A stretch of DNA of 64,000 nucleotides, from the NCBI RefSeq assembly GCF_002797915.1, contig NZ_PGTY01000001.1, forward strand, positions 930,001 through 994,000, written 5' to 3'. Position 1 is the first letter of the stretch; each line of letters opens with the position of its first letter. The position numbers and the translations under genes are program-made. The notes below the pieces were generated by a model. The model was not told the DNA's origin. It saw nothing but the letters and a program-made list of their open reading frames with translations, and ran no database searches. This document shows, in pieces, positions 1 through 64,000 of the stretch. This DNA is from Yoonia maricola (GTDB lineage: Bacteria; Pseudomonadota; Alphaproteobacteria; Rhodobacterales; Rhodobacteraceae).

Positions 1-2
1 GG

Positions 3-1466
3 GCCACCGCCCTTGAAATGCAAGATGTCGTTATGAACCAGATCGGCCCTGAGGTTGATGCTGGTTTTACACGCGTAGGAGACGAGCTTGCCCTTAGTCA
101 AACCCAATTGGGGCAAGCGGGAACTGATATCGTGACACGGCTTCAGATGATCATTCCTACGGTTGGCATAATCGCGGTCATTATTGCGATCATGGCAGCG
201 CTGTTCATTGGCCGGTGGATTACGGGCACAGTCGCGCAACTTGTCGCGACGACAGAACGGCTTGCTGCCGGCGAAGACGACATTGCGATAACGGGCACCG
301 AACACAAACACGAGTTGGGCCGAATGGCACGCGCGCTTTTGGTGTTCCGCGATGCGCAGGTCGAACGCAAAGAGGCTTCGGCAGAGCGGGCCAAACTGCG
401 CGCGCAACAAGACAATGTCGTCAATATTATGAAATCCGAACTGGCTGAGCTGGCGGCGGGCGATCTAACAGCGCAGATCGTGGATCCATTTTCACAAGAT
501 TATGAAGACCTTAGACGTAACTTCAATGATGCCATTGCTGCGCTGCAATCCGCGATTTCGCGCGTTTCTGAAACCGCACGGCACATTGCATCGACGGCAA
601 CCGACAGCAATACTGCGACCACTGACTTGTCACGACGCACGGAAAATCAAGCCGCTACGCTTGAACAGACGGCGGCGGCCCTTGATCAGTTGACCGCCAG
701 TGTCAAATCCGCAGCCGAACACGCCAAGGCGGTAGACAGTTCCGTAACCCGTGCCCGCGCGGAGGCCACGCGCAACGGCGACATTGTCGCGCGGGCGGTC
801 AGTGCGATGGGTGAAATTGAGGAATCCTCCAAACAGATTTCACAAGTCATCGGAGTAATTGATGACATTGCCTTCCAAACCAACCTTCTGGCCCTGAATG
901 CAGGGGTGGAAGCAGCGCGCGCGGGCGAATCCGGCAAAGGCTTTGCGGTTGTCGCCTCAGAGGTACGCGCACTGGCCCAACGTTCTGCCGACGCTGCGAA
1001 AGAGATTTCGGGCCTTATCGAGAACAGCTCGCGGCACGTCGCACAGGGCACGCAGCTTGTCGGAGACGCGGGCGAGGCACTGTCGGAGATTATCACGCAA
1101 GTGAACGATATCTCCGCCATGACATCGCAAATCGCAACTAGCGCCGAAGAACAGGCCATCGGCCTGTCAGAGATCAACACTGGGGTGAACCAACTGGATC
1201 AGGCAACGCAGCAAAACGCAGCCATGGTCGAGGATTCGATCAAGCGCGGTGATACGCTCGCTTCCGCCACGGAGCGGTTAAATGGGCTTATCCGCCATTT
1301 CAAAACGTCAGCGGGCAGCACTGCGCCCTTGGCCGCTGTTGACGAACCGGATGCGTTGACCAAAGCCATCGCAAAAACACACATCAAGCCGACACTTCAT
1401 TCTCCGCAACCGAAACTGGCGGCGATATCACCTGGCGGCGCACAACCCAATTGGGAAGAATTCTAG
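3..1466 (+). CDS. Methyl-accepting chemotaxis protein (5' partial)
   Basis: Chemoreceptor that passes ligand signals to the CheA/CheW array at the inner membrane. The reading frame is already open at the window edge, so the first transmembrane helix and most of the periplasmic sensor are missing. Counting from the ATG at 18, one membrane helix lies near residues 45-66, followed by a HAMP domain (about 65-118), a second HAMP-like segment (about 138-190) and the long cytoplasmic coiled-coil signalling domain. The conserved hairpin tip (IDDIAFQTNLLALNAG, about residue 278 on) and the following VEAARAGESGKGFAVVA are present. The protein ends in NWEEF, resembling the C-terminal pentapeptide (NWETF type) that docks CheR/CheB in some receptors. 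No che genes are adjacent. The MCP family is certain; the ligand is unknown. Confidence 0.95.
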   Translation, partial: ATALEMQDVVMNQIGPEVDAGFTRVGDELALSQTQLGQAGTDIVTRLQMIIPTVGIIAVIIAIMAALFIGRWITGTVAQLVATTERLAAGEDDIAITGTEHKHELGRMARALLVFRDAQVERKEASAERAKLRAQQDNVVNIMKSELAELAAGDLTAQIVDPFSQDYEDLRRNFNDAIAALQSAISRVSETARHIASTATDSNTATTDLSRRTENQAATLEQTAAALDQLTASVKSAAEHAKAVDSSVTRARAEATRNGDIVARAVSAMGEIEESSKQISQVIGVIDDIAFQTNLLALNAGVEAARAGESGKGFAVVASEVRALAQRSADAAKEISGLIENSSRHVAQGTQLVGDAGEALSEIITQVNDISAMTSQIATSAEEQAIGLSEINTGVNQLDQATQQNAAMVEDSIKRGDTLASATERLNGLIRHFKTSAGSTAPLAAVDEPDALTKAIAKTHIKPTLHSPQPKLAAISPGGAQPNWEEF

Positions 1467-1483
1467 CCGCACCACCGCTACAA

Positions 1484-1753
1484 CTATTGTCGCCCGCTAC
1501 GCCCCCCGCGCCGACGAGGCGGCCCGGCATCTTCCAATGCTGCGTGCAGCGTTTCCAGCATCGGGTGCGATGCTGGTGCCTGCCCGGCATAATGCGCAAT
1601 CAATGCCGTCACGTCTTCACGCACATCCCGACTGGGCGGGAGCCCCAAGGCCCAATCCAGGAAAATACTGCGGCACTCAGGTGCCGCAATGCCATCAATG
1701 GCAAAGGCGTCCTTGATCAGACCTTTAGGGTCAAAAAAGCACTTGTCGGTCAT
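1484..1753 (-). CDS. Small conserved protein downstream of glnE
   Basis: An 89-residue protein of unknown function. Its ATG overlaps the glnE stop codon by four bases, so it is probably translated by coupling from the glnE message. The sequence is soluble, has no signal peptide or membrane helix, and ends in an Arg/Gly-rich tail (PPRRRGGRSGRQ). The early part (DPKGLIKDAFAIDG) gives no motif I can assign. It ends 17 bases from the convergent chemoreceptor gene with no obvious terminator between. The gene is probably real because of the tight overlap and normal codon use, but nothing in the sequence gives a function. Confidence 0.7.
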   Translation of the reverse strand: MTDKCFFDPKGLIKDAFAIDGIAAPECRSIFLDWALGLPPSRDVREDVTALIAHYAGQAPASHPMLETLHAALEDAGPPRRRGGRSGRQ

Positions 1754-4515
1754 TCTGCCTCCAGATAGCGGGCAATGATCGCCGCGGTTTGTGCCTCGGC
1801 CGACTGTAGGCGCGCCGTGACATGGTCCATGTCACGCGATCCTGTTTCACGCAAAATCAAACGCTGCGCCCCTTCTGATAGCCTGTCCAGATCAACATGC
1901 GCACCACCCAGAAAGCGCAAGGCGGCCTGCCATTGCCAGAAAAGGTCAAACGCCGCACCCAACGCAGTCGCATCAGCGGCATCAAGCCAGCCGTCCGCGA
2001 CACCTGCACGCAATTGCCCGCCGGTATGAACCATGGCGCTGGCGCTTTTCAGCGCTGCGGTTTGTGCAAAAAGCTCAATATCCTGCATGCGCCCTGGCCC
2101 GACCTTGGCATCCAGCCTTGTATTTTGCGCCTTTTGCGCGGCAATCCGTATACGCATATCCGCGACATCGGACAAAACAGTGGGGCCATGCGCCTTTGAG
2201 GCAAGTAAGGACCGCCGAAAAGCTTCGATGTCATCACATAATGCACGATCACCGGCAATCGCACGGGCGCGCGTCAACGCCAGATGTTCCCAAGTCCAAG
2301 CTTCGCTCTTTTGATAATCCTTGAAGGATACCAATGAGGTCGCCACGGGCCCCTGCCGCCCGGACGGACGCAGGCGCATATCAACCTCGTAAAGCCGCCC
2401 CTCGGCCATCTGCGCGCTCAGCGCCGTGACCAAGGCTTGCGTCAGTCGGGCAAAATAGGTCCGCGTTGCAAGCGGTTTGTGACCCCTTGAGTGCTCGACG
2501 CCCTGCGCATCATAGATCATGATCAAATCCAGATCAGAGGTCGCAGTCAGCCGACCTGCCCCAAGCGAGCCCATGGCGATCACCGCACCACCGCGCCCCG
2601 GTATCGCCCCGTGTTTGCGGACAAATTCCTGCGTTACAGCGGGCCATAACGCGGCGACAACCGCTTCGGCCAAATCTGCGTATTGCGCACCGCATTGCGC
2701 AGCATCAATCAGGTCGCGCAGAAAATGGACGCCGATGCGGAAGTGCCATTCCTTGGCCCAGCGGCGCGCCGTCAACAGCTGCGTTTCATAGTCGTCCGCC
2801 TGATCCAACAGACCCTTCAGTTCGGCGGCCAAAGCCGCCTGCCCCGGCCATGGCGCAAAAAAGGCGCCCCCGATCACCGCATCAAGAACGCCTGCGTTTC
2901 GCGACAAATGCTGCGCCAGCGCAGGTGCGGTCGCACAGATATCGACAATCAGCTGTGTCAGCTGGGGGTTCGCCTCGAACAGCGAAAAAAGCTGCACACC
3001 GGCGGGCAGCCCGGCAAGGAACCCGTCAAACTGAGCCAAGGCCTCATCCGGTTTTGCGGCATCTTGCAGGCGCGACATGATCTCGGGCGTAATGCGCGCA
3101 AAAATCTCACTCGCGCGGGTTGTGCGCAACGCAGGATAGCTGGGCCAACGGGCCACGACATCTTGCCCCCATGCGGGCGCATTTGGCATGCTATCGGGCG
3201 CATCGGGGGCAAAGAACCCCTCGGTCAGCTGGTGCACATCCTCGATCCGATCACGTAGCGTGTCACGCAATGTCGCAACATCCAGCCCCATGAAAGCCGC
3301 GAGCCGGGCAAAGCCCTCTGCGTCGACAGGCAGGGTCTGGGTTTGTGTATCATTGATCATCTGCAAGCGATGCTCGACCTCACGGTGAAAGCGGTAGTGG
3401 TCATAAAGCTTATCTGCCGTTTCCGGCGCAATCCAATCCGCCGCCGCCAAAGCCGCCAGCCCATGCCGCGTGTCACTGGCGCGCAGTGATGGGTCACGCC
3501 CGCCTGCAATCAACTGCCGGGTCTGGGTAAAAAACTCGATCTCGCGGATGCCACCCCGCCCAAGTTTCATATTATGACCCTCAAGCACCAAGGGCCCATG
3601 CAGCCCCTTATGATCGCGGATTTTCAGGCGCATATCGTGGGCATCCTGAATAGCGGCAAAATCCAGATGCTTGCGCCAGACAAAGGGGCGCAGCGTTTCT
3701 AAAAAGCGCGCGCCCGCCTCTTTGTCGCCCGCACAGACCCGCGCCTTAATATAGGCCGCCCGCTCCCACGTCCGTCCGACGCTTTCATAATACCGCTCTG
3801 CTGTTTCCATCGACAGGCACACAGGTGTCACAGATGCATCGGGACGCAAGCGCAAGTCAGTGCGGAACACGTAACCGCCTTCGCGCAGATCAGACAGGAT
3901 TGCGGTCATCTTGCGGGTCACGCGAATGAAGGCGCTGCGCACCTCGTGATAGTTATCGGGGTCAAAGCGTGTCTCATCAAAAAGACAGATCAGGTCGATG
4001 TCGGAGGAATAGTTCAATTCACCTGCCCCCATCTTGCCCATCGCAAGCACGGCCATGCCGCCCGCATCCGCCGCCGCCCCGCCTGCTGGCAGCTTGCCAC
4101 GCGCCACCTCAGCCGCGACCAGTTGCGTGATCGTGGATTGAACGGCGGCATCGGCGAAATCGGTCAACACCTGCGTGACGGTTTCCAAGGGCCAGACGCC
4201 GCCAAGATCGGCCAGCGCTGCAATCAAGGCCACACGGCGTTTCGCCTGACGCAGGGCCGGTGGCAGGTCATTTAGCGCAATAGCAGGAAGGTCCGCGATC
4301 ACCTTCGCTACGGCGGCCTCTGGATCATCCAGCGCCGGCACAATCCATCCCGCCTCGCGCCGCAGCAGTTCAGCCAGATACGGGCTGCACCCCGCGGCTC
4401 CACCGATCAACGCAGCAATCTGCGGTGCGACAGTGGGAAATAACACCTGTGCGTCCGCTCCGCGTGCGGCGTCGTAGGGTTGCGGTAAACGCGTAATGCG
4501 GGCGACAAATGACAT
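1750..4515 (-). CDS. glnE: Bifunctional glutamine synthetase adenylyltransferase/deadenylylase
   Basis: GlnE adds AMP to, and removes it from, a tyrosine of glutamine synthetase, and is directed by PII. The 921-residue length fits the family. Two nucleotidyltransferase domains are visible: the N-terminal deadenylylase core at about residues 157-180 (MGKMGAGELNYSSDIDLICL) and the C-terminal adenylylase core at about 640 (MGSLGAGRLTATSDLDLIMI), each with the G-S/K-x-G-x-x-x-x-S-D-x-D metal-binding pattern. The start at 4515 gives MSFVARITRLP. The substrate (glnA) and the effector (glnB) lie at the far end of this window, about 58 kb away. Confidence 0.97.
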   Translation of the reverse strand: MSFVARITRLPQPYDAARGADAQVLFPTVAPQIAALIGGAAGCSPYLAELLRREAGWIVPALDDPEAAVAKVIADLPAIALNDLPPALRQAKRRVALIAALADLGGVWPLETVTQVLTDFADAAVQSTITQLVAAEVARGKLPAGGAAADAGGMAVLAMGKMGAGELNYSSDIDLICLFDETRFDPDNYHEVRSAFIRVTRKMTAILSDLREGGYVFRTDLRLRPDASVTPVCLSMETAERYYESVGRTWERAAYIKARVCAGDKEAGARFLETLRPFVWRKHLDFAAIQDAHDMRLKIRDHKGLHGPLVLEGHNMKLGRGGIREIEFFTQTRQLIAGGRDPSLRASDTRHGLAALAAADWIAPETADKLYDHYRFHREVEHRLQMINDTQTQTLPVDAEGFARLAAFMGLDVATLRDTLRDRIEDVHQLTEGFFAPDAPDSMPNAPAWGQDVVARWPSYPALRTTRASEIFARITPEIMSRLQDAAKPDEALAQFDGFLAGLPAGVQLFSLFEANPQLTQLIVDICATAPALAQHLSRNAGVLDAVIGGAFFAPWPGQAALAAELKGLLDQADDYETQLLTARRWAKEWHFRIGVHFLRDLIDAAQCGAQYADLAEAVVAALWPAVTQEFVRKHGAIPGRGGAVIAMGSLGAGRLTATSDLDLIMIYDAQGVEHSRGHKPLATRTYFARLTQALVTALSAQMAEGRLYEVDMRLRPSGRQGPVATSLVSFKDYQKSEAWTWEHLALTRARAIAGDRALCDDIEAFRRSLLASKAHGPTVLSDVADMRIRIAAQKAQNTRLDAKVGPGRMQDIELFAQTAALKSASAMVHTGGQLRAGVADGWLDAADATALGAAFDLFWQWQAALRFLGGAHVDLDRLSEGAQRLILRETGSRDMDHVTARLQSAEAQTAAIIARYLEAE

Positions 4516-4587
4516 TGCCTAACACTGCGGCGCTCATCTGCGCTGGTCAATGCAGATCGGATCACTAGACTGCCCAAAAAGGACAGG

Positions 4588-5064
4588 ATGAACATGAGCA
4601 AAAGTCTAAAACGCGTGATAGCCGCTCTTGCCGATAACGGGCTTGATATCACACCTTTGGAACTGGGGCCTGAAACAAGGACAGCCCAGCAGGCGGCCGA
4701 TGCGGCGGGCTGTGCGTTGGATCAGATCGCCAAATCGGTGATATTCGCAGGCCAGATCAGCGGCAGTTCTATCCTTTTTATTACGGCAGGCGGCAATCAG
4801 GTGGATACAGATAAAGCCAGCGCTGTTGCGGGTGAACCGTTGGGCAAAGCAGATGCAGCCCTGATCCGGGCGCAAACCGGGTTCGCCATTGGCGGTGTGG
4901 CCCCCGTTGGCCACCTTAACCCGATTCAGGCGTTTTTCGATCCTCGATTGGCTGAATTCCCGGTCATTTATGCCGCAGCGGGGACGCCACGGCATATTTT
5001 CCCGATAGACCCGATAACTCTGAAGGAAATCTCTGGCGCGCAACCTGCTGATTTTACGCCATAA
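4588..5064 (+). CDS. YbaK/EbsC family aminoacyl-tRNA deacylase
   Basis: A 158-residue single-domain protein of the YbaK/ProX type, which hydrolyses mischarged aminoacyl-tRNAs in trans, typically Cys- or Ala-tRNA(Pro). Family marks are the N-terminal helix, the segment DQIAKSVIFAG carrying the conserved lysine, and the C-terminal IAPVGHL-like turn (here IGGVAPVGHLNP) followed by an FFDPRL segment. A purine-rich AGGACAGG just upstream supports the start at 4588; an in-frame ATG two codons later is the alternative. It is divergent from glnE across 72 bases. The precise substrate cannot be told from sequence alone. Confidence 0.85.
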   Translation: MNMSKSLKRVIAALADNGLDITPLELGPETRTAQQAADAAGCALDQIAKSVIFAGQISGSSILFITAGGNQVDTDKASAVAGEPLGKADAALIRAQTGFAIGGVAPVGHLNPIQAFFDPRLAEFPVIYAAAGTPRHIFPIDPITLKEISGAQPADFTP

Positions 5065-5072
5065 TAAAAGTA

Positions 5073-5093
5073 AATGTAAAAAACATTTACATT
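5073..5093. promoter_or_regulatory. Palindromic operator candidate 1 upstream of DUF2852 gene
   Basis: Perfect inverted repeat AATGTAAA-AAACA-TTTACATT in the gap before the DUF2852 gene. Its core ATGTAAA-N5-TTTACAT closely matches the second palindrome at 5132-5150. A pair of related palindromes suggests a dimeric repressor or activator binding two sites; the regulator is not identified. Confidence 0.55.
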
Positions 5094-5131
5094 AAGGGTT
5101 GAAGCAAAGGCCACCGCTCCCGATATCTGTC

Positions 5132-5150
5132 ATGTGAAAAGCATTCACAT
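5132..5150. promoter_or_regulatory. Palindromic operator candidate 2 upstream of DUF2852 gene
   Basis: Perfect inverted repeat ATGTGAA-AAGCA-TTCACAT, 32 bases before the start codon of the DUF2852 gene. It has the same half-site spacing (N5) and almost the same sequence as the palindrome at 5073-5093; the two centres are 58 bases apart. Shared consensus: ATGTRAA-AARCA-TTYACAT. Confidence 0.55.
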
Positions 5151-5182
5151 CAACCGCAAACAGACAGTTAAGGAGCCCAACC

Positions 5183-5617
5183 ATGAACACCGCCACCTCC
5201 CAACCCGCAATGGCTATGAACCACGTACCAGGTTTTTTTGCCCGTGCCGAAGCTTGGCTTGATGAGCGTGGCAAAGGTGCCTGGATCGCCGCCATGGTTC
5301 TTGGCTTTATCTTTTTCTGGCCCGTCGGCTTGGCCCTTTTGGCCTATATGATCTGGAGCAAACGCATGTTCAATTCGTCCTGTAAATCCATGACCCGCAG
5401 CCGCCGCCACAGCGTCCGGTCATCCGGCAACAATGCATTCGACGCCTATAAGGCCGAAACCCTGCGCCGTCTGGAAGAAGAGCAAGACAGTTTCGAGGCC
5501 TTCCTCAAGCGTCTGCGCGACGCCAAGGACAAGGCAGAGTTCGACCAGTTCATGGATGACCGCGCCAAGAAGATGACGGACGTTGACGACGAAAACACCG
5601 GTCCAGCACCCGCATAA
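5183..5617 (+). CDS. DUF2852 family membrane protein
   Basis: A 144-residue protein of the DUF2852 family, widespread in alphaproteobacteria, function unknown. The N-terminal half has an amphipathic lead and one strongly hydrophobic helix (about residues 35-58, AAMVLGFIFFWPVGLALLAY), a Ser/Arg-rich stretch (SMTRSRRHS), then a charged helical C-terminal domain (FDAYKAETLRRLEEEQDSFE and KDKAEFDQFMDD). This looks like a membrane-anchored coiled-coil protein. A good ribosome site (AAGGAG) sits before the ATG at 5183. Two matching palindromes upstream imply specific transcriptional control. Confidence 0.85.
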   Translation: MNTATSQPAMAMNHVPGFFARAEAWLDERGKGAWIAAMVLGFIFFWPVGLALLAYMIWSKRMFNSSCKSMTRSRRHSVRSSGNNAFDAYKAETLRRLEEEQDSFEAFLKRLRDAKDKAEFDQFMDDRAKKMTDVDDENTGPAPA

Positions 5618-5632
5618 GGCGCATGACCGACC

Positions 5633-5675
5633 AAGGGTGACCCATTTTCCCCGGCGGGTCGCCCTTTCCTTTTCC
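5633..5675 (+). terminator. Rho-independent terminator after DUF2852 gene
   Basis: Stem AAGGGTGACCC (5633-5643) pairs with GGGTCGCCCTT (5656-5666), with one G-T wobble, followed by a T-rich tract. Confidence 0.7.
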
Positions 5676-5695
5676 TAAATCGAAAGAGCGCCGCA

Positions 5696-6139
5696 ATGAC
5701 CATGTCATCCGATTACACCATCGCCCAGAATTACGACCCCCGCCTTTATGATGGCGTCACCATCAAACGTGGCGTTGCCTGGGTCATTGACGTTGTCATG
5801 ATTGCGTTGCTTTGTGCATTGGTTCTGCCATTCACGGCCTTCACTGGCATCTTTTTCTTTCCGTTCCTGATGCTTGTCGTTGGCTTCATCTACCGCTGGT
5901 TCACACTGGCAGGCGCGTCGTCCACATGGGGTATGCGCCTGATGGGCATCCGGCTGCGAGATCTGCATGGCGCACCACTCAGTTCCGGTTTGGCCTTTGC
6001 CCATGTGCTTGGCTACACCGTCAGTATGGTAATGGCCCCCTTGCAACTAATCTCGGTCATTATGATGCTGGTCACTGCGCGCGGCCAGGGTCTGACTGAT
6101 CTTTTGCTCGGGACCGAAGCCATCAAGACCGATCGTTAA
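5696..6139 (+). CDS. RDD family membrane protein
   Basis: A 147-residue inner-membrane protein of the RDD family, named for conserved Arg-Asp-Asp residues. The first helix starts with the RxxA-x-x-x-D pattern (KRGVAWVIDVVMIALLCAL), a second hydrophobic segment follows (FPFLMLVVGFIYRWF), then the family motif around TWGMRLMGIRLRD and a third helix pair near the end, closing with GLTDLLLGTEAI. Members are implicated in ion or small-molecule transport, but the role here is unknown. It lies between the DUF2852 terminator and bpt. Confidence 0.88.
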   Translation: MTMSSDYTIAQNYDPRLYDGVTIKRGVAWVIDVVMIALLCALVLPFTAFTGIFFFPFLMLVVGFIYRWFTLAGASSTWGMRLMGIRLRDLHGAPLSSGLAFAHVLGYTVSMVMAPLQLISVIMMLVTARGQGLTDLLLGTEAIKTDR

Positions 6140-6212
6140 GCATGCGACATGCAAGGGGCTTGGCCAATGATCAACACATTGTTAAGCTTTCCCAAAACCA
6201 ACCGGAATTTGC

Positions 6213-7019
6213 ATGCGCCACACGCTTCCTATTGCCCCGCAGTTCTATGTGACTGCCCCCCAGCCCTGCCCTTATTTGGAGGGCAGGATGGAACGAAAGT
6301 TGTTTACTGCTTTGCAAGGCGACATGGCGACAAAACTGAACGATAGCCTATCCAAACAAGGGTTTCGTCGGTCGCAGAATGTACTTTACCGCCCCTCTTG
6401 TGCCGAATGTTCGGCCTGCATGTCCGCCCGCATCGATGTGTCCAAGTTCACCCCCAGCCGCAGCCAGCGCCGTGTGACCAAACGTGCAGCCCATCTTAAA
6501 CGCCGCGCGACATCACCTTGGGCCACCGAAGAACAATACGCTCTGTTCCGCGAATATCTTGATGGCCGCCACGCGACGGGTGGTATGGCAGATATGGACA
6601 TGTTCGAATTCGCCGCGATGGTCGAGGAAACCCCGATCAGGTCGCGCCTGATTGAATATACCGCAGAAGAAGACCTGACCGCCGTGTGCCTGACCGATAT
6701 CCTCGATGATGGTTTGTCGATGGTTTATTCCTTCTTTGATCCGGCCAATGACAAACTGTCTTTGGGCACCTATGTGATCCTTGATCATATCGCCATCGCT
6801 CGCGAATTGGGTCTGCCTTATGTCTATCTGGGCTATTGGGTGCCTGGCAGCCCGAAGATGGACTATAAGGCCAAGTTCAAAGGGCTTGAGGTATACCGCA
6901 ATGGCACATGGAATGCGGTGACCGATCCCGCCTCCTACAGCGCCGATATGCATCCTTTGTCGACCGATCCGATTGCAGAACAGGTCGCCCGGATCGATTT
7001 GCCCGACGGACGCAGCTAA
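6213..7019 (+). CDS. bpt: Aspartate/glutamate leucyltransferase (N-degron pathway)
   Basis: Bpt transfers leucine from Leu-tRNA to proteins with N-terminal Asp or Glu, marking them for ClpS/ClpAP degradation. The 268-residue protein has the N-terminal ATE domain with its Cys cluster ([13 protein letters not shown], then [16 protein letters not shown]), and the C-terminal GNAT-like ATE domain ([40 protein letters not shown]). Older annotations call such proteins arginyltransferase; the bacterial Bpt length and motifs fit better. A strong terminator follows at 7036. clpS and clpA are not in the window. Confidence 0.92.
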
Positions 7020-7035
7020 ACCACAATCATGAATG

Positions 7036-7069
7036 AAAAAGGCGGCGCCACCGGCACCGCCTTTTTTTA
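7036..7069. terminator. Bidirectional terminator between bpt and dctM
   Basis: Stem AAAAAGGCGG / CCGCCTTTTT with a GC-rich loop, T-run on the plus strand and A-run on the other side. It can end both bpt (+) and the convergent TRAP operon (-), whose last stop codon lies 18 bases beyond. Confidence 0.85.
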
Positions 7070-7086
7070 TATGCCGTCCCCTGCCC

Positions 7087-9441
7087 TTAGTTCAGCAGGT
7101 TCGGCACAATCGTGACGACCGCCGGGAAGAGGGCCAGTAACGCCAAGCCAAAGACCTGAATACCAATGAATGGCATCACTCCCTTATAAATCTGCCCTGT
7201 CGTGATCGACTTCGGCGCAACCCCCCGCAGATAGAACAGCGCAAAGCCAAAGGGCGGCGTCAGGAACGATGTTTGCAGGTTCACAGCAATCATGATCGTC
7301 ACCCATTTGGGGTCAAACGTGCCACCATAGATGACGGGCCCCACGATAGGGATCACGATGTAGATAATCTCAAGAAAATCCAGCACGAAGCCCAGCATGA
7401 ACAAGACCATCATCACCAGCAGGAACACCATCCACTCATCGTCGAAGGACCGCAGGAATTGTTGGATATAATGCTCACCCCCGAAGGAGATCAGCACAAG
7501 GTTCAACAGCTGTGATCCGATCAGGATGGTAAAGACCATCGAGGTCACCTTCGCCGTCTCGCGCACGACCGGCGCCAACACCCCACCCGCGATCAGGACC
7601 CAGCAGGACCATAGCAATCCAAAGAGCGCGAACAGGAAGCACCCAAAGGCCACCAGATAGGCCAGACGGTTTTCAAACAGGACGACCTCTTGCCCAAGGC
7701 GCATGTCAAAGTTCACACCCACCAGTAGCATCACCACAATGGCTGCCGCCGTCAGCAGCACCATGCGGCCAGACCGTCCTTGATCATGCAGTTTCCGATA
7801 GGCTGCCAGCAAGATGGCACCGCCAGCACCGAGGGCCGCCGCAGGCGTCGGATTGGTGATACCACCCAGAATCGAGCCCAGAACAGCCACAATCAGTACG
7901 AGTGGCGGGAAGACGACGCGCAGGATTTCATTGCCAGCCAGCAATTTCGCTGCAAAGCGCAAACCGTAGAAGGCAATGATCACTGGAATAGCCATAAACA
8001 GGGTCGTTTTCCCCGGTGTCGTCAGAGGCGAGACGATCAGAACATCAGTCAACAATACTAAGCCGACACCGATAGCACCGACGATCAATGGACGCGCATC
8101 CGCGCTTGGCGCGACACCGCGTGCAATGGCCAACATCAGCCCCATGAGAACCGCAAAGATCGCGATACCAGAACCAATTGGGGCTGCCGCATCTACCTTC
8201 TGCATGACAAGCTCTGCACGCTCTTCGGGTGACAACTCGCGCGCTTGTTCAACGCCACCGGCATCATCAATGGCAGCTTGCTCGGAGACCGCCGTTTGCC
8301 ATGCTTCCTCACCGTGCAGTTCTTGCATGGCAACGGCGCAATCTTCGCTCACGCGGGTGCGCAGTGATGCGGTTTGTCCGGAGGCTGTGAAGCTATCGAC
8401 AATGACCGACTGAGAGCCAACCAAGTTCACCTGTCCCATGCCAATCGCCAAACCGATAATCGCAACAGGCGCTGCGAGAAACCATGTAAAGCTGTCATTG
8501 CGGGTAATGACCTCGCCACCTGGGCCTTCGTCAAATTGCACAGGTGGGGCCTTGCTTGGATTGATCAGCGCAAAGACAAAGGCGTAACCGGCATAAAGTA
8601 CGGCCAGCATGATACCCGGCAGCAATGCCGCTTGGAACAACGTGCCAACAGACACAACCGCAGGCTCACCCAGATAGGTTAGCGCATCCGAACAGCCCAC
8701 CAATTGCGCGCGTTCTTCTTGCGCGGCCGAGTATAGATCACCCGCCAACGTGCCCAAAAGCACGATCACAATGGACGGCGGAATGATCTGTCCCAACGTA
8801 CCAGAGGCCGCGATGACACCAGTCGACAATTGCGGTGAATAGCCGTTCTTGAGCATCGTCGGCAGCGCCAAGAGGCCCATGGTCACAACAGTGGCCCCCA
8901 CGATGCCCGTGGAAGCGGCAAGGAACGCACCCACAATCACAATGGAAACAGCCAAACCACCCGGCAGCGGGCCAAACACCTTAGCCATTGTCGTCAGCAA
9001 TTCATCGGCGATGCGGCTGCGCTCCAGCACGATCCCCATCATCACAAACATGACAACGGCCAGCAGTGTCTCGATCGATTGACCCGCCAGAACGCGCTCG
9101 TTCATCCGGTTGACCATGAAGCCGACGTTGCGGTCCAATGCAATTTCCCAGCCTTGTGGGAACAGCACGTCCTCGTATCGCGGCAATTCAGGGTATCGGA
9201 AGACCGATATCGCATCCGGTCGAACCCCTTCGGCAATCAGCGCCGCGTACTCGGTCGAATTCGTATCAACCGCTGCGTGGATCAAAAGGCCCGAGCTATC
9301 AAGCGCTGCAATAATCGCGAAGGAAATAACGGCCGAGCCGGAGATTGCAAATGCCACAGGGAAGCCTGACAGGATCCCTGCAAAGAGTGTGAGAAAGACG
9401 ATAATAATACCGACTTCGATGCCATCTAATCCGAAAAGCAT
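7087..9441 (-). CDS. dctM: TRAP transporter large permease, enlarged DctM type
   Basis: The large membrane subunit drives sodium-coupled uptake of a substrate delivered by DctP. At 784 residues it is far longer than the usual DctM of about 430. Normal DctM blocks are recognisable at the N-terminal side (ASTGIVGATVVTMGLLALP, GTLGQIIPPSIVIVLLGTLA) and C-terminal side (FILGFVLDFLEI-like segment, LQTSFLTPPFGFALFYLRG). Between them, roughly residues 290-590, is inserted material with hydrophilic loops and several extra membrane helices, and there is another hydrophilic insert near residues 45-110. This build is seen in the TRAP branch annotated for mannitol/chloroaromatic or keto-acid compounds. 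It is the last gene of the dctP-dctQ-dctM operon. Confidence 0.9.
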   Translation of the reverse strand: MLFGLDGIEVGIIIVFLTLFAGILSGFPVAFAISGSAVISFAIIAALDSSGLLIHAAVDTNSTEYAALIAEGVRPDAISVFRYPELPRYEDVLFPQGWEIALDRNVGFMVNRMNERVLAGQSIETLLAVVMFVMMGIVLERSRIADELLTTMAKVFGPLPGGLAVSIVIVGAFLAASTGIVGATVVTMGLLALPTMLKNGYSPQLSTGVIAASGTLGQIIPPSIVIVLLGTLAGDLYSAAQEERAQLVGCSDALTYLGEPAVVSVGTLFQAALLPGIMLAVLYAGYAFVFALINPSKAPPVQFDEGPGGEVITRNDSFTWFLAAPVAIIGLAIGMGQVNLVGSQSVIVDSFTASGQTASLRTRVSEDCAVAMQELHGEEAWQTAVSEQAAIDDAGGVEQARELSPEERAELVMQKVDAAAPIGSGIAIFAVLMGLMLAIARGVAPSADARPLIVGAIGVGLVLLTDVLIVSPLTTPGKTTLFMAIPVIIAFYGLRFAAKLLAGNEILRVVFPPLVLIVAVLGSILGGITNPTPAAALGAGGAILLAAYRKLHDQGRSGRMVLLTAAAIVVMLLVGVNFDMRLGQEVVLFENRLAYLVAFGCFLFALFGLLWSCWVLIAGGVLAPVVRETAKVTSMVFTILIGSQLLNLVLISFGGEHYIQQFLRSFDDEWMVFLLVMMVLFMLGFVLDFLEIIYIVIPIVGPVIYGGTFDPKWVTIMIAVNLQTSFLTPPFGFALFYLRGVAPKSITTGQIYKGVMPFIGIQVFGLALLALFPAVVTIVPNLLN

Positions 9442-9459
9442 GTGTCTACCGCCCTACCT

Positions 9460-10404
9460 TTAGTGAATATTTGCGGCAAGTTCGGCGGTTTCATCGCCAA
9501 TCTTGTCTTTGTCGAGGTTCTTACCTTCGCTCGCAGGCCCTTCTTTCCACTCCAGATAAGAGCGGTAGAAGAACGCGACCGACTGCAGCAAGATCATTGC
9601 GGTAAAGACCACCAGCAGGATCTTGAACAGGAAGTAGGCGTTGAAGCCATTTGGTGAAAAACCAATCGTTTCGACGTTCCAGCGCAACGCACGGGATTGT
9701 GTCAGCAAACGATCCAGAGAGCTGGAGGCCGATGGGTTCGGCACGACCAAGTGCCGCCACAAAAAGAACCAGCCGTAAAGCCATGTCAGGATCGCAGCAG
9801 GCACCATCAACACAATGGAACCGATCATGTCGATCACGCGTTTCGCGCGGTAGCTGATCGCAGAATACACAAGGTCCACACGGACGTGGCCGCCTTGGAC
9901 AAATGTGTAAGACGCGCAAAGTGTGACAATCATCGCGTTGTAGAATTTCAGCTGCTCTGACCACCAACTGACATCATGCGTTACAGTTACACCCAAACCA
10001 ATGCTGATCTCTGAGACCGCGAACACACGCTGCATAAAGATGATCACAATTTGCTGCAGCACCATCAATAGCCCAGCCCAGGCGGCAGTACGGCCAACCA
10101 CATTGGCAAAGCCTTCAAGGCTGCGCACACAGCCCCACATAAAGCGATTGTTGATGAAGCCGATAATTGTAACGACAAGGAAAATTGCAAAGACCACAAA
10201 GAAGAACTCGACCGAGGCACCGTAGTAAATAAAGCGCATCAGCGCTTCCTTCTGTTCGGTCTCCATCGCGCCATTGATCGAGGGCAGCCATGACAGCCAT
10301 GAGCTGGGATTAAAGAGTGCGTAAAAAAAATTGTAGAACGCATCAATCAGGTTCCCGAAGAACCATCCTATTGCATTTCCACCCCATGCATCGCCTAAGC
10401 CCAT
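9460..10404 (-). CDS. dctQ: TRAP transporter small permease, enlarged DctQ type
   Basis: The four-helix small membrane subunit of the TRAP transporter, partner of DctM 18 bases downstream. At 314 residues it is longer than the typical 160-220; the extra length is an N-terminal segment with additional hydrophobic stretches (VEFFFVVFAIFLVVTIIGF) and a C-terminal extension after SYLEWKEG. The DctQ core is visible in ASYTFVQGGHVRVDLVYSAI, AILTWLYGWFFLW and the final helix FKILLVVFTAMILLQSVAFF. It matches the enlarged DctM and suggests both belong to the same unusual TRAP branch. A stable hairpin separates it from dctP. Confidence 0.88.
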   Translation of the reverse strand: MGLGDAWGGNAIGWFFGNLIDAFYNFFYALFNPSSWLSWLPSINGAMETEQKEALMRFIYYGASVEFFFVVFAIFLVVTIIGFINNRFMWGCVRSLEGFANVVGRTAAWAGLLMVLQQIVIIFMQRVFAVSEISIGLGVTVTHDVSWWSEQLKFYNAMIVTLCASYTFVQGGHVRVDLVYSAISYRAKRVIDMIGSIVLMVPAAILTWLYGWFFLWRHLVVPNPSASSSLDRLLTQSRALRWNVETIGFSPNGFNAYFLFKILLVVFTAMILLQSVAFFYRSYLEWKEGPASEGKNLDKDKIGDETAELAANIH

Positions 10405-10457
10405 GAGATATCCCCTCCGTGGAAGCTAGTCTGGGCACCTCCCCGGCACCGCTTGGT

Positions 10458-10493
10458 GTGAAGGCCCTTATGCACGCTGCATCGGGCCTTCAC
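10458..10493 (-). promoter_or_regulatory. Intercistronic stem-loop between dctP and dctQ
   Basis: Perfect 10-base inverted repeat GTGAAGGCCC / GGGCCTTCAC around a 16-base loop that itself contains TGCA-CGC-TGCA. There is no T-run, so it is more likely an mRNA-stabilising or partially terminating element. Such hairpins commonly let a binding-protein gene be expressed above its membrane subunits. Confidence 0.6.
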
Positions 10494-10533
10494 TTTGATC
10501 TAGGTCATGAAAGCATGGCCAGCCGCAAAGGGC

Positions 10534-11616
10534 TTAGGCCATTACGCGGTCACGCTGAGCGCGATACGCGCCTTCAGACTGCTGAATCCATGACGACGAT
10601 GCGGCCATTGAAGCAGTATAGCTTGCACGGATACGATCATAGATGTCGTCACCGTTGTACTGATCAAGCGTTTCGCGTGCCGCGGTGCCCATAGCATCCC
10701 AAACTGAATCCGGGAATTCCAGAACCTGTACGCCACCGGCTTGCAGACGCTGAAGTGCGGCACCGTTGTTGTTCATGAACTGCGCAAGGTTCCACTGGTG
10801 TGCTTCGCCAGATGCGATCTCGATGATCTTCTGGTGTTCTGGGCTCAGGCTTTCCCACACATCAAGGTTTGTCGCGAGTGACAGGGCAGCGCCCGGCTCG
10901 TGCATACCAGCTGTGTAGTAGAACTTGGTGATTTCCTGGAAACCGGCTTTTTCGTCAGCCCATGGGCCAATCCACTCAGTCCCGTCAATCGCGCCAGAAG
11001 CCAGCGCTTGGTACACTTCTGCACCTGGCAGGTTCTGTACGGACGCGCCCATACGACCGAGCGCCTGACCACCAAGGCCCGGCATACGGAACTTCAAACC
11101 TTGGAAGTCCTCTGGCCCTGCGATTTCCTTGGCAAACCAGCCACCGGCCTGCGGGCCTGTGTTACCGGCCAAGAAGGATTTCAGGCCAAAGATCGAGCCA
11201 AGCTCATCATGGAATGCCTGACCTTCGCCTTGGTAGTACCAGTTCGAAATTTCCTGCGGCGTCATGCCGAATGGCACGGATGTGAAATATGCATAGCCGG
11301 GGTGCTGACCGACAAAGTAGTAGTCCGCACCGTGGTACATATCGGCCTGACCGGATGTGACGGCGTCGAATACCTCAAACGCACCAACCAGTTCGCCAGC
11401 GGCTTTCAGGTCGATGGTCAGCGAGCCACCAGACATGGCTGTGATTGTGTCAGCAGCACGCTGTGCGGCGTCATGCACACCGGCAAGACCACGGCCCCAT
11501 GTCGTGACCAATGTGAGTGTGCGGTTGCCCTGTGCGTATGCAGGTGCAGCCAGCGCTGTTGCGGCTGCCGCAGAGCCACCAAGTGCTGAATTCTTTAAAA
11601 ATGAACGACGATCCAT
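10534..11616 (-). CDS. dctP: TRAP transporter substrate-binding protein, TakP/FcbT1-like
   Basis: Periplasmic solute receptor that captures the substrate and hands it to DctQM. The 360-residue protein begins with a twin-arginine signal (MDRRSFLKNSALGG) and an Ala-rich cleavage region ending PAYAQ. The body matches the DctP family, in particular the branch containing the alpha-keto-acid receptor TakP of Rhodobacter sphaeroides: GELVGAFEVFDAVTSGQADM, GNTGPQAGGWFAKEI, LKFRMPGLGG and GAIDGTEWIGPWADEK can be recognised. A good ribosome site lies before the ATG. The actual ligand cannot be read from sequence; a keto acid or related carboxylate is a reasonable guess. Confidence 0.92.
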   Translation of the reverse strand: MDRRSFLKNSALGGSAAAATALAAPAYAQGNRTLTLVTTWGRGLAGVHDAAQRAADTITAMSGGSLTIDLKAAGELVGAFEVFDAVTSGQADMYHGADYYFVGQHPGYAYFTSVPFGMTPQEISNWYYQGEGQAFHDELGSIFGLKSFLAGNTGPQAGGWFAKEIAGPEDFQGLKFRMPGLGGQALGRMGASVQNLPGAEVYQALASGAIDGTEWIGPWADEKAGFQEITKFYYTAGMHEPGAALSLATNLDVWESLSPEHQKIIEIASGEAHQWNLAQFMNNNGAALQRLQAGGVQVLEFPDSVWDAMGTAARETLDQYNGDDIYDRIRASYTASMAASSSWIQQSEGAYRAQRDRVMA

Positions 11617-11716
11617 AAAAGTTACCTCCCGGGTGTTACATCAATGCCGGACGCCCCTTCGCGCCCGCAGATGGATTTCGTAGAGCGACACTAGCCCGAC
11701 ACCTTTTGGGGTGAAA

Positions 11717-11732
11717 TACGTAGTACTGCGTA
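11717..11732. promoter_or_regulatory. Near-perfect palindrome between dctP and the kinase gene
   Basis: TACGTAGTACTGCGTA is a 16-base palindrome with a single mismatched pair, centred on AGTACT, in the divergent gap. It is the best candidate binding site for the neighbouring NarL/FixJ-type regulator, whose family binds such short dyads. The assignment is an inference from position. Confidence 0.45.
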
Positions 11733-11862
11733 GAAATGCCGCTTTTGTCACTTTTTCTAACCAATTTCGCCTTTTGTTTGGGCGCTAACAGAACTTACGA
11801 CAAGGTCAATCAGCACATCTTGGCATTTGATTCGTGGATGATTCTTGACTAACGATCATCCA

Positions 11863-13296
11863 ATGACCCACCTTTTTTCGCGCTTGCGTGACATGATCAG
11901 TATGAGCTACGGGCAGAAGGTTTTCCTTCTGGCGACCCTGCCCCTGATTGCGGCTGTTTTCTTGATAACACTTGTTGTCGGCGCCCAGTCGCGCCAGCTG
12001 GCCGAACGCGAAATTCAGGCGCTTGAAGCACAGCTGATAGAGGCCAAACGCGCCGAACTGAAAAACTATCTGTCCATTGCACGCACCGCTGTCGTAAACA
12101 CCTATGGTCGCGCTGCGCCCGATGATGATGCGGCAAAACTGGCCGTCAGCCGTGAATTGGCCGCGATGCTTTATGGGCAGGATGGTTATTTCTTCGTCTA
12201 CGATTATGACGGCAACAACCTTGTTGCCCCCCGTCAGACCCATCTGATCGGAAAGAACTGGACGGGCCTCGAAGACCTAAACGGCACCCCAATCACCGAC
12301 GAATTGATCCGTATCGCTCGTACGGGCGGTGGGTATCACAGCTTTGACTGGCCCCGCCCGTCGACCGGAGCGACGGAACGCATGATCGTCTATGTCAACG
12401 GCCTGCAAGATTGGCGGTGGGCCATTGGAACCGGGGTGTTCATTGATGATGTGCTGGAAAACGTCGCAGCGGCGCGCGCCGATGTGGAAACGCGGATCAG
12501 AACGACAAGCTACTACATTGTTGCCATCGCCGTGGCTGCGTTGATCGCGGTCTTCATGACCGGCATGTTTCTGAATGTGCGTGAACGCCGCCTTGCGGAT
12601 GCCAAGCTGAAACAACTGACCCAGCGGATCATCGACACGCAGGAAGAAGAGCGCGGGCGCGTGGCCCGCGAACTGCACGACGGGATCAGTCAAATGCTGG
12701 TCGGTGTGCGCTACGCTTTGGAACTGGCGCGGCGCAAGCTCGGCGGTGATCAAGCGGTCAATGACAGCTTGAACAAAGGTATTGATGGGTTGGGATCAAC
12801 CATTCAAGAGGTCCGGCGCATCAGCCGCGACCTGCGCCCCGGCGTACTGGACGATCTGGGGCTTGGCCCCGCCCTGCAGGCGCTGACAGATGACTTTAGC
12901 ACGCGCACCGGGATCACAACCGAATTCGAAACAGTCGTCTTCCGTAATCGGCTGGACCAAGAAGCGCGCATCGCCCTTTACCGGATTGCGCAGGAAGCGC
13001 TGAACAATATTGAGCGTCACGCCGATGCAAAGCACGTGCAAATGGCGCTGAAGGGGCACCGCAAGGGTGCAATGCTGCGGATCAAGGATGACGGCATCGG
13101 CATGGTATGGCCCCGTCCAGCCCGCCATCAGATGGGCGGTTTGGGGCTCCGCAACATGCAGGAACGGATCGAACAACTTGGTGGCAGCTTGCGTATTCTT
13201 TCTGCGCGCACAGGCCAGACCGGTACGGTGATTGAAGCACAAGTCCCGCTCAGCCATTTGCTGCGCCCGCAAAACACGGCAAAGGAAAGCGCATGA
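11863..13296 (+). CDS. Membrane sensor histidine kinase with Cache domain (NarX/DegS type)
   Basis: Sensor kinase for the regulator encoded immediately downstream. From the ATG at 11863 it has 477 residues; a TTG at 11845 would add six. Membrane helices lie near residues 20-41 and 217-238 and flank a periplasmic Cache-type sensor (GYFFVYDYDGNNLVAPRQ, LIGKNW, WAIGTGVFIDDV). The cytoplasmic part has a HisKA_3 dimerisation domain with phospho-accepting His272 in ARELHDGISQ and a HATPase domain (EALNNIERHADAKH, DDGIGM, GGLGLRNMQERIEQLGG). It is divergent from the TRAP operon. By analogy with DctS/DctR-type systems it may sense the transported substrate, but this is inferred from position. Confidence 0.92.
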   Translation: MTHLFSRLRDMISMSYGQKVFLLATLPLIAAVFLITLVVGAQSRQLAEREIQALEAQLIEAKRAELKNYLSIARTAVVNTYGRAAPDDDAAKLAVSRELAAMLYGQDGYFFVYDYDGNNLVAPRQTHLIGKNWTGLEDLNGTPITDELIRIARTGGGYHSFDWPRPSTGATERMIVYVNGLQDWRWAIGTGVFIDDVLENVAAARADVETRIRTTSYYIVAIAVAALIAVFMTGMFLNVRERRLADAKLKQLTQRIIDTQEEERGRVARELHDGISQMLVGVRYALELARRKLGGDQAVNDSLNKGIDGLGSTIQEVRRISRDLRPGVLDDLGLGPALQALTDDFSTRTGITTEFETVVFRNRLDQEARIALYRIAQEALNNIERHADAKHVQMALKGHRKGAMLRIKDDGIGMVWPRPARHQMGGLGLRNMQERIEQLGGSLRILSARTGQTGTVIEAQVPLSHLLRPQNTAKESA

Positions 13297-13925
13297 TAAC
13301 TCGCGTTCTGATCGTTGATGACCATCCAATGGTCGCCGAAGGCATTCGGTCGCTACTGGAAAGCTATGATGACATCGCCGTTGTCGGCACTTTGGGCAAC
13401 GGGCAAGAGGCTGTGGATCAGGTGAACAGCTTGCAACCCGATGTCATCCTCATGGATCTGAACATGCCGGGGCTGTCGGGGTTGACCGCCACCGAGATGC
13501 TGCTGGAAGAAAGGCCTGAAACGCGGATTGTCATTCTGTCGATGCATGACAGCCCTGAATACATCTCAACCGCGCTCAGCCATGGTGCGCGCGGCTATAT
13601 TCTCAAAGACGTGCCGACCGACGAAATCCACACAGCAATTGAAACAGTGATGACGGGCGGCGAATACCTGTGCACCGGAGCCAAAAGATCATTACAGCCC
13701 AAAATCAGCGACGGGCGCGAGACGCTGACCAGCCGCGAACAGACAATCCTTTTGGAACTCGCACAGGGGCAATCAAACAAAGATGTCGCAAATACACTGA
13801 ATATCTCGGTCCGCACAGTGGAAACGCATCGCAAGAACATCAAGCGCAAGCTGGGGATCAGCTCGACCGCGGGGCTGACCCGTTATGCGCTGGAGCATGG
13901 TGTATTGCAGGGAACCGGGATTTAG
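13293..13925 (+). CDS. Response regulator, NarL/FixJ (LuxR) family
   Basis: A 210-residue DNA-binding response regulator, partner of the kinase whose stop codon it overlaps by four bases. The receiver domain has the acidic pair near residues 9-10, the phosphorylation site Asp55 in VILMDLNMPGLSG and the conserved Lys in GYILKDVP. The C-terminal LuxR-type helix-turn-helix runs from about residue 145 (LTSREQTILLELAQGQSNKD, ISVRTVETHRKNIKRKL). The likely target is the divergent dctP-dctQ-dctM operon, and possibly its own promoter, through the palindrome at 11717-11732. Its 3' end overlaps the convergent DUF1272 remnant. Confidence 0.93.
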   Translation: MITRVLIVDDHPMVAEGIRSLLESYDDIAVVGTLGNGQEAVDQVNSLQPDVILMDLNMPGLSGLTATEMLLEERPETRIVILSMHDSPEYISTALSHGARGYILKDVPTDEIHTAIETVMTGGEYLCTGAKRSLQPKISDGRETLTSREQTILLELAQGQSNKDVANTLNISVRTVETHRKNIKRKLGISSTAGLTRYALEHGVLQGTGI

Positions 13926-14235
13926 CGATCCTGCGGCGGGACATCCTTTAGCCGGGTCGTCATCTGCGCCAGATCATCTGCCGTCCAGCGCGAATGCTTG
14001 CGCGTTATTGATGCAGGCTGATGGGCAAGGCCAAGTTGAGGCGCATCACGATAGGCAACACGCGGTCTGATTGGCCGCGGGGCAAATCCACCACCGCAAG
14101 TCGGGCAAACATTCTGCAAAACCTGTTCAACGCAAACCGCACAAAGGTGCATTCATAGCTGCAAATTCGCGCCTCTGGCGCATCCGGTGACAAATCCTTG
14201 TCACACCATTCACAGTTTGGTCTGAGTTCCAGCAT
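13922..14235 (-). pseudogene. DUF1272 gene interrupted by a one-base frameshift
   Basis: The start (MLELRPNCEWCDKDLSPDAP, then ICSYECTF) is the characteristic N-terminus of DUF1272, a small Cys-rich protein with a zinc-ribbon-like pattern. In that frame the sequence then turns into unrelated VRFALNRFCRM. The expected continuation (CAVCVEQVLQNVCPTCGGGF, then APRPIRP) is present in the next frame and runs to a stop at 13922. Adding one A to the run at 14143-14145 on the plus strand restores a single frame of about 104 residues with CxxC pairs in order. Either the gene is recently inactivated or the base is an assembly error. The upstream TTG at 14253 is not a likely start. Confidence 0.85.
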
Positions 14236-14251
14236 CACTTTCACTTTGCGC

Positions 14252-14286
14252 AAAAAATAGCCCCGCGCCTTGGGATACGCGGGGCC
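14252..14286 (-). terminator. Rho-independent terminator after the LysM-SBP gene
   Basis: On the minus strand GCCCCGCG (14278-14285) pairs with CGCGGGGC (14260-14267), followed by TATTTTTTG. It lies 13 bases after the stop codon of the LysM-SBP gene and separates it from the DUF1272 remnant. Confidence 0.88.
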
Positions 14287-14297
14287 ATCTTCAGGCG

Positions 14298-15422
14298 TTA
14301 GTTTTCGACGGTATCGCGGATGCCTTCGCGTACAATATTAAACCACTCGCCAGACAGTCGCAGTTCTTGCAGACCCGCGTTGATGATGGGCAACGCTTCA
14401 TTCGCGAACGCGTTGTTTTTGGACACGAAGACATGCATCGTCACACCTGATGTCAGGGCTTCAAGCTTGGTGATCTGACCTTCCAGACCCAGCTCGCGGT
14501 AGTCCTCTTCTGCGGGCAGCGCATCGAGCGTCACAATATCGACCTCGCCGTTCTGCAATAATTCCCAACAGCCATTTTGTGGTACCGTTGTGCGCAATTC
14601 AACATTAGGGGGCATCAACCGCTGCGCCTCAAGGTCAAACGTGAACCAAGCTTCTGGACGGCAGAGCGTCGCGCCAAAGAGGTCAGAATAGCTGGCCGCG
14701 TTCTGATACTCTCCTCCAGCCAGCGTATAGTATCCCACAAGGGCTTCATAAAGTGGCGCGGAGTGATTGAAATCTGTGCAGCGATACGCGCTGGCCGGCG
14801 ACAGGTTTTCAACACGGTCACAGTCAGGCTTGAACCACGGGAACACCATATCAATGGCGCCTGAGGGCAGCAGTGTTTCAAGGTGCGACCCCCAGTCGTT
14901 GATAAACAGCATATCAAACTCTTGATCCGGATTGCCGACTTCCATCGACCGGCTGACCATCCGCGTGATCAGGCCGCCACCGGGGGCGTCCTCATCTGTG
15001 AATGGGGCATAGCCAGTTGCGGTGGCAATCCGCAGCGAACGACCCGGCTGGGCTGTTGTCGGCGCGGGTGCGGGGGCAGCATCAGCAGTGCCGGTTGCGA
15101 CGCGAACCACGCCTGTGGGCAAAGAACCATCTTCACACGGTATGGTCAGCACCTGCCCCACTTCAAGAATATTGGGGCTTTCCAGCACATTTGTATTTGC
15201 ATCAAAGAGCGCCTGAAAACCACCAGCCACGCCTGCAGTATCGGCAATCGTACTTAGTCTATCACCGCTGATCACCGTATGGGTTGAACACAACTCCTGC
15301 GCGGCCGCTTGCTGTGGCGTGCTCAGCATAAGGCCCGACGCGGCCAAAGTAGCAACAGCAAGGCTTGTTGATGTCAAAGCGACACTCTTCGGCAGGCTGT
15401 GATACAATTTTGATCTGGTCAT
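14298..15422 (-). CDS. Secreted LysM domain plus solute-binding (SBP_bac_3-like) fusion protein
   Basis: A 374-residue exported protein. After a long signal region ending near AAAQE, residues about 47-95 form a LysM peptidoglycan-binding module (THTVISGDRLSTIADTAG, then ILEVGQVLTIPC). An Ala/Pro-rich linker follows, and residues about 125-370 resemble a periplasmic amino-acid-binding fold (RSLRIATATGYAPFTDEDAP, INDWGSHLETLLPSGAIDMV, GEVDIVTLDALPAE). Four or more cysteines in the binding part could form disulfides. No ABC permease or ATPase gene is adjacent, so it may be a sensor or wall-tethered binding protein rather than a transport component. It has its own strong terminator. Confidence 0.85.
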   Translation of the reverse strand: MTRSKLYHSLPKSVALTSTSLAVATLAASGLMLSTPQQAAAQELCSTHTVISGDRLSTIADTAGVAGGFQALFDANTNVLESPNILEVGQVLTIPCEDGSLPTGVVRVATGTADAAPAPAPTTAQPGRSLRIATATGYAPFTDEDAPGGGLITRMVSRSMEVGNPDQEFDMLFINDWGSHLETLLPSGAIDMVFPWFKPDCDRVENLSPASAYRCTDFNHSAPLYEALVGYYTLAGGEYQNAASYSDLFGATLCRPEAWFTFDLEAQRLMPPNVELRTTVPQNGCWELLQNGEVDIVTLDALPAEEDYRELGLEGQITKLEALTSGVTMHVFVSKNNAFANEALPIINAGLQELRLSGEWFNIVREGIRDTVEN

Positions 15423-15785
15423 GAGTTCTCGCTTTATTGTGTTTCCTTAATTGCTTTTATCCTTTGAATAGCGGCGAAATGTTGACGAAAACGGGGTAAA
15501 TAGGAAATTGTCATTTTTTAGCGACAACTGTTGTTGGTATTCTGCACCGCTAGCACCTAAGATCGAGGTGCCCGCTTTTCTCAAATTTCCACCATCAATT
15601 ATTGAGAAGAGCCAGCGCAAATATTCGAATACCACATGATGAATGCACCGCTGTAGCGCCAACGCGTCAAGAGTTTTCAGCCCGCACTTTACGGCGACAG
15701 TCTCATTGTCCATCACCAAAGACTTGCTGTTGCGACATTCCGCCCCACATCCACTTACATCAACATTCTCAACAATGGATCATCC
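15423..15785. other. Divergent intergenic region without a recognised gene
   Basis: The 363 bases between the divergent LysM-SBP and yghU genes are AT-richer than their flanks and must hold both promoters. Open frames exist on both strands (for example a 90-codon frame at 15447-15719 on the minus strand) but none shows family features or a ribosome site, so I do not call a gene here. Confidence 0.6.
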
Positions 15786-16652
15786 ATGCCTGATACACCC
15801 GCCTACACCCCGCCAAAAGTCTGGACCTGGGACACACAAAGCGGTGGCAAATTCGCCAGCATCAACCGGCCAATCGCTGGACCTACGCATGACAAGGATT
15901 TGCCTGTTGCCAAACACCCCCTGCAACTACATTCGCTGGCCACGCCAAATGGCGTGAAAGTGACGGTCATGCTGGAAGAGCTGTTAGCGGCAGGTCACGC
16001 CGCCGAATACGATGCATGGCTGATTAACATCCAAGAAGGTGATCAATTCAGCAGTGGTTTTGTGGACGTAAACCCCAACTCCAAAATCCCCGCGCTCTTT
16101 GACAAGGAAACAGGTGTGCGCGTGTTCGAAAGTGGTGCAATCCTGCTTTATCTGGCGGAAAAATACGGGGCCTTCTTGCCCAAGGGCACGGCCGAACGCA
16201 CCGAGACCCTCAACTGGCTGTTCTGGTTGCAAGGCTCTGCCCCCTATCTGGGCGGAGGGTTTGGACATTTCTACGCCTATGCGCCTGAAAAATTCGAATA
16301 CGCCATCAATCGCTTTGCAATGGAAGCCAAACGCCAGTTGGATGTCCTTAACCAGCGGCTAGAAGACTGCGAGTATCTTGGCGGGGACACCTATTCCATT
16401 GCGGATATGGCCACTGCACCTTGGTATGGCGGTTTGGTCAAAGGGCAGCTTTATGAGGCAGCAGAATTCCTTGATGTCGCATCTTATGAGCACGTCAACC
16501 GCTGGGCTGACACCGTGATGGCGCGGCCCGCCTATGCGCGTGGCAAGATGGTCAACCGCGCGTGGGGTGAACCGTCAGAACAATTGCGTGAACGCCATCA
16601 TGCGGACGACTTTGCAACGCAGACTTGGGACAAAATCGGCGACGACGCTTAA
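15786..16652 (+). CDS. yghU: YghU-type glutathione S-transferase / disulfide-bond oxidoreductase
   Basis: A 288-residue Nu-class glutathione transferase homologue; E. coli YghU reduces disulfides using two bound glutathiones. It carries the YghU-specific N-terminal extension (YTPPKVWTWDTQSGGKFASI, NRPIAGPTHDKDLPV), the thioredoxin-like GST domain (VMLEEL, NPNSKIPALFD, VFESGAILLYLAEKYG) and an all-helical C-terminal domain with GGDTYSIADMA near the end. The start at 15786 is the first in-frame ATG that retains the conserved extension. It is monocistronic, with a strong hairpin 30 bases downstream. Confidence 0.9.
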   Translation: MPDTPAYTPPKVWTWDTQSGGKFASINRPIAGPTHDKDLPVAKHPLQLHSLATPNGVKVTVMLEELLAAGHAAEYDAWLINIQEGDQFSSGFVDVNPNSKIPALFDKETGVRVFESGAILLYLAEKYGAFLPKGTAERTETLNWLFWLQGSAPYLGGGFGHFYAYAPEKFEYAINRFAMEAKRQLDVLNQRLEDCEYLGGDTYSIADMATAPWYGGLVKGQLYEAAEFLDVASYEHVNRWADTVMARPAYARGKMVNRAWGEPSEQLRERHHADDFATQTWDKIGDDA

Positions 16653-16682
16653 TACCAGCACCTTAGCTTGCCGCATACGCGA

Positions 16683-16714
16683 GCTTCGGCGCATGATTAC
16701 ACATGCGCCGAAGC
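16683..16714. terminator. Strong hairpin after yghU
   Basis: Perfect 13-base inverted repeat GCTTCGGCGCATG / CATGCGCCGAAGC with a six-base loop, followed by CTTATT on the plus strand. The T-run is short, so termination efficiency is uncertain, but the stem is very stable and lies just after yghU. Confidence 0.65.
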
Positions 16715-16825
16715 CTTATTGGAAATAAAATTACCAAAAACAACCCAATCACGACATTTTCTCCACTTGCACTGTTGACCCTCCTGCTGCGCCACACTAT
16801 TGTCTGGCCACACAAAGGAACAATC

Positions 16826-16873
16826 ATGACACACGTCGTACTAATTGTGAGAAAGATGCGCATGGGCCGGTAA
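16826..16873 (+). CDS. ilvL: ilv leader peptide (attenuator peptide)
   Basis: A 15-codon frame reading MTHVVLIVRKMRMGR, preceded by a ribosome site (AAAGGA at 16814-16819). Five consecutive codons (16835-16849) specify Val-Val-Leu-Ile-Val, the branched-chain amino acids made by the downstream enzymes. It is followed within 30 bases by a rho-independent terminator and then by ilvI. This is the standard arrangement for ribosome-mediated attenuation: shortage of charged Val/Leu/Ile tRNAs stalls the ribosome and allows read-through into ilvI-ilvN. The frame is too short for routine gene callers. Confidence 0.88.
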   Translation: MTHVVLIVRKMRMGR

Positions 16874-16926
16874 CGGTAAAACCATAACGATCCCATGCGC
16901 CCCCGAAGAAACTCGGGGGTTTTTTT
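16858..16926 (+). promoter_or_regulatory. Branched-chain amino acid attenuator upstream of ilvI
   Basis: The terminator stem is CCCCCGA (16900-16906) with TCGGGGG (16913-16919) and a T-run to 16926. Competing with it, GCGCATGGG (16858-16866, within the last leader codons) is an exact complement of CCCATGCGC (16892-16900), which touches the first base of the terminator stem. A ribosome finishing the leader would cover the first element; one stalled at the Val/Leu/Ile codons would leave it free. The exact alternative folds need to be computed. Confidence 0.82.
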
Positions 16927-16965
16927 ATGACTACGGCAAACGACAAGCGATAGGACGCGAGACAG

Positions 16966-18720
16966 ATGACAAAAGCCATGACGGGCGCAAAAATGGTAGT
17001 TCAGGCACTGATTGATCAGGGCGTGGACACGGTCTTTGGATACCCCGGTGGTGCCGTCCTTCCGATCTATGACGAGATTTTTCAGCAAAACAGCATCAAG
17101 CATGTGCTGGTGCGCCATGAACAAGGTGCTGTGCATGCTGCAGAAGGCTATGCCCGGTCCACAGGCAAACCCGGTGTTGCACTGGTGACATCCGGCCCCG
17201 GTGCCACAAACGCTGTAACCGGCCTGACCGATGCGCTGATGGACAGCATTCCGATTATCGTTCTAACAGGTCAGGTGCCAACCTTCATGATCGGCTCTGA
17301 CGCATTTCAGGAATGCGATACCATTGGGATCACCCGCCCTTGCACCAAGCATAACTGGCTGGTGAAAGAAACTGACAAGCTGGCGTCGGTTATGCATGAA
17401 GCATTCCACATCGCCACGTCAGGCCGCCCCGGCCCTGTTGTCATCGACATCCCCAAGGATGTGCAATTCGCCACTGGCACCTACACCGAGGCGCGTCAGG
17501 TAGAGACGCATTACAACCCGCCGGTCAAAGGTGACATGGAGATGATAACCGAACTGGCCAAGGCGATGGAGACAGCCAAGCGGCCTTTGTTCTATACCGG
17601 TGGCGGTGTCATAAATTCCGGCCCTGCGGCGTCGCAACTGCTGCGTGAACTGGTGGCGGCAACCGATTTCCCGATCACGTCCACCCTGATGGGTCTGGGC
17701 TGCTATCCTGCCTCGGGTGAAAACTGGTTGGGCATGCTGGGCATGCACGGTCTTTACGAGGCCAACATGGCGATGCACGACTGCGATCTGATGATCAACA
17801 TCGGCGCGCGCTTTGACGACCGGATTACCGGGCGTCTAGATGCCTTCAGCCCAGGATCGACCAAGGCGCATATCGACATCGACGCGTCTTCCATCAACAA
17901 AGTGATCAAGGTCGATATCCCGATCTTGGGTGATGTCGCCCACGTACTAGAAGACCTGCTGAACGTATGGAAGTCTCGTGGGCGCAAAACGGACAAGGAA
18001 GCGGTACAAAAGTGGAAGCACCAGATCAACGACTGGCGCAAGGTTGACTGTCTGGCATTCAAACAAGAAGGCAAAGTGATCAAGCCGCAATACGCGCTGG
18101 CACGTCTGGAAGAGCTGACCAAAAAGCACGACCGCTATATCTGCACTGAAGTCGGCCAACACCAGATGTGGGCGGCCCAGTACTTGGGGTTTGAGGACCC
18201 CAACCGCTGGATGACATCCGGTGGCTTGGGTACAATGGGCTACGGTTTCCCTGCGTCCATCGGCGTACAGATGGGCCATCCTGATGCGTTGGTCATCAAC
18301 GTGGCAGGGGAGGCCTCTTGGCTGATGAACATGCAAGAGCTGGGCACAGCCATGCAATACGGCCTGCCCGTGAAACAGTTCATCCTGAACAACGAACGGC
18401 TTGGCATGGTGCGCCAGTGGCAAGAGCTGCTGCATGGTGAGCGCTATTCCTCCAGCTGGTCGGAAAGCCTGCCTGATTTCGTGAAACTGGCCGAGGCGTT
18501 TGGCGCGAAGGGCATTATTTGCGACGATCCGGATAATCTGGACGACGCAATCATGGAAATGCTGAACCACGACGGCCCTGTTCTGTTCGACTGTCTGGTG
18601 GAAAAGCACGAAAACTGCTTCCCGATGATCCCGTCTGGCAAGCCACATAATGAGATGCTGCTGGGTGAGAACGCGGATACGGCGAATGCCATCCAAGCTG
18701 GCGGAGCGGTAATGGTGTGA
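16966..18720 (+). CDS. ilvI: Acetolactate synthase, catalytic (large) subunit
   Basis: ThDP- and FAD-dependent enzyme that makes acetolactate or acetohydroxybutyrate, the first common step of Val, Leu and Ile synthesis. The 584-residue length is normal. The N-terminal domain has DTVFGYPGGAVLPIYDE and the catalytic Glu in RHEQGAVHAAEGYA; the FAD-binding middle domain includes GLGCYPASG and INIGARFDDRITGRL; the C-terminal domain has TSGGLGTMGYGFPASIG. The metal/ThDP motif, normally GDGS, reads GEAS here (NVAGEASWLMNM) with the distal NN present (FILNNERLGMV). I believe this variant occurs in related Rhodobacterales enzymes, so it need not mean loss of activity. Expression is controlled by the attenuator upstream. 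Confidence 0.95.
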   Translation: MTKAMTGAKMVVQALIDQGVDTVFGYPGGAVLPIYDEIFQQNSIKHVLVRHEQGAVHAAEGYARSTGKPGVALVTSGPGATNAVTGLTDALMDSIPIIVLTGQVPTFMIGSDAFQECDTIGITRPCTKHNWLVKETDKLASVMHEAFHIATSGRPGPVVIDIPKDVQFATGTYTEARQVETHYNPPVKGDMEMITELAKAMETAKRPLFYTGGGVINSGPAASQLLRELVAATDFPITSTLMGLGCYPASGENWLGMLGMHGLYEANMAMHDCDLMINIGARFDDRITGRLDAFSPGSTKAHIDIDASSINKVIKVDIPILGDVAHVLEDLLNVWKSRGRKTDKEAVQKWKHQINDWRKVDCLAFKQEGKVIKPQYALARLEELTKKHDRYICTEVGQHQMWAAQYLGFEDPNRWMTSGGLGTMGYGFPASIGVQMGHPDALVINVAGEASWLMNMQELGTAMQYGLPVKQFILNNERLGMVRQWQELLHGERYSSSWSESLPDFVKLAEAFGAKGIICDDPDNLDDAIMEMLNHDGPVLFDCLVEKHENCFPMIPSGKPHNEMLLGENADTANAIQAGGAVMV

Positions 18721-18801
18721 TCCATATCGGTCTGCACGCATTGTGCACAGGCTGTGTATGCCCCGGTGTACCAATAAGATAACGTTTAAAGGGACAAACA
18801 G

Positions 18802-19362
18802 ATGTCACCGCTCAAAATCAAAAAAGGCTCTACCAGCCATTCCGCCTATGACCTACGACCTACGTTTTCTGACAAGGAAGAACGTCATACGCTCGCCGTG
18901 CTTGTCGAAAACGAACCCGGCGTCCTCTCGCGTGTTATTGGCCTGTTTGCCGGGCGCGGGTACAACATCGATAGCCTGACTGTGGCCGAAGTCGATCATC
19001 TGGGCCACCGCAGCCGCATTACGATTGTCACACGGGGTACACCGCAGATCATCGTACAGATCAAGGCGCAACTGGGGCGCATTGTCGATGTGCATAAAGT
19101 CAATGACCTGACTGTCGAGGGGCCATCCGTGGAACGTGAATTAGCCTTGTTCAAGGTCGAAGGGACAGGCGAGCATCGGATCGAGGCCATACGCTTGGCC
19201 GATATCTTCCGGGCAAATGTGGTCGACAGCACCTTGTCTTCATTCGTCTTTGAGATCACGGGCACATCAGAAAAAGTCGATGCCTTCGCGGAACTGATGC
19301 AACCCCTGGGCTTGCAGGAAATTGCCCGCACCGGCGTCGCTGCCCTGTCGCGTGGGACCTGA
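18802..19362 (+). CDS. ilvN: Acetolactate synthase, regulatory (small) subunit
   Basis: The small subunit activates IlvI and confers feedback inhibition by valine. The 186-residue protein has an N-terminal extension, then an ACT domain (about residues 29-105: HTLAVLVENEPGVLSRVIGL, FAGRGYNIDSLTVAE) and the ALS small-subunit C-terminal domain (ELALFKVEG, RIEAIRLADIFRANVVD, LMQPLGLQEIARTGVAALSR). It lies 81 bases after ilvI in the same direction and is presumably under the same attenuator. A 13-base inverted repeat spans its stop codon. Confidence 0.95.
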   Translation: MSPLKIKKGSTSHSAYDLRPTFSDKEERHTLAVLVENEPGVLSRVIGLFAGRGYNIDSLTVAEVDHLGHRSRITIVTRGTPQIIVQIKAQLGRIVDVHKVNDLTVEGPSVERELALFKVEGTGEHRIEAIRLADIFRANVVDSTLSSFVFEITGTSEKVDAFAELMQPLGLQEIARTGVAALSRGT

Positions 19363-19373
19363 CGCCGGTGCGG
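19326..19373 (+). terminator. Hairpin spanning the ilvN stop codon
   Basis: Perfect 13-base repeat CCGCACCGGCGTC (19326-19338) / GACGCCGGTGCGG (19361-19373) with a 22-base loop. The left arm lies in the last codons of ilvN and the right arm starts at its stop. It is followed only by a weak T tract, so it may act as a terminator or as a 3'-end protecting hairpin. Confidence 0.55.
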
Positions 19374-19386
19374 TCAGTCCCTTTGT

Positions 19387-19626
19387 CTAACGGTCATCAA
19401 TAGTGATGTCGTAACTATCTTCCTCGGCGGCATCGACGACATAATCATTGTTGGTGTCGATAATGGAAAACTCAACCGGATCAAGATCGTCATAGGCGAC
19501 ACTCATTTCTTGATATGTCATGCCATCTGCACTGGACGGGTTGTCAAATGAATATTCATTCGCCCCACATCCGGTGAGCGCAACAGCGCCCAAAATCATC
19601 ACTGAACCAAGTTTGAAGAAAGTCAT
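19387..19626 (-). CDS. Small EF-hand-like lipoprotein
   Basis: A 79-residue secreted protein. The N-terminus is a lipoprotein signal with the lipobox LTGC (Cys20), so the mature protein is a roughly 60-residue acidic lipoprotein. It holds an EF-hand-like calcium loop, DTNNDYVVDAAE (about residues 58-69), preceded by a helix-like YDDLDPVEFSII. Function unknown. A second small EF-hand protein is encoded about 240 bases upstream on the same strand, but the two differ in export signal. Confidence 0.75.
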   Translation of the reverse strand: MTFFKLGSVMILGAVALTGCGANEYSFDNPSSADGMTYQEMSVAYDDLDPVEFSIIDTNNDYVVDAAEEDSYDITIDDR

Positions 19627-19737
19627 GTTTAGCCCCTTTCGGATATTGGTTTAAGCGGACCGGGTGGTCATAAACCACCGGCGGAACCTGCCAATTCAAC
19701 GTGTTAGGGTTGGTCTTTTGTCGGTCACAAATTTGTG

Positions 19738-19771
19738 ACAAAACCCATTCAGCGGGAGGATGCTGAATGGG
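19738..19771 (-). terminator. Terminator after the EF-hand gene at 19867-20109
   Basis: On the minus strand CCCATTCAGC (complement of 19762-19771) pairs with GCTGAATGGG (complement of 19744-19753), an exact 10-base stem, followed by TTTTGT. It ends the two-EF-hand gene before the lipoprotein gene. Confidence 0.8.
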
Positions 19772-19866
19772 CTCTTTCGCAATCCCCCGCGCCCGATTGG
19801 GGCGTGACGCGAGGGACGCAGTGGGCGGCCCGGATCAGAGGCTGATCACAGACCACGCGCCACTTC

Positions 19867-20109
19867 TTAGGCTGGCAGGAGGCCAGCTTCTGTCGCAACA
19901 GCGATCTCATCGGCATCCAGCAGGCCGTCGCCTGATGTATCAAGAATGGTGAAATCGTCTTCTGTCATCTCCGGCATGACCGCCTGAAGTTCAGGATAGC
20001 TGTACATGCCGTCGCCGTTTACATCGATTGCGGCGTTTTGGGCAAAGCCGGGAACAGCCAGCGCGGAAAGTACTGCAATTGGTGCAATCAGCTTAAGTGT
20101 ACGTGTCAT
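19867..20109 (-). CDS. Small secreted protein with two EF-hand loops
   Basis: An 80-residue protein with a Sec signal peptide (MTRTLKLIAPIAVLSALAVP, cleavage near GFAQ) and two EF-hand calcium loops, DVNGDGMYSYPE (about residues 29-40) and DTSGDGLLDADE (about 57-68), the standard spacing for one EF-hand pair. The start at 20109 is chosen over a longer frame because it begins the signal peptide and has a ribosome site (GGAG) about 11 bases upstream. Likely a periplasmic calcium-binding protein; the partner is unknown. Confidence 0.85.
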   Translation of the reverse strand: MTRTLKLIAPIAVLSALAVPGFAQNAAIDVNGDGMYSYPELQAVMPEMTEDDFTILDTSGDGLLDADEIAVATEAGLLPA

Positions 20110-20440
20110 TTGTATTCTCCTACTTAAGGACATGAAGAAGACATTGTTGCCTTCCTCAACACAGATGGCGGTCCTGCCCCTACCTTTCCATAGCGTGGCG
20201 AGAAAGAGAAGATTTGCGGCATTCCTGCGCCACATTGTGGGGTCTTGGTGCGCAGAACCACGCTGAGATTCCACCCCCCTGCCTGAACTGGCAATTGTGG
20301 GCCGAAGGTGGGTGCGCCAAATGGCAAACATCGGCCAATTGCCGTATGTTGATGTCGCTGTGAGAAAAGGCGCCGTCGCGGGAAGACCGTATTCTGCGGC
20401 CTTACTTTGCTATGTTTTGAAAAGCACAAGGATTCAAATC
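20110..20440. other. Divergent intergenic region, EF-hand gene / Rieske gene
   Basis: The 331 bases between the divergent starts hold no recognisable gene. An open frame continues upstream of the Rieske start but lacks family sequence, so I treat it as non-coding. Around 20327-20350 there is an imperfect dyad with AACAT and ATGTT ends and a CAATTG centre that could be an operator; I cannot assign it. Confidence 0.5.
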
Positions 20441-21583
20441 ATGGCCAAAGATATTGCCCCAAACGCCCTTGAGGCGGTGCGCCAACCAATTGAAACCGCC
20501 CACGGTTTGCCCAATGCCCATTATATTGACCCCGCTATGTTCGCGGTGGAAAAGCAGGCTGTACTATGCGCCAATTGGGCGGGCCTTGCCGTTGCGGCTG
20601 ATGTACGAGAACCGGGTGATGCCAAACCGATTGAATTTCTAGGTATCCCGCTTTTGCTGCTTCGCGACCGTGCCGGTCAGGTCCGCGTATTCCAGAATAT
20701 CTGCCGCCACCGCGGGATGATCCTTGTTTCAGAAGACAGGAAGATCGAAGGCGCCATCCGCTGCCCTTATCATTCGTGGTGCTACGGCACCGATGGCACG
20801 CTTGTCTCCACCCCCCATGTCGGCGGGCCGGGGCAGAATACCCATGATGCGATCGACAAATCAACGCTAGGATTGATCGAGGTGCGCAGCCACATCTGGT
20901 TTGATACCGTGTTTATCAACATCGACGGCAATGCCGCCCCGTTCGAAAAGGTCCATGCCGATCTGATCGCCCGTTGGTCCGACTTCGACCAACCGATGTA
21001 TCATGGCGGCCCAGACAGCCGTTTTATGCTGGAGGTTCAGACCAACTGGAAGCTCGCGGTCGAGAATTACTGCGAAAGCTATCACCTGCCATGGGTCCAC
21101 CCCGGTCTCAACAGTTATTCCCGGCTGGAGGATCATTATAACATCAACGAGAGAGGCAAATACTCTGGCCAAGGCACCCTTGTTTACCGTCAGATCACGG
21201 GTGACGATGGTGTCGTCTTCCCCGATTTTGCGGACCTTGATGACAAATGGACCGAGGGCGGCGAATACATCACCGTCTATCCCAATGTCCTGTTGGGGGT
21301 GCAGCGTGACCATATGTTTGTCATCGTGCTGGAACCCGTGAACCATGCCCAGACCCGCGAACATATACATCTTTATTATTCCGCCGCTGAAACGGATGAC
21401 GCCTTGCGCGCAAAGAACACGGCCCAATGGCGTGAGGTTTTTGAAGAGGACGTCTTTGTCGTCGAAGGCATGCAACAAGGCCGCCATGCCCCCGGTTTTG
21501 ACGGTGGCCGCTTTAGCCCGGCGATGGACGGCCCCACCCATTGCTTTCATGATTGGATCGCGGATCACGTCGCGCGCGTATGA
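20441..21583 (+). CDS. Rieske-type ring-hydroxylating oxygenase, alpha subunit
   Basis: A 380-residue Rieske non-haem iron oxygenase. The N-terminal domain has the [2Fe-2S] ligands in CRHRG and CPYHSW, and the C-terminal catalytic domain has the mononuclear iron motif (ENYCESYHLPWVHPGL), with its pair of histidines. The closest family types are the choline/carnitine/glycine-betaine group rather than classical aromatic dioxygenases, but the substrate cannot be assigned. The start at 20441 has a ribosome site (AAGGA) and begins the conserved region. The stop overlaps the start of the next small gene. No reductase gene is adjacent, so electrons must come from elsewhere. Confidence 0.88.
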   Translation: MAKDIAPNALEAVRQPIETAHGLPNAHYIDPAMFAVEKQAVLCANWAGLAVAADVREPGDAKPIEFLGIPLLLLRDRAGQVRVFQNICRHRGMILVSEDRKIEGAIRCPYHSWCYGTDGTLVSTPHVGGPGQNTHDAIDKSTLGLIEVRSHIWFDTVFINIDGNAAPFEKVHADLIARWSDFDQPMYHGGPDSRFMLEVQTNWKLAVENYCESYHLPWVHPGLNSYSRLEDHYNINERGKYSGQGTLVYRQITGDDGVVFPDFADLDDKWTEGGEYITVYPNVLLGVQRDHMFVIVLEPVNHAQTREHIHLYYSAAETDDALRAKNTAQWREVFEEDVFVVEGMQQGRHAPGFDGGRFSPAMDGPTHCFHDWIADHVARV

Positions 21584-21789
21584 AAACGCTCCAAGACCGT
21601 TTGCTAGCGGCGCATGCACGCGATGACCGCAAAGCGCTTGTCACGCTTTATGCCGAAGCTGCCGACAACACCAACAACGTTGATGCCGCCTGTTTCTACC
21701 TCACCCACGCCTATATCTTCGCACTGGAGCTTGGTGATCCCGTCTCAGAGGTACTTTATCAGCGGCTCAAAGCCGAAGGTCGCGTCTGA
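21580..21789 (+). CDS. Small helical protein coupled to the Rieske oxygenase
   Basis: A 69-residue protein whose ATG overlaps the oxygenase stop codon (ATGA), so translation is probably coupled. The sequence is helix-rich (LQDRLLAAHARDDRKALVTL, YLTHAYIFALELGDPVSE) and looks like a single short TPR-like helical pair. I do not recognise a named family. The tight coupling suggests a role linked to the oxygenase or its substrate, but this is inference. A hairpin follows at about 21801-21830. Confidence 0.72.
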   Translation: MKTLQDRLLAAHARDDRKALVTLYAEAADNTNNVDAACFYLTHAYIFALELGDPVSEVLYQRLKAEGRV

Positions 21790-21849
21790 CCCCTTGCCCC
21801 TGCCCGCCCTTCGGCGCACCTTAGCGGGCAAGCAAGACAGGATCAGAAT

Positions 21850-22791
21850 ATGGCCCCCCGCAAGATCATTATCGACACAGACCCCGGCCAGGACGATGCT
21901 GTCGCGATCTTGCTCGCCCTCGCTTCGCCCGAGGATATCGAGGTGCTGGGAATTACCGCTGTCGCAGGCAACGTGCCGCTGCCCCTGACCGAAAAGAACA
22001 CACGAATTGTGTGTGAATTGGCTGGCAAGCCTGAAACAAAGGTCTTCGCAGGATGCGCTGCACCAATGAAACGCAAACTGGTCACGGCAGAGCATGTGCA
22101 TGGCAAAACCGGGCTTGACGGCCCGCAAATGGCTGACCCCACGATGCCGCTGCAAGACCAGCACGCGGTCGATTTCATCATCGAAACGCTACGGTCCGAA
22201 CCGGCAGGCACCGTCACGCTCTGCCCTATTGGGCCACTGACTAATATCGCTGTTGCATTTGAACGTGCGCCCGACATCATCGAGCGTGTGCAAGAGATTG
22301 TCCTGATGGGCGGCGCCTATTTTGAGGTCGGCAACATCACCCCGACGGCAGAATTCAACATCTACGTGGACCCAGAGGCCGCCAAGATCGTGTTCGGCGC
22401 AGGCGCGCCCTTGGTTGTCATGCCGCTGGACGTCACGCACAAGGCATTGACCACGCGCAACCGCATCGACGCTTTCCGCTCCATGCATACGAAAGTGGGC
22501 GATATGGTCGCCGCATGGACCGACTTTTTCGAACGCTTCGACATGGAAAAATACGGCTCTGAAGGCGCGCCGCTGCACGACCCCTGCACCATTGCCTATC
22601 TGATCGAACCGCAGCTTTTTGAGGGCCGCCATATCAATGTCGAGATCGAAACAGAGGCCGAACTGACCTTGGGCATGACCGTCGCCGATTGGTGGCGCGT
22701 CACTGACCGACCCGCAAATGCAATGTTCATGAAGGACATCGACGCATCGGGGTTCTATGCGCTGCTTGCGGCCCGTCTGGCACGGCTCTAG
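21850..22791 (+). CDS. Inosine-uridine preferring nucleoside hydrolase
   Basis: Cleaves the N-glycosidic bond of ribonucleosides for base salvage. The 313-residue protein has the calcium-binding aspartate cluster DTDPGQDDA (residues 9-17), TAVAGNVPLPLTEKNT, the central LCPIGPLTNIAVAF, the NITPTAEFNIYVDPEAAKIV segment and PLHDPCTIAYLI with the conserved histidine/aspartate. It starts 60 bases after the small coupled gene, and selO begins one base after its stop. This arrangement suggests one transcript from the Rieske gene through selO. Confidence 0.93.
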   Translation: MAPRKIIIDTDPGQDDAVAILLALASPEDIEVLGITAVAGNVPLPLTEKNTRIVCELAGKPETKVFAGCAAPMKRKLVTAEHVHGKTGLDGPQMADPTMPLQDQHAVDFIIETLRSEPAGTVTLCPIGPLTNIAVAFERAPDIIERVQEIVLMGGAYFEVGNITPTAEFNIYVDPEAAKIVFGAGAPLVVMPLDVTHKALTTRNRIDAFRSMHTKVGDMVAAWTDFFERFDMEKYGSEGAPLHDPCTIAYLIEPQLFEGRHINVEIETEAELTLGMTVADWWRVTDRPANAMFMKDIDASGFYALLAARLARL

Positions 22792-22792
22792 G

Positions 22793-24190
22793 ATGCATAT
22801 CCCATTTGATAACACATACGCACAACTGCCTGCGCAAATGTATACCGCGCAACTGCCAACGCCTGTCAACGCACCGCAGATGATCGCCTATAACGCTGAT
22901 CTTGCGGCGATCCTTGGCATTGATCCGGCTGACCTTGATACACCAGAGGCCGCTCAGGTCTTCGCAGGCAACCACATCCCCGATGGTGCCGTCCCACTCT
23001 CGCAAGTCTACGCAGGTCATCAATTCGGCAATTGGAATCCGCAACTTGGTGATGGCCGCGCGGTCTTGCTGGGTGAGGTCGTGGGCACGGATGGTATCCG
23101 TCGCGATATCCAACTTAAAGGCTCCGGCCCCACCCCCTATTCACGACAGGGCGACGGGCGCGCATGGCTGGGCCCAGTGATACGCGAATACCTCGTCTCT
23201 GAGGCGATGCATGCAATGGGTGTCCCCACAACCCGCGCGCTGGCCGCCGTGACCACGGGTGAGGATGTTTACCGAGAAGAAGTTTTCCCCGGCGCCGTCA
23301 TCGCCCGCGTTGCCCAAAGTTATATCCGTGTCGGCACTTTCCAATATTTCGCCAGTCGCGGCGACATGACAGCGCTACACGCACTGACCGACCATGTCAT
23401 CGCACGGCACTACCCGCAGGCAAACGGTCCCGCCGAACTGCTTGATCTGGTAATCGCCCGCTATGCGGGGCTGATCGCGAAATGGATGGGGCTGGGGTTC
23501 ATTCACGGGGTGATGAATACCGATAACGTGTCCATCGCGGGTGAAACGATCGATTACGGCCCCTGCGCCTTCATTGATGGCTTTCATCCCGACAGTGTAT
23601 TCAGTGCCATCGACCAATTCGGGCGCTATGCGTACTCCAATCAACCGGGCATCGGCGCGTGGAATATGGCGCAATTCGCGACAGCCCTCATTCCGCTGAT
23701 GCCCGAGCGCGAAGCTGCAATCACGGATTTCACCGCCGCAGTTCATCGCATGCCGGGCATTTACGAGACCGAGTGGTTAAATGTATTCCGAACAAAGCTT
23801 GGCATTGCAAATCCTGACGAAGGTGACCACTCCTTAATCACCGATCTGCTTGATCTGATGACCAAGGACGGGGCCGACTTTACCAATACTTTCTCCAATC
23901 TGCATACCGCCGCCGCGCGCGATCAATTCATCAATCGCGATGCATTTGATGCCTGGGCGCAACGCTGGCATCAACGCAACCCGGCGCATGATCTGATGAT
24001 GCGGGCCAACCCGCAGGTCATCCCGCGCAATCACCGCATTGAAGAGGTTATCGTGGCAGGCCGGCACGGCGACTATGCGCCGTTCCATGCTCTTTTGGCT
24101 GCCGTGACCCAGCCTGATCAGCTGCACCCCGATTTCGCCCGCGCACCCAGCAAAGACGAGCAGGTCACACGGACATTTTGCGGGACTTAG
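22793..24190 (+). CDS. selO: Protein adenylyltransferase SelO (YdiU family)
   Basis: Pseudokinase-fold enzyme that transfers AMP to Ser/Thr/Tyr of target proteins and is linked to redox homeostasis. From the ATG at 22793 it has 465 residues, normal for the family. Recognisable blocks are VYAGHQFGNWNPQLGDGRAV, LKGSGPTPYSRQGDGRAW, LGPVIREYLVSEAMHAMGVP, GFIHGVMNTDNVSIAGETID and DYGPCAFIDGF. In the YdiU family the inverted nucleotide orientation uses Lys and Asp residues in these blocks. The start is just two bases past the nucleoside hydrolase stop, supporting this ATG over one upstream at 22757. The usual C-terminal selenocysteine/cysteine occurs near the end as TFCGT. Confidence 0.93.
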   Translation: MHIPFDNTYAQLPAQMYTAQLPTPVNAPQMIAYNADLAAILGIDPADLDTPEAAQVFAGNHIPDGAVPLSQVYAGHQFGNWNPQLGDGRAVLLGEVVGTDGIRRDIQLKGSGPTPYSRQGDGRAWLGPVIREYLVSEAMHAMGVPTTRALAAVTTGEDVYREEVFPGAVIARVAQSYIRVGTFQYFASRGDMTALHALTDHVIARHYPQANGPAELLDLVIARYAGLIAKWMGLGFIHGVMNTDNVSIAGETIDYGPCAFIDGFHPDSVFSAIDQFGRYAYSNQPGIGAWNMAQFATALIPLMPEREAAITDFTAAVHRMPGIYETEWLNVFRTKLGIANPDEGDHSLITDLLDLMTKDGADFTNTFSNLHTAAARDQFINRDAFDAWAQRWHQRNPAHDLMMRANPQVIPRNHRIEEVIVAGRHGDYAPFHALLAAVTQPDQLHPDFARAPSKDEQVTRTFCGT

Positions 24191-24223
24191 GCCAAGTCTT
24201 TCTTCGGCCAATCAAACGTTCAC

Positions 24224-24250
24224 CGCCAGCATCAAGGCTTGATGCTGGCG
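24224..24250. terminator. Bidirectional hairpin between selO and the cyclophilin genes
   Basis: Near-perfect palindrome: CGCCAGCATCAAG, one base, CTTGATGCTGGCG, lying between the convergent selO and PPIase stop codons. There is no long T-run, so it is a hairpin terminator candidate rather than a textbook one. Confidence 0.6.
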
Positions 24251-24257
24251 CGCAGCT

Positions 24258-24803
24258 TTATTCCGTCACGCGCACCGCTGACATCATATCAGGCTCACCG
24301 ATCACAGCACCATTGGCACCGGTGCCGCGCTTGATCTGATCTACCAGTTCCATGCCTTCGGTGACTTCGCCAACAACGGTATATTGACCATTCAGGAAAT
24401 ATCCCGGCTCAAACATGATGAAAAACTGACTATTGGCCGAATTCGGGTTTTGCCCGCGCGCCATACCAACAACACCGCGTTCAAATGGAATATCCGAGAA
24501 TTCCGCCGGCAGATCGCCAAATTCAGATCCGCCGGTCCCAGCGCGGGACAGATCACCACCCATCACACCGTTTTGCACATCACCGGTCTGCGCCATAAAG
24601 CCGTCGATCACACGGTGAAAAACCACGCCATCATAGCTACCCGCCTCTGCAATCGCGGTAATTTGGGCCGTGTGAAGCGGTGCCGTCTCTTCGAAGAGGT
24701 CGATTACGATGGTGCCGTTGGCCTGACCTTTGACATCAATCTCCAGACCCGCGCTTAATGCAGGCGTGGCAACAACAGCCAGGATTGCGGCATACTTAAA
24801 CAT
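24258..24803 (-). CDS. Periplasmic cyclophilin-type peptidyl-prolyl isomerase
   Basis: Accelerates proline isomerisation in secreted proteins. The 181-residue protein has a signal peptide (MFKYAAILAVVATPALSAG) and a complete cyclophilin fold: GTIVIDLFEETAPLHTAQI, YDGVVFHRVIDGFMAQTGD, GVVGMARGQNPNSANSQFFI, FLNGQYTVVGEV. The catalytic Arg in FHRVIDGFMAQ is present. Its start overlaps the end of the cytoplasmic paralogue by eight bases, so the two are co-transcribed and probably arose by duplication. Confidence 0.93.
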   Translation of the reverse strand: MFKYAAILAVVATPALSAGLEIDVKGQANGTIVIDLFEETAPLHTAQITAIAEAGSYDGVVFHRVIDGFMAQTGDVQNGVMGGDLSRAGTGGSEFGDLPAEFSDIPFERGVVGMARGQNPNSANSQFFIMFEPGYFLNGQYTVVGEVTEGMELVDQIKRGTGANGAVIGEPDMMSAVRVTE

Positions 24804-25302
24804 CCGCAGCGACCTTTACACTGATCATGCGATCAGGGTTCATCGGTGGCTCGCCACGCATGATGGCATCTACATGCTCCATGCCGGACACGACTTGGCC
24901 GTATACAGTGTATTGACCGTTCAAGAAGTCATTGTCCTTGAAATTGATAAAAAACTGGCTGTTCGCCGAGTTTGGATTCTGCGACCGCGCTGCACCAATG
25001 GACCCGCGCGCATGCGGGATCTTGGAAAATTCTGCGGGCAGATCAGGCATATCGGACCCGCCAGTGCCTGCACGACCAATGTTGAAATTGTCTTCCATAT
25101 TGCCGTTGGCCACGTCGCCGGTTTGCGCCATGAAGCCGTCAATCACCCGGTGAAAACACACGTTGTCGTATTTACCTGCGCGCGCCAGTTCCTTCATCCG
25201 TGCGACATGCGCAGGGGCCACATCGGGCAGCAGTTCGATTGTCACGTCACCGTCTTTGAGTGTCATGATGATGGTGTTTTCGGGGTCTTTGATATCGGCC
25301 AT
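24796..25302 (-). CDS. Cytoplasmic cyclophilin-type peptidyl-prolyl isomerase
   Basis: A 168-residue cyclophilin without signal peptide. The start at 25302 (MADIKDPENTIIMTL) is chosen over a longer upstream frame because it has an AAGGAG ribosome site and begins the domain. Family blocks are YDNVCFHRVIDGFMAQTGDV, IGAARSQNPNSANSQFFI and FLNGQYTVYGQV; these match the secreted paralogue encoded directly downstream. The pair probably provides isomerase activity in cytoplasm and periplasm from one transcript. It is divergent from pgk across 132 bases. Confidence 0.93.
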   Translation of the reverse strand: MADIKDPENTIIMTLKDGDVTIELLPDVAPAHVARMKELARAGKYDNVCFHRVIDGFMAQTGDVANGNMEDNFNIGRAGTGGSDMPDLPAEFSKIPHARGSIGAARSQNPNSANSQFFINFKDNDFLNGQYTVYGQVVSGMEHVDAIMRGEPPMNPDRMISVKVAADV

Positions 25303-25434
25303 GGGGCGCTCCTTAAATTCTCGTTCGCCCCTGACATATGACCCAAAGACACGATTGCCAAGCCAGTCCGGTTGACGCGGGCGCTTGATTGCCGCAACAC
25401 CAGTATCAAATCGCACACGGACAGGAGCAGGACG

Positions 25435-26610
25435 ATGGCTTGGAAAACACTTGATGACATGGATTTTGCAGGCAAGCGCGCCTTGGTCCGCGTGGATATC
25501 AATGTCCCTGTTGAGGATGGTGTGGTCACGGACACCACCCGGATTGAACGGATCATCCCCACAGTCGATGATATTCAGGACAAAGGCGGCAAGGTCATTT
25601 TGATGGCTCACTTCGGGCGGCCAAAAGGTCAGGTTGTGCCAGAGATGTCACTGGAACATATCGCGCCTGCAGTCGCGGACGTGCTTGGTTTGCCGGTCAC
25701 TTGGGTCAATTCTGACTACGGCGATGCCGTGGCCGAGATGGAAGGCGACGAGGTTCTGTTGCTGGAAAACCTGCGTTTCAACCCCGGCGAAGAGAAGAAC
25801 GATGAAGGTTTTGCCAAGAGACTGGCGAGCCTTGGTGATATCTACGTCAATGATGCCTTCTCTGCCGCCCACCGCGCGCATGCGAGTACCGAGGCGATTG
25901 CCCGCCTTCTGCCCGCGTGCGCAGGCCGTTTGATGGCCGAAGAATTGAGCGCGCTGGAAAAGGCGCTTGGCACGCCGGAGCGACCTGTGGTTGCTGTTGT
26001 GGGTGGGGCAAAGGTTTCTACCAAGCTGGATTTGCTGGGCAATCTGGTCGGCAAGGTTGATCATCTGGTGATTGGTGGCGGCATGGCGAATACATTTTTG
26101 GCCGCACAGGGCATGGATGTGGGCAAATCGCTTTGCGAGCATGATTTGGCAGAGACAGCGCGCGAGATTTTGGGCAAAGCCGAGGCCGCTGGTTGCGAGA
26201 TCATTCTACCCCACGACATTGTCGTGGCGCGTGAATTCAAAGCAGGTGCCGCCAACGAAACACTGACACCCGACGCCTGCCCCCCAGATGCGATGATCCT
26301 TGATGCGGGGCAAGCGACGGTCACCTATATCAGTGACATTCTCGACAAAGCCAAAACCCTTGTCTGGAACGGCCCGCTGGGCGCCTTTGAGATCGCACCT
26401 TTTGATGCAGCCACAAATGCCGCCGCGGCCAAAGCGGCTTCTCTGTCAAAAGCAGGCCGATTGATTTCGGTTGCAGGCGGCGGCGATACGGTGGCAGCCC
26501 TCAATCAGGCGGGCGCTGCGGATGATTTCACCTATATCTCGACGGCCGGAGGGGCATTTTTGGAATGGATGGAAGGCAAGAAATTGCCGGGTGTGGCCGC
26601 TCTTGGCTAG
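25435..26610 (+). CDS. pgk: Phosphoglycerate kinase
   Basis: Interconverts 1,3-bisphosphoglycerate and 3-phosphoglycerate in glycolysis and gluconeogenesis. The 391-residue protein shows the substrate-binding [33 protein letters not shown], the [14 protein letters not shown] segment, and the ATP-binding side [12 protein letters not shown] and [13 protein letters not shown] near the C-terminus. The start at 25435 follows a purine-rich site (CAGGAGCAGG). The aldolase gene lies 95 bases downstream behind its own operator candidate. Confidence 0.97.
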
Positions 26611-26611
26611 C

Positions 26612-26647
26612 TGTTTGCGATAACATCACACCCGGTTGCGCTAACAT
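26612..26647. promoter_or_regulatory. LacI/CceR-type operator candidates upstream of the aldolase gene
   Basis: TGTTTGCGATAACA (26612-26625) is a LacI-family style dyad with a central CG. The sequence TTGCGATAACAT (26615-26626) recurs as TTGCGCTAACAT (26636-26647), exactly 21 bases on, two helical turns. A weaker TGCATTAACAC occurs a further 42 bases along, at 26679. The half-site CGCTAACA resembles the site I recall for CceR, the central-carbon regulator described in Rhodobacter sphaeroides; identity of the regulator is inferred. Confidence 0.55.
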
Positions 26648-26705
26648 ATTTGCAACCCCAGCTCAGTGACCCTATCGGTGCATTAACACTGAAAAGGGGC
26701 TTGTT

Positions 26706-27635
26706 ATGAAAACCACCAGAACCGTTCAAAAAATCCTGTCCAACTATGAAGGTGAAACGCCCGGCGTAAAGGCGAAGCTGGCCGGTATATTGATGAATGG
26801 TAAGCTGGGTGGCACGGGCAAGATGATTATCCTGCCGGTGGATCAGGGCTTCGAACATGGGCCAGCCCGGTCATTCGCGCCCAACCCCGGCGGATACGAC
26901 CCCCACTATCACTATCAGCTGGCGATTGACGCAGGGCTTAATGCCTATGCCGCCCCCTTGGGCATGATCGAGGCAGGCGCAGATACCTTTGCAGGCCAGA
27001 TTCCGACAATTCTGAAAGTGAACTCTGCCAACTCACTGATCCCGGACGCTGCACCCAAGACGCAGGCGATTACGGCATCCGTTGATGACGCCCTGCGCCT
27101 TGGCTGCTCGGCTATTGGATTTACGATCTATCCCGGCTCATCTGCGGCATTAAACATGTTCAGCGACATCGCCGAAATGCGCAAAGAGGCCGCAGCCAAG
27201 GGCATCGCCACGGTGATCTGGTCCTACCCACGCGGTGAGGCGCTGGATAAAGAGGGCGAGACCGCCATCGACATCGCAGCCTATGCCGCCCAGATTGCCG
27301 CACTGTTGGGCGCGCATATCATCAAGATCAAGTTGAGCACGGATCACCTGAGCCTGCCTGAGGCGAAGAAGGTTTATCAAAGCGAAAAGATCGACATTGC
27401 GACCCAAGCTGCACGCGTGCGCCATTGCGTGCAAAGCGCGTTTGATGGGCGCAGGTTGATGGTTTTCTCGGGTGGTGCGGCCAAAGGCGCTGATGCGGTT
27501 TATGACGATGCGCGCGCCATCCGCGGTGGTGGCGGCAACGGGTCGATCATCGGGCGTAACTCATTCCAGCGTGACCGGGATGATGCGTTGGCGATGCTGG
27601 GCAAGCTGATGGATATTTATCGCGGGAAAGCATAA
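26706..27635 (+). CDS. fbaB: Class I fructose-bisphosphate aldolase (DhnA/FbaB type)
   Basis: Schiff-base aldolase that cleaves or forms fructose-1,6-bisphosphate. The 309-residue protein belongs to the archaeal/bacterial DhnA family: ILPVDQGFEHGPARSF, the GCSAIGFTIYPGSSAAL strand, the catalytic lysine region HIIKIKLS, and the phosphate-binding end (FSGGAAKGADAVYD, IIGRNSFQRDRDDAL). In this order it can serve glycolysis or gluconeogenesis. A paired operator in the 95-base gap after pgk suggests separate carbon-responsive control. Confidence 0.93.
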   Translation: MKTTRTVQKILSNYEGETPGVKAKLAGILMNGKLGGTGKMIILPVDQGFEHGPARSFAPNPGGYDPHYHYQLAIDAGLNAYAAPLGMIEAGADTFAGQIPTILKVNSANSLIPDAAPKTQAITASVDDALRLGCSAIGFTIYPGSSAALNMFSDIAEMRKEAAAKGIATVIWSYPRGEALDKEGETAIDIAAYAAQIAALLGAHIIKIKLSTDHLSLPEAKKVYQSEKIDIATQAARVRHCVQSAFDGRRLMVFSGGAAKGADAVYDDARAIRGGGGNGSIIGRNSFQRDRDDALAMLGKLMDIYRGKA

Positions 27636-27673
27636 GTCACACCGGGCATTGTACCACACTAGGAAGTCCCTGA

Positions 27674-28138
27674 ATGCCTTATACAATTACGGTCGACGCC
27701 ACCTATGGCGCGGATGCAGATCGCGTCTTTGAGGATGCTTTGGATTTTTCAGAAATGCAGGAGGCTATGAAGGGTCTTGCCGTCTATGAGGGCTTGCCCG
27801 ACCGCGCCGTGCAGCAAGGTGATACAATTTACGTTGATGTCACAATGTTCAAAATTCTTAAAACGCGGGATCACTGCATGCATGTTGAACGCCTTGACCG
27901 GGATGCACGTATTGTTCAAAGCCGCGAGCACAACAAGGCGATCAAGCGTTGGGATCATACGCTCAGCGTCCAGCCTGTGGATGGCGGATGTCTCTGGCGG
28001 GACAGGATCGTTCTGGACGCGGGGCCGACGACATGTCTGACGGCGCGGTTCTGTCAGTTCGTTTACGCCCGGCGACATCGATTGCGCAAGGCACGCAGCA
28101 TCCAGAAATCCATAGTCCGTGGCGAAGTTACGCCGTAG
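27674..28138 (+). CDS. SRPBCC-fold protein (polyketide cyclase/START-like), function unknown
   Basis: A 154-residue soluble protein that starts with a beta strand and acidic helix (TITVDATYGADADRVFEDAL) and has the strand pattern of SRPBCC ligand-binding proteins (VERLDRDARIVQSREHNKAI, WDHTLSVQPVDGGCLWRDRI). The C-terminal helix is basic (YARRHRLRKARSIQK). There is no catalytic signature, so ligand and role are unknown. It lies 38 bases after fbaB on the same strand and may be co-transcribed. Family assignment rests on fold pattern rather than strong motifs. Confidence 0.65.
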   Translation: MPYTITVDATYGADADRVFEDALDFSEMQEAMKGLAVYEGLPDRAVQQGDTIYVDVTMFKILKTRDHCMHVERLDRDARIVQSREHNKAIKRWDHTLSVQPVDGGCLWRDRIVLDAGPTTCLTARFCQFVYARRHRLRKARSIQKSIVRGEVTP

Positions 28139-28248
28139 TCAGCGACTGAATTTAAGCAGTTTCATGCATTTAAGGGATTCCCTTTCCGAATCAGATGTGC
28201 GATTCTTACCCCCAGTCGCCCGTCAGAGGTGACGTTTGAGGCAGAGAC

Positions 28249-28548
28249 ATGATCCGACGCAGTGGCCCCCAACTTGGTGCTTTGTTTTACTTTCTTGGCA
28301 TGATCATGCTGGGTTTGTATTTCACCTTTGCGGCCGTGCAGGGCGATTATGGGCTGTTCAAACGGATCGAGGTGAAAGCGGAAGGCGATGCGCTGGCGGT
28401 TGAACTGGCGGCCTTGCAGGAAGAGGTTGCGCGGATGGAAAACCTGACCGCGCGTTTGTCCGACAACTTTCTTGATCTTGACCTGCTGGATCAACAAGCG
28501 CGCGACGTGCTGGGCATGATCCGCGCAGATGAAATCGTGATCCGCTAA
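28249..28548 (+). CDS. ftsB: Septum formation initiator FtsB/DivIC family protein
   Basis: Small bitopic cell-division protein of the FtsQLB complex that helps activate septal wall synthesis. The 99-residue protein has one membrane helix (about residues 10-31, ALFYFLGMIMLGLYFTF), a coiled coil (about 38-70, ELAALQEEVARMENLTARL) and the FtsB-type C-terminal motif LDQQARDVLGM. Its place directly upstream of the pdh operon is common in Rhodobacterales. Confidence 0.85.
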   Translation: MIRRSGPQLGALFYFLGMIMLGLYFTFAAVQGDYGLFKRIEVKAEGDALAVELAALQEEVARMENLTARLSDNFLDLDLLDQQARDVLGMIRADEIVIR

Positions 28549-28646
28549 ACCAAAACCCGTCATTCGGCTTACGCAACGCAGCTATGTTGGCTGCGCTTGA
28601 CGAAGGGTCACTTTGACTCTCGCAATTTTTGCGCGCATGCTTTAGA

Positions 28647-28670
28647 ATATAGTTTAATACTAAACTATAT
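28647..28670. promoter_or_regulatory. Perfect palindrome upstream of pdhA
   Basis: ATATAGTTTA (28647-28656), spacer ATAC, TAAACTATAT (28661-28670): a perfect 10-base inverted repeat 24 bases before the pdhA start. Its AT-rich arms and position, likely overlapping the promoter or start site, make it a strong repressor-operator candidate. The regulator is unknown; MarR- or GntR-type dimers bind dyads of this size. Confidence 0.6.
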
Positions 28671-28693
28671 ACGAATACGCTGGAGGAGTGCTC

Positions 28694-29695
28694 ATGCCGC
28701 CCAAAAAGGCCGCCGCGAAACCCAACGTCTCAGCCGAGGAACTGCTGGGACATTACCGTGAAATGCTGTTGATCCGGCGATTTGAAGAGAAGGCAGGCCA
28801 GTTATACGGCATGGGCCTGATTGGCGGTTTCTGCCACCTCTACATCGGACAGGAAGCGGTTGTTGTGGGCCTTGAGGCTGCGGCAGACGAAGGCGACAAG
28901 CGCGTCACGTCTTACCGTGATCACGGTCATATGTTGGCTTGTGGCATGGACCCAAAGGGCATCATGGCAGAGCTGACGGGCCGCGAAGGTGGTTTTTCGA
29001 AGGGCAAAGGCGGCTCCATGCATATGTTCTCGAAAGAGAAACATTTTTATGGGGGTCACGGTATTGTTGCCGCACAGGTGCCGCTGGGTGCTGGCCTCGC
29101 CTTCGCCGACAAATACAAAGGCAATGACCGCGTCACCTTCGCCTATTTCGGTGATGGCGCTGCGAACCAAGGACAAGTTTACGAAACCTACAACATGGCC
29201 GAACTTTGGGACCTGCCCGTTGTTTTCGTCATTGAGAACAACCAATACGCCATGGGCACATCGGTGAAACGTTCCACCAAGTCCCCGTCTTTGTGGGAAC
29301 GTGGTGCCGCCTACGGCATCCCCGGTGAAGAGGTGGACGGTATGTCCGTTCTGGCCGTCAAAGAGGCTGGTGAACGCGCTGTCGCCCACTGCCGCGCAAG
29401 CAAAGGCCCCTATATTCTGGAAGTGAAAACATACCGTTACCGTGGACACTCTATGTCCGACCCAGCCAAGTACCGGACCCGCGAAGAAGTGCAGAAGATG
29501 CGTGACGAGCGTGACCCGATCGAGCAGATCCGCGATATGCTGCTGACCGGCAAACACGCCACAGATGATGACCTCAAGGCCATCGACAAGGAAATCAAAG
29601 CGATTGTGAACGAAGCGGCTGAGTTCTCGAAAGAGAGCCCGGAGCCTGCTTTGGACGAGCTTTGGACAGATATTTACGCAGAAGTGGAGGCGTAA
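28694..29695 (+). CDS. pdhA: Pyruvate dehydrogenase E1 component, alpha subunit
   Basis: ThDP-dependent subunit that decarboxylates pyruvate in the PDH complex. The ATG at 28694 sits five bases after GGAGGAG and gives 333 residues; a GTG at 28688 is a weaker alternative. Conserved blocks are MLLIRRFEEKAGQLYGMGLI, GFCHLYIGQEA, TSYRDHGHMLA, the ThDP motif GDGAANQGQVYE ... FVIENNQYAMGTS, and the YRYRGHSMSDPAKYR loop near the C-terminus. It is the first gene of pdhA-pdhB-DUF5076-pdhC, with a four-base gap before pdhB. Confidence 0.97.
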   Translation: MPPKKAAAKPNVSAEELLGHYREMLLIRRFEEKAGQLYGMGLIGGFCHLYIGQEAVVVGLEAAADEGDKRVTSYRDHGHMLACGMDPKGIMAELTGREGGFSKGKGGSMHMFSKEKHFYGGHGIVAAQVPLGAGLAFADKYKGNDRVTFAYFGDGAANQGQVYETYNMAELWDLPVVFVIENNQYAMGTSVKRSTKSPSLWERGAAYGIPGEEVDGMSVLAVKEAGERAVAHCRASKGPYILEVKTYRYRGHSMSDPAKYRTREEVQKMRDERDPIEQIRDMLLTGKHATDDDLKAIDKEIKAIVNEAAEFSKESPEPALDELWTDIYAEVEA

Positions 29696-29698
29696 GCC

Positions 29699-31066
29699 AT
29701 GGCAACTGAAATTCTGATGCCCGCCCTCTCGCCCACCATGGAAGAAGGCACATTGGCCAAATGGCTTGTCAAAGAGGGTGACACTGTTTCATCCGGCGAC
29801 ATCATGGCCGAGATCGAAACCGACAAAGCCACGATGGAATTCGAAGCCGTCGACGAAGGTATCGTTGGCAAGATCGTCATCGCCGAAGGCACCGAAGGTG
29901 TGAAGGTGAATGACGTCATCGCGATCCTTGTGGAAGAAGGCGAAGATGTACCTGCCGCCGGTGCAACCGCACCTGCTGCCCCTGCACCCGCCGCTGAGGC
30001 ACCTGCCCCCGCGGCCGCGCCTGCCGCCGCTGCCCCCGAAGCACCGGTCGCTGATGCAACCCCCGATTGGGACACAGATGTTGAGGTCAAGCAGACCACA
30101 GTGCGTGAAGCCCTGCGCGATGCGATGGCCGAAGAGATGCGCCGCGATGAGGATGTTTTCCTCATGGGTGAGGAAGTGGCCGAATATCAGGGTGCCTATA
30201 AGATTTCCCAAGGTCTGCTGGACGAATTTGGCGCCAAACGCGTGATCGACACGCCCATTACCGAGCATGGTTTTGCCGGGATCGGGGTGGGCGCGGCCTT
30301 TGGTGGGTTGAAGCCAATCGTGGAGTTCATGACATTTAATTTCGCCATGCAAGCCATTGACCATATTATCAACTCTGCCGCCAAGACACTCTATATGTCG
30401 GGTGGTCAGATGGGTGCGCCAATGGTGTTCCGCGGTCCAAACGGTGCCGCAGCCCGCGTGGGTGCGCAACACAGCCAGGATTATGCGGCATGGTACATGC
30501 AGATCCCAGGTCTGAAGGTCGTTATGCCCTACTCGGCGGCAGACGCCAAAGGTCTGATGAAGACGGCGATCCGCGATCCGAACCCGGTGATCTTTCTTGA
30601 GAATGAAATCCTTTACGGCAAGTCCTTTGATGTACCGGTGATGGATGATTTCACCATTCCTTTCGGGAAGGCCAAGATCGAACGCGCGGGCGACGATGTC
30701 ACTATCGTCAGCTTCGGCATCGGGATGACTTACGCGCTGGAAGCTGCTGAAAAGCTCGCTGCTGATGGGATCAACGCGGAGGTCATCAACCTGCGCTCTT
30801 TGCGTCCTATGGATACGGCGACGATCCTCGCCTCGGTGCGCAAGACCAACCGCTGTGTCACCGTCGAAGAAGGCTGGCCGCAAGGCAGCGTGGGTGGCTA
30901 CATCAGCGGTGTGATCATGCAAGAGGCATTTGATTATCTGGACGCGCCGGTGATCACCTGCACAGGGAAAGATGTGCCGATGCCCTATGCCGCCAACCTT
31001 GAAAAACACGCTTTGCTGACCGCCGACGAAGTCGTCGATGCCTGCAAAAAAGTCACCTACCGTTAA
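29699..31066 (+). CDS. pdhB: Pyruvate dehydrogenase E1 component, beta subunit with N-terminal lipoyl domain
   Basis: The 455-residue protein fuses a lipoyl domain to the E1 beta chain. The lipoyl lysine is Lys43 in [13 protein letters not shown]; an Ala/Pro-rich flexible linker (about residues 83-120) leads to the transketolase-like pyrimidine-binding domain ([50 protein letters not shown]) and the C-terminal domain ([25 protein letters not shown]). Lipoylated E1 beta is a known feature of several alphaproteobacteria. The first 75 or so residues are almost the same as those of pdhC, pointing to a shared origin. Confidence 0.97.
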
Positions 31067-31078
31067 GGAGCCAGCGCG

Positions 31079-31366
31079 ATGCCGATGGATGATATAGAAA
31101 TTGATTTTGAAATCGATGAAGCACTGCCACTGCTTGTTGGGTATGTGGATGAAGAGGGTGATTTCAACGTTCAAATCGATACAGATCAACTTGGTTCTGC
31201 AGAGAATGTGGGAATTATTTTGGCTTCGATTGAACAGCATATGGCAGGCGCTTTGGCTCATGCGGGCTTGGCTACGACCGAAGACCGCGCACTGACCGCG
31301 ATCCGCGACGCTTATCAGGCCGAAATCGCCAATCCGACAAACAACAATGATGGCGGAATGCTTTAA
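31079..31366 (+). CDS. Probable DUF5076 small acidic protein within the pdh operon
   Basis: A 95-residue acidic protein encoded between pdhB and pdhC, 12 and 17 bases from its neighbours, so certainly part of the operon. It starts [20 protein letters not shown] and has a helix [20 protein letters not shown]; there is no signal or membrane segment. I believe it is the DUF5076 family, which is found at this place in Rhodobacterales, but no function is established to my knowledge. Its position hints at a PDH-associated role. Confidence 0.75.
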
Positions 31367-31383
31367 ACACGGAGGGCAAGAGT

Positions 31384-32676
31384 ATGCCTACACAAATTCT
31401 GATGCCCGCCCTGTCCCCGACAATGGAGGAAGGGACGCTCGCCAAATGGCACGTGAAAGAGGGGGACACCGTGTCCTCTGGCGATATCATGGCCGAGATT
31501 GAGACCGACAAAGCCACGATGGAATTTGAAGCCGTCGATGAAGGTGTGATGGGCAAGATCATCGTGCCGGAAGGCACCGAAGGTGTGAAGGTCAACGATG
31601 TGATCGCCGTGTTGCTGGAAGATGGTGAAAATGCTGATGATATCGGGGACGTTTCCGCCGGTTCATCAGCCGCGCCTGCGTCGTCTTCACCTGAACCTGC
31701 GCAGAGTGCCGCGCCAGCGGCCGATAAGCCCGCGCCTGCAGCACCTGCCAAAGATGGCGAGCGTATCTTTGCAACGCCATTGGCACGCCGCATCGCGGCT
31801 GACAAAGGGCTGGACCTGACAACCATCACCGGCTCTGGCCCGCATGGCCGTATTGTGAAAGCCGATGTTGAGAACGCCACGGCTGCGCCGAAGAGTGCCG
31901 CACCTGCTGCCAAGGCCCCCGCACCAGCCGCGACAATGGCTGCTGGTCCTGATGCCGATGTCGTGCTCAAAACCTACGCGGATCGCCCCTTTGAGGAGGT
32001 CCAGCTGGACGGCATGCGCAAAACCATCGCGGCCCGTTTGACCGAAGCCAAGCAATCCGTGCCGCACTTCTACCTGCGCCGGGACATTCAACTGGACGCG
32101 CTGTTGAAGTTCCGCAGCCAGTTGAACAAACAGTTGGAACCACGCGGCGTCAAGCTGTCGGTCAACGATTTCATCATCAAGGCCTGCGCCTTGGCCCTGC
32201 AACAAGAACCAGAAGCCAACGCCGTTTGGGCCGGTGACCGCACACTGAAGCTTGAAAAATCAGACGTTGCTGTGGCTGTCGCCATCGAAGGCGGCCTTTT
32301 CACGCCTGTCCTGAAAGACGCCGAGATGAAATCGCTGTCGGCGCTATCTGCAGAGATGAAAGACCTCGCCACCCGCGCGCGCGACCGCAAGCTTGCCCCG
32401 CATGAATATGTTGGCGGCAGCTTTGCGATCTCAAACCTTGGCATGTTCGGCATCGACAACTTCGATGCGATCATCAACCCGCCACATGCGGCCATTCTTG
32501 CGGTCGGTGCCGGTACGAAAAAGCCAATCGTTGGGCCAGATGGTGAACTGACGGTAGGCACCGTGATGTCGACCACGCTATCGGTAGATCACCGTGTAAT
32601 TGACGGGGCATTGGGTGCAAACCTGCTGAACGCGATCAAGGACAACCTTGAGAACCCGATGACCATGTTGGCTTAA
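31384..32676 (+). CDS. pdhC: Dihydrolipoamide acetyltransferase (PDH E2)
   Basis: Core of the PDH complex; passes the acetyl group from lipoamide to CoA. The 430-residue protein has one lipoyl domain (Lys43 in [13 protein letters not shown]), an Ala/Pro linker, the peripheral subunit-binding domain (about residues 124-160: [32 protein letters not shown]) and the catalytic domain ending in the active-site [11 protein letters not shown]. There is no lpd gene after it, so E3 is encoded elsewhere. A strong terminator follows. Confidence 0.97.
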
Positions 32677-32692
32677 GTACCTGACATCAAAA

Positions 32693-32726
32693 GAGAAAGG
32701 CGGCACACCAAAGGCCGCCTTTTCTC
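32693..32726. terminator. Bidirectional terminator between pdhC and cysE
   Basis: GAGAAAGGCGGC (32693-32704) pairs with GCCGCCTTTTCTC (32714-32726). The T-run serves pdhC (+), and the A-run on the left serves cysE (-), whose stop codon overlaps the right arm. Confidence 0.85.
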
Positions 32727-33534
32727 ATTTCATCGTGTTCAAAATCTGATCCATTGAAATCGACGGCTGCGAGCATCCCGCCTCGCCCACGATCTTGGCA
32801 GGTACACCTGCCACTGTCTTCATCGGCGGCACCTCCTCAAGCACCACGGAGCCCGCGGCGATCCGGCTGCAATGTCCGACCTTGATGTTGCCCAGCACCT
32901 TCGCGCCAGCACCAATCAGCACGCCATCACCGATCTTGGGGTGGCGGTCATCATCTTCCTTGCCTGTGCCACCCAAAGTCACCGAGTGCAGCATTGAGAC
33001 GTTATCGCCCACCACCGCAGTTTCACCCACAACGATGGAGTGCGCGTGATCGATCATAATCCCCTGCCCGATCTTGGCGGCGGGGTGGATATCAACGCCA
33101 AACATTTCGCTTGTACGCATCTGGATGAAATAGGCCAGATCCTTGCGGTCTTGTCGGTAGAGCCAGTGGCCCAGCCGATAGGCTTGCACGGCCTGAAACC
33201 CTTTGAAAAACAGCAAAGGTTTCATAAACCGGTGGCACGCCGGGTCACGATCATAGGTCGCCACGATATCGGCACGCGCCGCTGCAACCAGCTCTGGTGC
33301 CGCAACATAGGCCTGGTCCGCAATCTCGCGCAAAATCTGTTCCGACATCTCAGGCGAGGCCAGCTTCATCGAAATCCGGTAGGCAAGCGCACCCTCAAAC
33401 GATGTGTGGTGCAAGACACCGGCGTGGATCAGCCCCCCCATCAAAGGCTCATTGAGGATAGCTGTTTCTGCCTCTTGGCAGATTCGATGCCAGACAGGAT
33501 CAAGCTCGGTCAGGTTGTGTTTTGGTTGCGCCAT
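32725..33534 (-). CDS. cysE: Serine O-acetyltransferase
   Basis: First step of cysteine synthesis: acetyl transfer from acetyl-CoA to serine. The 269-residue protein has the helical N-terminal SAT domain (PVWHRICQEAETAILNEPLM, LLFFKGFQAVQAYRLGHWLY) and a left-handed beta-helix of hexapeptide repeats (GVDIHPAAKIGQGIMIDHAH, VVGETAVVGDNVSMLHSVTL, GGTG) with the catalytic histidine in DHAH. The start at 33534 (MAQPKHNLTE) is preferred over a longer frame. It is downstream of the GTA cluster on the same strand; cysE next to a GTA cluster has been seen in Rhodobacter. Confidence 0.95.
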   Translation of the reverse strand: MAQPKHNLTELDPVWHRICQEAETAILNEPLMGGLIHAGVLHHTSFEGALAYRISMKLASPEMSEQILREIADQAYVAAPELVAAARADIVATYDRDPACHRFMKPLLFFKGFQAVQAYRLGHWLYRQDRKDLAYFIQMRTSEMFGVDIHPAAKIGQGIMIDHAHSIVVGETAVVGDNVSMLHSVTLGGTGKEDDDRHPKIGDGVLIGAGAKVLGNIKVGHCSRIAAGSVVLEEVPPMKTVAGVPAKIVGEAGCSQPSISMDQILNTMK

Positions 33535-33617
33535 GGCACGCACCTCGCGGTTATTCAGACCTCTTTGATAGATCAGATAGGGCCGCCAAGCCAAGAACAA
33601 AGCTGTGATGGCCTATT

Positions 33618-33911
33618 TCACGATGATTGATATGACGCATCGGCCAAAAGCGTTTGGATCACGATAGCATAAGCCGCAAGCGCATCCAGCCCAAGCGCCG
33701 CTGGACGCGGGACCGGGTCTTGACGCGCCGCGCAAGACAGAACCGCGCCAGAGCCAAACCGGGGATGCGGTTTGCCATGAAAGCGCCGATACGCATCGGC
33801 TGTCTGTGCTTGTATGATCATATCACGCATCACAGCATCGCGCGCCGCAGGGGCCACCCCCATCAGAACGCGCGCCGCCATTTCGATATCGGCCAGTTGG
33901 ACTGGCCTCAT
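33618..33911 (-). CDS. Small conserved protein following GTA g15
   Basis: A 97-residue soluble protein whose start overlaps the g15 stop by four bases, so it is translationally coupled to the GTA operon. It begins MRPVQLADIEMAARVLMGVA and has HGKPHPRFGSGAVLSCAA in the middle. It may be the DUF7742 family reported next to Rhodobacterales GTA clusters, though I am not certain of the number. No enzymatic motif is visible. Whether it belongs to the particle or is simply a conserved neighbour is open. Confidence 0.72.
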   Translation of the reverse strand: MRPVQLADIEMAARVLMGVAPAARDAVMRDMIIQAQTADAYRRFHGKPHPRFGSGAVLSCAARQDPVPRPAALGLDALAAYAIVIQTLLADASYQSS

Positions 33912-36900
33912 AGGTACTTCAGCATCTCAACGCTCAGCCCAGCGCCGTAACGGTCCGAAATCTGCGCCACCTCAATGGTGTAAAATCCATATCCGATATC
34001 CGCGCTTAGATCGGTGCTGGTGTACGTCCATGCAGGGGTCGTCACGATCTCTTCGCGTATGAGGCTGCCTGATTTTGACACACGGACCCGGTAACGCTCA
34101 CTGTCTTCCCCCAAAGGAATATCCCCATCCGCCCAGATGTCACCGTCAATCCGACTGCATCTGATCCATGAAAAGGCAATGTCGCCCCCCACTGTTTCCG
34201 CCCGCAAATGGGCCACGGGGTAAGGCCGCAGGCCGTTGCCTGCGAAGGTCTGTGTTTCATAACGAAAGCTGGCATCATCCATCGCCTGCGTGGCCGGTCC
34301 ATAGCGGAAATGCCGTTCAGTGCCGCGTGTGGCCGTGGCCAAGGCAATTTGCTTTGGCACACCGTTCATTATGACAACACGCGATCCAGCAGGCCAGCTA
34401 TCCGGCATCAGCCCCCGACTGCCAGCCTGACCACGTAACAGACCTGACAGCCTATAAACCCGGTCGCCAACCACAGCGGCATTTTGAAACTGCAGGATTT
34501 CCCAATTGTCATTGGACCCATCACCGATGGCCAGCGTATTCGCACCCGCCAGCATAGCCTCGTACAGGGCTGAACTGAGCGTGCCATTGGTCAATGCCAC
34601 CTCGACCCCGCTTTGACGGTCCCAGATACCCACCGGCCCTCGCGCCAGTTCTGTCTGCGTGACGCCAACAGTGGCAGGATCATGCATGATATCATGCAAG
34701 GTATAATCACTGTCCTGCGCCGCACCATAAAGCGCGATACTGCCCGGCCAAGGTAGGCCTGCGACCGCAACATATGGCGCATGCGGCAGCTCATCACCCG
34801 TCAGCAAAGGCAGATCAAGGAATGACAACTCCACCGGGGTTGGTGCAACATACGCCTGCAATTGCACGCTCTCTTCGGGGATGGCGCGTTTGCGATAGAC
34901 TTCGGGCTCCACCCGTGTCGCCTCGATCAGGCGCAGCCCGGCCTCCTCGATCCTGTCAATGCGGTAGGTACCGCTCACACTGTCCGTATTGAGCGCGACA
35001 GTATCGCCCGCAGCGACCGCCAACTGCGAAGGCGGCAAGGCAAAGCTGATGGTTTCGCGGCCGATCCGCGCCTCTTGCAACCAGCGGGCCACCACCTCCT
35101 TGCCCTCAGCGCGGGTCAACGCGATGGGTGCCTCGCTGCGGGTGATGATCAGTGTCTGGTCGTCGGGCAGGACGATTTCACTTGCAACCGCAGCATAATC
35201 GCTATCGGCATCAATATGGGCAAACTGAACCCGGCCCGCGATTTCGGCGGCAGCCGCGCGTTTAAGGGATACACTGCTATCTGTCTCAGGATCAAAGGCG
35301 ATCTCTGCATCTTTCAGATCATGATGCACACGCCCGTCCCGATTTTGGAACACAAGTACACCGTCACGTTCAACCGCATCAAACCCATAGGCCAGCATCA
35401 ACGGCTGCAAGGCCGCCCGCCCGGTGCCTGTATCGCTTACGTTATAGCCACGCACCACACCAAAAAGCCCGCTGACATCGTATTGCGTCAAGCCAGAGCG
35501 TGTACAAATCTCCGCCACCACAGAGGCCAGCGACCGATGTGTCACCCGCCCATTCAGCCATGGCCCAGTAGCAAAGCTGTCGCCATCAGACCAGGCCGTC
35601 GTATTGCCGGGCCAATAGGGATAAGGGCGCGGATCCCACCCCCAAACATGCATATGCGCGGTATCTACCATGCGTCCGGCATATATGGTGGAGACAGGGT
35701 TATTGTCGGACAGGGCATAATGGCTGGTCATGGCCCGCAAATATTGCATCTGCATCAGGTCATCACGGTTCCCGTTTGAGGCGTAAGGCAACTGCTCTGA
35801 CCCGCACAAAACATGCCCCGGGTCATTGGCCCCTTTGTCAATCGCGGGACAGCCCACAGAGGTAAACCAGATGGGTTTGCTTTGCGGCACCCAATCTGTC
35901 GCCAAGCTTTGCCTGACGCCATCAACCCGGTCGTGGTGCTGATGTGCCCACCAACCGTAAAAATCTTTCGCACGCCAGACCCAATGTTCATTGTCAGGAT
36001 CGGTCAGCGGAATGCGCCGTTGCGCCTCGCGTGCCTCTGGGGTCGGATAGGACCAGTCGTAATATTCGCCACCCGCAACGTTGGATTGCAAATAGGGCTG
36101 CCCATAGATCGCGCCTGCACTCACGTCGCGATGGTCCGTGCCGTCGCGCCAATCAGCCAGCGGGAACGCCGCAGAGACTCCTACGAAATCAATATTTGCA
36201 TCCGCCCAAAGCGCATCAAGGTGGAACATCTTGTCAGAGGTCCCGGCAGGTTGCATCCCGTGATACTCGGACCAATCCGCGGTATAGCTGATCTTGCATG
36301 TGGCCCCCAAAATCTGACGCACGTCTGCGGCAAGACTGCGCAGCGCTGTAACCATAGGAAATCCGCTTGCGCCGCGCACCTTTGTCAGCCCCGCCAATTC
36401 GGTTCCGATGCAAAAGGCGTCAACGCCCCCTGCGGCAGCACAAAGATGGGCATAATGCAGGATAAACCGACGATAGCTGGTCTCTGTAGCACCAGTATAG
36501 CTTACATTTGTCCCGGACACGGCGAAATCGGCAGCACTAGCCTGCCCGATAAAAGCGGCAACCTCGGCCTCCGCCGCAGCGGTCCCATCAGGTGAGCCAG
36601 TAATGCCGGGTGCCATAGACGTGGTGATCTGCCCGACCCAGGGCAATGCAGCCTGCCCCGTGCCGCCCGTCAGCGGGTCTGGCAGCATATTTCCGTCAAG
36701 CTGCTCCATCATCAAAACCGGACTCACAACCACCTCGAGCCCGCGCGCTTTCAGCTCAGTTATGGCTTCCACCACGGCAGCATCCGCTGGCGTGCCACCG
36801 GCAACCGGCACATCATCCACCTCGACGACGACGCCCGCCGCACTGCGTGTCATACCACTGACAACCCAAGACATAGCGCTTGCATCACGCTGCCCCTGCA

Positions 36901-37798
36901 CCACTTTGGGCGCGATCTGACAGTCCCCACAGCGCAGATCATCGGCAAACCAATGGATCGGCAGCATCACCGATCCGCAGGCTGGCATCTCCGCCTCAAG
37001 CGCATTCATGGATACGGTAAAATCACTGCCACCCAGCGGCGAATGCGTGTTGATCGCTGTCTTCGCAGCAAAACCTGAGGCCGTATAAAGCTGCGATGTC
37101 GCCAAAGCGTATTCGCCTGCCCCCGGCATCAGCGCCACACCCTGCACCATATTGGCGACATCACCAGACGCATTCTGATCGGGGCGCATCACCTCAAAGG
37201 TCAGCTGTGGGACGCGATTGCTAAACTGACCCAAAGCAAGGTCTTCCAACACAACATAAGCTGTACCGCGATAGGCTGGTGTATTCTCTTCCCCTTCCAC
37301 AGCAGAAATCTTGGGATCGGGCAATTGGTCATCCGTACCCGTATAAAGCCGCATGTTCAGCGTATCGGGTGAAATCTCTGTCCCATCGGCCCAGATCCGG
37401 CCAATCCGGCTGATCTGCCCCTCACAAAGGGCAACCGCCAGACTGACCGAATAGGAATAGGTCGTGGTTTCCGGGGTGGAAGGAGAGCTTCCCTTGCCTC
37501 CGCCAGAGGTCGTCGTCGATGACAGAAACTGCGACGCCCAGATGACCTGTCCTGCAACCCGCATCCGACCGTAGATTTGCTGGACATCCGCCCCCTCAAC
37601 CGCACTCGTCACACGAAAGCGGTCAATGCGGCCCGTTTCAATCGCCTCGCTACCGCTGCCAAACAACTGTTGGTCAATCCGGCGGCCAATCGCGGCCCCC
37701 GCGGCACGCCCGATTGTCGCCATGGACAGGCCCAAGATGCCACCCCCGATAGAGCCGCCAAGCGCCGCTCCGGCGGCGGAAAGTGCAATCGTTGCCAT
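33908..37798 (-). CDS. GTA g15: baseplate multidomain / host specificity protein
   Basis: The 1296-residue protein forms the tail-tip hub and receptor-binding part of the particle. It starts with a Gly/Ala-rich hydrophobic segment (ALGGSIGGGILGLSMATIG), includes a TIM-barrel glycoside-hydrolase-like domain (about residues 430-740; FCIGTELAGLTKVRG, DWSEYHGMQPAGTSDKMFHL, PIWFTSVGCPAIDKGANDP), phage-tail domain material and C-terminal fibronectin-like strands. Length and order match RcGTA g15. The start overlaps g14's stop by a single base. The barrel may act on cell-surface polysaccharide. Confidence 0.95.
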   Translation of the reverse strand: MATIALSAAGAALGGSIGGGILGLSMATIGRAAGAAIGRRIDQQLFGSGSEAIETGRIDRFRVTSAVEGADVQQIYGRMRVAGQVIWASQFLSSTTTSGGGKGSSPSTPETTTYSYSVSLAVALCEGQISRIGRIWADGTEISPDTLNMRLYTGTDDQLPDPKISAVEGEENTPAYRGTAYVVLEDLALGQFSNRVPQLTFEVMRPDQNASGDVANMVQGVALMPGAGEYALATSQLYTASGFAAKTAINTHSPLGGSDFTVSMNALEAEMPACGSVMLPIHWFADDLRCGDCQIAPKVVQGQRDASAMSWVVSGMTRSAAGVVVEVDDVPVAGGTPADAAVVEAITELKARGLEVVVSPVLMMEQLDGNMLPDPLTGGTGQAALPWVGQITTSMAPGITGSPDGTAAAEAEVAAFIGQASAADFAVSGTNVSYTGATETSYRRFILHYAHLCAAAGGVDAFCIGTELAGLTKVRGASGFPMVTALRSLAADVRQILGATCKISYTADWSEYHGMQPAGTSDKMFHLDALWADANIDFVGVSAAFPLADWRDGTDHRDVSAGAIYGQPYLQSNVAGGEYYDWSYPTPEAREAQRRIPLTDPDNEHWVWRAKDFYGWWAHQHHDRVDGVRQSLATDWVPQSKPIWFTSVGCPAIDKGANDPGHVLCGSEQLPYASNGNRDDLMQMQYLRAMTSHYALSDNNPVSTIYAGRMVDTAHMHVWGWDPRPYPYWPGNTTAWSDGDSFATGPWLNGRVTHRSLASVVAEICTRSGLTQYDVSGLFGVVRGYNVSDTGTGRAALQPLMLAYGFDAVERDGVLVFQNRDGRVHHDLKDAEIAFDPETDSSVSLKRAAAAEIAGRVQFAHIDADSDYAAVASEIVLPDDQTLIITRSEAPIALTRAEGKEVVARWLQEARIGRETISFALPPSQLAVAAGDTVALNTDSVSGTYRIDRIEEAGLRLIEATRVEPEVYRKRAIPEESVQLQAYVAPTPVELSFLDLPLLTGDELPHAPYVAVAGLPWPGSIALYGAAQDSDYTLHDIMHDPATVGVTQTELARGPVGIWDRQSGVEVALTNGTLSSALYEAMLAGANTLAIGDGSNDNWEILQFQNAAVVGDRVYRLSGLLRGQAGSRGLMPDSWPAGSRVVIMNGVPKQIALATATRGTERHFRYGPATQAMDDASFRYETQTFAGNGLRPYPVAHLRAETVGGDIAFSWIRCSRIDGDIWADGDIPLGEDSERYRVRVSKSGSLIREEIVTTPAWTYTSTDLSADIGYGFYTIEVAQISDRYGAGLSVEMLKYL

Positions 37799-38235
37799 CA
37801 GTCGTCCCTTTCAATGAATGCAAACCGCGCCGCGATACGTTTGCGCCAAGGCGCAGAAAGCGGGCTTTCGACAACGCCATGCCCCTGATAGGCGTGAATA
37901 AATTTCAGAGCATCTTCATCATGCGATAATAGCCCCAGATGCTTGGCAACGGCCCTTTGGCGCATCCGAAACAGGATCACCTGACCGGCCGCAAAGGGGG
38001 CATTTGATACATCCTTCAAATGCCGATGCGCTGCGGTCAGCAGTCGCTCGGCCCCCTGCGGCTCGGACCAATCTTGGGTATAGGCCGGGATCGCTTCGGG
38101 TTCTTGTCCATAAACCTCGCGCCAGATGCCCCGCAACAGACCCAGACAATCACAGCCTACGCCCTGCACAGAGGCCTGATGCAAATAGGGCGTCCCAATC
38201 CAGGCACGCGCGATACCGACCACCTGCGCACTCAT
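37798..38235 (-). CDS. GTA g14: NlpC/P60-type cell-wall peptidase
   Basis: A 145-residue cysteine peptidase at the tail tip, thought to open peptidoglycan during DNA delivery. The NlpC/P60 catalytic Cys is in VGCDCLGLLRG (about residue 30) and the His in AKHLGLLSHD (about residue 98); the fold start ARAWIGTPYLHQASVQGVG is typical. It overlaps g13 by four bases upstream and g15 by one base downstream. Confidence 0.93.
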   Translation of the reverse strand: MSAQVVGIARAWIGTPYLHQASVQGVGCDCLGLLRGIWREVYGQEPEAIPAYTQDWSEPQGAERLLTAAHRHLKDVSNAPFAAGQVILFRMRQRAVAKHLGLLSHDEDALKFIHAYQGHGVVESPLSAPWRKRIAARFAFIERDD

Positions 38236-39113
38236 CGGTTCAGGCTGCCGCCGGCGTTGGTTTCATCCGAACGCGGCACGCTGACCATCCAGTCTTCACC
38301 GGGCATGTCAGGAAACCCCTGATAGTTCAGGAAATTGTCAAACTTTTCCCGGCATGTCGCCGCCGTCTTGTCGCACCCCGCCGTCACACGCAGCACATCA
38401 CCCGGCACGATCACCGCGTTCAACGGCGACCAGAGCGTCAGTACGCGGTCCCCCTCGCCCACATCAGATTTGATGACATCCTTCAGCCCCGCCGCAGCGC
38501 CGGTCAAAACCTCAAGCAGTCCGCTTTCAAACCAGCCCGCATTGAAGTTTTCAACGCCCTCCAGCGTAAAAACCTGCCCATCCGTGGCCGTGGTCAACGT
38601 ATAGTCCAGCCGATACGACGCCTGATCCACCGCAAACCGGCAGCGGGCATCGCCCAAAACAGCGCCACAGGTTTTCATATAGGTGCGGCCTTGGGTCTGG
38701 TTCAAAACCTCAGTCAAACCATGCAACTCCGCTTCAAATCCGCCCGCCCCACGGGTGATTTCGCCTAAGGACCCGCGAAACAGGGTCTTGCGCGCTGCGA
38801 CATCATCCCAACACACCAGCCAAACCTGCACGGTGGCACCGTCATAGCGACCAGCCAGAATATCAGCTTCGGTGATGGCGTCATCTGACAGCACGCCGAA
38901 GGCCTCGGTATTGTTGATCGACAGACCCGTCGTGCTCGCAATCGCCCGTGCGCTCAGCCCGCTTTGGGGGGCAAAGACAATCCCATCGAATTGCAGGCTG
39001 GCGTCGTGATCGGTAAAGCCCAGCGCCGTACCATCCAGCCTGCGGATCAGCCAGCAATGGCAGGTATGCGTCACGCCTCTGCGTAGATGGTCATAAAGGA
39101 TGTCTTCACTCAT
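38232..39113 (-). CDS. GTA g13: DUF2163 distal tail hub protein
   Basis: A 293-residue DUF2163/phage_BR0599 protein, a component of the tail hub. Characteristic segments are THTCHCWLIRRLDGTALGFT near the start, GALSDDAITEADILAGRYDG-like material in the middle and a C-terminal Cys-containing region (GCDKTAATCREKFDNFLNY) that in RcGTA binds an iron-sulfur cluster. Ends with a four-base overlap into g14, and starts with a four-base overlap after g12. Confidence 0.92.
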   Translation of the reverse strand: MSEDILYDHLRRGVTHTCHCWLIRRLDGTALGFTDHDASLQFDGIVFAPQSGLSARAIASTTGLSINNTEAFGVLSDDAITEADILAGRYDGATVQVWLVCWDDVAARKTLFRGSLGEITRGAGGFEAELHGLTEVLNQTQGRTYMKTCGAVLGDARCRFAVDQASYRLDYTLTTATDGQVFTLEGVENFNAGWFESGLLEVLTGAAAGLKDVIKSDVGEGDRVLTLWSPLNAVIVPGDVLRVTAGCDKTAATCREKFDNFLNYQGFPDMPGEDWMVSVPRSDETNAGGSLNR

Positions 39114-39742
39114 ATCCGCACCTCGACCACTGGAACATCAGGCACTTCACCCGCTTGGAAACTGGACACCGAGGTCATGATCGCATCGGTGTCAAAACGG
39201 ACCGGCACATCAAACTCAAAGCCTGCGCGCACCTCTGCGCCTTCATCGGGCGCATTCACAAAGGTCAGCAGGCCACTGTTATGGTCCACCTCAAAATCGA
39301 CGCCTTGCTGGACCAGATCGCCACCGACTTCAGCGCGCACAGAACCTTGGACTGGTTTTGTAATCGGGCGCCGATAGACAGCATCCCCGGACCGATAAGA
39401 CTTCATCAGCTGAAAGTCCCGTGTCACCTCATCACCCAAGCCAAGTAGCTGGTCTGAGGCTTCCACAGCACATGACGGCTTGCATGACAGATAGTCACTC
39501 CAATCCTTCCAACGAAACCCGATCAACTGGCCCTGACGGGCCTCGAAAAATGCAATCAACGCCTCCACATCATCAAGCGAGCGCAGACCACAGCCCGCGT
39601 CGTAACGACGGCGGGCATGCGCCCAAGGCGTATTACGCTCCTCAAACCCATTGGCCAGCGTGACAATCTCGGTCCGGCGCTCGGGTCCACCCAAGGCACC
39701 AAAACTCAGTGAGGCGGGAAATCTTACATCATGGAATGTCAT
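39110..39742 (-). CDS. GTA g12: DUF2460 distal tail protein
   Basis: A 210-residue protein of the DUF2460/TIGR02217 family, forming the ring that joins tail tube and hub. Family blocks are FHDVRFPASLSFGALGGPER, RTEIVTLANGFEERNTPWAH, ARRRYDAGCGLRSLDDVEAL and FFEARQGQLIGFRWKDWSDY. It follows g11 after eight bases and overlaps g13 by four. Highly conserved in Rhodobacterales GTAs. Confidence 0.95.
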   Translation of the reverse strand: MTFHDVRFPASLSFGALGGPERRTEIVTLANGFEERNTPWAHARRRYDAGCGLRSLDDVEALIAFFEARQGQLIGFRWKDWSDYLSCKPSCAVEASDQLLGLGDEVTRDFQLMKSYRSGDAVYRRPITKPVQGSVRAEVGGDLVQQGVDFEVDHNSGLLTFVNAPDEGAEVRAGFEFDVPVRFDTDAIMTSVSSFQAGEVPDVPVVEVRI

Positions 39743-39750
39743 AACGGCTC

Positions 39751-40413
39751 CTATTGATGGCGGGCGCTACGGCCCAGCGCGCGGCTCATCTGTGCTGCGA
39801 TCTGGGTACGGCTGCGCTGAAAACCTTGGGCGTCTGGGGTGGTAATATTCATGTTGATGGTTGTGGCACCCCCACCCGCACCGCGCACACCCAAACTGCC
39901 GTCAGCGCCACGGGCCAAGGGCATGATCGCCTCTGGTCCTGCCTCACCCATGAGGCCAGTGCCGCCTCGCATGGGAAAACTGGTGGGGCTGCTGACGACA
40001 CCACCCTTGGCAAAGGGCATCACTCGGCCTTGCGTAAAGGTGCCACCATCGGCAAACGGCATCAAACCGGACACGACCGTATTCAATCCATCTGACAGCA
40101 GCCCACCCAGTTGGTTCGTGACCGGGGTTACAGCCGCCGAGTAGGCAGTATTCACCATCTTCTCGGCCAAACCACCCAATACATCAGTCAGGCTCTGACC
40201 ATCCAAAACCAGCCCGTCAAAGGCGGAACGCAAACCTTGGGAAAAACCACGCTCCAAATTGCCCAGATCGCGCGTTGTATCAGCCAAGGATGACTGCACC
40301 GAATGCAATTGATCTTCAAACGCCGCCGTCATGGCTGAGGCATCGCCTAATGCAGCCTCCAACGCGCCTACACCGTCTTCCAGCGTGTCTATCTTGTCGA
40401 TGTCATCCATCAT
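39751..40413 (-). CDS. GTA g11: short tail tape measure protein
   Basis: A 220-residue tape measure; its shortness matches the short GTA tail compared with siphophages. The N-terminal part is coiled coil (DKIDTLEDGVGALEAALGDA), followed by hydrophobic/Gly-rich segments (QLGGLLSDGLNTVVSGLMPF) and a conserved end (GGVVSSPTSFPMRGGTGLMG, EAGPEAIMPLARG). It overlaps g10.1 by 11 bases. Confidence 0.92.
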   Translation of the reverse strand: MMDDIDKIDTLEDGVGALEAALGDASAMTAAFEDQLHSVQSSLADTTRDLGNLERGFSQGLRSAFDGLVLDGQSLTDVLGGLAEKMVNTAYSAAVTPVTNQLGGLLSDGLNTVVSGLMPFADGGTFTQGRVMPFAKGGVVSSPTSFPMRGGTGLMGEAGPEAIMPLARGADGSLGVRGAGGGATTINMNITTPDAQGFQRSRTQIAAQMSRALGRSARHQ

Positions 40414-40597
40414 CTTTGTCCTTCACGTCATCAGGAAAGTCGCGCAGCAAAGCATCAAGCTGCGGGCGGGCCATCGGGACCGCAGCACCTGACGCCCCCA
40501 ACATGATCTGCAATTCCGCCGGGGTAAGCGCCCAGAAACTGTCCGGGCTCAACCGCAACAGATGCAGACCTGCATGCATCAGCCCCGGCCAATCCAT
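40403..40597 (-). CDS. GTA g10.1: tail assembly chaperone (TIGR02216 type)
   Basis: A 64-residue protein between g10 and g11, in the position of the second tail chaperone. It starts MDWPGLMHAGLHLLRLSPDS and has FWALTPAELQIMLGA, the family mark (W-x-LTP-E). Probably helps load tail tube subunits on the tape measure. The small size explains why it can be missed by gene callers. Confidence 0.88.
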   Translation of the reverse strand: MDWPGLMHAGLHLLRLSPDSFWALTPAELQIMLGASGAAVPMARPQLDALLRDFPDDVKDKDDG

Positions 40598-40600
40598 CGG

Positions 40601-40915
40601 TTACTCCGGCACCGCAAAAGCACGTGCCAGCATCAATGCCGCCGCCTTCGCCGCACCCACCGGACCACCCGCAATCTCAGCCGTCATCAAATCCGCCGAC
40701 GTGCCGGCCCAACCGCCACCACGCAGACCAGCCACAACCACAGCCATCACATCGGCGCCGGAAAATGCGGCCCCCTCAAACCGGCGAATTAAATCAACGA
40801 GAGAGCCTTCGCCCAGCGCTGCCTCCAACTCCGCCAACGCACCCAGCGTCAGCTTGCAATCATGCGGCACGCCATCAATCACAACAGCGACCTCACCGGC
40901 CCAGGGGTTCGTCAT
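40601..40915 (-). CDS. GTA g10: tail assembly chaperone (GTA TAC-1)
   Basis: A 104-residue protein of the GTA_TAC family, in fixed order after the major tail protein. Begins NPWAGEVAVVIDGVPHDCKL and has LTLGALAELEAALGEGSLVD. Its first base coincides with the last base of g9. Expected to act with g10.1 in tail tube assembly. Confidence 0.9.
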   Translation of the reverse strand: MTNPWAGEVAVVIDGVPHDCKLTLGALAELEAALGEGSLVDLIRRFEGAAFSGADVMAVVVAGLRGGGWAGTSADLMTAEIAGGPVGAAKAAALMLARAFAVPE

Positions 40916-41331
40916 CAGATCAACGCCACAAAGGTCAGCGCACCAGCAGAGGCCAATGATAGCTCATAGGTCGCCTCGCCGTTATGTGACCCTGCATATT
41001 CAACCGACGTAATTTGAAACGGCCCTTGCAGCGTGCCAAACCCCGGCACAATCACCTGAAAATCGGGCGTTTCGCCGTCAAAGAAAATCTGACGCGCACG
41101 CTCATCCGTGGCCTCATCCTTGAACACACCAGAGCCCGAGATCGAGGCGGTTTTCACGCCCGCCCCACCCAGCAATTCACGCCAGCCGCCCGTGCTTTCC
41201 AGACTGGTCACATCCACCGTTTCAGCATTCAAACTGATCCGCGTGGCGCGCAAGCCAGCGGCTGTTTCAAACATGCCCCCACCGGTCATATCGATTTTGA
41301 CCAACAGGTCCTTACCATTTTGTGCAGCCAT
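40915..41331 (-). CDS. GTA g9: major tail tube protein
   Basis: A 138-residue tail tube subunit (TIGR02126 family). Visible family sequence: MAAQNGKDLLVKIDMTGGGM, FETAAGLRATRISLNAETVD, VTSLESTGGWRELLGGAGVK and the C-terminal ATYELSLASAGALTF. It polymerises into the tube through which DNA passes. Preceded by g8 after 28 bases. Confidence 0.95.
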   Translation of the reverse strand: MAAQNGKDLLVKIDMTGGGMFETAAGLRATRISLNAETVDVTSLESTGGWRELLGGAGVKTASISGSGVFKDEATDERARQIFFDGETPDFQVIVPGFGTLQGPFQITSVEYAGSHNGEATYELSLASAGALTFVALI

Positions 41332-41359
41332 CAGGCGTACTCCTCATATTCAGATTGGG

Positions 41360-41773
41360 TTACGTGTCATCCGCTACGCGGGCACGAAAAATCATGTTGA
41401 TCTGGCGGACAGCGCCCGTCCCCACACGGGCGGCCTTCGCCTTGTAAAAATTCAGTGAAACCAAAGCACCGCGATCCAAGGTCAAAGGCGCATCCACCAG
41501 CGCATCGCTCACCGCAGCAGCCGCGGCTTTCGCGGCCGCAAACCCTGCGCTCTGGGTCACAACCGTGACCGTGAATTGATGCCAAGCCCCCGCGCCGGTC
41601 TTGTCCGACGCATCGCGCACATCCTCAGCCCCCAACACCACATAAAGGGCGGGCAATGCACCGGTAGGCAAAGCATCATAGATGTCCGTACCAATCAATG
41701 TGGCCAAGGCACTATCGCCACTCAATCGCTGGAACACAGCCCGTTGCAGGGCCGCTGCAACACCATAACTCAT
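41360..41773 (-). CDS. GTA g8: DUF3168 tail terminator-type protein
   Basis: A 137-residue DUF3168 protein, likely the tail completion/terminator ring. The start at 41773 (MSYGVAAALQRAVFQRL) has a GGAGG ribosome site and overlaps g7's stop by four bases; a longer frame to 41800 is less likely. Family segments: ALPTGALPALYVVLGAEDVR, HQFTVTVVTQSAGFAAAKAA. Confidence 0.92.
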   Translation of the reverse strand: MSYGVAAALQRAVFQRLSGDSALATLIGTDIYDALPTGALPALYVVLGAEDVRDASDKTGAGAWHQFTVTVVTQSAGFAAAKAAAAAVSDALVDAPLTLDRGALVSLNFYKAKAARVGTGAVRQINMIFRARVADDT

Positions 41774-42108
41774 GGAGCCACCTCCTCTTGCGCATGACAC
41801 GTCAGATAGGCGGCCCGCACCCCCTGCTCGGCCACGGCGTAGATCTCAAACACCCGTGCCCCGTCGCGAAAGCGCTGTCCGGCCACCGGGCGTGACGGCG
41901 CGCCATAAGGTGCGGCACGCACGGTAATCCGATAAGGCACGCGCGAGAATGTCATCGCCGTCTCTGCCTTCTCCGCACCTGTCCCGGCCTTTACCTCGGC
42001 CCATAACACGCCCAGCGGCTCCCAATCACGGGTATAACCGCCCGCGCCATCCGCCACCTTCAACGGGGCCTCCAACACGAGCGACCGGTTCAGCTGTGGC
42101 GCACTCAT
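41770..42108 (-). CDS. GTA g7: head-tail adaptor / head closure protein
   Basis: A 112-residue head closure protein of the phage SPP1 gp16-like type. Family blocks: LNRSLVLEAPLKVADGAGGY, TRDWEPLGVLWAEVKAGTG and PVAGQRFRDGARVFEIYAVA. It overlaps both neighbours by four bases, showing tight translational coupling in this part of the cluster. Confidence 0.92.
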   Translation of the reverse strand: MSAPQLNRSLVLEAPLKVADGAGGYTRDWEPLGVLWAEVKAGTGAEKAETAMTFSRVPYRITVRAAPYGAPSRPVAGQRFRDGARVFEIYAVAEQGVRAAYLTCHAQEEVAP

Positions 42109-42704
42109 ACGCGACCACCCATGAACAGGCGGACCGTGCGATAGCTTTCAATCAAAGCCCGCACACCCACAGGCATCGCAGGCGTAGAACGCGACACATC
42201 GTGACGATATTCATAGAAATGGGCGGCCAGCAGCATGACAGCCTGCGCCAGATCGCTGGGCAAATCGCTCCACTCCGGGCCAAAGCCCGCCAGCATGCCA
42301 ATGCGCACCGATCCACCTGTCGACAGGGATGGCAAACACGTGCCCGCAGGCTGCAAACTTGGGCGCTGCATATCAGGCTCCAGATACCAGCTATCCACAT
42401 CCACGACTGTCTCAATCCCCTGCATATCAAGCAGCGTCACAGCGCTGACAGCGTTCACCGGGGCCACCGGCAGCGGCTGACGGCGCGCGTCGCGCCACGC
42501 GGTCAAGGTCCAGCTAAACTCGCGCTCAATCAGGATCTTGCCGGTGCGGGCCTCAATCGCGGCCATAGCCGCACGCAGATAGCTCTCCAGCACCGTATCT
42601 TGAACTCCATCGTCGGCGAACCCCGATCCCAGGCGCAAATGGTCTTTGAACTCAGCGACCGGAAGCGCCGACATGGGCACGGTGGTCTCTTCGACTAACA
42701 TCAT
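42105..42704 (-). CDS. GTA g6: head-tail connector protein
   Basis: A 199-residue connector (phage gp6/gp15-like) that binds beneath the portal. The start at 42704 (MMLVEETTVPMSALPVAEFK) has a GGAG ribosome site; the next codon is also ATG. Family segments: FKDHLRLGSGFADDGVQDTV, YLRAAMAAIEARTGKILIER, LPVAPVNAVSAVTLLD. A longer frame to 42845 covers the hairpin-rich spacer and is rejected. Confidence 0.92.
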   Translation of the reverse strand: MMLVEETTVPMSALPVAEFKDHLRLGSGFADDGVQDTVLESYLRAAMAAIEARTGKILIEREFSWTLTAWRDARRQPLPVAPVNAVSAVTLLDMQGIETVVDVDSWYLEPDMQRPSLQPAGTCLPSLSTGGSVRIGMLAGFGPEWSDLPSDLAQAVMLLAAHFYEYRHDVSRSTPAMPVGVRALIESYRTVRLFMGGRV

Positions 42705-42791
42705 GGAATTACTCCGAAAACTCTTAGCCCTATGGGCGATAGACCCCCGGCCGCACCGCCCCCCGCATTGCTCGGACGGAAGGGAGCTGCT

Positions 42792-42852
42792 AGACAATGC
42801 GAGGATTGTCTGAATGCGCAGCCGGGGATGGATGCCGCTTTTCAAGGCGGCA
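42792..42852 (-). promoter_or_regulatory. Two hairpins in the spacer after the capsid gene
   Basis: AGACAAT (42792-42798) / ATTGTCT (42805-42811) and TGCCGC (42833-42838) / GCGGCA (42847-42852) lie in the 168-base gap between g5 and g6, the widest gap inside the cluster. Neither has a T-run. They may stabilise or partly terminate the capsid message so that capsid is made in excess over connector proteins. Confidence 0.5.
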
Positions 42853-42872
42853 CCCGTTTCACGGTTTCAGCC

Positions 42873-44057
42873 TTAGCTGACCGCGAACTTCAGCAGCTTG
42901 ATTGCCGCAAAATCGCTCACAGCACCGCCAACACGCTTGGTGGCGTAAAACAGAACATGGGGTTTGGCAGAGAACGGATCGCGCAGCACGCGCAGATCAG
43001 GGCGTTCAGCCACGGTATAACCCGCAGAGAAGTCACCAAACGCGACAGACATCGAATTGTCATCAATATCCGGCATGTCCTCAGCAATCAAAACGCGGTA
43101 GCCCAGCAGGCGCGCAGGCTCACCTTCGGCAATGCCATCAACCCAGACAAAACGCCCGTCATTGTCCTTCAGCTTGCGAATGTGACCCGCCGTTTTCGAA
43201 TTCATCACGAATGTCGCATTGGCGCGGTACTCAGCACCCAGCGCATAAACCAGATCAATGATCGGATCAGCACGGGTGATACCACCAGCGGTTTCAGATG
43301 GGACATAGCCCAGATTGCCCCAGGTCCAGCTATCGTTCTCCACTGTTGGGTAGGTCAACATGCCTGTCGGCTTGTCCACGCCATCACCTTCAATGAATGC
43401 CATCGCTTCGGCACGGGCAAACTTGTCGGCAATCCGGCCAGCCAGCCAACCTTCGATGTCAAAAGCGCTGTCATCCAGCAAACGCTGCGATGCTTTGGGC
43501 AATGCGGAAAGCTCATGCAAAGGAATGGAAATACGCTCGATCTTTGGCGTATCGGTTTCACCAACAGAGCTCGCCTCGGTTGCCCAACCGGCACCCATGT
43601 CAGAGTGGTCAACCAGTACGTCATAAGACGTCGCATCAACGTTCACGACGCTCGCAATCGACCGGATAGAAGCGGTCGAAGACAGGCTGTTCTGAATGGT
43701 GTCCGCCGTCTGCGGGTCCACAAGATAGCCACCGTCAGCAGCCACTGCCGTGCCCAGCGCCTTGCCTTCCATCTCAAGGCCACGCAGCCCGTCATCATCG
43801 CCCGAGCGCAGGTACGCAGCAAAGGCTTTCTGATGCGGTGCATCTTCGGCGGCCGCCTGTGCCAGCACAGGGCGGGCGTTCATCATTGTCTTTCGGTCCA
43901 GCTTATTCATCCGGTCATCCTGTTTTTGAAGTTTGGCATTCACGCCGTGGGAAAAGTCTTTGAAATCGCTCATGAACCCGGCAATCGCCGTATTCAGAGA
44001 CTGGGCAGGAGACATATCTTCCCCGGCCCGAGACGTGGTCTCAGTCTTACTCATCAA
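42873..44057 (-). CDS. GTA g5: HK97-family major capsid protein
   Basis: The 394-residue major capsid protein. An N-terminal scaffold-like helical domain (about residues 1-95, with LQKQDDRMNKLDRKTMMNAR) is expected to be removed by the g4 protease; the HK97 fold follows (ALGTAVAADGGYLVDPQTAD, LSALPKASQRLLDDSAFDIE, AFIEGDGVDKPTGMLTYP, PHVLFYATKRVGGAVSDFAA). Translation may start at either of the first two Met codons. It lies 29 bases after g4. Confidence 0.96.
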   Translation of the reverse strand: MMSKTETTSRAGEDMSPAQSLNTAIAGFMSDFKDFSHGVNAKLQKQDDRMNKLDRKTMMNARPVLAQAAAEDAPHQKAFAAYLRSGDDDGLRGLEMEGKALGTAVAADGGYLVDPQTADTIQNSLSSTASIRSIASVVNVDATSYDVLVDHSDMGAGWATEASSVGETDTPKIERISIPLHELSALPKASQRLLDDSAFDIEGWLAGRIADKFARAEAMAFIEGDGVDKPTGMLTYPTVENDSWTWGNLGYVPSETAGGITRADPIIDLVYALGAEYRANATFVMNSKTAGHIRKLKDNDGRFVWVDGIAEGEPARLLGYRVLIAEDMPDIDDNSMSVAFGDFSAGYTVAERPDLRVLRDPFSAKPHVLFYATKRVGGAVSDFAAIKLLKFAVS

Positions 44058-44086
44058 TCAATCCTTTGATCGTTGCTCGGGCGGGC

Positions 44087-44617
44087 TCAGTCCCGCGCCA
44101 TCATTTGGCGCGCACCCTCAAATGCCGCAGCCATCTCGCGCATTGCAGTCTCCGCAGGGTCATCCCCTTTGGCGCCCACACGCGCATCAGGAAGCATCGG
44201 GAATGTGACCAAAGACACCTCCCAAAGCTCCAACTCCGACAAAAGCCTACCGCCCTTGTCATCCTTGCGGGCTTTCACAGTCCGGTATCCGATGGACAGC
44301 CCGTCAATCGCCTTGGCCGCAATCAGCGACGCCGCCTCACGGCCTTTGGCCACATCCGTCAGCAAGCGGCCTTTGACCCACAGACCCATGGCATCCTCAC
44401 GCACCTCATCCCACACACCAATCGGCTGGGCTGGGTCGTGTTGCCACAACATCTTCACACCGCGGCCCTTAGCCAGAGAGGCACCATAAGCCCCCTTCTC
44501 AACCGTATCGCCACCCTGATCGGATTTACCGAACAGCGATGCATATCCGCTGATGATCGTGCCATCAGTGACCGTCACCTCAGTGCCAAGCGCACAAAAC
44601 TTATGTTCCAAATTCAT
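44087..44617 (-). CDS. GTA g4: HK97-family prohead maturation protease
   Basis: A 176-residue herpesvirus-type serine protease that cleaves capsid scaffold domains. The catalytic His is in MLWQHDPAQPIG and the catalytic Ser in AIDGLSIGYRTV; ISGYASLFGKSDQGGDTV is the family start. It overlaps g3.5 by four bases and precedes the capsid gene, the usual HK97 order. Confidence 0.95.
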   Translation of the reverse strand: MNLEHKFCALGTEVTVTDGTIISGYASLFGKSDQGGDTVEKGAYGASLAKGRGVKMLWQHDPAQPIGVWDEVREDAMGLWVKGRLLTDVAKGREAASLIAAKAIDGLSIGYRTVKARKDDKGGRLLSELELWEVSLVTFPMLPDARVGAKGDDPAETAMREMAAAFEGARQMMARD

Positions 44618-44826
44618 GATGGTGCTCCACTCAGCGCTTTAACAATTTCAAAAACCAACAAGCCGGCGCAGCCGCAGACAATGATCCAGACCTGCCATTC
44701 CAGACGGGACACCATGAACTCAATCCGGCCCAACCGAACATCGACCTGCGCAAACCAAAAATCCGACACCGGCGGCGGCGCATCACGGCGCGGCTTGCCG
44801 TCCATTTCAACAACATTACGCGCCAT
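44614..44826 (-). CDS. GTA g3.5: small membrane-type protein
   Basis: A 70-residue protein in the g3.5 position, with a charged N-terminal half and one hydrophobic helix (WQVWIIVCGCAGLLVFEIV). The start at 44826 overlaps the portal stop codon by 11 bases; a longer frame upstream is probably not used. Its role in GTA assembly is unclear. The order and size match other RcGTA-like clusters. Confidence 0.82.
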   Translation of the reverse strand: MARNVVEMDGKPRRDAPPPVSDFWFAQVDVRLGRIEFMVSRLEWQVWIIVCGCAGLLVFEIVKALSGAPS

Positions 44827-45997
44827 CGCCAACCTCCAAAGCAGGCAGACCCAGCAGCGCGCGTTTCTCCGCATCGGTCAAAAAATCCGCATCACTCACA
44901 CGCTTCCATTGCGCATCACGCTCCGCAGACAAAGCAGGAATCTGATCCAGATCAGGACGCAGGCTGACATCCTCGCCCGCATAGTCCGACAACCAAACGG
45001 CAATCGCAGACATCACGCGCGTCGCCAGCGGCAACACCGTCAACCGGTAAAATGCGCGGTTCGCCTCCTGGTAATTTGCATAGGTCGCATCGCCGGGAAT
45101 ACCCAACAGCATCGGCGGCACACCGTAAGCAATCGCAATCTCACGCGCTGCGGCCTCTTTAGTCTTCTGAAACTCCATATCCGAAGGCGAGAACCCCATC
45201 GGCTTCCAATCAAGGCCGCCCTCCAACAACATCGGCCGCCCCGCATTGCGCGCGCCCTGATGCTGGCTCTCCATCTCATCCAAAAGCCGGGCATATTGAT
45301 CATTGCTCAAGGCCGACTGACCATCCGCCCCGCGATATACAATCGCACCAGACGGACGAGCCGCATTGTCCAACAAAGCCTTCGACCACCGCGAGGCTGC
45401 ATTATGCACATCGATGGCCGAGGCCGCCGCCTGCAAAGCCGAAAACCCATAGTGATCATCTTGCGGATGAAAGCTCTTGATATGGCAAATCGGGCTCAAC
45501 CCTTCTGTTACTTGAAAGCGATGCTTGCGGCCATTCACCATATACTCATAGCCAACGGGCCAGCCATCTGCCCCCGGCACAACAGACATCCGATCAGAGC
45601 GCAGCACATGCATCTCAACCGGCAGCGCATCGTCGGCCACTGCCTCCAGATACCCATTCCCTGTCAGCAAAACCTGCCCAAACAAAGCCTCGAGCAACTC
45701 CGCCCGGCCCTGCCCCGCATTAGGGCGTGCCAACAACGCCTGCACCGGATGCGTCTCATAACGACGATCCGCATCCTGCAACACAATTGGCAAAGCAGCG
45801 GCGGCCTCAGCAATCAGTTTCACCGCACGAAAGCCAATCGGATTGGCCGAAAATCCAGCCTTCGTCAGCGACACAACATCGCGCGGCGACCAGGCAACAC
45901 GACCGGCACTAGACATCGCCATCACACGCCCCGTGGCCGAAGCTTTCACCTCAACCGGGGCCGCATCTGGCTTGGTACGGTTTAAAAATTCAAACAT
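44816..45997 (-). CDS. GTA g3: portal protein
   Basis: The 393-residue HK97-type portal that forms the DNA entry ring. Family segments: SPRDVVSLTKAGFSANPIGF, ALLARPNAGQGRAELLEALF, GQVLLTGNGYLEAVAD, LKWKPMGFSPSDMEF-like material and GVPPMLLGIPGDATYANYQE, all typical. It lies 112 bases after the large terminase, a comparatively wide and AT-rich gap. Confidence 0.95.
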   Translation of the reverse strand: MFEFLNRTKPDAAPVEVKASATGRVMAMSSAGRVAWSPRDVVSLTKAGFSANPIGFRAVKLIAEAAAALPIVLQDADRRYETHPVQALLARPNAGQGRAELLEALFGQVLLTGNGYLEAVADDALPVEMHVLRSDRMSVVPGADGWPVGYEYMVNGRKHRFQVTEGLSPICHIKSFHPQDDHYGFSALQAAASAIDVHNAASRWSKALLDNAARPSGAIVYRGADGQSALSNDQYARLLDEMESQHQGARNAGRPMLLEGGLDWKPMGFSPSDMEFQKTKEAAAREIAIAYGVPPMLLGIPGDATYANYQEANRAFYRLTVLPLATRVMSAIAVWLSDYAGEDVSLRPDLDQIPALSAERDAQWKRVSDADFLTDAEKRALLGLPALEVGDGA

Positions 45998-46109
45998 TCA
46001 AAACTCCTAGTGCCGGCCGGTGGTGACCATCTGCAGTTCACGAAAAACAATTTGAATTAAATGGTTTAGGAAATCGCGACAGCACCGTCCCGCACGGCCC
46101 GCAACACCC

Positions 46110-47510
46110 TCAAAGCCCACGAATACTGGGTTTTCGCCACTTCGCGGCGGGCTCAATCATCAGATCATACAATGCCCAAACCAGTGCATCGACACGATCC
46201 GGCGAGCCTGTGCCTTCAAAACCACGGCTTGTCATCTGCGCCATCTGATCCTCAAGGTCAGACAACCCCCGCACATGGCTCACGCGACCTTGTTCGTAAA
46301 GCGCCGCAACCGGTTCAGCCCGCGCGACCTTGCCCTTGGTGGCATGCACCGACCGATACGGCACCATCGCATCAACCCCGCGCAACACAGCCTCAACCAT
46401 ATCGCCACCCTGATTAACCTCGGCCACCAACCGATCCGCCCCATGCCTGCGCATCGCAGCAATCGCAGCTTCGGCCCAAGCCGTGGGACGCGCCGCCGAC
46501 ATGCTGGCATCTTCCAGCACCACCGCATGCCAATCACACACATCACCCTGCATACTGATACCCGCAACGATAATCCCACACGCATCAGATCCTGCGTGCG
46601 ACGTCCCTGGCGGATCAATCGCCACGACGATACGGTTCAACGGCGGGGCTTCAGCTACCTGACAGCGTGCCAAATCCGCGTCCGTCCAAAGCGCACCCTC
46701 CACCTCTGTCAGCATCAGGCCTTCCATCTCCTGACGGCCCAAAGATGTCCCGCCATAACGCACCTCAATCTCTTTCAGAAAACTTGTCGCCAAATTCGCC
46801 CGGTTCGCCTGCGTCGGCGCATGGGTGTTGACGGTCGTATCCAATTCCAGCAAATCGCGCAGCATCTGTGACTTGCGGGGCGTCGTCGTGACACAAGCGC
46901 GCGGACGATCCCCCAAGCGCAAAGCAAACTGCAGCATATCCCACGCCTCTTCCGCCTTACGCCACTTTGCCAATTCATCGGCCCACACCGCATCAAACTG
47001 GGGGCCACGCAAACTATCGGGGTCATGGGCCGAAAACACCTGCGCCTCCGCCCCATTAGGCCAAATCAGCAAACGACGGCCCGCAATCCACTGAGGACGG
47101 CGATCCGGCGGACAGACAGACAAGATACCGCTATCACCAAACACCATGACCTCACGCGCCTGATCCATGGTTTCACCCACCAAAGCCACACGACGGGCGG
47201 TACCGGGCGCATGCGGCACAGCCCCCTCTACCATCTTGCGAACCCACTCAGCGCCAGCGCGGGTTTTCCCCGCACCACGTCCGCCCAAAATCACCCAGGT
47301 CCGCCAGTCACCGCTCGGCGCTATCTGATGCGGCATCGCCCAAAAGTCGAACAGATAAGGCAAGCTCGCCAACTGCTCCGGTGTCAGCGTCTCCAGAAAC
47401 TGCCTCTGCCAAGAGGCTTCGGCGGATGCGATCAAGTCTGCACCCGATATCAAACCGGATTTCATCATAATCGATAGCATCTGCGTCGACGTCGGTTCCG
47501 GTTTTTGCAT
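46110..47510 (-). CDS. terL: GTA g2: large terminase subunit
   Basis: The 466-residue packaging motor and nuclease. The Walker A motif is GGRGAGKTR (residues 76-84), Walker B is in FDAVWADELAKW, and the C-terminal nuclease acidic clusters include VVAIDPPGTSHAGSDACGI and MVEAVLRGVDAMVPY. Conserved TLTPEQLASLPYLFDFWAMP near residue 41 shows the coding sequence must extend well upstream of the ATPase domain. The 5' end overlaps g1 in another frame by about 200 bases as called; internal ATGs (residues 11, 15, 16) would shorten the overlap only slightly. Confidence 0.95.
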   Translation of the reverse strand: MQKPEPTSTQMLSIMMKSGLISGADLIASAEASWQRQFLETLTPEQLASLPYLFDFWAMPHQIAPSGDWRTWVILGGRGAGKTRAGAEWVRKMVEGAVPHAPGTARRVALVGETMDQAREVMVFGDSGILSVCPPDRRPQWIAGRRLLIWPNGAEAQVFSAHDPDSLRGPQFDAVWADELAKWRKAEEAWDMLQFALRLGDRPRACVTTTPRKSQMLRDLLELDTTVNTHAPTQANRANLATSFLKEIEVRYGGTSLGRQEMEGLMLTEVEGALWTDADLARCQVAEAPPLNRIVVAIDPPGTSHAGSDACGIIVAGISMQGDVCDWHAVVLEDASMSAARPTAWAEAAIAAMRRHGADRLVAEVNQGGDMVEAVLRGVDAMVPYRSVHATKGKVARAEPVAALYEQGRVSHVRGLSDLEDQMAQMTSRGFEGTGSPDRVDALVWALYDLMIEPAAKWRKPSIRGL

Positions 47511-47727
47511 GAAATCTATCCTCAGCAGAGATCACCTTGAGGTGCGCTGCATGTAACTCGTTTAACTTGTTGACGACTTCTTTGATGCTCACGTCTTCGC
47601 CTTCGCGACACGCGGTAGTCATCTGCTCCAGCAGCTTCCGAATATCGCGTGATAACGCATCCACCTCAGCCAGCCGTTCAGCTGCCAAGTCAGAGGCACT
47701 TGGCCTCTCATCATTCATTTCATTCAT
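47308..47727 (-). CDS. terS: GTA g1: small terminase subunit
   Basis: A 139-residue protein, first gene of the cluster. RcGTA g1 has been reported to work as the small terminase that recruits DNA to TerL in a non-sequence-specific way. Sequence features: acidic, helical (LAAERLAEVDALSRDIRKLL, NKLNELHAAHLKVISAEDRF, DIGCRLDRIRRSLLAEAV). The start could be at 47727 or three codons later. The 3' half overlaps terL in a different frame. The CtrA-type box lies upstream. Confidence 0.88.
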   Translation of the reverse strand: MNEMNDERPSASDLAAERLAEVDALSRDIRKLLEQMTTACREGEDVSIKEVVNKLNELHAAHLKVISAEDRFHAKTGTDVDADAIDYDEIRFDIGCRLDRIRRSLLAEAVSGDADTGAVGELALSVRLLGDAASDSAER

Positions 47728-47812
47728 TGTAAATTCAGACCTGTAAGGGAACTTCCGTTACGGTCGAGCGGCAAGGATCATGTTCACCGATCCCAGTCTT
47801 CTAGCAGCGACA

Positions 47813-47841
47813 AATTACCGCAATTACACATCAACTGTCAA
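47813..47841 (-). promoter_or_regulatory. Possible GTA cluster promoter
   Basis: On the minus strand there is an exact TTGACA (complement of 47836-47841) followed after 17-18 bases by a poor -10 match (TAATTT). It lies about 100 bases upstream of g1 and about 30 bases downstream of the CtrA-type box. A strong -35 with weak -10 would suit an activator-dependent promoter, but the call is tentative. Confidence 0.3.
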
Positions 47842-47871
47842 CCCAACTAGACAGGCTCCACGCACTGTGAA

Positions 47872-47886
47872 TTAACGGTTGGTTAA
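47872..47886. promoter_or_regulatory. CtrA-type box (TTAA-N7-TTAA) upstream of the GTA cluster
   Basis: TTAACGGTTGGTTAA is an exact match to the full CtrA consensus TTAA-N7-TTAA, within the longer dyad ATTAAC-GGTTG-GTTAAT. On the minus strand it begins TTAACC, the common CtrA half-site. It lies 145 bases before the g1 start and 14 bases after the mltG stop codon. CtrA is required for GTA expression in Rhodobacter capsulatus. Confidence 0.65.
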
Positions 47887-47899
47887 TAATATCAGAGAC

Positions 47900-49057
47900 T
47901 TACCCGTCGTTGGCACGTTCTGCTTCAATCTGGCGCCACACGGCAACGTTACTGTTATGGTCTTCCAGATTTGTGGCAAAAGCGTGCCCACCCGTACCGT
48001 CAGCCACGAAGAAAATATAATCCGTCGTATCAGGGTTTAATGCCGCTTCAATAGCGGCCTGACCGGGGTTTGCAATCGGTGTTGGCGGCAAACCTTCGAT
48101 GACATAGGTATTCCATGGCGTTGCACCACGCAACTCGCTCTGGCGCAGGCCACGACCCAAAACACCTTCACCTTGAGTAATACCATAGATTACAGTCGGG
48201 TCGGTTTGCAGGCGCATGCCGCGGTTCAGGCGATTGACAAATACACTGGCCACCTGACGACGCTCATCGCGAATGCTGGTCTCTTTCTCGATGATACTGG
48301 CAAGGATCAATGCCTCTTCAGGTGTCTCCAACGGCAGGCCATTCGCGCGGTTGTCCCAGGCCTCGTCCAAGATCACCGCTTGCGCTTCTTGCATGCGGGT
48401 GAGTATCGATGAAACCGTCTCACCATCAGAAATCTCATAGTCGCGCGGGGCCAGCGACCCTTCAGCAGGCGGCTCCGTCACATCGGCTTGCAAAATATCG
48501 ATCTGGCTCAAAGCGGTCATCGTCTGCCAACTGGTCGCACCTTCCGCGATAACAACCCGGAAAGTGGCCCCACCGTCCGCCTTCACCTCTTGATAAGCAG
48601 CAGGTGGTTCCTCATCGGACACCACAAAACCCGCCAGTTCTACAAATTCATTCGTCGCGGGATCAAGTTCGCGCACATCAACAATCGTACGATTAATCCC
48701 GACACGATATATTACTTCCGCACCGCAGGTATTGCGCCCACCACGGGTGATAATGTCCACAATCTCTTCCATGGACGCCGCCTCTGGCACCCGGAACCGG
48801 CCTTGCTTCAGCAGACCGGATTTTTCTGTATAATCCGCACCAACCTCGAAAATGAAAGCCGACGAAATCGCACCCTGATCAACAAGATCAGCCGTCACAC
48901 GAGACATGGTCCCCCCGCCGGGCACCTCAAAACAAATCGCGGCCTCCAGCGGGCCTGCAGCAGAATACTGGCGGGTTCCCCATGCCACAACGCCAGCCAC
49001 CAGAAACAGGCCAACAATCAGAAACGTAAACGCATTTGACGCAATATGGCGCCACAT
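47900..49057 (-). CDS. mltG: Endolytic murein transglycosylase MltG
   Basis: Membrane-bound lytic transglycosylase that cuts nascent glycan strands. The 385-residue protein has an N-terminal anchor helix (about residues 10-30, AFTFLIVGLFLVAGVVAWG), a LysM-like region and the YceG catalytic domain with the catalytic Glu in LASIIEKETSIRDERRQVAS, VFVNRLNRGMRLQTDPTVIY and PWNTYVIEGLPPTPIANPG. Its start overlaps the fabF stop by one base, the conserved fab-mltG arrangement. Confidence 0.95.
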   Translation of the reverse strand: MWRHIASNAFTFLIVGLFLVAGVVAWGTRQYSAAGPLEAAICFEVPGGGTMSRVTADLVDQGAISSAFIFEVGADYTEKSGLLKQGRFRVPEAASMEEIVDIITRGGRNTCGAEVIYRVGINRTIVDVRELDPATNEFVELAGFVVSDEEPPAAYQEVKADGGATFRVVIAEGATSWQTMTALSQIDILQADVTEPPAEGSLAPRDYEISDGETVSSILTRMQEAQAVILDEAWDNRANGLPLETPEEALILASIIEKETSIRDERRQVASVFVNRLNRGMRLQTDPTVIYGITQGEGVLGRGLRQSELRGATPWNTYVIEGLPPTPIANPGQAAIEAALNPDTTDYIFFVADGTGGHAFATNLEDHNSNVAVWRQIEAERANDG

Positions 49058-50316
49058 CAGTCTATTTTTCCAAAGACAACGCTGGCATTTGTTCCGCCAA
49101 AGCCGAAAGAATTGGACAAGGCAACATCAATCTTCGCTGGCTTCTTCTCATTGGCGCACAGGTCCACCACCGTTTCACAATCCACCGTATCAAGGTTGAT
49201 CGTCGGCGGCGCCACCTGATCACGGATCGCCAGGATCGAGAAAATAGCCTCAATCGCACCAGCAGCACCCAAAAGGTGACCTGTCGCAGACTTTGTGGAC
49301 GACATCTTCAACGAAGATGCCGCATCCCCCACCAAACGCTCCACAGCGCCCAACTCAATCGTATCCGCCATCGTCGATGTGCCATGTGCGTTCACATAAT
49401 TGATTTGGCTTGGCTCAATCCCCGCATTACGGCAGGCGGCACGCATGGCACGTTCCGCACCTTCATGATCTGGCGGTGGGGCGGTGATATGATATGCATC
49501 ACCACTTAACCCATAGCCCAACACCTCAGCATAAATCTTCGCGCCACGGGCCTTGGCGTGCTCGTACTCCTCAAGCACCACAATTCCCGCGCCCTCGCCC
49601 ATCACAAATCCATCACGGTCAGCATCCCAAGGGCGGCTCGCCTTGGTTGGATCATCATTGTGTTTTGTGCTCAAGGCCTTACAGGCATTGAATCCCGCTA
49701 TGCCGACTTCACAAATCGCAGCCTCGGCACCACCCGCGATCATCACATCAGCATCACCATGCTGGATCAAGCGAGAGGCATCACCAATCGCATGGGCACC
49801 GGTTGAGCAAGCGGTCACAACAGCGTGGTTCGGGCCTCGGAAGCCATATTTGATCGACACTTGCCCGGAAATCAGATTGATCAACGCCCCCGGCACAAAG
49901 AAGGGTGACACGCGACGCGGGCCCTTTTCAGCCATCATCACGGCGGTGTTGGCGATGGAATTCAGCCCACCGATGCCGGAACCAATCATCACACCCGTAC
50001 GTTCCAGGTCCTCTCGATCTTCGGGCGTCCAACCTGCATCTTCGATTGCCTGCTGCGCCGCAGCCATGCCAAAAATGATAAAGGTATCGACCTTACGCTG
50101 CTCTTTGGTGTCAAGATAGTGATCCGCGTTAAATGTCCCGTCAGACCCGTCGCCCAATGGAACCTCGCAAGCGTATTGCGTGGTCAACCTGCTGGGATCA
50201 AAGCCCGTGATCGTGCCCGCACCGGACTGGCCATCCAGAATACGCTCCCACGATTTTTCCACACCGTCTGCAAGGGGTGTGACCAACCCCAATCCTGTCA
50301 CGACAACTCGACGCAT
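49057..50316 (-). CDS. fabF: Beta-ketoacyl-ACP synthase II
   Basis: Condensing enzyme that elongates fatty acids with malonyl-ACP. The 419-residue protein has the catalytic triad Cys170 (VVTACSTGAHAIG), His311 (NAHGTSTM) and His347 (SATGHLLGAAG), and ends NSFGFGGTNASVVF. It follows acpP after a 191-base gap with an intervening terminator, so it may have its own promoter as well as read-through. Confidence 0.97.
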   Translation of the reverse strand: MRRVVVTGLGLVTPLADGVEKSWERILDGQSGAGTITGFDPSRLTTQYACEVPLGDGSDGTFNADHYLDTKEQRKVDTFIIFGMAAAQQAIEDAGWTPEDREDLERTGVMIGSGIGGLNSIANTAVMMAEKGPRRVSPFFVPGALINLISGQVSIKYGFRGPNHAVVTACSTGAHAIGDASRLIQHGDADVMIAGGAEAAICEVGIAGFNACKALSTKHNDDPTKASRPWDADRDGFVMGEGAGIVVLEEYEHAKARGAKIYAEVLGYGLSGDAYHITAPPPDHEGAERAMRAACRNAGIEPSQINYVNAHGTSTMADTIELGAVERLVGDAASSLKMSSTKSATGHLLGAAGAIEAIFSILAIRDQVAPPTINLDTVDCETVVDLCANEKKPAKIDVALSNSFGFGGTNASVVFGKID

Positions 50317-50461
50317 ATTCTGCCCTCACCTTTGGCGTATTTAGCGTCAGTGATAACCCGTTGAATGGCCTAGGGGCAAGGGCAGCAATGCACATCGGCA
50401 AGGATCAGGACACATGGCCAAAACACTATTGTTCTTGCAAAACGGGTCATTACAAAAACGC

Positions 50462-50486
50462 AAAACGGCGCCCCAAGGGACGCCGC
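50462..50486 (-). terminator. Terminator after acpP
   Basis: On the minus strand CGGCGTCCC pairs with GGGGCGCCG (one mismatch) and is followed by TTTTGCGTTTTT. It lies 22 bases after the acpP stop and would let acpP be expressed above fabF. Confidence 0.75.
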
Positions 50487-50507
50487 CTGACAATTCTTAC
50501 GAAACGC

Positions 50508-50741
50508 TTACTTTGCGCCGTCGATAAACTTCACAGCGTCACCGAATGTCTGGATAGTTTCGGCAGCGTCGTCAGGAATTTCGATCCCGAACTCTTCTTC
50601 GAAAGCCATAACCAGCTCAACGGTATCCAGGCTATCAGCGCCCAGATCATCAATAAAGGACGCAGCTTCCGTCACTTTGTCTTCTTCAACACCAAGATGC
50701 TCAACAACAATCTTGCGTACGCGGTCTGCAACGTCGCTCAT
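50508..50741 (-). CDS. acpP: Acyl carrier protein
   Basis: The 77-residue acidic carrier of growing acyl chains. The phosphopantetheine attachment site is Ser37 in [20 protein letters not shown]; the protein is a typical four-helix ACP. It sits between fabG and fabF with gaps of about 200 bases on each side and its own terminator, consistent with separate high-level expression. Confidence 0.98.
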
Positions 50742-50888
50742 ATCAAATCCTTACGTTTCTAGGGGCTTGCGCCCGTTGTTCTTTCGGGCTTGCACCCATT
50801 CTTTTGCGCCCCTGACGGGCCGCGTTCGTATTTGCATCGCGCAACATTTGACGTGGCGTCACATGCGCATTCCTGCAAATCTGCGTGG

Positions 50889-50916
50889 CCTATAACAGAG
50901 AATTCCGCATTGGCAA
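50889..50916 (-). promoter_or_regulatory. Candidate acpP promoter
   Basis: On the minus strand TTGCCA (complement of 50911-50916), 16-base spacer, TATAGG (complement of 50889-50894). It would give an untranslated leader of about 140 bases before acpP. Confidence 0.4.
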
Positions 50917-50946
50917 ACGCTTTCGGTCATCGAAAGTGACCACTGA

Positions 50947-51684
50947 TCAGAACATGGCCATGCCGCCGTTGACATGCAAGGTCGTCCCGGTGACATAAGC
51001 AGCCTCTGGACTGGAAAGATACAGCACTGCCGCCGCAATTTCCTCTGCATCGCCCATACGCCCCGCAGGGACTTGGGTCAAAATACCAGACTTTTGCTCA
51101 TCCGTCAGCTTATCGGTCATCGCCGTGGTGATAAAGCCGGGCGCCACACAATTCACAGTAATCCCACGGCTCGCGACCTCATACGCAATCGATTTTGACA
51201 TGCCGACCATACCGGCTTTGGAGGCGGCATAGTTCGCCTGCCCCGGATTACCGGTCGCACCCACAACGGACGAAATATTCACAATACGTCCCCAACGGGC
51301 TTTCATCATGCCGCGGATCACGCCCTTGCACAAACGCATGGTCGAGGTCAGATTCACCTCCAGTACCGACGCCCATTCGTCGTCAGACATACGCATAAAG
51401 ATATTGTCACGCGTAATCCCCGCGTTGTTGACCAATATATCGACAGATCCCATCGCATCAGCCGCCTGCTTGGGCAGCGCGGTTACGGCCTCCGCATCAC
51501 TCAGGTTGCAAGGCAAAACATGCGCGCGTTCGCCTAAAGAGGCTGCCAATTCTTCCAACGGCGCAACCCGCGTACCCGACAAAGCAACAGTAGCACCCGC
51601 ATCGTAAAGGGACTTCGCAATCGCACCACCGATACCACCAGAGGCGCCGGTGATCAGCGCATTCTTTCCATTCAGGTCAAACAT
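50947..51684 (-). CDS. fabG: 3-oxoacyl-ACP reductase
   Basis: NADPH-dependent short-chain dehydrogenase of fatty acid synthesis. The 245-residue protein has the nucleotide-binding TGASGGIGGAIA (residues 12-23), NNAG (87-90), and the catalytic Ser139, Tyr152 and Lys156 (ISSVVGATGNPGQANYAASK). It lies 19 bases after fabD on the same strand. Confidence 0.97.
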   Translation of the reverse strand: MFDLNGKNALITGASGGIGGAIAKSLYDAGATVALSGTRVAPLEELAASLGERAHVLPCNLSDAEAVTALPKQAADAMGSVDILVNNAGITRDNIFMRMSDDEWASVLEVNLTSTMRLCKGVIRGMMKARWGRIVNISSVVGATGNPGQANYAASKAGMVGMSKSIAYEVASRGITVNCVAPGFITTAMTDKLTDEQKSGILTQVPAGRMGDAEEIAAAVLYLSSPEAAYVTGTTLHVNGGMAMF

Positions 51685-51703
51685 TTACAATCCCTTCTTT
51701 ATT

Positions 51704-52642
51704 CTATTCATTTATCGCAGCAGCAACTGCGATAACATTGTCCGGTGTACCAACAGCAGCCGTCGCCAGCCCACGGTCAATACGCTTAACCATACCTGAC
51801 AGCGCCTTGCCCGCCCCGATCTCATAAACTTCAGTCACACCTTGTGCGGCCATATACATCACACTCTCACGCCAGCGCACCGCACCGGTAATTTGTTGAG
51901 CCAAAAGATCCCTGATCAACGCACCATCCGAAACGGCTTGCGCCAGAACATTCGCCACAACCGGCACTTTGGGGTCCACAATGACAACATCGGCAAGCGC
52001 CTGTGCCATTGCATCCGCTGCAGGCTGCATCAAGCTGCAGTGGAAAGGGGCACTCACAGGCAACAACAGCGCACGTTTCGCGCCCTTCGCCGTGGCGATA
52101 TCCACCGCGCGCTCCACGGCAGCCTTATGACCAGACACAACGACTTGGGCGGGGTCATTGTCGTTGGCGGCTTGACACACGTCACCCTGCGCAGCTTCCT
52201 GTGCCACCTCTTTCACAGCCGTCAGATCAAGGCCCAGCACAGCCGCCATGGCACCGACACCAACAGGTACGGCGTCCTGCATCGCTTTGCCACGAGCGCG
52301 CAACAAGCGGGCCGTATCGGCCAATGAAATCGCCCCAGCCGCCGCCAGTGCCGCATACTCACCCAATGAATGACCAGCGACAAAAGACGCGGACTCAATG
52401 CCAACACCTTCAGCCTCCAAAGCACGTATTGCCGCCATTGATGTGGCCATCAACGCAGGCTGCGCATTCGCGGTCAGGGTCAGTTCTTCAATATCACCCT
52501 CCCAGATCAAACCGGAAAGATCTTCACCCAGCGCGTCATCCACCTCATCAAATACGGCCTGCGCCGCGGGATAGGCATCTGCCAGCGCCTTACCCATCCC
52601 GATTGTCTGTGCACCCTGCCCCGGAAATACAAATGCGCGCAT
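51704..52642 (-). CDS. fabD: Malonyl-CoA:ACP transacylase
   Basis: Loads malonate from CoA to ACP. The start at 52642 (MRAFVFPGQGAQTIGMGKAL) is chosen because FVFPGQGAQ is the universal N-terminus and a GGGAG ribosome site precedes it; the longer frame upstream is not coding. The 312-residue protein has the active-site Ser92 in VAGHSLGEYAALAAA and the conserved FHCSLMQPA. First gene of the fab cluster. Confidence 0.97.
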   Translation of the reverse strand: MRAFVFPGQGAQTIGMGKALADAYPAAQAVFDEVDDALGEDLSGLIWEGDIEELTLTANAQPALMATSMAAIRALEAEGVGIESASFVAGHSLGEYAALAAAGAISLADTARLLRARGKAMQDAVPVGVGAMAAVLGLDLTAVKEVAQEAAQGDVCQAANDNDPAQVVVSGHKAAVERAVDIATAKGAKRALLLPVSAPFHCSLMQPAADAMAQALADVVIVDPKVPVVANVLAQAVSDGALIRDLLAQQITGAVRWRESVMYMAAQGVTEVYEIGAGKALSGMVKRIDRGLATAAVGTPDNVIAVAAAINE

Positions 52643-52793
52643 GATACGCTCCCCGTCTATTGCTTTTGTTCTGAGAGGCTTAACGCGCCACAGCGCGACG
52701 CACAAGTTGACGTGATCAGAGAAGAAAAACCACACCCTGTGCGTAAGCGTACCAAGATGTTAAGCCAAACCAAGCCAGATTTCGGAGACCCGC

Positions 52794-53981
52794 ATGTCCA
52801 CCACACAGCAATCCACAACCTACGGCACCGTCACCAAGACCTTTCACTGGCTGACTGCGCTGTTGATCCTGACGGTCATTCCGCTGGGCGCAATCGCCAA
52901 CAGGCTCCCGTATGAAACCAATGAACAACTCGCCTTCAAGGCACAGCTTTTCTCGTTTCACAAAACGCTTGGAGTCATCATCTTTGTTGTAGCGCTGGCC
53001 CGGATCATCTGGGCACTGACGCAAACCAAGCCTGCGTCTTTACATCCCGAACGCAAGGTCGAAACGATGCTGGCGGAATTGGTGCACTGGCTGCTCTATA
53101 TCTCCCTCGTGGCTGTGCCTCTGACCGGATGGATCCACCACGCAGCAACCGAAGGGTTCGCGCCGCTACTGCTGCCCATCAGCCAGGAACTGCCCTTCGT
53201 GCCCAACGATGAAAGCATCGCTAATGTCTTTGCCGGACTACATTGGGTCTGGAGCAAGATTATGATCGGAGCGATCCTGCTACACATCGCAGGCGCACTC
53301 AAACATCACATTATCGACAAAGATACGACACTGCGGCGAATGTGGTTTGGACGCCCTATTTATGTGGCTGGCAATCACGCAAGCAACCTGACTGCCCCCA
53401 TTATCGCCGTTGCTATCTACGTGGCAGCCACAGCAGCCGGTGCAGCGGCAGGGCTCTATGTGAAAGATACAACCGTCAATCAGGTCAGCTTGGACACGGT
53501 CTCATCCGAGTGGACGGTCACAGAAGGCGACATCGCCCTCACCATCACTCAATTCGGCAGCCCCGTCAGCGGCGCATTCAACGACTGGACCGCAGCTATC
53601 ACCTTTGATGAAACTGCAACAGGCGTGTTGGGCAATGTCGAAACCACAATCGCCATTGGCTCACTGGAACTGGGGTCAGTCACAAGCGAGGCGATGGGCG
53701 CTGATTTCTTCAACGCCGACAACTTCCCTACAGCTGTGTTCGCTGCAGATATTACCGCAGCAGACGATGGTAGTTATCTGGCTGATGGCACATTGACGAT
53801 CAAAGATGTCACAGCCCCCCTCAGCTTGCCGTTCACCTTGGTGCTTGATGAAGATACTGGGCAAATGGCAGGGTCCGTGACGATTGACCGGCGCACATTC
53901 AATATCGGGCAAAGCATGAACGACGAAAGCAACCTCGCCTTCGCCGTGCAAGTCGATATCGCACTGACAGCAACCCGTTAG
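52794..53981 (+). CDS. Cytochrome b561 - YceI domain fusion protein
   Basis: A 395-residue fusion. Residues about 10-185 form a four-helix cytochrome b561-type haem protein (KTFHWLTALLILTVIPLG, FSFHKTLGVIIFVVALARII, LVHWLLYISLVAVPLTGWIH, GAILLHIAGALKHHI), with histidines placed for two b-haems. A fifth helix (about 210-232) leads into a periplasmic YceI domain (about 240-393: SEWTVTEGDIALTITQFGSP, GSVTIDRRTFNIGQSMNDES), a lipocalin-like fold that binds polyisoprenoids such as quinones. The fusion suggests electron transfer between periplasmic lipid-bound quinone and the membrane. A separate secreted YceI is encoded convergently. A GGAG site precedes the ATG. Confidence 0.92.
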   Translation: MSTTQQSTTYGTVTKTFHWLTALLILTVIPLGAIANRLPYETNEQLAFKAQLFSFHKTLGVIIFVVALARIIWALTQTKPASLHPERKVETMLAELVHWLLYISLVAVPLTGWIHHAATEGFAPLLLPISQELPFVPNDESIANVFAGLHWVWSKIMIGAILLHIAGALKHHIIDKDTTLRRMWFGRPIYVAGNHASNLTAPIIAVAIYVAATAAGAAAGLYVKDTTVNQVSLDTVSSEWTVTEGDIALTITQFGSPVSGAFNDWTAAITFDETATGVLGNVETTIAIGSLELGSVTSEAMGADFFNADNFPTAVFAADITAADDGSYLADGTLTIKDVTAPLSLPFTLVLDEDTGQMAGSVTIDRRTFNIGQSMNDESNLAFAVQVDIALTATR

Positions 53982-53996
53982 GGTCAGCATATTCGC

Positions 53997-54031
53997 AAAA
54001 AGACCGCCTCCGTCACACGGAAGCAGTCTTT
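53997..54031. terminator. Bidirectional terminator between the two YceI genes
   Basis: AAAAGAC (53998-54004) with GTCTTT (54026-54031), and an inner CTCCG-TCACA-CGGAAG stem. A- and T-tracts on opposite sides serve both convergent genes. Confidence 0.65.
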
Positions 54032-54055
54032 GTCATGCGTGGTTTTTTGCCGCCG

Positions 54056-54634
54056 CTATTCGGCCTGCATCGCCTCGATTGAGATCAGCACTTCGACCTC
54101 ATCACTAACAAAGGGGGCAAAACTGCCGACTTCAAAGTCAGAGCGAAGCAGTGTCGTCGTCGCATCAAACCCAAGCCAAGGCTTTTCAGCCATCGGATGC
54201 ATCCCTGCCTGATTAAGCTTGGCATCCAGTACAACTGCCTGCGTGACGCCATTCAGCGTCAAATCACCGGTGATCAATGCGGTGTCTTCCCCCGTAACTT
54301 CGATGGCGGTCGATGTGAACGTGACCATTTCATCGGCGGCGGCATCAAAAAAATCGCTGCCCATGAAATGGTCAAACCGGGCTTCCCACCCTGTCAGCAT
54401 CGTTTGAACAGGGAAGGATACACTCACGGAAGACGCAGCCGGGTCTTCCTGGTCGAAAGAAATTTCGCCCTCAAAACCCGAAAACATGCTGTAGGTGGTG
54501 GAATAACCCAAGTGATCGTAGGTGAACACGATCTGACTGTGGCTCGGATCAAGGACATAGTCGCCCGATGTTGCAAAAACAGGGGTTGTCAGCGTTGCAG
54601 CAGCGATAGCCACCGTGGCAAAAAGGGATTTCAT
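54056..54634 (-). CDS. Secreted YceI family protein
   Basis: A 192-residue periplasmic lipocalin-like protein with a signal peptide (MKSLFATVAIAAATLTTPVF, cleavage near ATS). The YceI domain starts DYVLDPSHSQIVFTYDHLGY with the conserved histidine and continues SMFSGFEGEISFD, DFFDAAADEMVTFTSTAIEV, TGDLTLNGVTQAVVLDAKLN. Members bind amphiphilic isoprenoids. It is convergent with the b561-YceI fusion, a pairing that suggests related roles. Confidence 0.93.
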   Translation of the reverse strand: MKSLFATVAIAAATLTTPVFATSGDYVLDPSHSQIVFTYDHLGYSTTYSMFSGFEGEISFDQEDPAASSVSVSFPVQTMLTGWEARFDHFMGSDFFDAAADEMVTFTSTAIEVTGEDTALITGDLTLNGVTQAVVLDAKLNQAGMHPMAEKPWLGFDATTTLLRSDFEVGSFAPFVSDEVEVLISIEAMQAE

Positions 54635-54761
54635 GATGCGTCTCCAAGGTTTGCATGTCTAGAATACATACTTAGGGCATCATCAGGTGCTGCCTAGCTT
54701 CAAAAATGAACACAACTTGTTCATCCATACGCAAACAGGCAGGCGAAAAGGCGCTGGCGGC

Positions 54762-55352
54762 TCAGGCCGCCTCTGCGCGCAACATCACGTCAGCACCCAG
54801 CAAATCCCGCGCCAGCCTGTCACGCAAGGGCAACAACTGCGCCTCTGTGCCTGTGGCAACTGCGATTGTCTGGTCGGTATCAAGGTATCCCAACAAAAGA
54901 AGGCTTTGACCCGTCTGTGTATCAGGCTCAAGGAAAATACCGCCAATCTCATCAAACGTATATGTGGCAACAGTTGTCGGCTTGCCGGAACGGTTGCAAA
55001 CGACCTGGCGAATTTCATTCTGGCGGGTATCGATATGAATTTCGGGCAAGGTTCCGCGGCTAGCGAACCACAAAAGATAAAACGCCGCGGCCCCCATCAA
55101 CGTTGCCGCACCAAGGCGCATGATGCCGACACCACCGTCAAAAAACAGGGCTGGCAACAGCAGCAACCCGAAGGTTGCGGTCATCAGACACACGCCGAAG
55201 AAAAAGCAAATCGCCTGCCCGGCCATAACGGAAAGCGGCACGCCATGACCGGAACCGATCTTATATCCCCAAAATACGTCTTCCACGCCAAAGGGCGAAA
55301 TTCGCGCACTAACGGTCGAAAAATCTGCGGTGGTCGCATTCATATCTGTCAT
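54762..55352 (-). CDS. Conserved membrane protein, function unknown
   Basis: A 196-residue protein with two hydrophobic helices in the middle (about residues 42-65, AGQAICFFFGVCLMTATFGL; about 75-95, GAATLMGAAAFYLLWFA) followed by a soluble C-terminal domain (IHIDTRQNEIRQVVCNRSGK, LLLLGYLDTDQTIAVATGTE) that resembles a pleckstrin-homology-like strand pattern. The start at 55352 (MTDMNATTADFS) has a GAGGAG ribosome site; a longer frame exists. I recognise no named family. It is divergent from rpsF. Confidence 0.68.
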   Translation of the reverse strand: MTDMNATTADFSTVSARISPFGVEDVFWGYKIGSGHGVPLSVMAGQAICFFFGVCLMTATFGLLLLPALFFDGGVGIMRLGAATLMGAAAFYLLWFASRGTLPEIHIDTRQNEIRQVVCNRSGKPTTVATYTFDEIGGIFLEPDTQTGQSLLLLGYLDTDQTIAVATGTEAQLLPLRDRLARDLLGADVMLRAEAA

Positions 55353-55480
55353 TGTGCCCACTCCTCTTTTGATCAGCAGTAGAATCGTTGCTAAACGCGG
55401 CAATAAAGGGGCAACCTCAAGGCGGGGTTAAGATATTTGCAGTTGTTGCCAAAACGCAGCTTTTCCTTGTGTTTCATGGC

Positions 55481-55508
55481 TTGCATCACGGCAGATGGGC
55501 TGTATAAG
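55481..55508 (+). promoter_or_regulatory. Candidate promoter of rpsF-rpsR-rplI
   Basis: TTGCAT (55481-55486), 16-base spacer, TATAAG (55503-55508). Transcription from about 55515 would give an untranslated leader of about 105 bases containing the S6:S18-type hairpin. Confidence 0.5.
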
Positions 55509-55537
55509 GCCGCATCCTTGCTGCAAAACGTATGAAC

Positions 55538-55599
55538 TGCGCAGCCTCTCGTGGATGGGACGCATGCAAGGTGAACCGCCCATCCTTTGAAATGCGCTG
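55538..55599 (+). ncRNA. Candidate S6:S18-binding leader of the rpsF operon
   Basis: GGATGGG (55553-55559) pairs with CCCATCC (55579-55585), and the triplet CCG (55576-55578) lies directly 5' of the right arm, as in the reported S6:S18-binding mRNA motif, where a bulged CCG mimics the 16S rRNA site. An outer GCGCA/TGCGC pairing is possible near 55540 and 55594. If real, S6-S18 complex would repress its own operon. Confidence 0.5.
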
Positions 55600-55619
55600 A
55601 TATATGAACTGGAGTACGC

Positions 55620-55973
55620 ATGCCGCTATACGAGCATGTCATGATTGCGCGTCAGGATCTGTCCAACACGCAAGCTGAAAGCCTTATTGAACATTTCGGA
55701 ACCGTTCTTGCCGACAACGGCGGCAAGATGCTGGAGAACGAATACTGGGGCGTCAAAACGATGGCCTATAAGATCAACAAGAACCGCAAAGGGCATTATG
55801 CCTTTATGCGCACAGACGCCCCTGCTCCTGCCGTGCAGGAAATGGAACGCCTGATGCGCCTGCATGAAGACGTTATGCGCGTGCTGACCATCAAGGTCGA
55901 TGCACACCAAGAAGGCCCGTCCGTGCAAATGCAAAAACGCGAAGAACGTGGCGAACGCCGCGAGCGCCGCTGA
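55620..55973 (+). CDS. rpsF: 30S ribosomal protein S6
   Basis: Small-subunit protein that binds 16S rRNA with S18. The 117-residue protein shows YEHVMIARQDLSNTQAESLI, YWGVKTMAYKINKNRKGHYA and a basic C-terminal tail (KREERGERRERR). It starts the rpsF-rpsR-rplI operon; a GGAG site lies just before the ATG and a candidate autoregulatory leader precedes it. Confidence 0.98.
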   Translation: MPLYEHVMIARQDLSNTQAESLIEHFGTVLADNGGKMLENEYWGVKTMAYKINKNRKGHYAFMRTDAPAPAVQEMERLMRLHEDVMRVLTIKVDAHQEGPSVQMQKREERGERRERR

Positions 55974-55994
55974 TCTAGGATAAGGACAAAAATC

Positions 55995-56222
55995 ATGGCT
56001 ACTAAACCATTTTTCCGCCGTCGTAAGTCCGATCCGTTTGAGGGCGATAACGCCCCCAAGATCGACTACAAAGACACCCGCCTTTTGCAGCGCTACATCT
56101 CTGAGCGCGGCAAAATCGTTCCCGCCCGTATTACTGCTGTTGGTGCCAAGAACCAGCGCGCCCTCGCCCGTGCGATCAAGCGTGCCCGTTTCCTTGCCCT
56201 GCTGCCATACGCAGTCAAGTAA
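55995..56222 (+). CDS. rpsR: 30S ribosomal protein S18
   Basis: The 75-residue partner of S6 on the small subunit platform. Conserved sequence: [60 protein letters not shown]. It lies 21 bases after rpsF and 12 bases before rplI. Confidence 0.98.
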
Positions 56223-56234
56223 GGAGCAAAGCAC

Positions 56235-56873
56235 ATGGACGTTATTCTACTTGAGCGCGTGGCAAAGCTTGGCCAAATGGGCGAAGTTGTGTCCGTCAAG
56301 CAAGGTTACGCACGTAACTTTCTTCTGCCACAGGGCAAAGCTCTGCGGGTGAATGCTGCCAACATGGCACGGTTCGAGGCTGAAAAGGCCCAGATGGAAG
56401 CGCGCAACCTGGAAACCAAAAAAGAAGCAGCAGCACTGGCTGAAAAGCTGGACGGTGAAACCTTCATCATCATCCGCTCTGCATCCGATGCTGGTTCGCT
56501 TTACGGGTCCGTCACAACACGTGACGCCGCCGAAGCTGCAACTGAAGCCGGTTTCTCTGTCGACAAAAAGCAAGTTGTCCTGTTGGGCGCGATCAAAGAA
56601 CTGGGCCTGCACGACGTTTCAGTCGAACTGCACCCAGAGGTCGCCGCGACAATCACATTGAACGTTGCGCGCTCTACCGAAGAAGCAGAACTGCAAGCCG
56701 CTGGTAAATCTATTGCTGAACTGGCCGCCGAAGAAGAAGCCGCTGCTGAATTCGAAATTCAGGAGCTGTTTGACGATATTGGCGCTGCTGCATCTGACGA
56801 CGAAGAACTGGCTGAATCAGCCGGCGTCGAAGTCGCAGAAGAAGCACCAGCAGAAGAGACCGAAGAAGAATAA
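56235..56873 (+). CDS. rplI: 50S ribosomal protein L9 with acidic C-terminal extension
   Basis: The large-subunit protein that bridges neighbouring ribosomes. The N-terminal domain ([40 protein letters not shown]), connecting helix and C-terminal domain ([20 protein letters not shown]) are normal for about 150 residues. A further 60 residues are very acidic ([20 protein letters not shown], ending [11 protein letters not shown]); such tails are found in several alphaproteobacterial L9 proteins. A strong terminator follows. Confidence 0.97.
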
Positions 56874-56898
56874 TCTTCTCGCCTTCTTGCAAAAAGTC

Positions 56899-56928
56899 AG
56901 GCCGCTCCTTTCAGGGGCGGCCTTTTTT
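56899..56928 (+). terminator. Rho-independent terminator of rpsF-rpsR-rplI
   Basis: Ten-base stem AGGCCGCTCC / GGGGCGGCCT (one G-T pair), loop TTTCA, followed by six T. Confidence 0.9.
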
Positions 56929-57048
56929 GTTGCGACACCAAAACACGGGACAGGGACCGCCGATGGGGTACCCTTGGGATGATATGCTCTTGTCACATGA
57001 CTGATGCAGGCGTTTACTGATCTCATCATTCATACATTGGGGGTTCAA

Positions 57049-59007
57049 ATGTCACTACGTCTTGATCGTCGTCATTTCATCGCAGGGTCTGCCAGCCTGA
57101 TTGCCATGCATCCGTTCTCCGTCAACGCCGCCACCGGGCAAGCGCATCTGCGGCTTATGGAAACAACTGACCTGCATGTGCATGTCTTTCCTTACGACTA
57201 TTATGCAGACCGACCGGTCGATACGGTCGGCCTATCGCGCACGGCAAGCATCATTGAAGGGGTGCGCGCGGAATCAACCAATTCGCTCCTGCTCGACAAC
57301 GGGGATTTCCTGCAAGGCAATCCCATGGGCGACTACATCGCTTATGAGCGTGGCATGAACGAAGGCGACATGCATCCGGTCATCACAGCGATGAACACAC
57401 TTGGCTTTGACGGCTCCACCTTGGGCAACCATGAGTTCAACTACGGTATGTCATTCCTGATGAAATCCGTGGCCGGGGCAGCCTTCCCCATTGTGTCCGC
57501 CAATGTGGTCAAGGAAATGGGGGCAACGCCAACAGCCGATACAACCCTTGTGCCGCCCTACACGATCCTTGAGCGTGACATCATCGACGGCGACGGCACT
57601 GCCACCCCCATCAAGATCGGGCTGATCGGTTTTGTGCCACCGCAGATCATGAATTGGGATCGCAAGCACCTTGAAGGCAACGTGCAGGCGCGCGACATCA
57701 TCGAAACTGCCCAGGCCTATATCCCGCAAATGAAGGAAGAAGGCGCCGACATTATCGTGGCTCTCGCCCATTCCGGCATAGGCGGGGCAAACGCTGAAGA
57801 CGGCATGGAAAACGCATCAATCCCGCTCGCCGCGATTGATGGGATTGACGCGATCCTGACAGGACACAGCCATCTCGTTTTCCCATCATCAGACTACGAT
57901 GACTGGGCGGGCGTAGATGTGGCCGCGGGCACCATCGGCGGCAAGCCCGGTGTGATGGCAGGTTTCTGGGGCAGCCATATGGGTCTGCTTGATCTCTTGC
58001 TGGAACGCGATGGATCGGGCTGGCGTGTGCTGTCGCATACGGCAGAGGCCCGCCCCATCTCGCGGCGCGAAGAAGATCGTAGCGTCACACCACTGGTCGA
58101 GGACTTCGCCCCGGTATTGGCATCCGTGCAAGACGTGCATGATGAAACGCTGGCCTACGTCCGTACCGCGGTGGGCAAAACGGCGGCACCACTGCATAGC
58201 TACTTCGCATTGGTCGCCGATGACCCATCGGTCCAGATCGTCTCAAACGCCCAACGTTGGTACATTGCGGACCAACTGACCGGTACAGAATTTGAGGGAC
58301 TGCCCATTCTCTCCGCCGCAGCTCCCTTCAAGGCGGGCGGTCGTGGCGGGCCAGAGTACTTCACCGACGTACCCGCCGGCGATGTGGCCATCAAGAACGT
58401 AGCTGACCTTTACCTCTATCCGAACACAGTCCGCGCTGTGAAAGTCACCGGTGCGCAGGTCAAGGACTGGCTCGAGCGGTCTGCTGGCATGTTCAATCAG
58501 GTGGAACCGGGTGCGACAGATGCCATACTGCTGAACCCCGATTTCCCAAGTTACAATTTCGACGTGATGGATGGGGTGACGTATCAGATTGACCTGACCC
58601 AACCGTCGAAATTCGACCGGGAAGGTGCTGTGATCAACGCAAGTGCAAACCGTATCGTGAACCTGCAATTCGAAAGGCAACCTATTGACCCTGATCAGGA
58701 ATTCATCATCGCGACAAATAACTATCGCGCGTCTGGAGGCGGCAGTTTTCCCGGTGCGCTAGGCGATACAATTGTGTTCGAAGCACCAGACACAAACCGC
58801 GATGTCATCGTACGTTATATTATAGAGCAAGGCACGATTGATCCCAAGGCAGATGCGAACTGGTCTTTCGCGCCATTGCCAGACACATCGCTTATATTTG
58901 AAACCGGCCCGGCCGGTGCCGCTTATGCCGACAGCGTGGCAGGAATGACGATTACACCCGCAGGCACCAGCGAAACTGGCTTCGCCCTCTTCCGCATTGA
59001 AATGTAG
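57049..59007 (+). CDS. cpdB: 2',3'-cyclic-nucleotide 2'-phosphodiesterase / 3'-nucleotidase, Tat-exported
   Basis: Periplasmic enzyme that opens 2',3'-cyclic nucleotides and removes the 3'-phosphate for nucleotide salvage. The start at 57049 gives 652 residues and a twin-arginine-type leader (RLDRRHFIAGSASLIAM). The metallophosphatase domain shows METTDLHVHVFPYDYYADRP, LLDNGDFLQGNPMGDY, TLGNHEFNYG and LTGHSHLVFP; the C-terminal 5'-nucleotidase domain includes AAPFKAGGRGGPEYFTDVPA and ATNNYRASGGGSFPG. An upstream in-frame ATG at 57004 is less likely. Monocistronic between two terminators. Confidence 0.93.
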   Translation: MSLRLDRRHFIAGSASLIAMHPFSVNAATGQAHLRLMETTDLHVHVFPYDYYADRPVDTVGLSRTASIIEGVRAESTNSLLLDNGDFLQGNPMGDYIAYERGMNEGDMHPVITAMNTLGFDGSTLGNHEFNYGMSFLMKSVAGAAFPIVSANVVKEMGATPTADTTLVPPYTILERDIIDGDGTATPIKIGLIGFVPPQIMNWDRKHLEGNVQARDIIETAQAYIPQMKEEGADIIVALAHSGIGGANAEDGMENASIPLAAIDGIDAILTGHSHLVFPSSDYDDWAGVDVAAGTIGGKPGVMAGFWGSHMGLLDLLLERDGSGWRVLSHTAEARPISRREEDRSVTPLVEDFAPVLASVQDVHDETLAYVRTAVGKTAAPLHSYFALVADDPSVQIVSNAQRWYIADQLTGTEFEGLPILSAAAPFKAGGRGGPEYFTDVPAGDVAIKNVADLYLYPNTVRAVKVTGAQVKDWLERSAGMFNQVEPGATDAILLNPDFPSYNFDVMDGVTYQIDLTQPSKFDREGAVINASANRIVNLQFERQPIDPDQEFIIATNNYRASGGGSFPGALGDTIVFEAPDTNRDVIVRYIIEQGTIDPKADANWSFAPLPDTSLIFETGPAGAAYADSVAGMTITPAGTSETGFALFRIEM

Positions 59008-59018
59008 CCAGATCTACG

Positions 59019-59047
59019 AAAAAGGGCGCCCGCAATGGCGCCCTTTT
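59019..59047. terminator. Bidirectional terminator between cpdB and tig
   Basis: AAAAAGGGCGCC / GGCGCCCTTTT with a six-base loop and symmetrical A/T tracts, between convergent cpdB and tig. Confidence 0.88.
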
Positions 59048-59069
59048 ACAAAACTAATATCAGTCAAAC

Positions 59070-60401
59070 TTACTCTTCTTCAAGCTTCTCAACAGCCTTC
59101 TGAAGGTCATCCTTGCTGACCTCTTTGTCCTTCATGGCCGCGTTTTCAAAGATGTGGTCAACGACCTTGTCCTCAAACATTGGCGCCTGAAGCTGCTGGC
59201 GGAACTGCGCGTTCTGCTGCACGAACTCAAAGAACTGGCGTTCTTGGCCGGGGTACTGACGCGCCTGGTTCATGATGGCTTGGGTCATTTCCTGATCAGA
59301 AACTTTTACATCAGCCTTCTGACCGATATCAGCCAGCAACAGACCCAGCTTCACACGACGCTCCGCAAGTTTGGTGTGCTCTTTGGTGGGCTTGATCTCT
59401 GGGTGATCATGGCCTTCGACCTCTGGGTTTTCTTCATGCCACAGCTGATGGGCAATCTGGTTCGCCTCAGCTTCAACCAAGGACGCAGGCAGATCAAACT
59501 TGACCTTCTTATCCAACGCATCCAGCAAGCCGCGCTTGGCAACAGCGCGTGATGCACCAGTATATTCAGCCTCCAGACGCTCGGTGATCTGCGCTTTCAG
59601 TGCGTCCAGATCCTCAGCACCGAACTTCTTGGCCAGCTCATCATCCATCTTTGGCTTTTTGGGGCCTTTGACTTCTTTAATGGTGCAAGAGAAGACAGCC
59701 TTTTTACCGGCAAGTGCCTCGGCCTGATAATCCTCAGGGAAGGTCACTTCGACATCCTTTTCATCGCCTGCTTTGACCTTCAGCAGGCCATCTTCGAAAC
59801 CGGGGATGAAAGAGTTGGAGCCCAGCACCAGTGGGTAATCCTCAGCAGCACCACCTTCAAACGGCTCACCATCGACCTTACCAACAAAATCCAGAACAAC
59901 CTGATCGCCATCTTTGGCTTGGGTCTTCTTGGGCTGGTAATCAACCGCTTGCGGGCTCTCGGCAAGGTTATCAAGGGCCTCTTTCACGGAGTCCTTGTCG
60001 GCTTTTACAACCATGCGCTCCAGCTTGATCTTGCTGAAATCAACATCGTCAATCTCCGGCAGCTTTTCATAAGACACGGAAACTTCGACATCGTCGCCTT
60101 CTTTCCAGTCTTCGTTGGTCATCTTCATCTCTGGCTGGGCCGCCGGACGATCACCTGTTTCTTCTAGATGGGACGACAGTGCACCATCGATGCTTTCCTG
60201 CATGCTTTCGCCAATCAGACGCTGACCAAACTGCTTGCGCAGCAACGCCATGGGAACTTTACCCTTGCGGAAGCCCTTCATCTCAACGGTTGGCTGCGCT
60301 TCTTTCAGCTTTTCTTCAACCTTGGCATCCAGTTCAGCCGCCGTGACGGTGATCGCATAACCGCGTTTGAGGCCTTCGTTCAGGGTCTCAGTGACCTTCA
60401 T
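59070..60401 (-). CDS. tig: Trigger factor (ribosome-associated chaperone)
   Basis: Binds the ribosome exit site and helps nascent chains fold. From the ATG at 60401 ([20 protein letters not shown]) it has 443 residues. The N-terminal domain has the L23-binding signature [17 protein letters not shown]; the FKBP-like isomerase domain has [20 protein letters not shown] and [20 protein letters not shown]; the C-terminal domain is helical ([20 protein letters not shown]). A longer in-frame extension upstream is the translated tRNA-Leu gene and is not coding. The tRNA ends 26 bases before this start. Confidence 0.97.
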
Positions 60402-60427
60402 GTGCTGTCCTTCTTCTTCTAAGACTT

Positions 60428-60512
60428 TGGTGCGGGTGAAGGGACTTGAACCCCCACGCCTTGCGGCGCCAGAACCTAAATCTGGTGCGTCTACCAATTC
60501 CGCCACACCCGC
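60428..60512 (-). tRNA. tRNA-Leu (anticodon UAG)
   Basis: Eighty-five bases including a genome-encoded CCA end. The acceptor stem GCGGGTG / CACCCGC closes; the D-loop has GGTAGAC; the anticodon stem-loop CCAGA-TTTAGGT-TCTGG places TAG at positions 34-36 (reads CUA and related Leu codons); a long variable arm (GGCGCCGCAAGGCGT) is typical of tRNA-Leu; the T-loop GGTTCAAGTCC is standard. In another sense its translation gives the well-known false peptide [15 protein letters not shown]. Confidence 0.97.
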
Positions 60513-60599
60513 ATGATCAAAAGGGGCAGGTTTTGGGCCTGCCCCCGGTTGCGCGCTGTCTAGCAAAGGAATGCGGGGGATGCGAGAGGAAAAATCGCC

Positions 60600-62258
60600 T
60601 TAAATGCCCAAGGCACGAAAGACTTTTGGCAATTCTTCGGGCAAGTCCTCGGCAATCAGCCCCGGACCGAAAGAAAGGGCGCATTCGGTATGCAGCCATG
60701 CGCCCGTCTCTGCCGCCCGCATGGGCGCGAAGCCACGCGCCAAAAGGCCGGTGATAAAGCCCGCCAAAACGTCGCCTGACCCGGCGGTCGCCAACCATGG
60801 CGCGCTGCGCTCATAAACCGATGCATTAATACTGCACCGCCCCGATGGGTCAGCAATCACCGTATCAGGTCCTTTGAATAGCACTGTGCACCCTGCCCGC
60901 TTTGCCGCCTCACGCGTGGCGTCCACCTTTGAGTACGCGGGGCCTGTGGTCGCAGGTGCGGCCAGCGTCTCGGCCAGGTCAGGAAACAGACGCGCAAACT
61001 CGCCGCCGTGTGGCGTCAAAACGCATTTTTCATGCAACATACCAAACAGCAGCGCATCGCGCCCGATCAGCGTCAAAGCATCCGCATCCAAAACCATCGC
61101 CCGCCCGCTCTTCAAGCCCGCCTCGATGAGGCCACGGCTCTCATCGCTCACGCCCATGCCGGGACCCAAACACAGCGCGTTGATGCGGTCGTCCTCCAGC
61201 GCTGCGTTAAACCCATCCACACCCTTCACCGCGCGCAGCATAATTGCGTTCAACTGCGCCGCATTTTCGATCACGGCGGCGGGCGGACAACCCAGCGTGA
61301 CGGCCCCTGCCCCAACGCGCAACGCTGCACGGGCCGCAAGACGTGCTGCGCCGCCTTTGCCGACACTACCAGAAAGGATCACGGCATGGCCGTGGGAGTA
61401 TTTATGCCCATTTCGTTTGAAACGCGATCCGCTTTCATTGGCCATTTTAACTAATTCAGACCGTGGCAACGTCCGCGAAGCTTGGCTTGAAATTCCAATG
61501 TCCGCACAGACAACCTTGCCGCACCAAAACCCACCCAATGCGAGTGCATGACCAAGTTTTCGAGCATGAAAACTAACCGTCAGGTTAGCTGCCGCACAAA
61601 CCGGACTGGAACCTCGTCTAATTCTCTCAGCAGCGGCTTCGTCAAAGATTGGTCGACCGCTATCGGCACATATACCAGAGGGAATATCAATCGCGACGAC
61701 CGGCGGCGAAAAAGGCCAACGTTCCTGAAGTTGCAAGGAGCCTCCTGCATCTACGCAGTCACAGATGTCTCTAAGAAAGGGACCCAACCCTGACAGAGGC
61801 CGTGCCAAGCCCGTTCCAAACATCGCATCAATCACGATGTGCCGGTGCGCTAGCTCTAGCGATGCTTGCGGCGTGAGCGGTAGAACCTCTCCCATCTCCC
61901 CCCACCGCTCATAATTCACTTTCGCATCAGGCGGCAGCTTCTCGGCATCCCCATAGAGAAACACCTCAACCGCCCACCCGGCTTCTTTCAGCAGGCGCGC
62001 GACAACAAACCCATCCCCACCATTATTCCCCGGCCCGCACAGCACCACGGCACGGTGCCCCTCTTCATCTTGGCCGGAAAACTCCGGGGGTTTGGGGGCT
62101 GGCCCCCAAGACGGCGCTAACTCTGGCCATTCCTCGAAAATAGCCTCCACCACCCCCCTGCCCGCGCGTTCCATCAACTCCAGCCCGGTCACTTCGCCGG
62201 ATGCAATCGCGGCCTGTTCAATAGCGCGCATTTGGGCAGCGGTCAGCAGTTCAGTCAT
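60600..62258 (-). CDS. nnr: Bifunctional NAD(P)HX epimerase / ADP-dependent NAD(P)HX dehydratase
   Basis: Repairs hydrated NADH and NADPH. The start at 62258 (MTELLTAAQMRAIEQAAIAS) gives 552 residues; the longer frame lacks family sequence. The N-terminal YjeF_N epimerase domain has ERAGRGVVEAIFE, LCGPGNNGGDGFVVARLL and the catalytic-side IDIPSGICADSG; the C-terminal ribokinase-like dehydratase domain has GHAVILSGSVGKGGAARLAA, LTPHGGEFARLFPD, LFKGPDTVIADP and the catalytic TAGSGDVLAGFITGLLARG. The fused form is the standard bacterial arrangement. Divergent from glnB. Confidence 0.95.
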   Translation of the reverse strand: MTELLTAAQMRAIEQAAIASGEVTGLELMERAGRGVVEAIFEEWPELAPSWGPAPKPPEFSGQDEEGHRAVVLCGPGNNGGDGFVVARLLKEAGWAVEVFLYGDAEKLPPDAKVNYERWGEMGEVLPLTPQASLELAHRHIVIDAMFGTGLARPLSGLGPFLRDICDCVDAGGSLQLQERWPFSPPVVAIDIPSGICADSGRPIFDEAAAERIRRGSSPVCAAANLTVSFHARKLGHALALGGFWCGKVVCADIGISSQASRTLPRSELVKMANESGSRFKRNGHKYSHGHAVILSGSVGKGGAARLAARAALRVGAGAVTLGCPPAAVIENAAQLNAIMLRAVKGVDGFNAALEDDRINALCLGPGMGVSDESRGLIEAGLKSGRAMVLDADALTLIGRDALLFGMLHEKCVLTPHGGEFARLFPDLAETLAAPATTGPAYSKVDATREAAKRAGCTVLFKGPDTVIADPSGRCSINASVYERSAPWLATAGSGDVLAGFITGLLARGFAPMRAAETGAWLHTECALSFGPGLIAEDLPEELPKVFRALGI

Positions 62259-62304
62259 GGTTTTAGCACCCAGAGTTCTCAATTTGCCCACCAAACGGAC
62301 AAGT

Positions 62305-62321
62305 TGCACAAAATTTGAGCA
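62305..62321. promoter_or_regulatory. NtrC-type site candidate upstream of glnB
   Basis: TGCACAAAATTTGAGCA agrees with the enteric NtrC consensus TGCACYAWWWTRGTGCA at 14 of 17 positions and sits in the imperfect dyad TTGCACAAAATTTGAGCAA. It is about 110 bases before the glnB start. Rhodobacter NtrC sites can differ from the enteric form, so this is tentative. Confidence 0.4.
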
Positions 62322-62341
62322 ACGCGTAGTCTTTCGTCTGA

Positions 62342-62770
<429 letters not shown>

Positions 62771-62802
62771 TCCAAAACGACTGTAAAAAAGGGACATCAT
62801 CG

Positions 62803-64000
62803 ATGGACAATAAAGCTGTTCTGAAACTAATCAAAGACGAGGAAGCCGATTACGTCGACATCCGCTTCACTGATCCACGCGGCAAGCTGCAACACGTCAC
62901 TGTTGTGGCTGATCTGGTCGACGAAGACTTCCTCGAAGAAGGCTTCATGTTCGACGGATCTTCAATCGCTGGCTGGAAATCGATTGATCAATCCGACATG
63001 AAACTGATGCCCCAGGCCGAAAGCGCCTATGTCGATCCGTTCTATGCGGAAAAAACAGTCTGCATTAACTGTAACATCGTTGAGCCCGACACAATGGAAG
63101 CTTACGATCGTGACCCACGCGGCACAGCCGTGAAGGCAGAGGAATACCTCAAGTCCTCTGGCATCGGCGACGTCGCCTATTTCGGCCCGGAAGCTGAATT
63201 CTTCGTCTTTGATGACGTGCGTTTCAGCGTGTCCATGAATAAAGTGTCCTACGAAGTCGATGCACTTGACGGCGCATGGAACACAGACACCGAATACGAG
63301 ATGGGCAACACCGGCCACCGTCCCGGCGTCAAAGGCGGCTACTTCCCCGTCAACCCGATCGACGATGCGCAGGAAATGCGCTCTGAAATGCTGTCGACCA
63401 TGAAGCGCATGGGCATGAAGGTCGATAAGCACCACCACGAAGTGGCGTCTTGCCAGCACGAGCTGGGTCTCATCTTTGGCTCGCTGACCCATCAGGCGGA
63501 TGAACTGCAGAAATACAAATACGTGATCCACAACGTCGCACAAGCCTACGGCAAGTCCGCCACATTCATGCCCAAGCCGATCGCCGGCGACAACGGCACC
63601 GGCATGCACGTGAACATGTCGATCTGGAAAGACGGCAAGCCGCTCTTTGCAGGCGACAAATACGCTGATCTGTCGCAGGAAGCGCTCTACTTCATCGGCG
63701 GTATCCTCAAGCACGCCAAAGCGCTGAACGCGATCACCAACCCATCTACAAACAGCTACAAGCGTCTGATCCCAGGCTTTGAAGCCCCCGTTCTGCGCGC
63801 CTACTCTGCCCGTAACCGTTCGGGTTGTGTACGTATCCCATGGGCCGAAAGCCCCAAGGCCAAGCGCGTCGAGGCTCGCTTCCCCGATCCGGCCGCAAAC
63901 CCATATCTGTGCTTTGCAGCCCTGTTGATGGCTGGCCTTGACGGTATCAAGAACAAGATCGACCCCGGTGCGTCTTCGGACAAAGACCTTTACGATTTGC
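62803..64000 (+). CDS. glnA: Glutamine synthetase type I (3' partial)
   Basis: ATP-dependent ammonia assimilation enzyme. The first 399 codons are in the window. Conserved segments: [14 protein letters not shown], the beta-grasp [18 protein letters not shown], the metal-binding [13 protein letters not shown], the [13 protein letters not shown] site, the ATP/glutamate region [32 protein letters not shown] and [20 protein letters not shown]. The codon at 63991 is Tyr397 in KDLYDL, the adenylylation site used by GlnE. The last 70 or so residues lie beyond the window. Confidence 0.97.

Follow-up and report, generated by a model that had tools for sequence, protein, structure and literature searches.

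The promoter in front of g1, the first structural gene of the GTA cluster of Yoonia maricola, carries a CtrA-type box, TTAA-N7-TTAA, at a place that is kept in many relatives. Comparison of these relatives leads us to regard the box as a likely operator through which CtrA acts directly on the structural promoter of the GTA, beside the CtrA input via gafA, and as an element that was probably lost in Rhodobacter. GTA producers lyse, and the wiring of this switch to host signals therefore matters. The accepted model was derived from R. capsulatus, and in it CtrA reaches the GTA cluster only through gafA.

The box and the g1 promoter

Direct reading of the window (the whole stretch of 64 kb that was analysed) places the box, TTAACGGTTGGTTAA, at 47872-47886; in the direction of transcription (minus strand) its sequence is TTAACCAACCGTTAA and spans -159 to -145 relative to the g1 ATG. 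The preliminary description had reported an agreement with TTAA-N7-TTAA at every specified base and a location in the non-coding gap before g1. Both statements are confirmed, the gap between mltG and g1 extending from 47728 to 47899 (172 bp). With two TTAA half-sites separated by 7 bp the box has the form of a full CtrA site, and it agrees with nine of the ten positions of TTAAC-N6-TTAAC, the second half-site being TTAAT and not the TTAAC that is usual at ctrA and gafA. TTAA-N7-TTAA occurs once in the window where 0.24 occurrences are expected from dinucleotide shuffles, and 21 of 100 such shuffles contain at least one; the lone match is thus within chance and by itself proves little. A chance match, which the window alone allows, was rejected on the cross-genome comparison, and it is this comparison among relatives, not the single match in the window, that places the box beyond chance.

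Table 1 Features of the GTA promoter region and adjoining genes (window coordinates)
Feature	Position	Strand	Remarks
CtrA-type box TTAACCAACCGTTAA	47872..47886	-	half-sites 47883-47886 and 47872-47875, 11 bp apart; conserved position; matrix score 14.7 bits
-35 element TTGACA of the GTA structural promoter	47836..47841	-	TTGAC conserved in aligned relatives
Probable -10 element TAATTT	47812..47817	-	inferred from spacing and alignment
GCTAGA, near-invariant in the window's genus, at the inferred transcription start	47800..47805	-	alignment
g1 5' leader with conserved segment CTCGAC-GTAACGGAAG and short predicted hairpin	47728..47799	-
g1, probable small terminase, first GTA structural gene	47308..47727	-	139 aa; named by position
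g2, probable large terminase	46110..47510	-	ORF as listed
g3, portal protein, relative of RcGTA Rcc01684	44816..45997	-	6tba, E 5.6e-186
mltG-like gene upstream of the gap, same direction as g1	47900..49057	-	synteny in relatives
IHF-consensus-like site TATCAGAGACTTA	47890..47902	+	exact; 3 bp from the box, overlaps the mltG stop codon

The gene order mltG-g1-g2-g3 and an RcGTA-like portal, whose closest solved relative is Rcc01684 of RcGTA, identify an RcGTA-type gene cluster. The upstream gene we take to be mltG from its sequence and position, and g2 is presumed to encode the large terminase from its position and from motifs. Its true start is probably further downstream than that of the listed open reading frame, which overlaps g1. 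The g2 protein had no match in NCBIfam, and the g1 protein had none in Pfam or NCBIfam.

Counted from first base to first base, the -35 element follows the box at a distance of 45 bp, with 30 bp between the two elements. A sigma-70 scan by strict rules found no promoter, including no -10 element at g1. From the spacing, transcription presumably starts near 47805, close to the start-site region of R. capsulatus (76-125 bp upstream of g1), and the box would then span about -81 to -67. Its centre near -74 is further upstream than that of a CtrA site overlapping the -35 element, which counts against an operator. Elsewhere in the window's genome the combination TTGAC-GCTAGA was found at one other place, with no excess over a reversed control. 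The g1 leader consists, in this order, of GCTAGA, a hairpin with a loop of variable length, the conserved segment CTCGAC-GTAACGGAAG and TTACAGG; four of the six predicted pairs of the hairpin showed changes on both sides among 18 leaders, at a weak consensus energy of -1.76 kcal/mol. A search of Rfam gave one match, far below threshold.

Conservation of the box among relatives

The g1 protein was detected in 53 of 56 genomes of the window's genus and in 163 of 295 genomes of a family sample with about one genome per genus, 161 of them outside the window's genus. We analysed 139 loci (L001-L139), of which 51 came from the genus and 88 from the 161 genomes outside it. Twenty-two loci without an mltG match were dropped, which left 117 spacers (48 genus, 69 family); anchoring on TTGAC with a GCTAGA-like word behind it gave 82 spacers (40 genus, 42 family), and removal of near-duplicates resulted in 74 non-redundant ones (32 genus, 42 family).

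Exact TTAA-N7-TTAA was present in 9 of the 74 spacers, a count from related genomes and not from independent samples, as are all those that follow; the best other spacing between 0 and 25 gave two, and dinucleotide shuffles had a mean of 0.18 and a maximum of 3. With at most one mismatch the pattern was found in 36 of the 74, against 18 for the best other spacing and a shuffle mean of 3.4 (maximum 7). None of the 256 pairs of A/T four-letter words at any of 26 spacings exceeded nine exact occurrences in these 74 spacers, and the pair that reached nine as well, TTAA-N8-TAAT, represents the same element in an overlapping register. The result does not hinge on the anchor: within the first 150 bp after mltG at least seven of the eight bases were matched at spacing N7 in 53 of all 117 spacers, at N6 in 13, at N8 in 6 and at N3 in 18, and 9 of the 35 spacers of the unanchored remainder had such an N7 match. 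Among the anchored spacers the match was present in 24 of 40 from the genus and in 19 of 42 from the family. Conservation is thus partial, 64 of the 117 spacers having no match of seven bases in this 150-bp stretch.

In an alignment of 43 genus spacers the columns of the box are shared just behind the mltG stop codon and the seven inner bases vary; seven rows have all eight specified bases and many others have six or seven. The position is equally restricted. Within the non-redundant set, 16 of the 18 genus matches of at least seven bases start between -44 and -46 relative to TTGAC, and 15 of the 20 matches from other genera between -55 and -58; of the 82 exact TTAA words of this set, 38 share one and the same of 11 helical phases. 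The box is therefore shifted by about 11 bp between the window's genus and the other genera. This amounts to one turn of the helix, a shift that would be expected if the bound protein must stay on its face of the DNA. The comparison of mltG-g1 spacers with the same synteny, which the preliminary description had suggested as a check, thus turned out in its favour: many members of the genus keep the box at a fixed place, and many of the wider family keep it roughly one turn of the helix more upstream.

By eye, a palindrome resembling CCGTACGG often comes after the second half-site in other genera (L080, L097, L099, L114, L134 and more), some 30-40 bp before TTGAC, and a CG-ACGG word similar to it stands between -35 and -10. 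Both are possible candidates for GafA sites.

Likeness of the box to CtrA-type sites at ctrA and gafA, and its spacing genome-wide

CtrA is encoded in 55 of the 56 genus genomes, the copy of the window's genome being 74% identical to the query. All 30 ctrA promoters that were read (of 55) carry, between -62 and -65 relative to the start codon, a site that matches at least seven of the eight bases, four of these sites being exact; most of these sites are GTAAC-N6-TTAAC, and that of the window's genome is GTAACGTGTAATTAAC. gafA genes were found via DUF6456 in all 56 genus genomes, and 26 of the 31 promoters read (of 56) have [GT]TAA-N7-[GT]TAAC. From 37 distinct sites at ctrA and gafA promoters, picked because they match and including no g1 site, a matrix of ten columns was built. 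The window's box reaches 14.7 bits, inside the range of the training sites (10.2-18.6) and near its low end (10th percentile 14.4, median 17.7). A score above the 99th percentile of mononucleotide-shuffled spacers was obtained for 17 of 40 anchored spacers of the genus and 13 of 42 of the family; 23 and 29, respectively, stayed below this threshold. In the genus, the fifth base is C in seven, T in six and G in one of the first half-sites, and T in seven and C in four of the second.

The spacing is also over-represented in the whole genome, 3-4-fold: of 177 TTAA pairs with spacings of 0-20, 27 have spacing 7 (P about 1e-7, uniform null), and among the first 100 of the 177 pairs listed 17 have it, the next highest spacing having 7. 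A control with the backwards pattern AATT-N7-AATT gave 25 places in the genome versus the 27 of TTAA-N7-TTAA; this near-equality is misleading because AATT pairs are commoner overall (522 vs 177 at spacings 0-20), and the spacing test is the better one for enrichment. Intergenic positions account for 22 of 25 examined TTAA-N7-TTAA sites versus 7 of 20 AATT-N7-AATT sites, two of the 27 and five of the 25 places being outside this count; we do not use this excess as evidence since TTAA, which contains a stop codon, is under-represented within genes. Neighbouring genes of N7 sites include one for a chemotaxis-receptor-like protein, whose matches stayed under the curated cut-offs, and others for a Tad-like and a PAS-domain protein; further neighbours belong to metabolism, for example those for isocitrate dehydrogenase and a cyclopropane-synthase-like protein. 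Chemotaxis, Tad and PAS-domain proteins are of kinds that are under CtrA control elsewhere; for Tad this is stated in the available text of PMC6473078. Matches to the family libraries did not confirm an identity as DivL for the PAS-domain gene beside one of the sites. In one gap (L177), between a YicC-like gene and that of a PAS_5-domain protein weakly like MopJ, two TTAA-N7-TTAA sites are present (G000:C1:730574 and 730611).

The gafA promoter of the window's genome (L249) reads TTAACAGAAATGTGGC where the nearest relatives, L241 and L236, have TTAAC-N6-GTAAC; one half-site at gafA has therefore been lost in the window's species, and the box at g1 may carry more regulatory weight there. The direct CtrA input to the cluster that the preliminary description had suggested gains support as far as the site is concerned, which is conserved and resembles the sites at ctrA and gafA of the same genus; that CtrA is the protein which binds it, and activation the effect, we infer.

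The GTA promoter of R. capsulatus and other Rhodobacter

The cluster promoter of R. capsulatus is bound by GafA and, in gel shifts, not by CtrA (Fogg 2019, PMC6363796). This binding supports the earlier background statement that GafA drives the cluster. CtrA control of the cluster is accordingly indirect in R. capsulatus, which we count against an operator at g1. We identified the R. capsulatus genome of our set as most probably G451, the portal of which is 100% identical to the RcGTA chain over 377 residues. All four tested sequences derived from primers (PMC6854486) are present at its locus L267, and the one from upstream of g1 was found in none of 16 other loci. A further genome considered as a relative of R. 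capsulatus, G332, shares one primer sequence and was rejected, its genus (two genomes) not being that of R. capsulatus.

What is new here is that the R. capsulatus GTA promoter has no such box: the matrix score of its spacer is -4.0, and a terminator-like hairpin stands right behind mltG. The portal was found in 17 of 18 genomes of Rhodobacter, and all 17 spacers, that of R. capsulatus included, were read. The exact box is present in none, and a match of seven bases in one (L282, at -56); compared with 19 of 42 in other genera this difference has P = 0.005 in Fisher's test, which makes no correction for kinship. Since the promoter used in the gel shift lacks the box, the negative result does not carry over to the window's species, and the absence of the box in Rhodobacter may explain why direct CtrA control was unseen in R. 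capsulatus. We infer that this absence reflects a loss in Rhodobacter rather than a gain elsewhere.

Directly behind the GTA start site, and before g1, the putative R. capsulatus locus also has a terminator-like hairpin that includes a run of T (L267, 2120-2143), and similar sequences were seen by eye in other Rhodobacter loci; a terminator scan of L267 gave five such sites in 4.2 kb at 3.4 expected, which is weak taken alone. By analogy, GafA might act by anti-termination here too, because it has a DUF6456 domain that is also present in Caulobacter, where GafZ is an anti-terminator.

Discussion

We assume that CtrA, probably in its phosphorylated form, would bind both TTAA half-sites, which lie one turn of the helix from each other and span about -81 to -67 relative to the presumed start, and that bound CtrA would help RNA polymerase jointly with GafA acting at the core promoter. 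CtrA also drives gafA, and the cluster would accordingly stand under a coherent feed-forward loop in which CtrA acts on gafA, and CtrA together with GafA on g1; the Rhodobacter lineage, including R. capsulatus, would have lost the site and kept the gafA route only. A tentative extension, to which we give less than even weight, is that direct CtrA control is ancestral in Rhodobacteraceae, that the loss in R. capsulatus is derived, and that the balance has possibly shifted to the g1 box in the window's species, where this box is complete but gafA retains a single CtrA half-site.

IHF and GafA are the main rivals to CtrA for the box. A use of the box by the DnaA-like N-terminal domain of GafA, or by IHF as at the Caulobacter GTA promoter, appears unlikely to us, although it has points in its favour. 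In R. capsulatus the N-terminal domain of GafA bound fragments that flank the core promoter on either side; it binds this promoter, however, even though the box is absent there, and the N7 spacing of the box recurs in ctrA promoters. IHF is described, in the text available of PMC11150451, as binding upstream at the Caulobacter GTA promoter and co-activating it, and by analogy it may act at the present g1 promoters as well. IHF-like sites are indeed enriched in the spacers: exact words occur in 7 of 74 versus 0.23 expected and words with one mismatch in 25 of 74 versus 7.0 (mononucleotide shuffles). WATCAR-N4-TTR has no exact match inside the box, the only one of the window's spacer adjoining it at 47890-47902, and the exact matches stand at -61 (that of the window, adjacent to the box), at -29, at -25 and, in four loci of other genera, at -17. 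The matches with one mismatch begin in the genus at -65 to -61, beside the box, in 10 of 19 cases, the largest group, and at -50 to -41 in 7 of 19; in the family 7 of 26 begin at -60 to -51, and some overlap the box region. In L122 a TTAA match of seven bases at -26 covers an exact IHF-like match. We regard IHF as the less likely owner of the box, though in some spacers overlaps with one mismatch exist.

If CtrA does bind, it could also repress or time the promoter, for example by keeping packaging off until CtrA phosphorylation changes. The box is located upstream of the -35 element and not over it, and the transition of R. capsulatus from assembly and packaging to adornment and lysis is under the control of the phosphorylation state, according to the available text of PMC9638019. 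CtrA, however, promotes GTA expression in R. capsulatus; ctrA, cckA and chpT mutants of D. shibae showed slightly but consistently lower expression of the cluster in the accessible part of PMC4046655; and a position some 30 bp ahead of the -35 element would fit upstream activation better than occlusion. We consider repression or timing quite improbable. The box might finally be no specific protein site at all, TTAA-N7-TTAA being read by coincidence in A/T-rich filler, in an upstream promoter element or next to the mltG terminator. A single match within chance, and a terminator-like hairpin that by eye follows the box directly in some relatives of the alignment, speak for such a view, but word, spacing and position are each specific and dinucleotide shuffles, other A/T words and other spacings all fall short, which makes it highly improbable. 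An operator for CtrA thus remains the reading that we favour.

Should a direct operator be common in Rhodobacteraceae, the accepted model would describe one lineage. Elsewhere the circuit would be a feed-forward loop with the potential to filter noise and to link packaging with the phosphorelay, and the missing site would account for the negative gel shift of R. capsulatus.

Comparison with known systems

CtrA sites have been predicted at gafA and other GTA-associated genes, and half-sites at late RcGTA loci, in the available texts of PMC4046655, PMC6473078, PMC2877005, PMC9437464, PMC11655674 and PMC9638019; a passing remark in PMC11655674 places GTA production in Rhodobacterales under direct control of CtrA. 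Our literature search, in the texts it covered, found no description of a conserved CtrA box at the structural promoter nor of its absence in Rhodobacter; supplementary tables (e.g. the 101 predicted CtrA promoters of D. shibae, PMC4046655) and most subscription papers lay outside its scope, and an earlier listing is possible.

The GTA promoter of Caulobacter resembles that of the window in having upstream protein sites before the core promoter; according to the accessible text of PMC11150451 these are sites for GafY and IHF (the proteins described being GafY, IHF and GafZ), and the Caulobacter GTA is not under CtrA control as far as the available part of PMC9632790 goes. A DUF6456 gene is present in the window's genome and, among 14 control genomes, in Caulobacter only. 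In phages of Alphaproteobacteria TTAA-N7-TTAA precedes phage genes and is bound by CtrA in gel shifts (PMC9437464, text available in part); these are phages and not GTAs. The autoregulatory site of ctrA has the spacing in common with the box, but is nearer to the start codon and usually has TAAC in both halves instead of the TTAAT end of the box. The R. capsulatus GTA promoter, which is controlled by GafA, shares the mltG synteny, the TTGAC -35 element and a GCTAG word at similar spacing, and differs in that TTAA-N7-TTAA is absent and CtrA binding was not found by gel shift (PMC6363796). The CtrA site of R. capsulatus gafA (Fogg 2019, PMC6363796, as far as accessible), TTAAC-N6-GTAAC or TTAA-N7-GTAA, was demonstrated by gel shift and mutation, whereas the g1 box is known from its sequence; the former lies upstream of a GTA control gene and the latter at the structural cluster, and both have the same spacing of half-sites.
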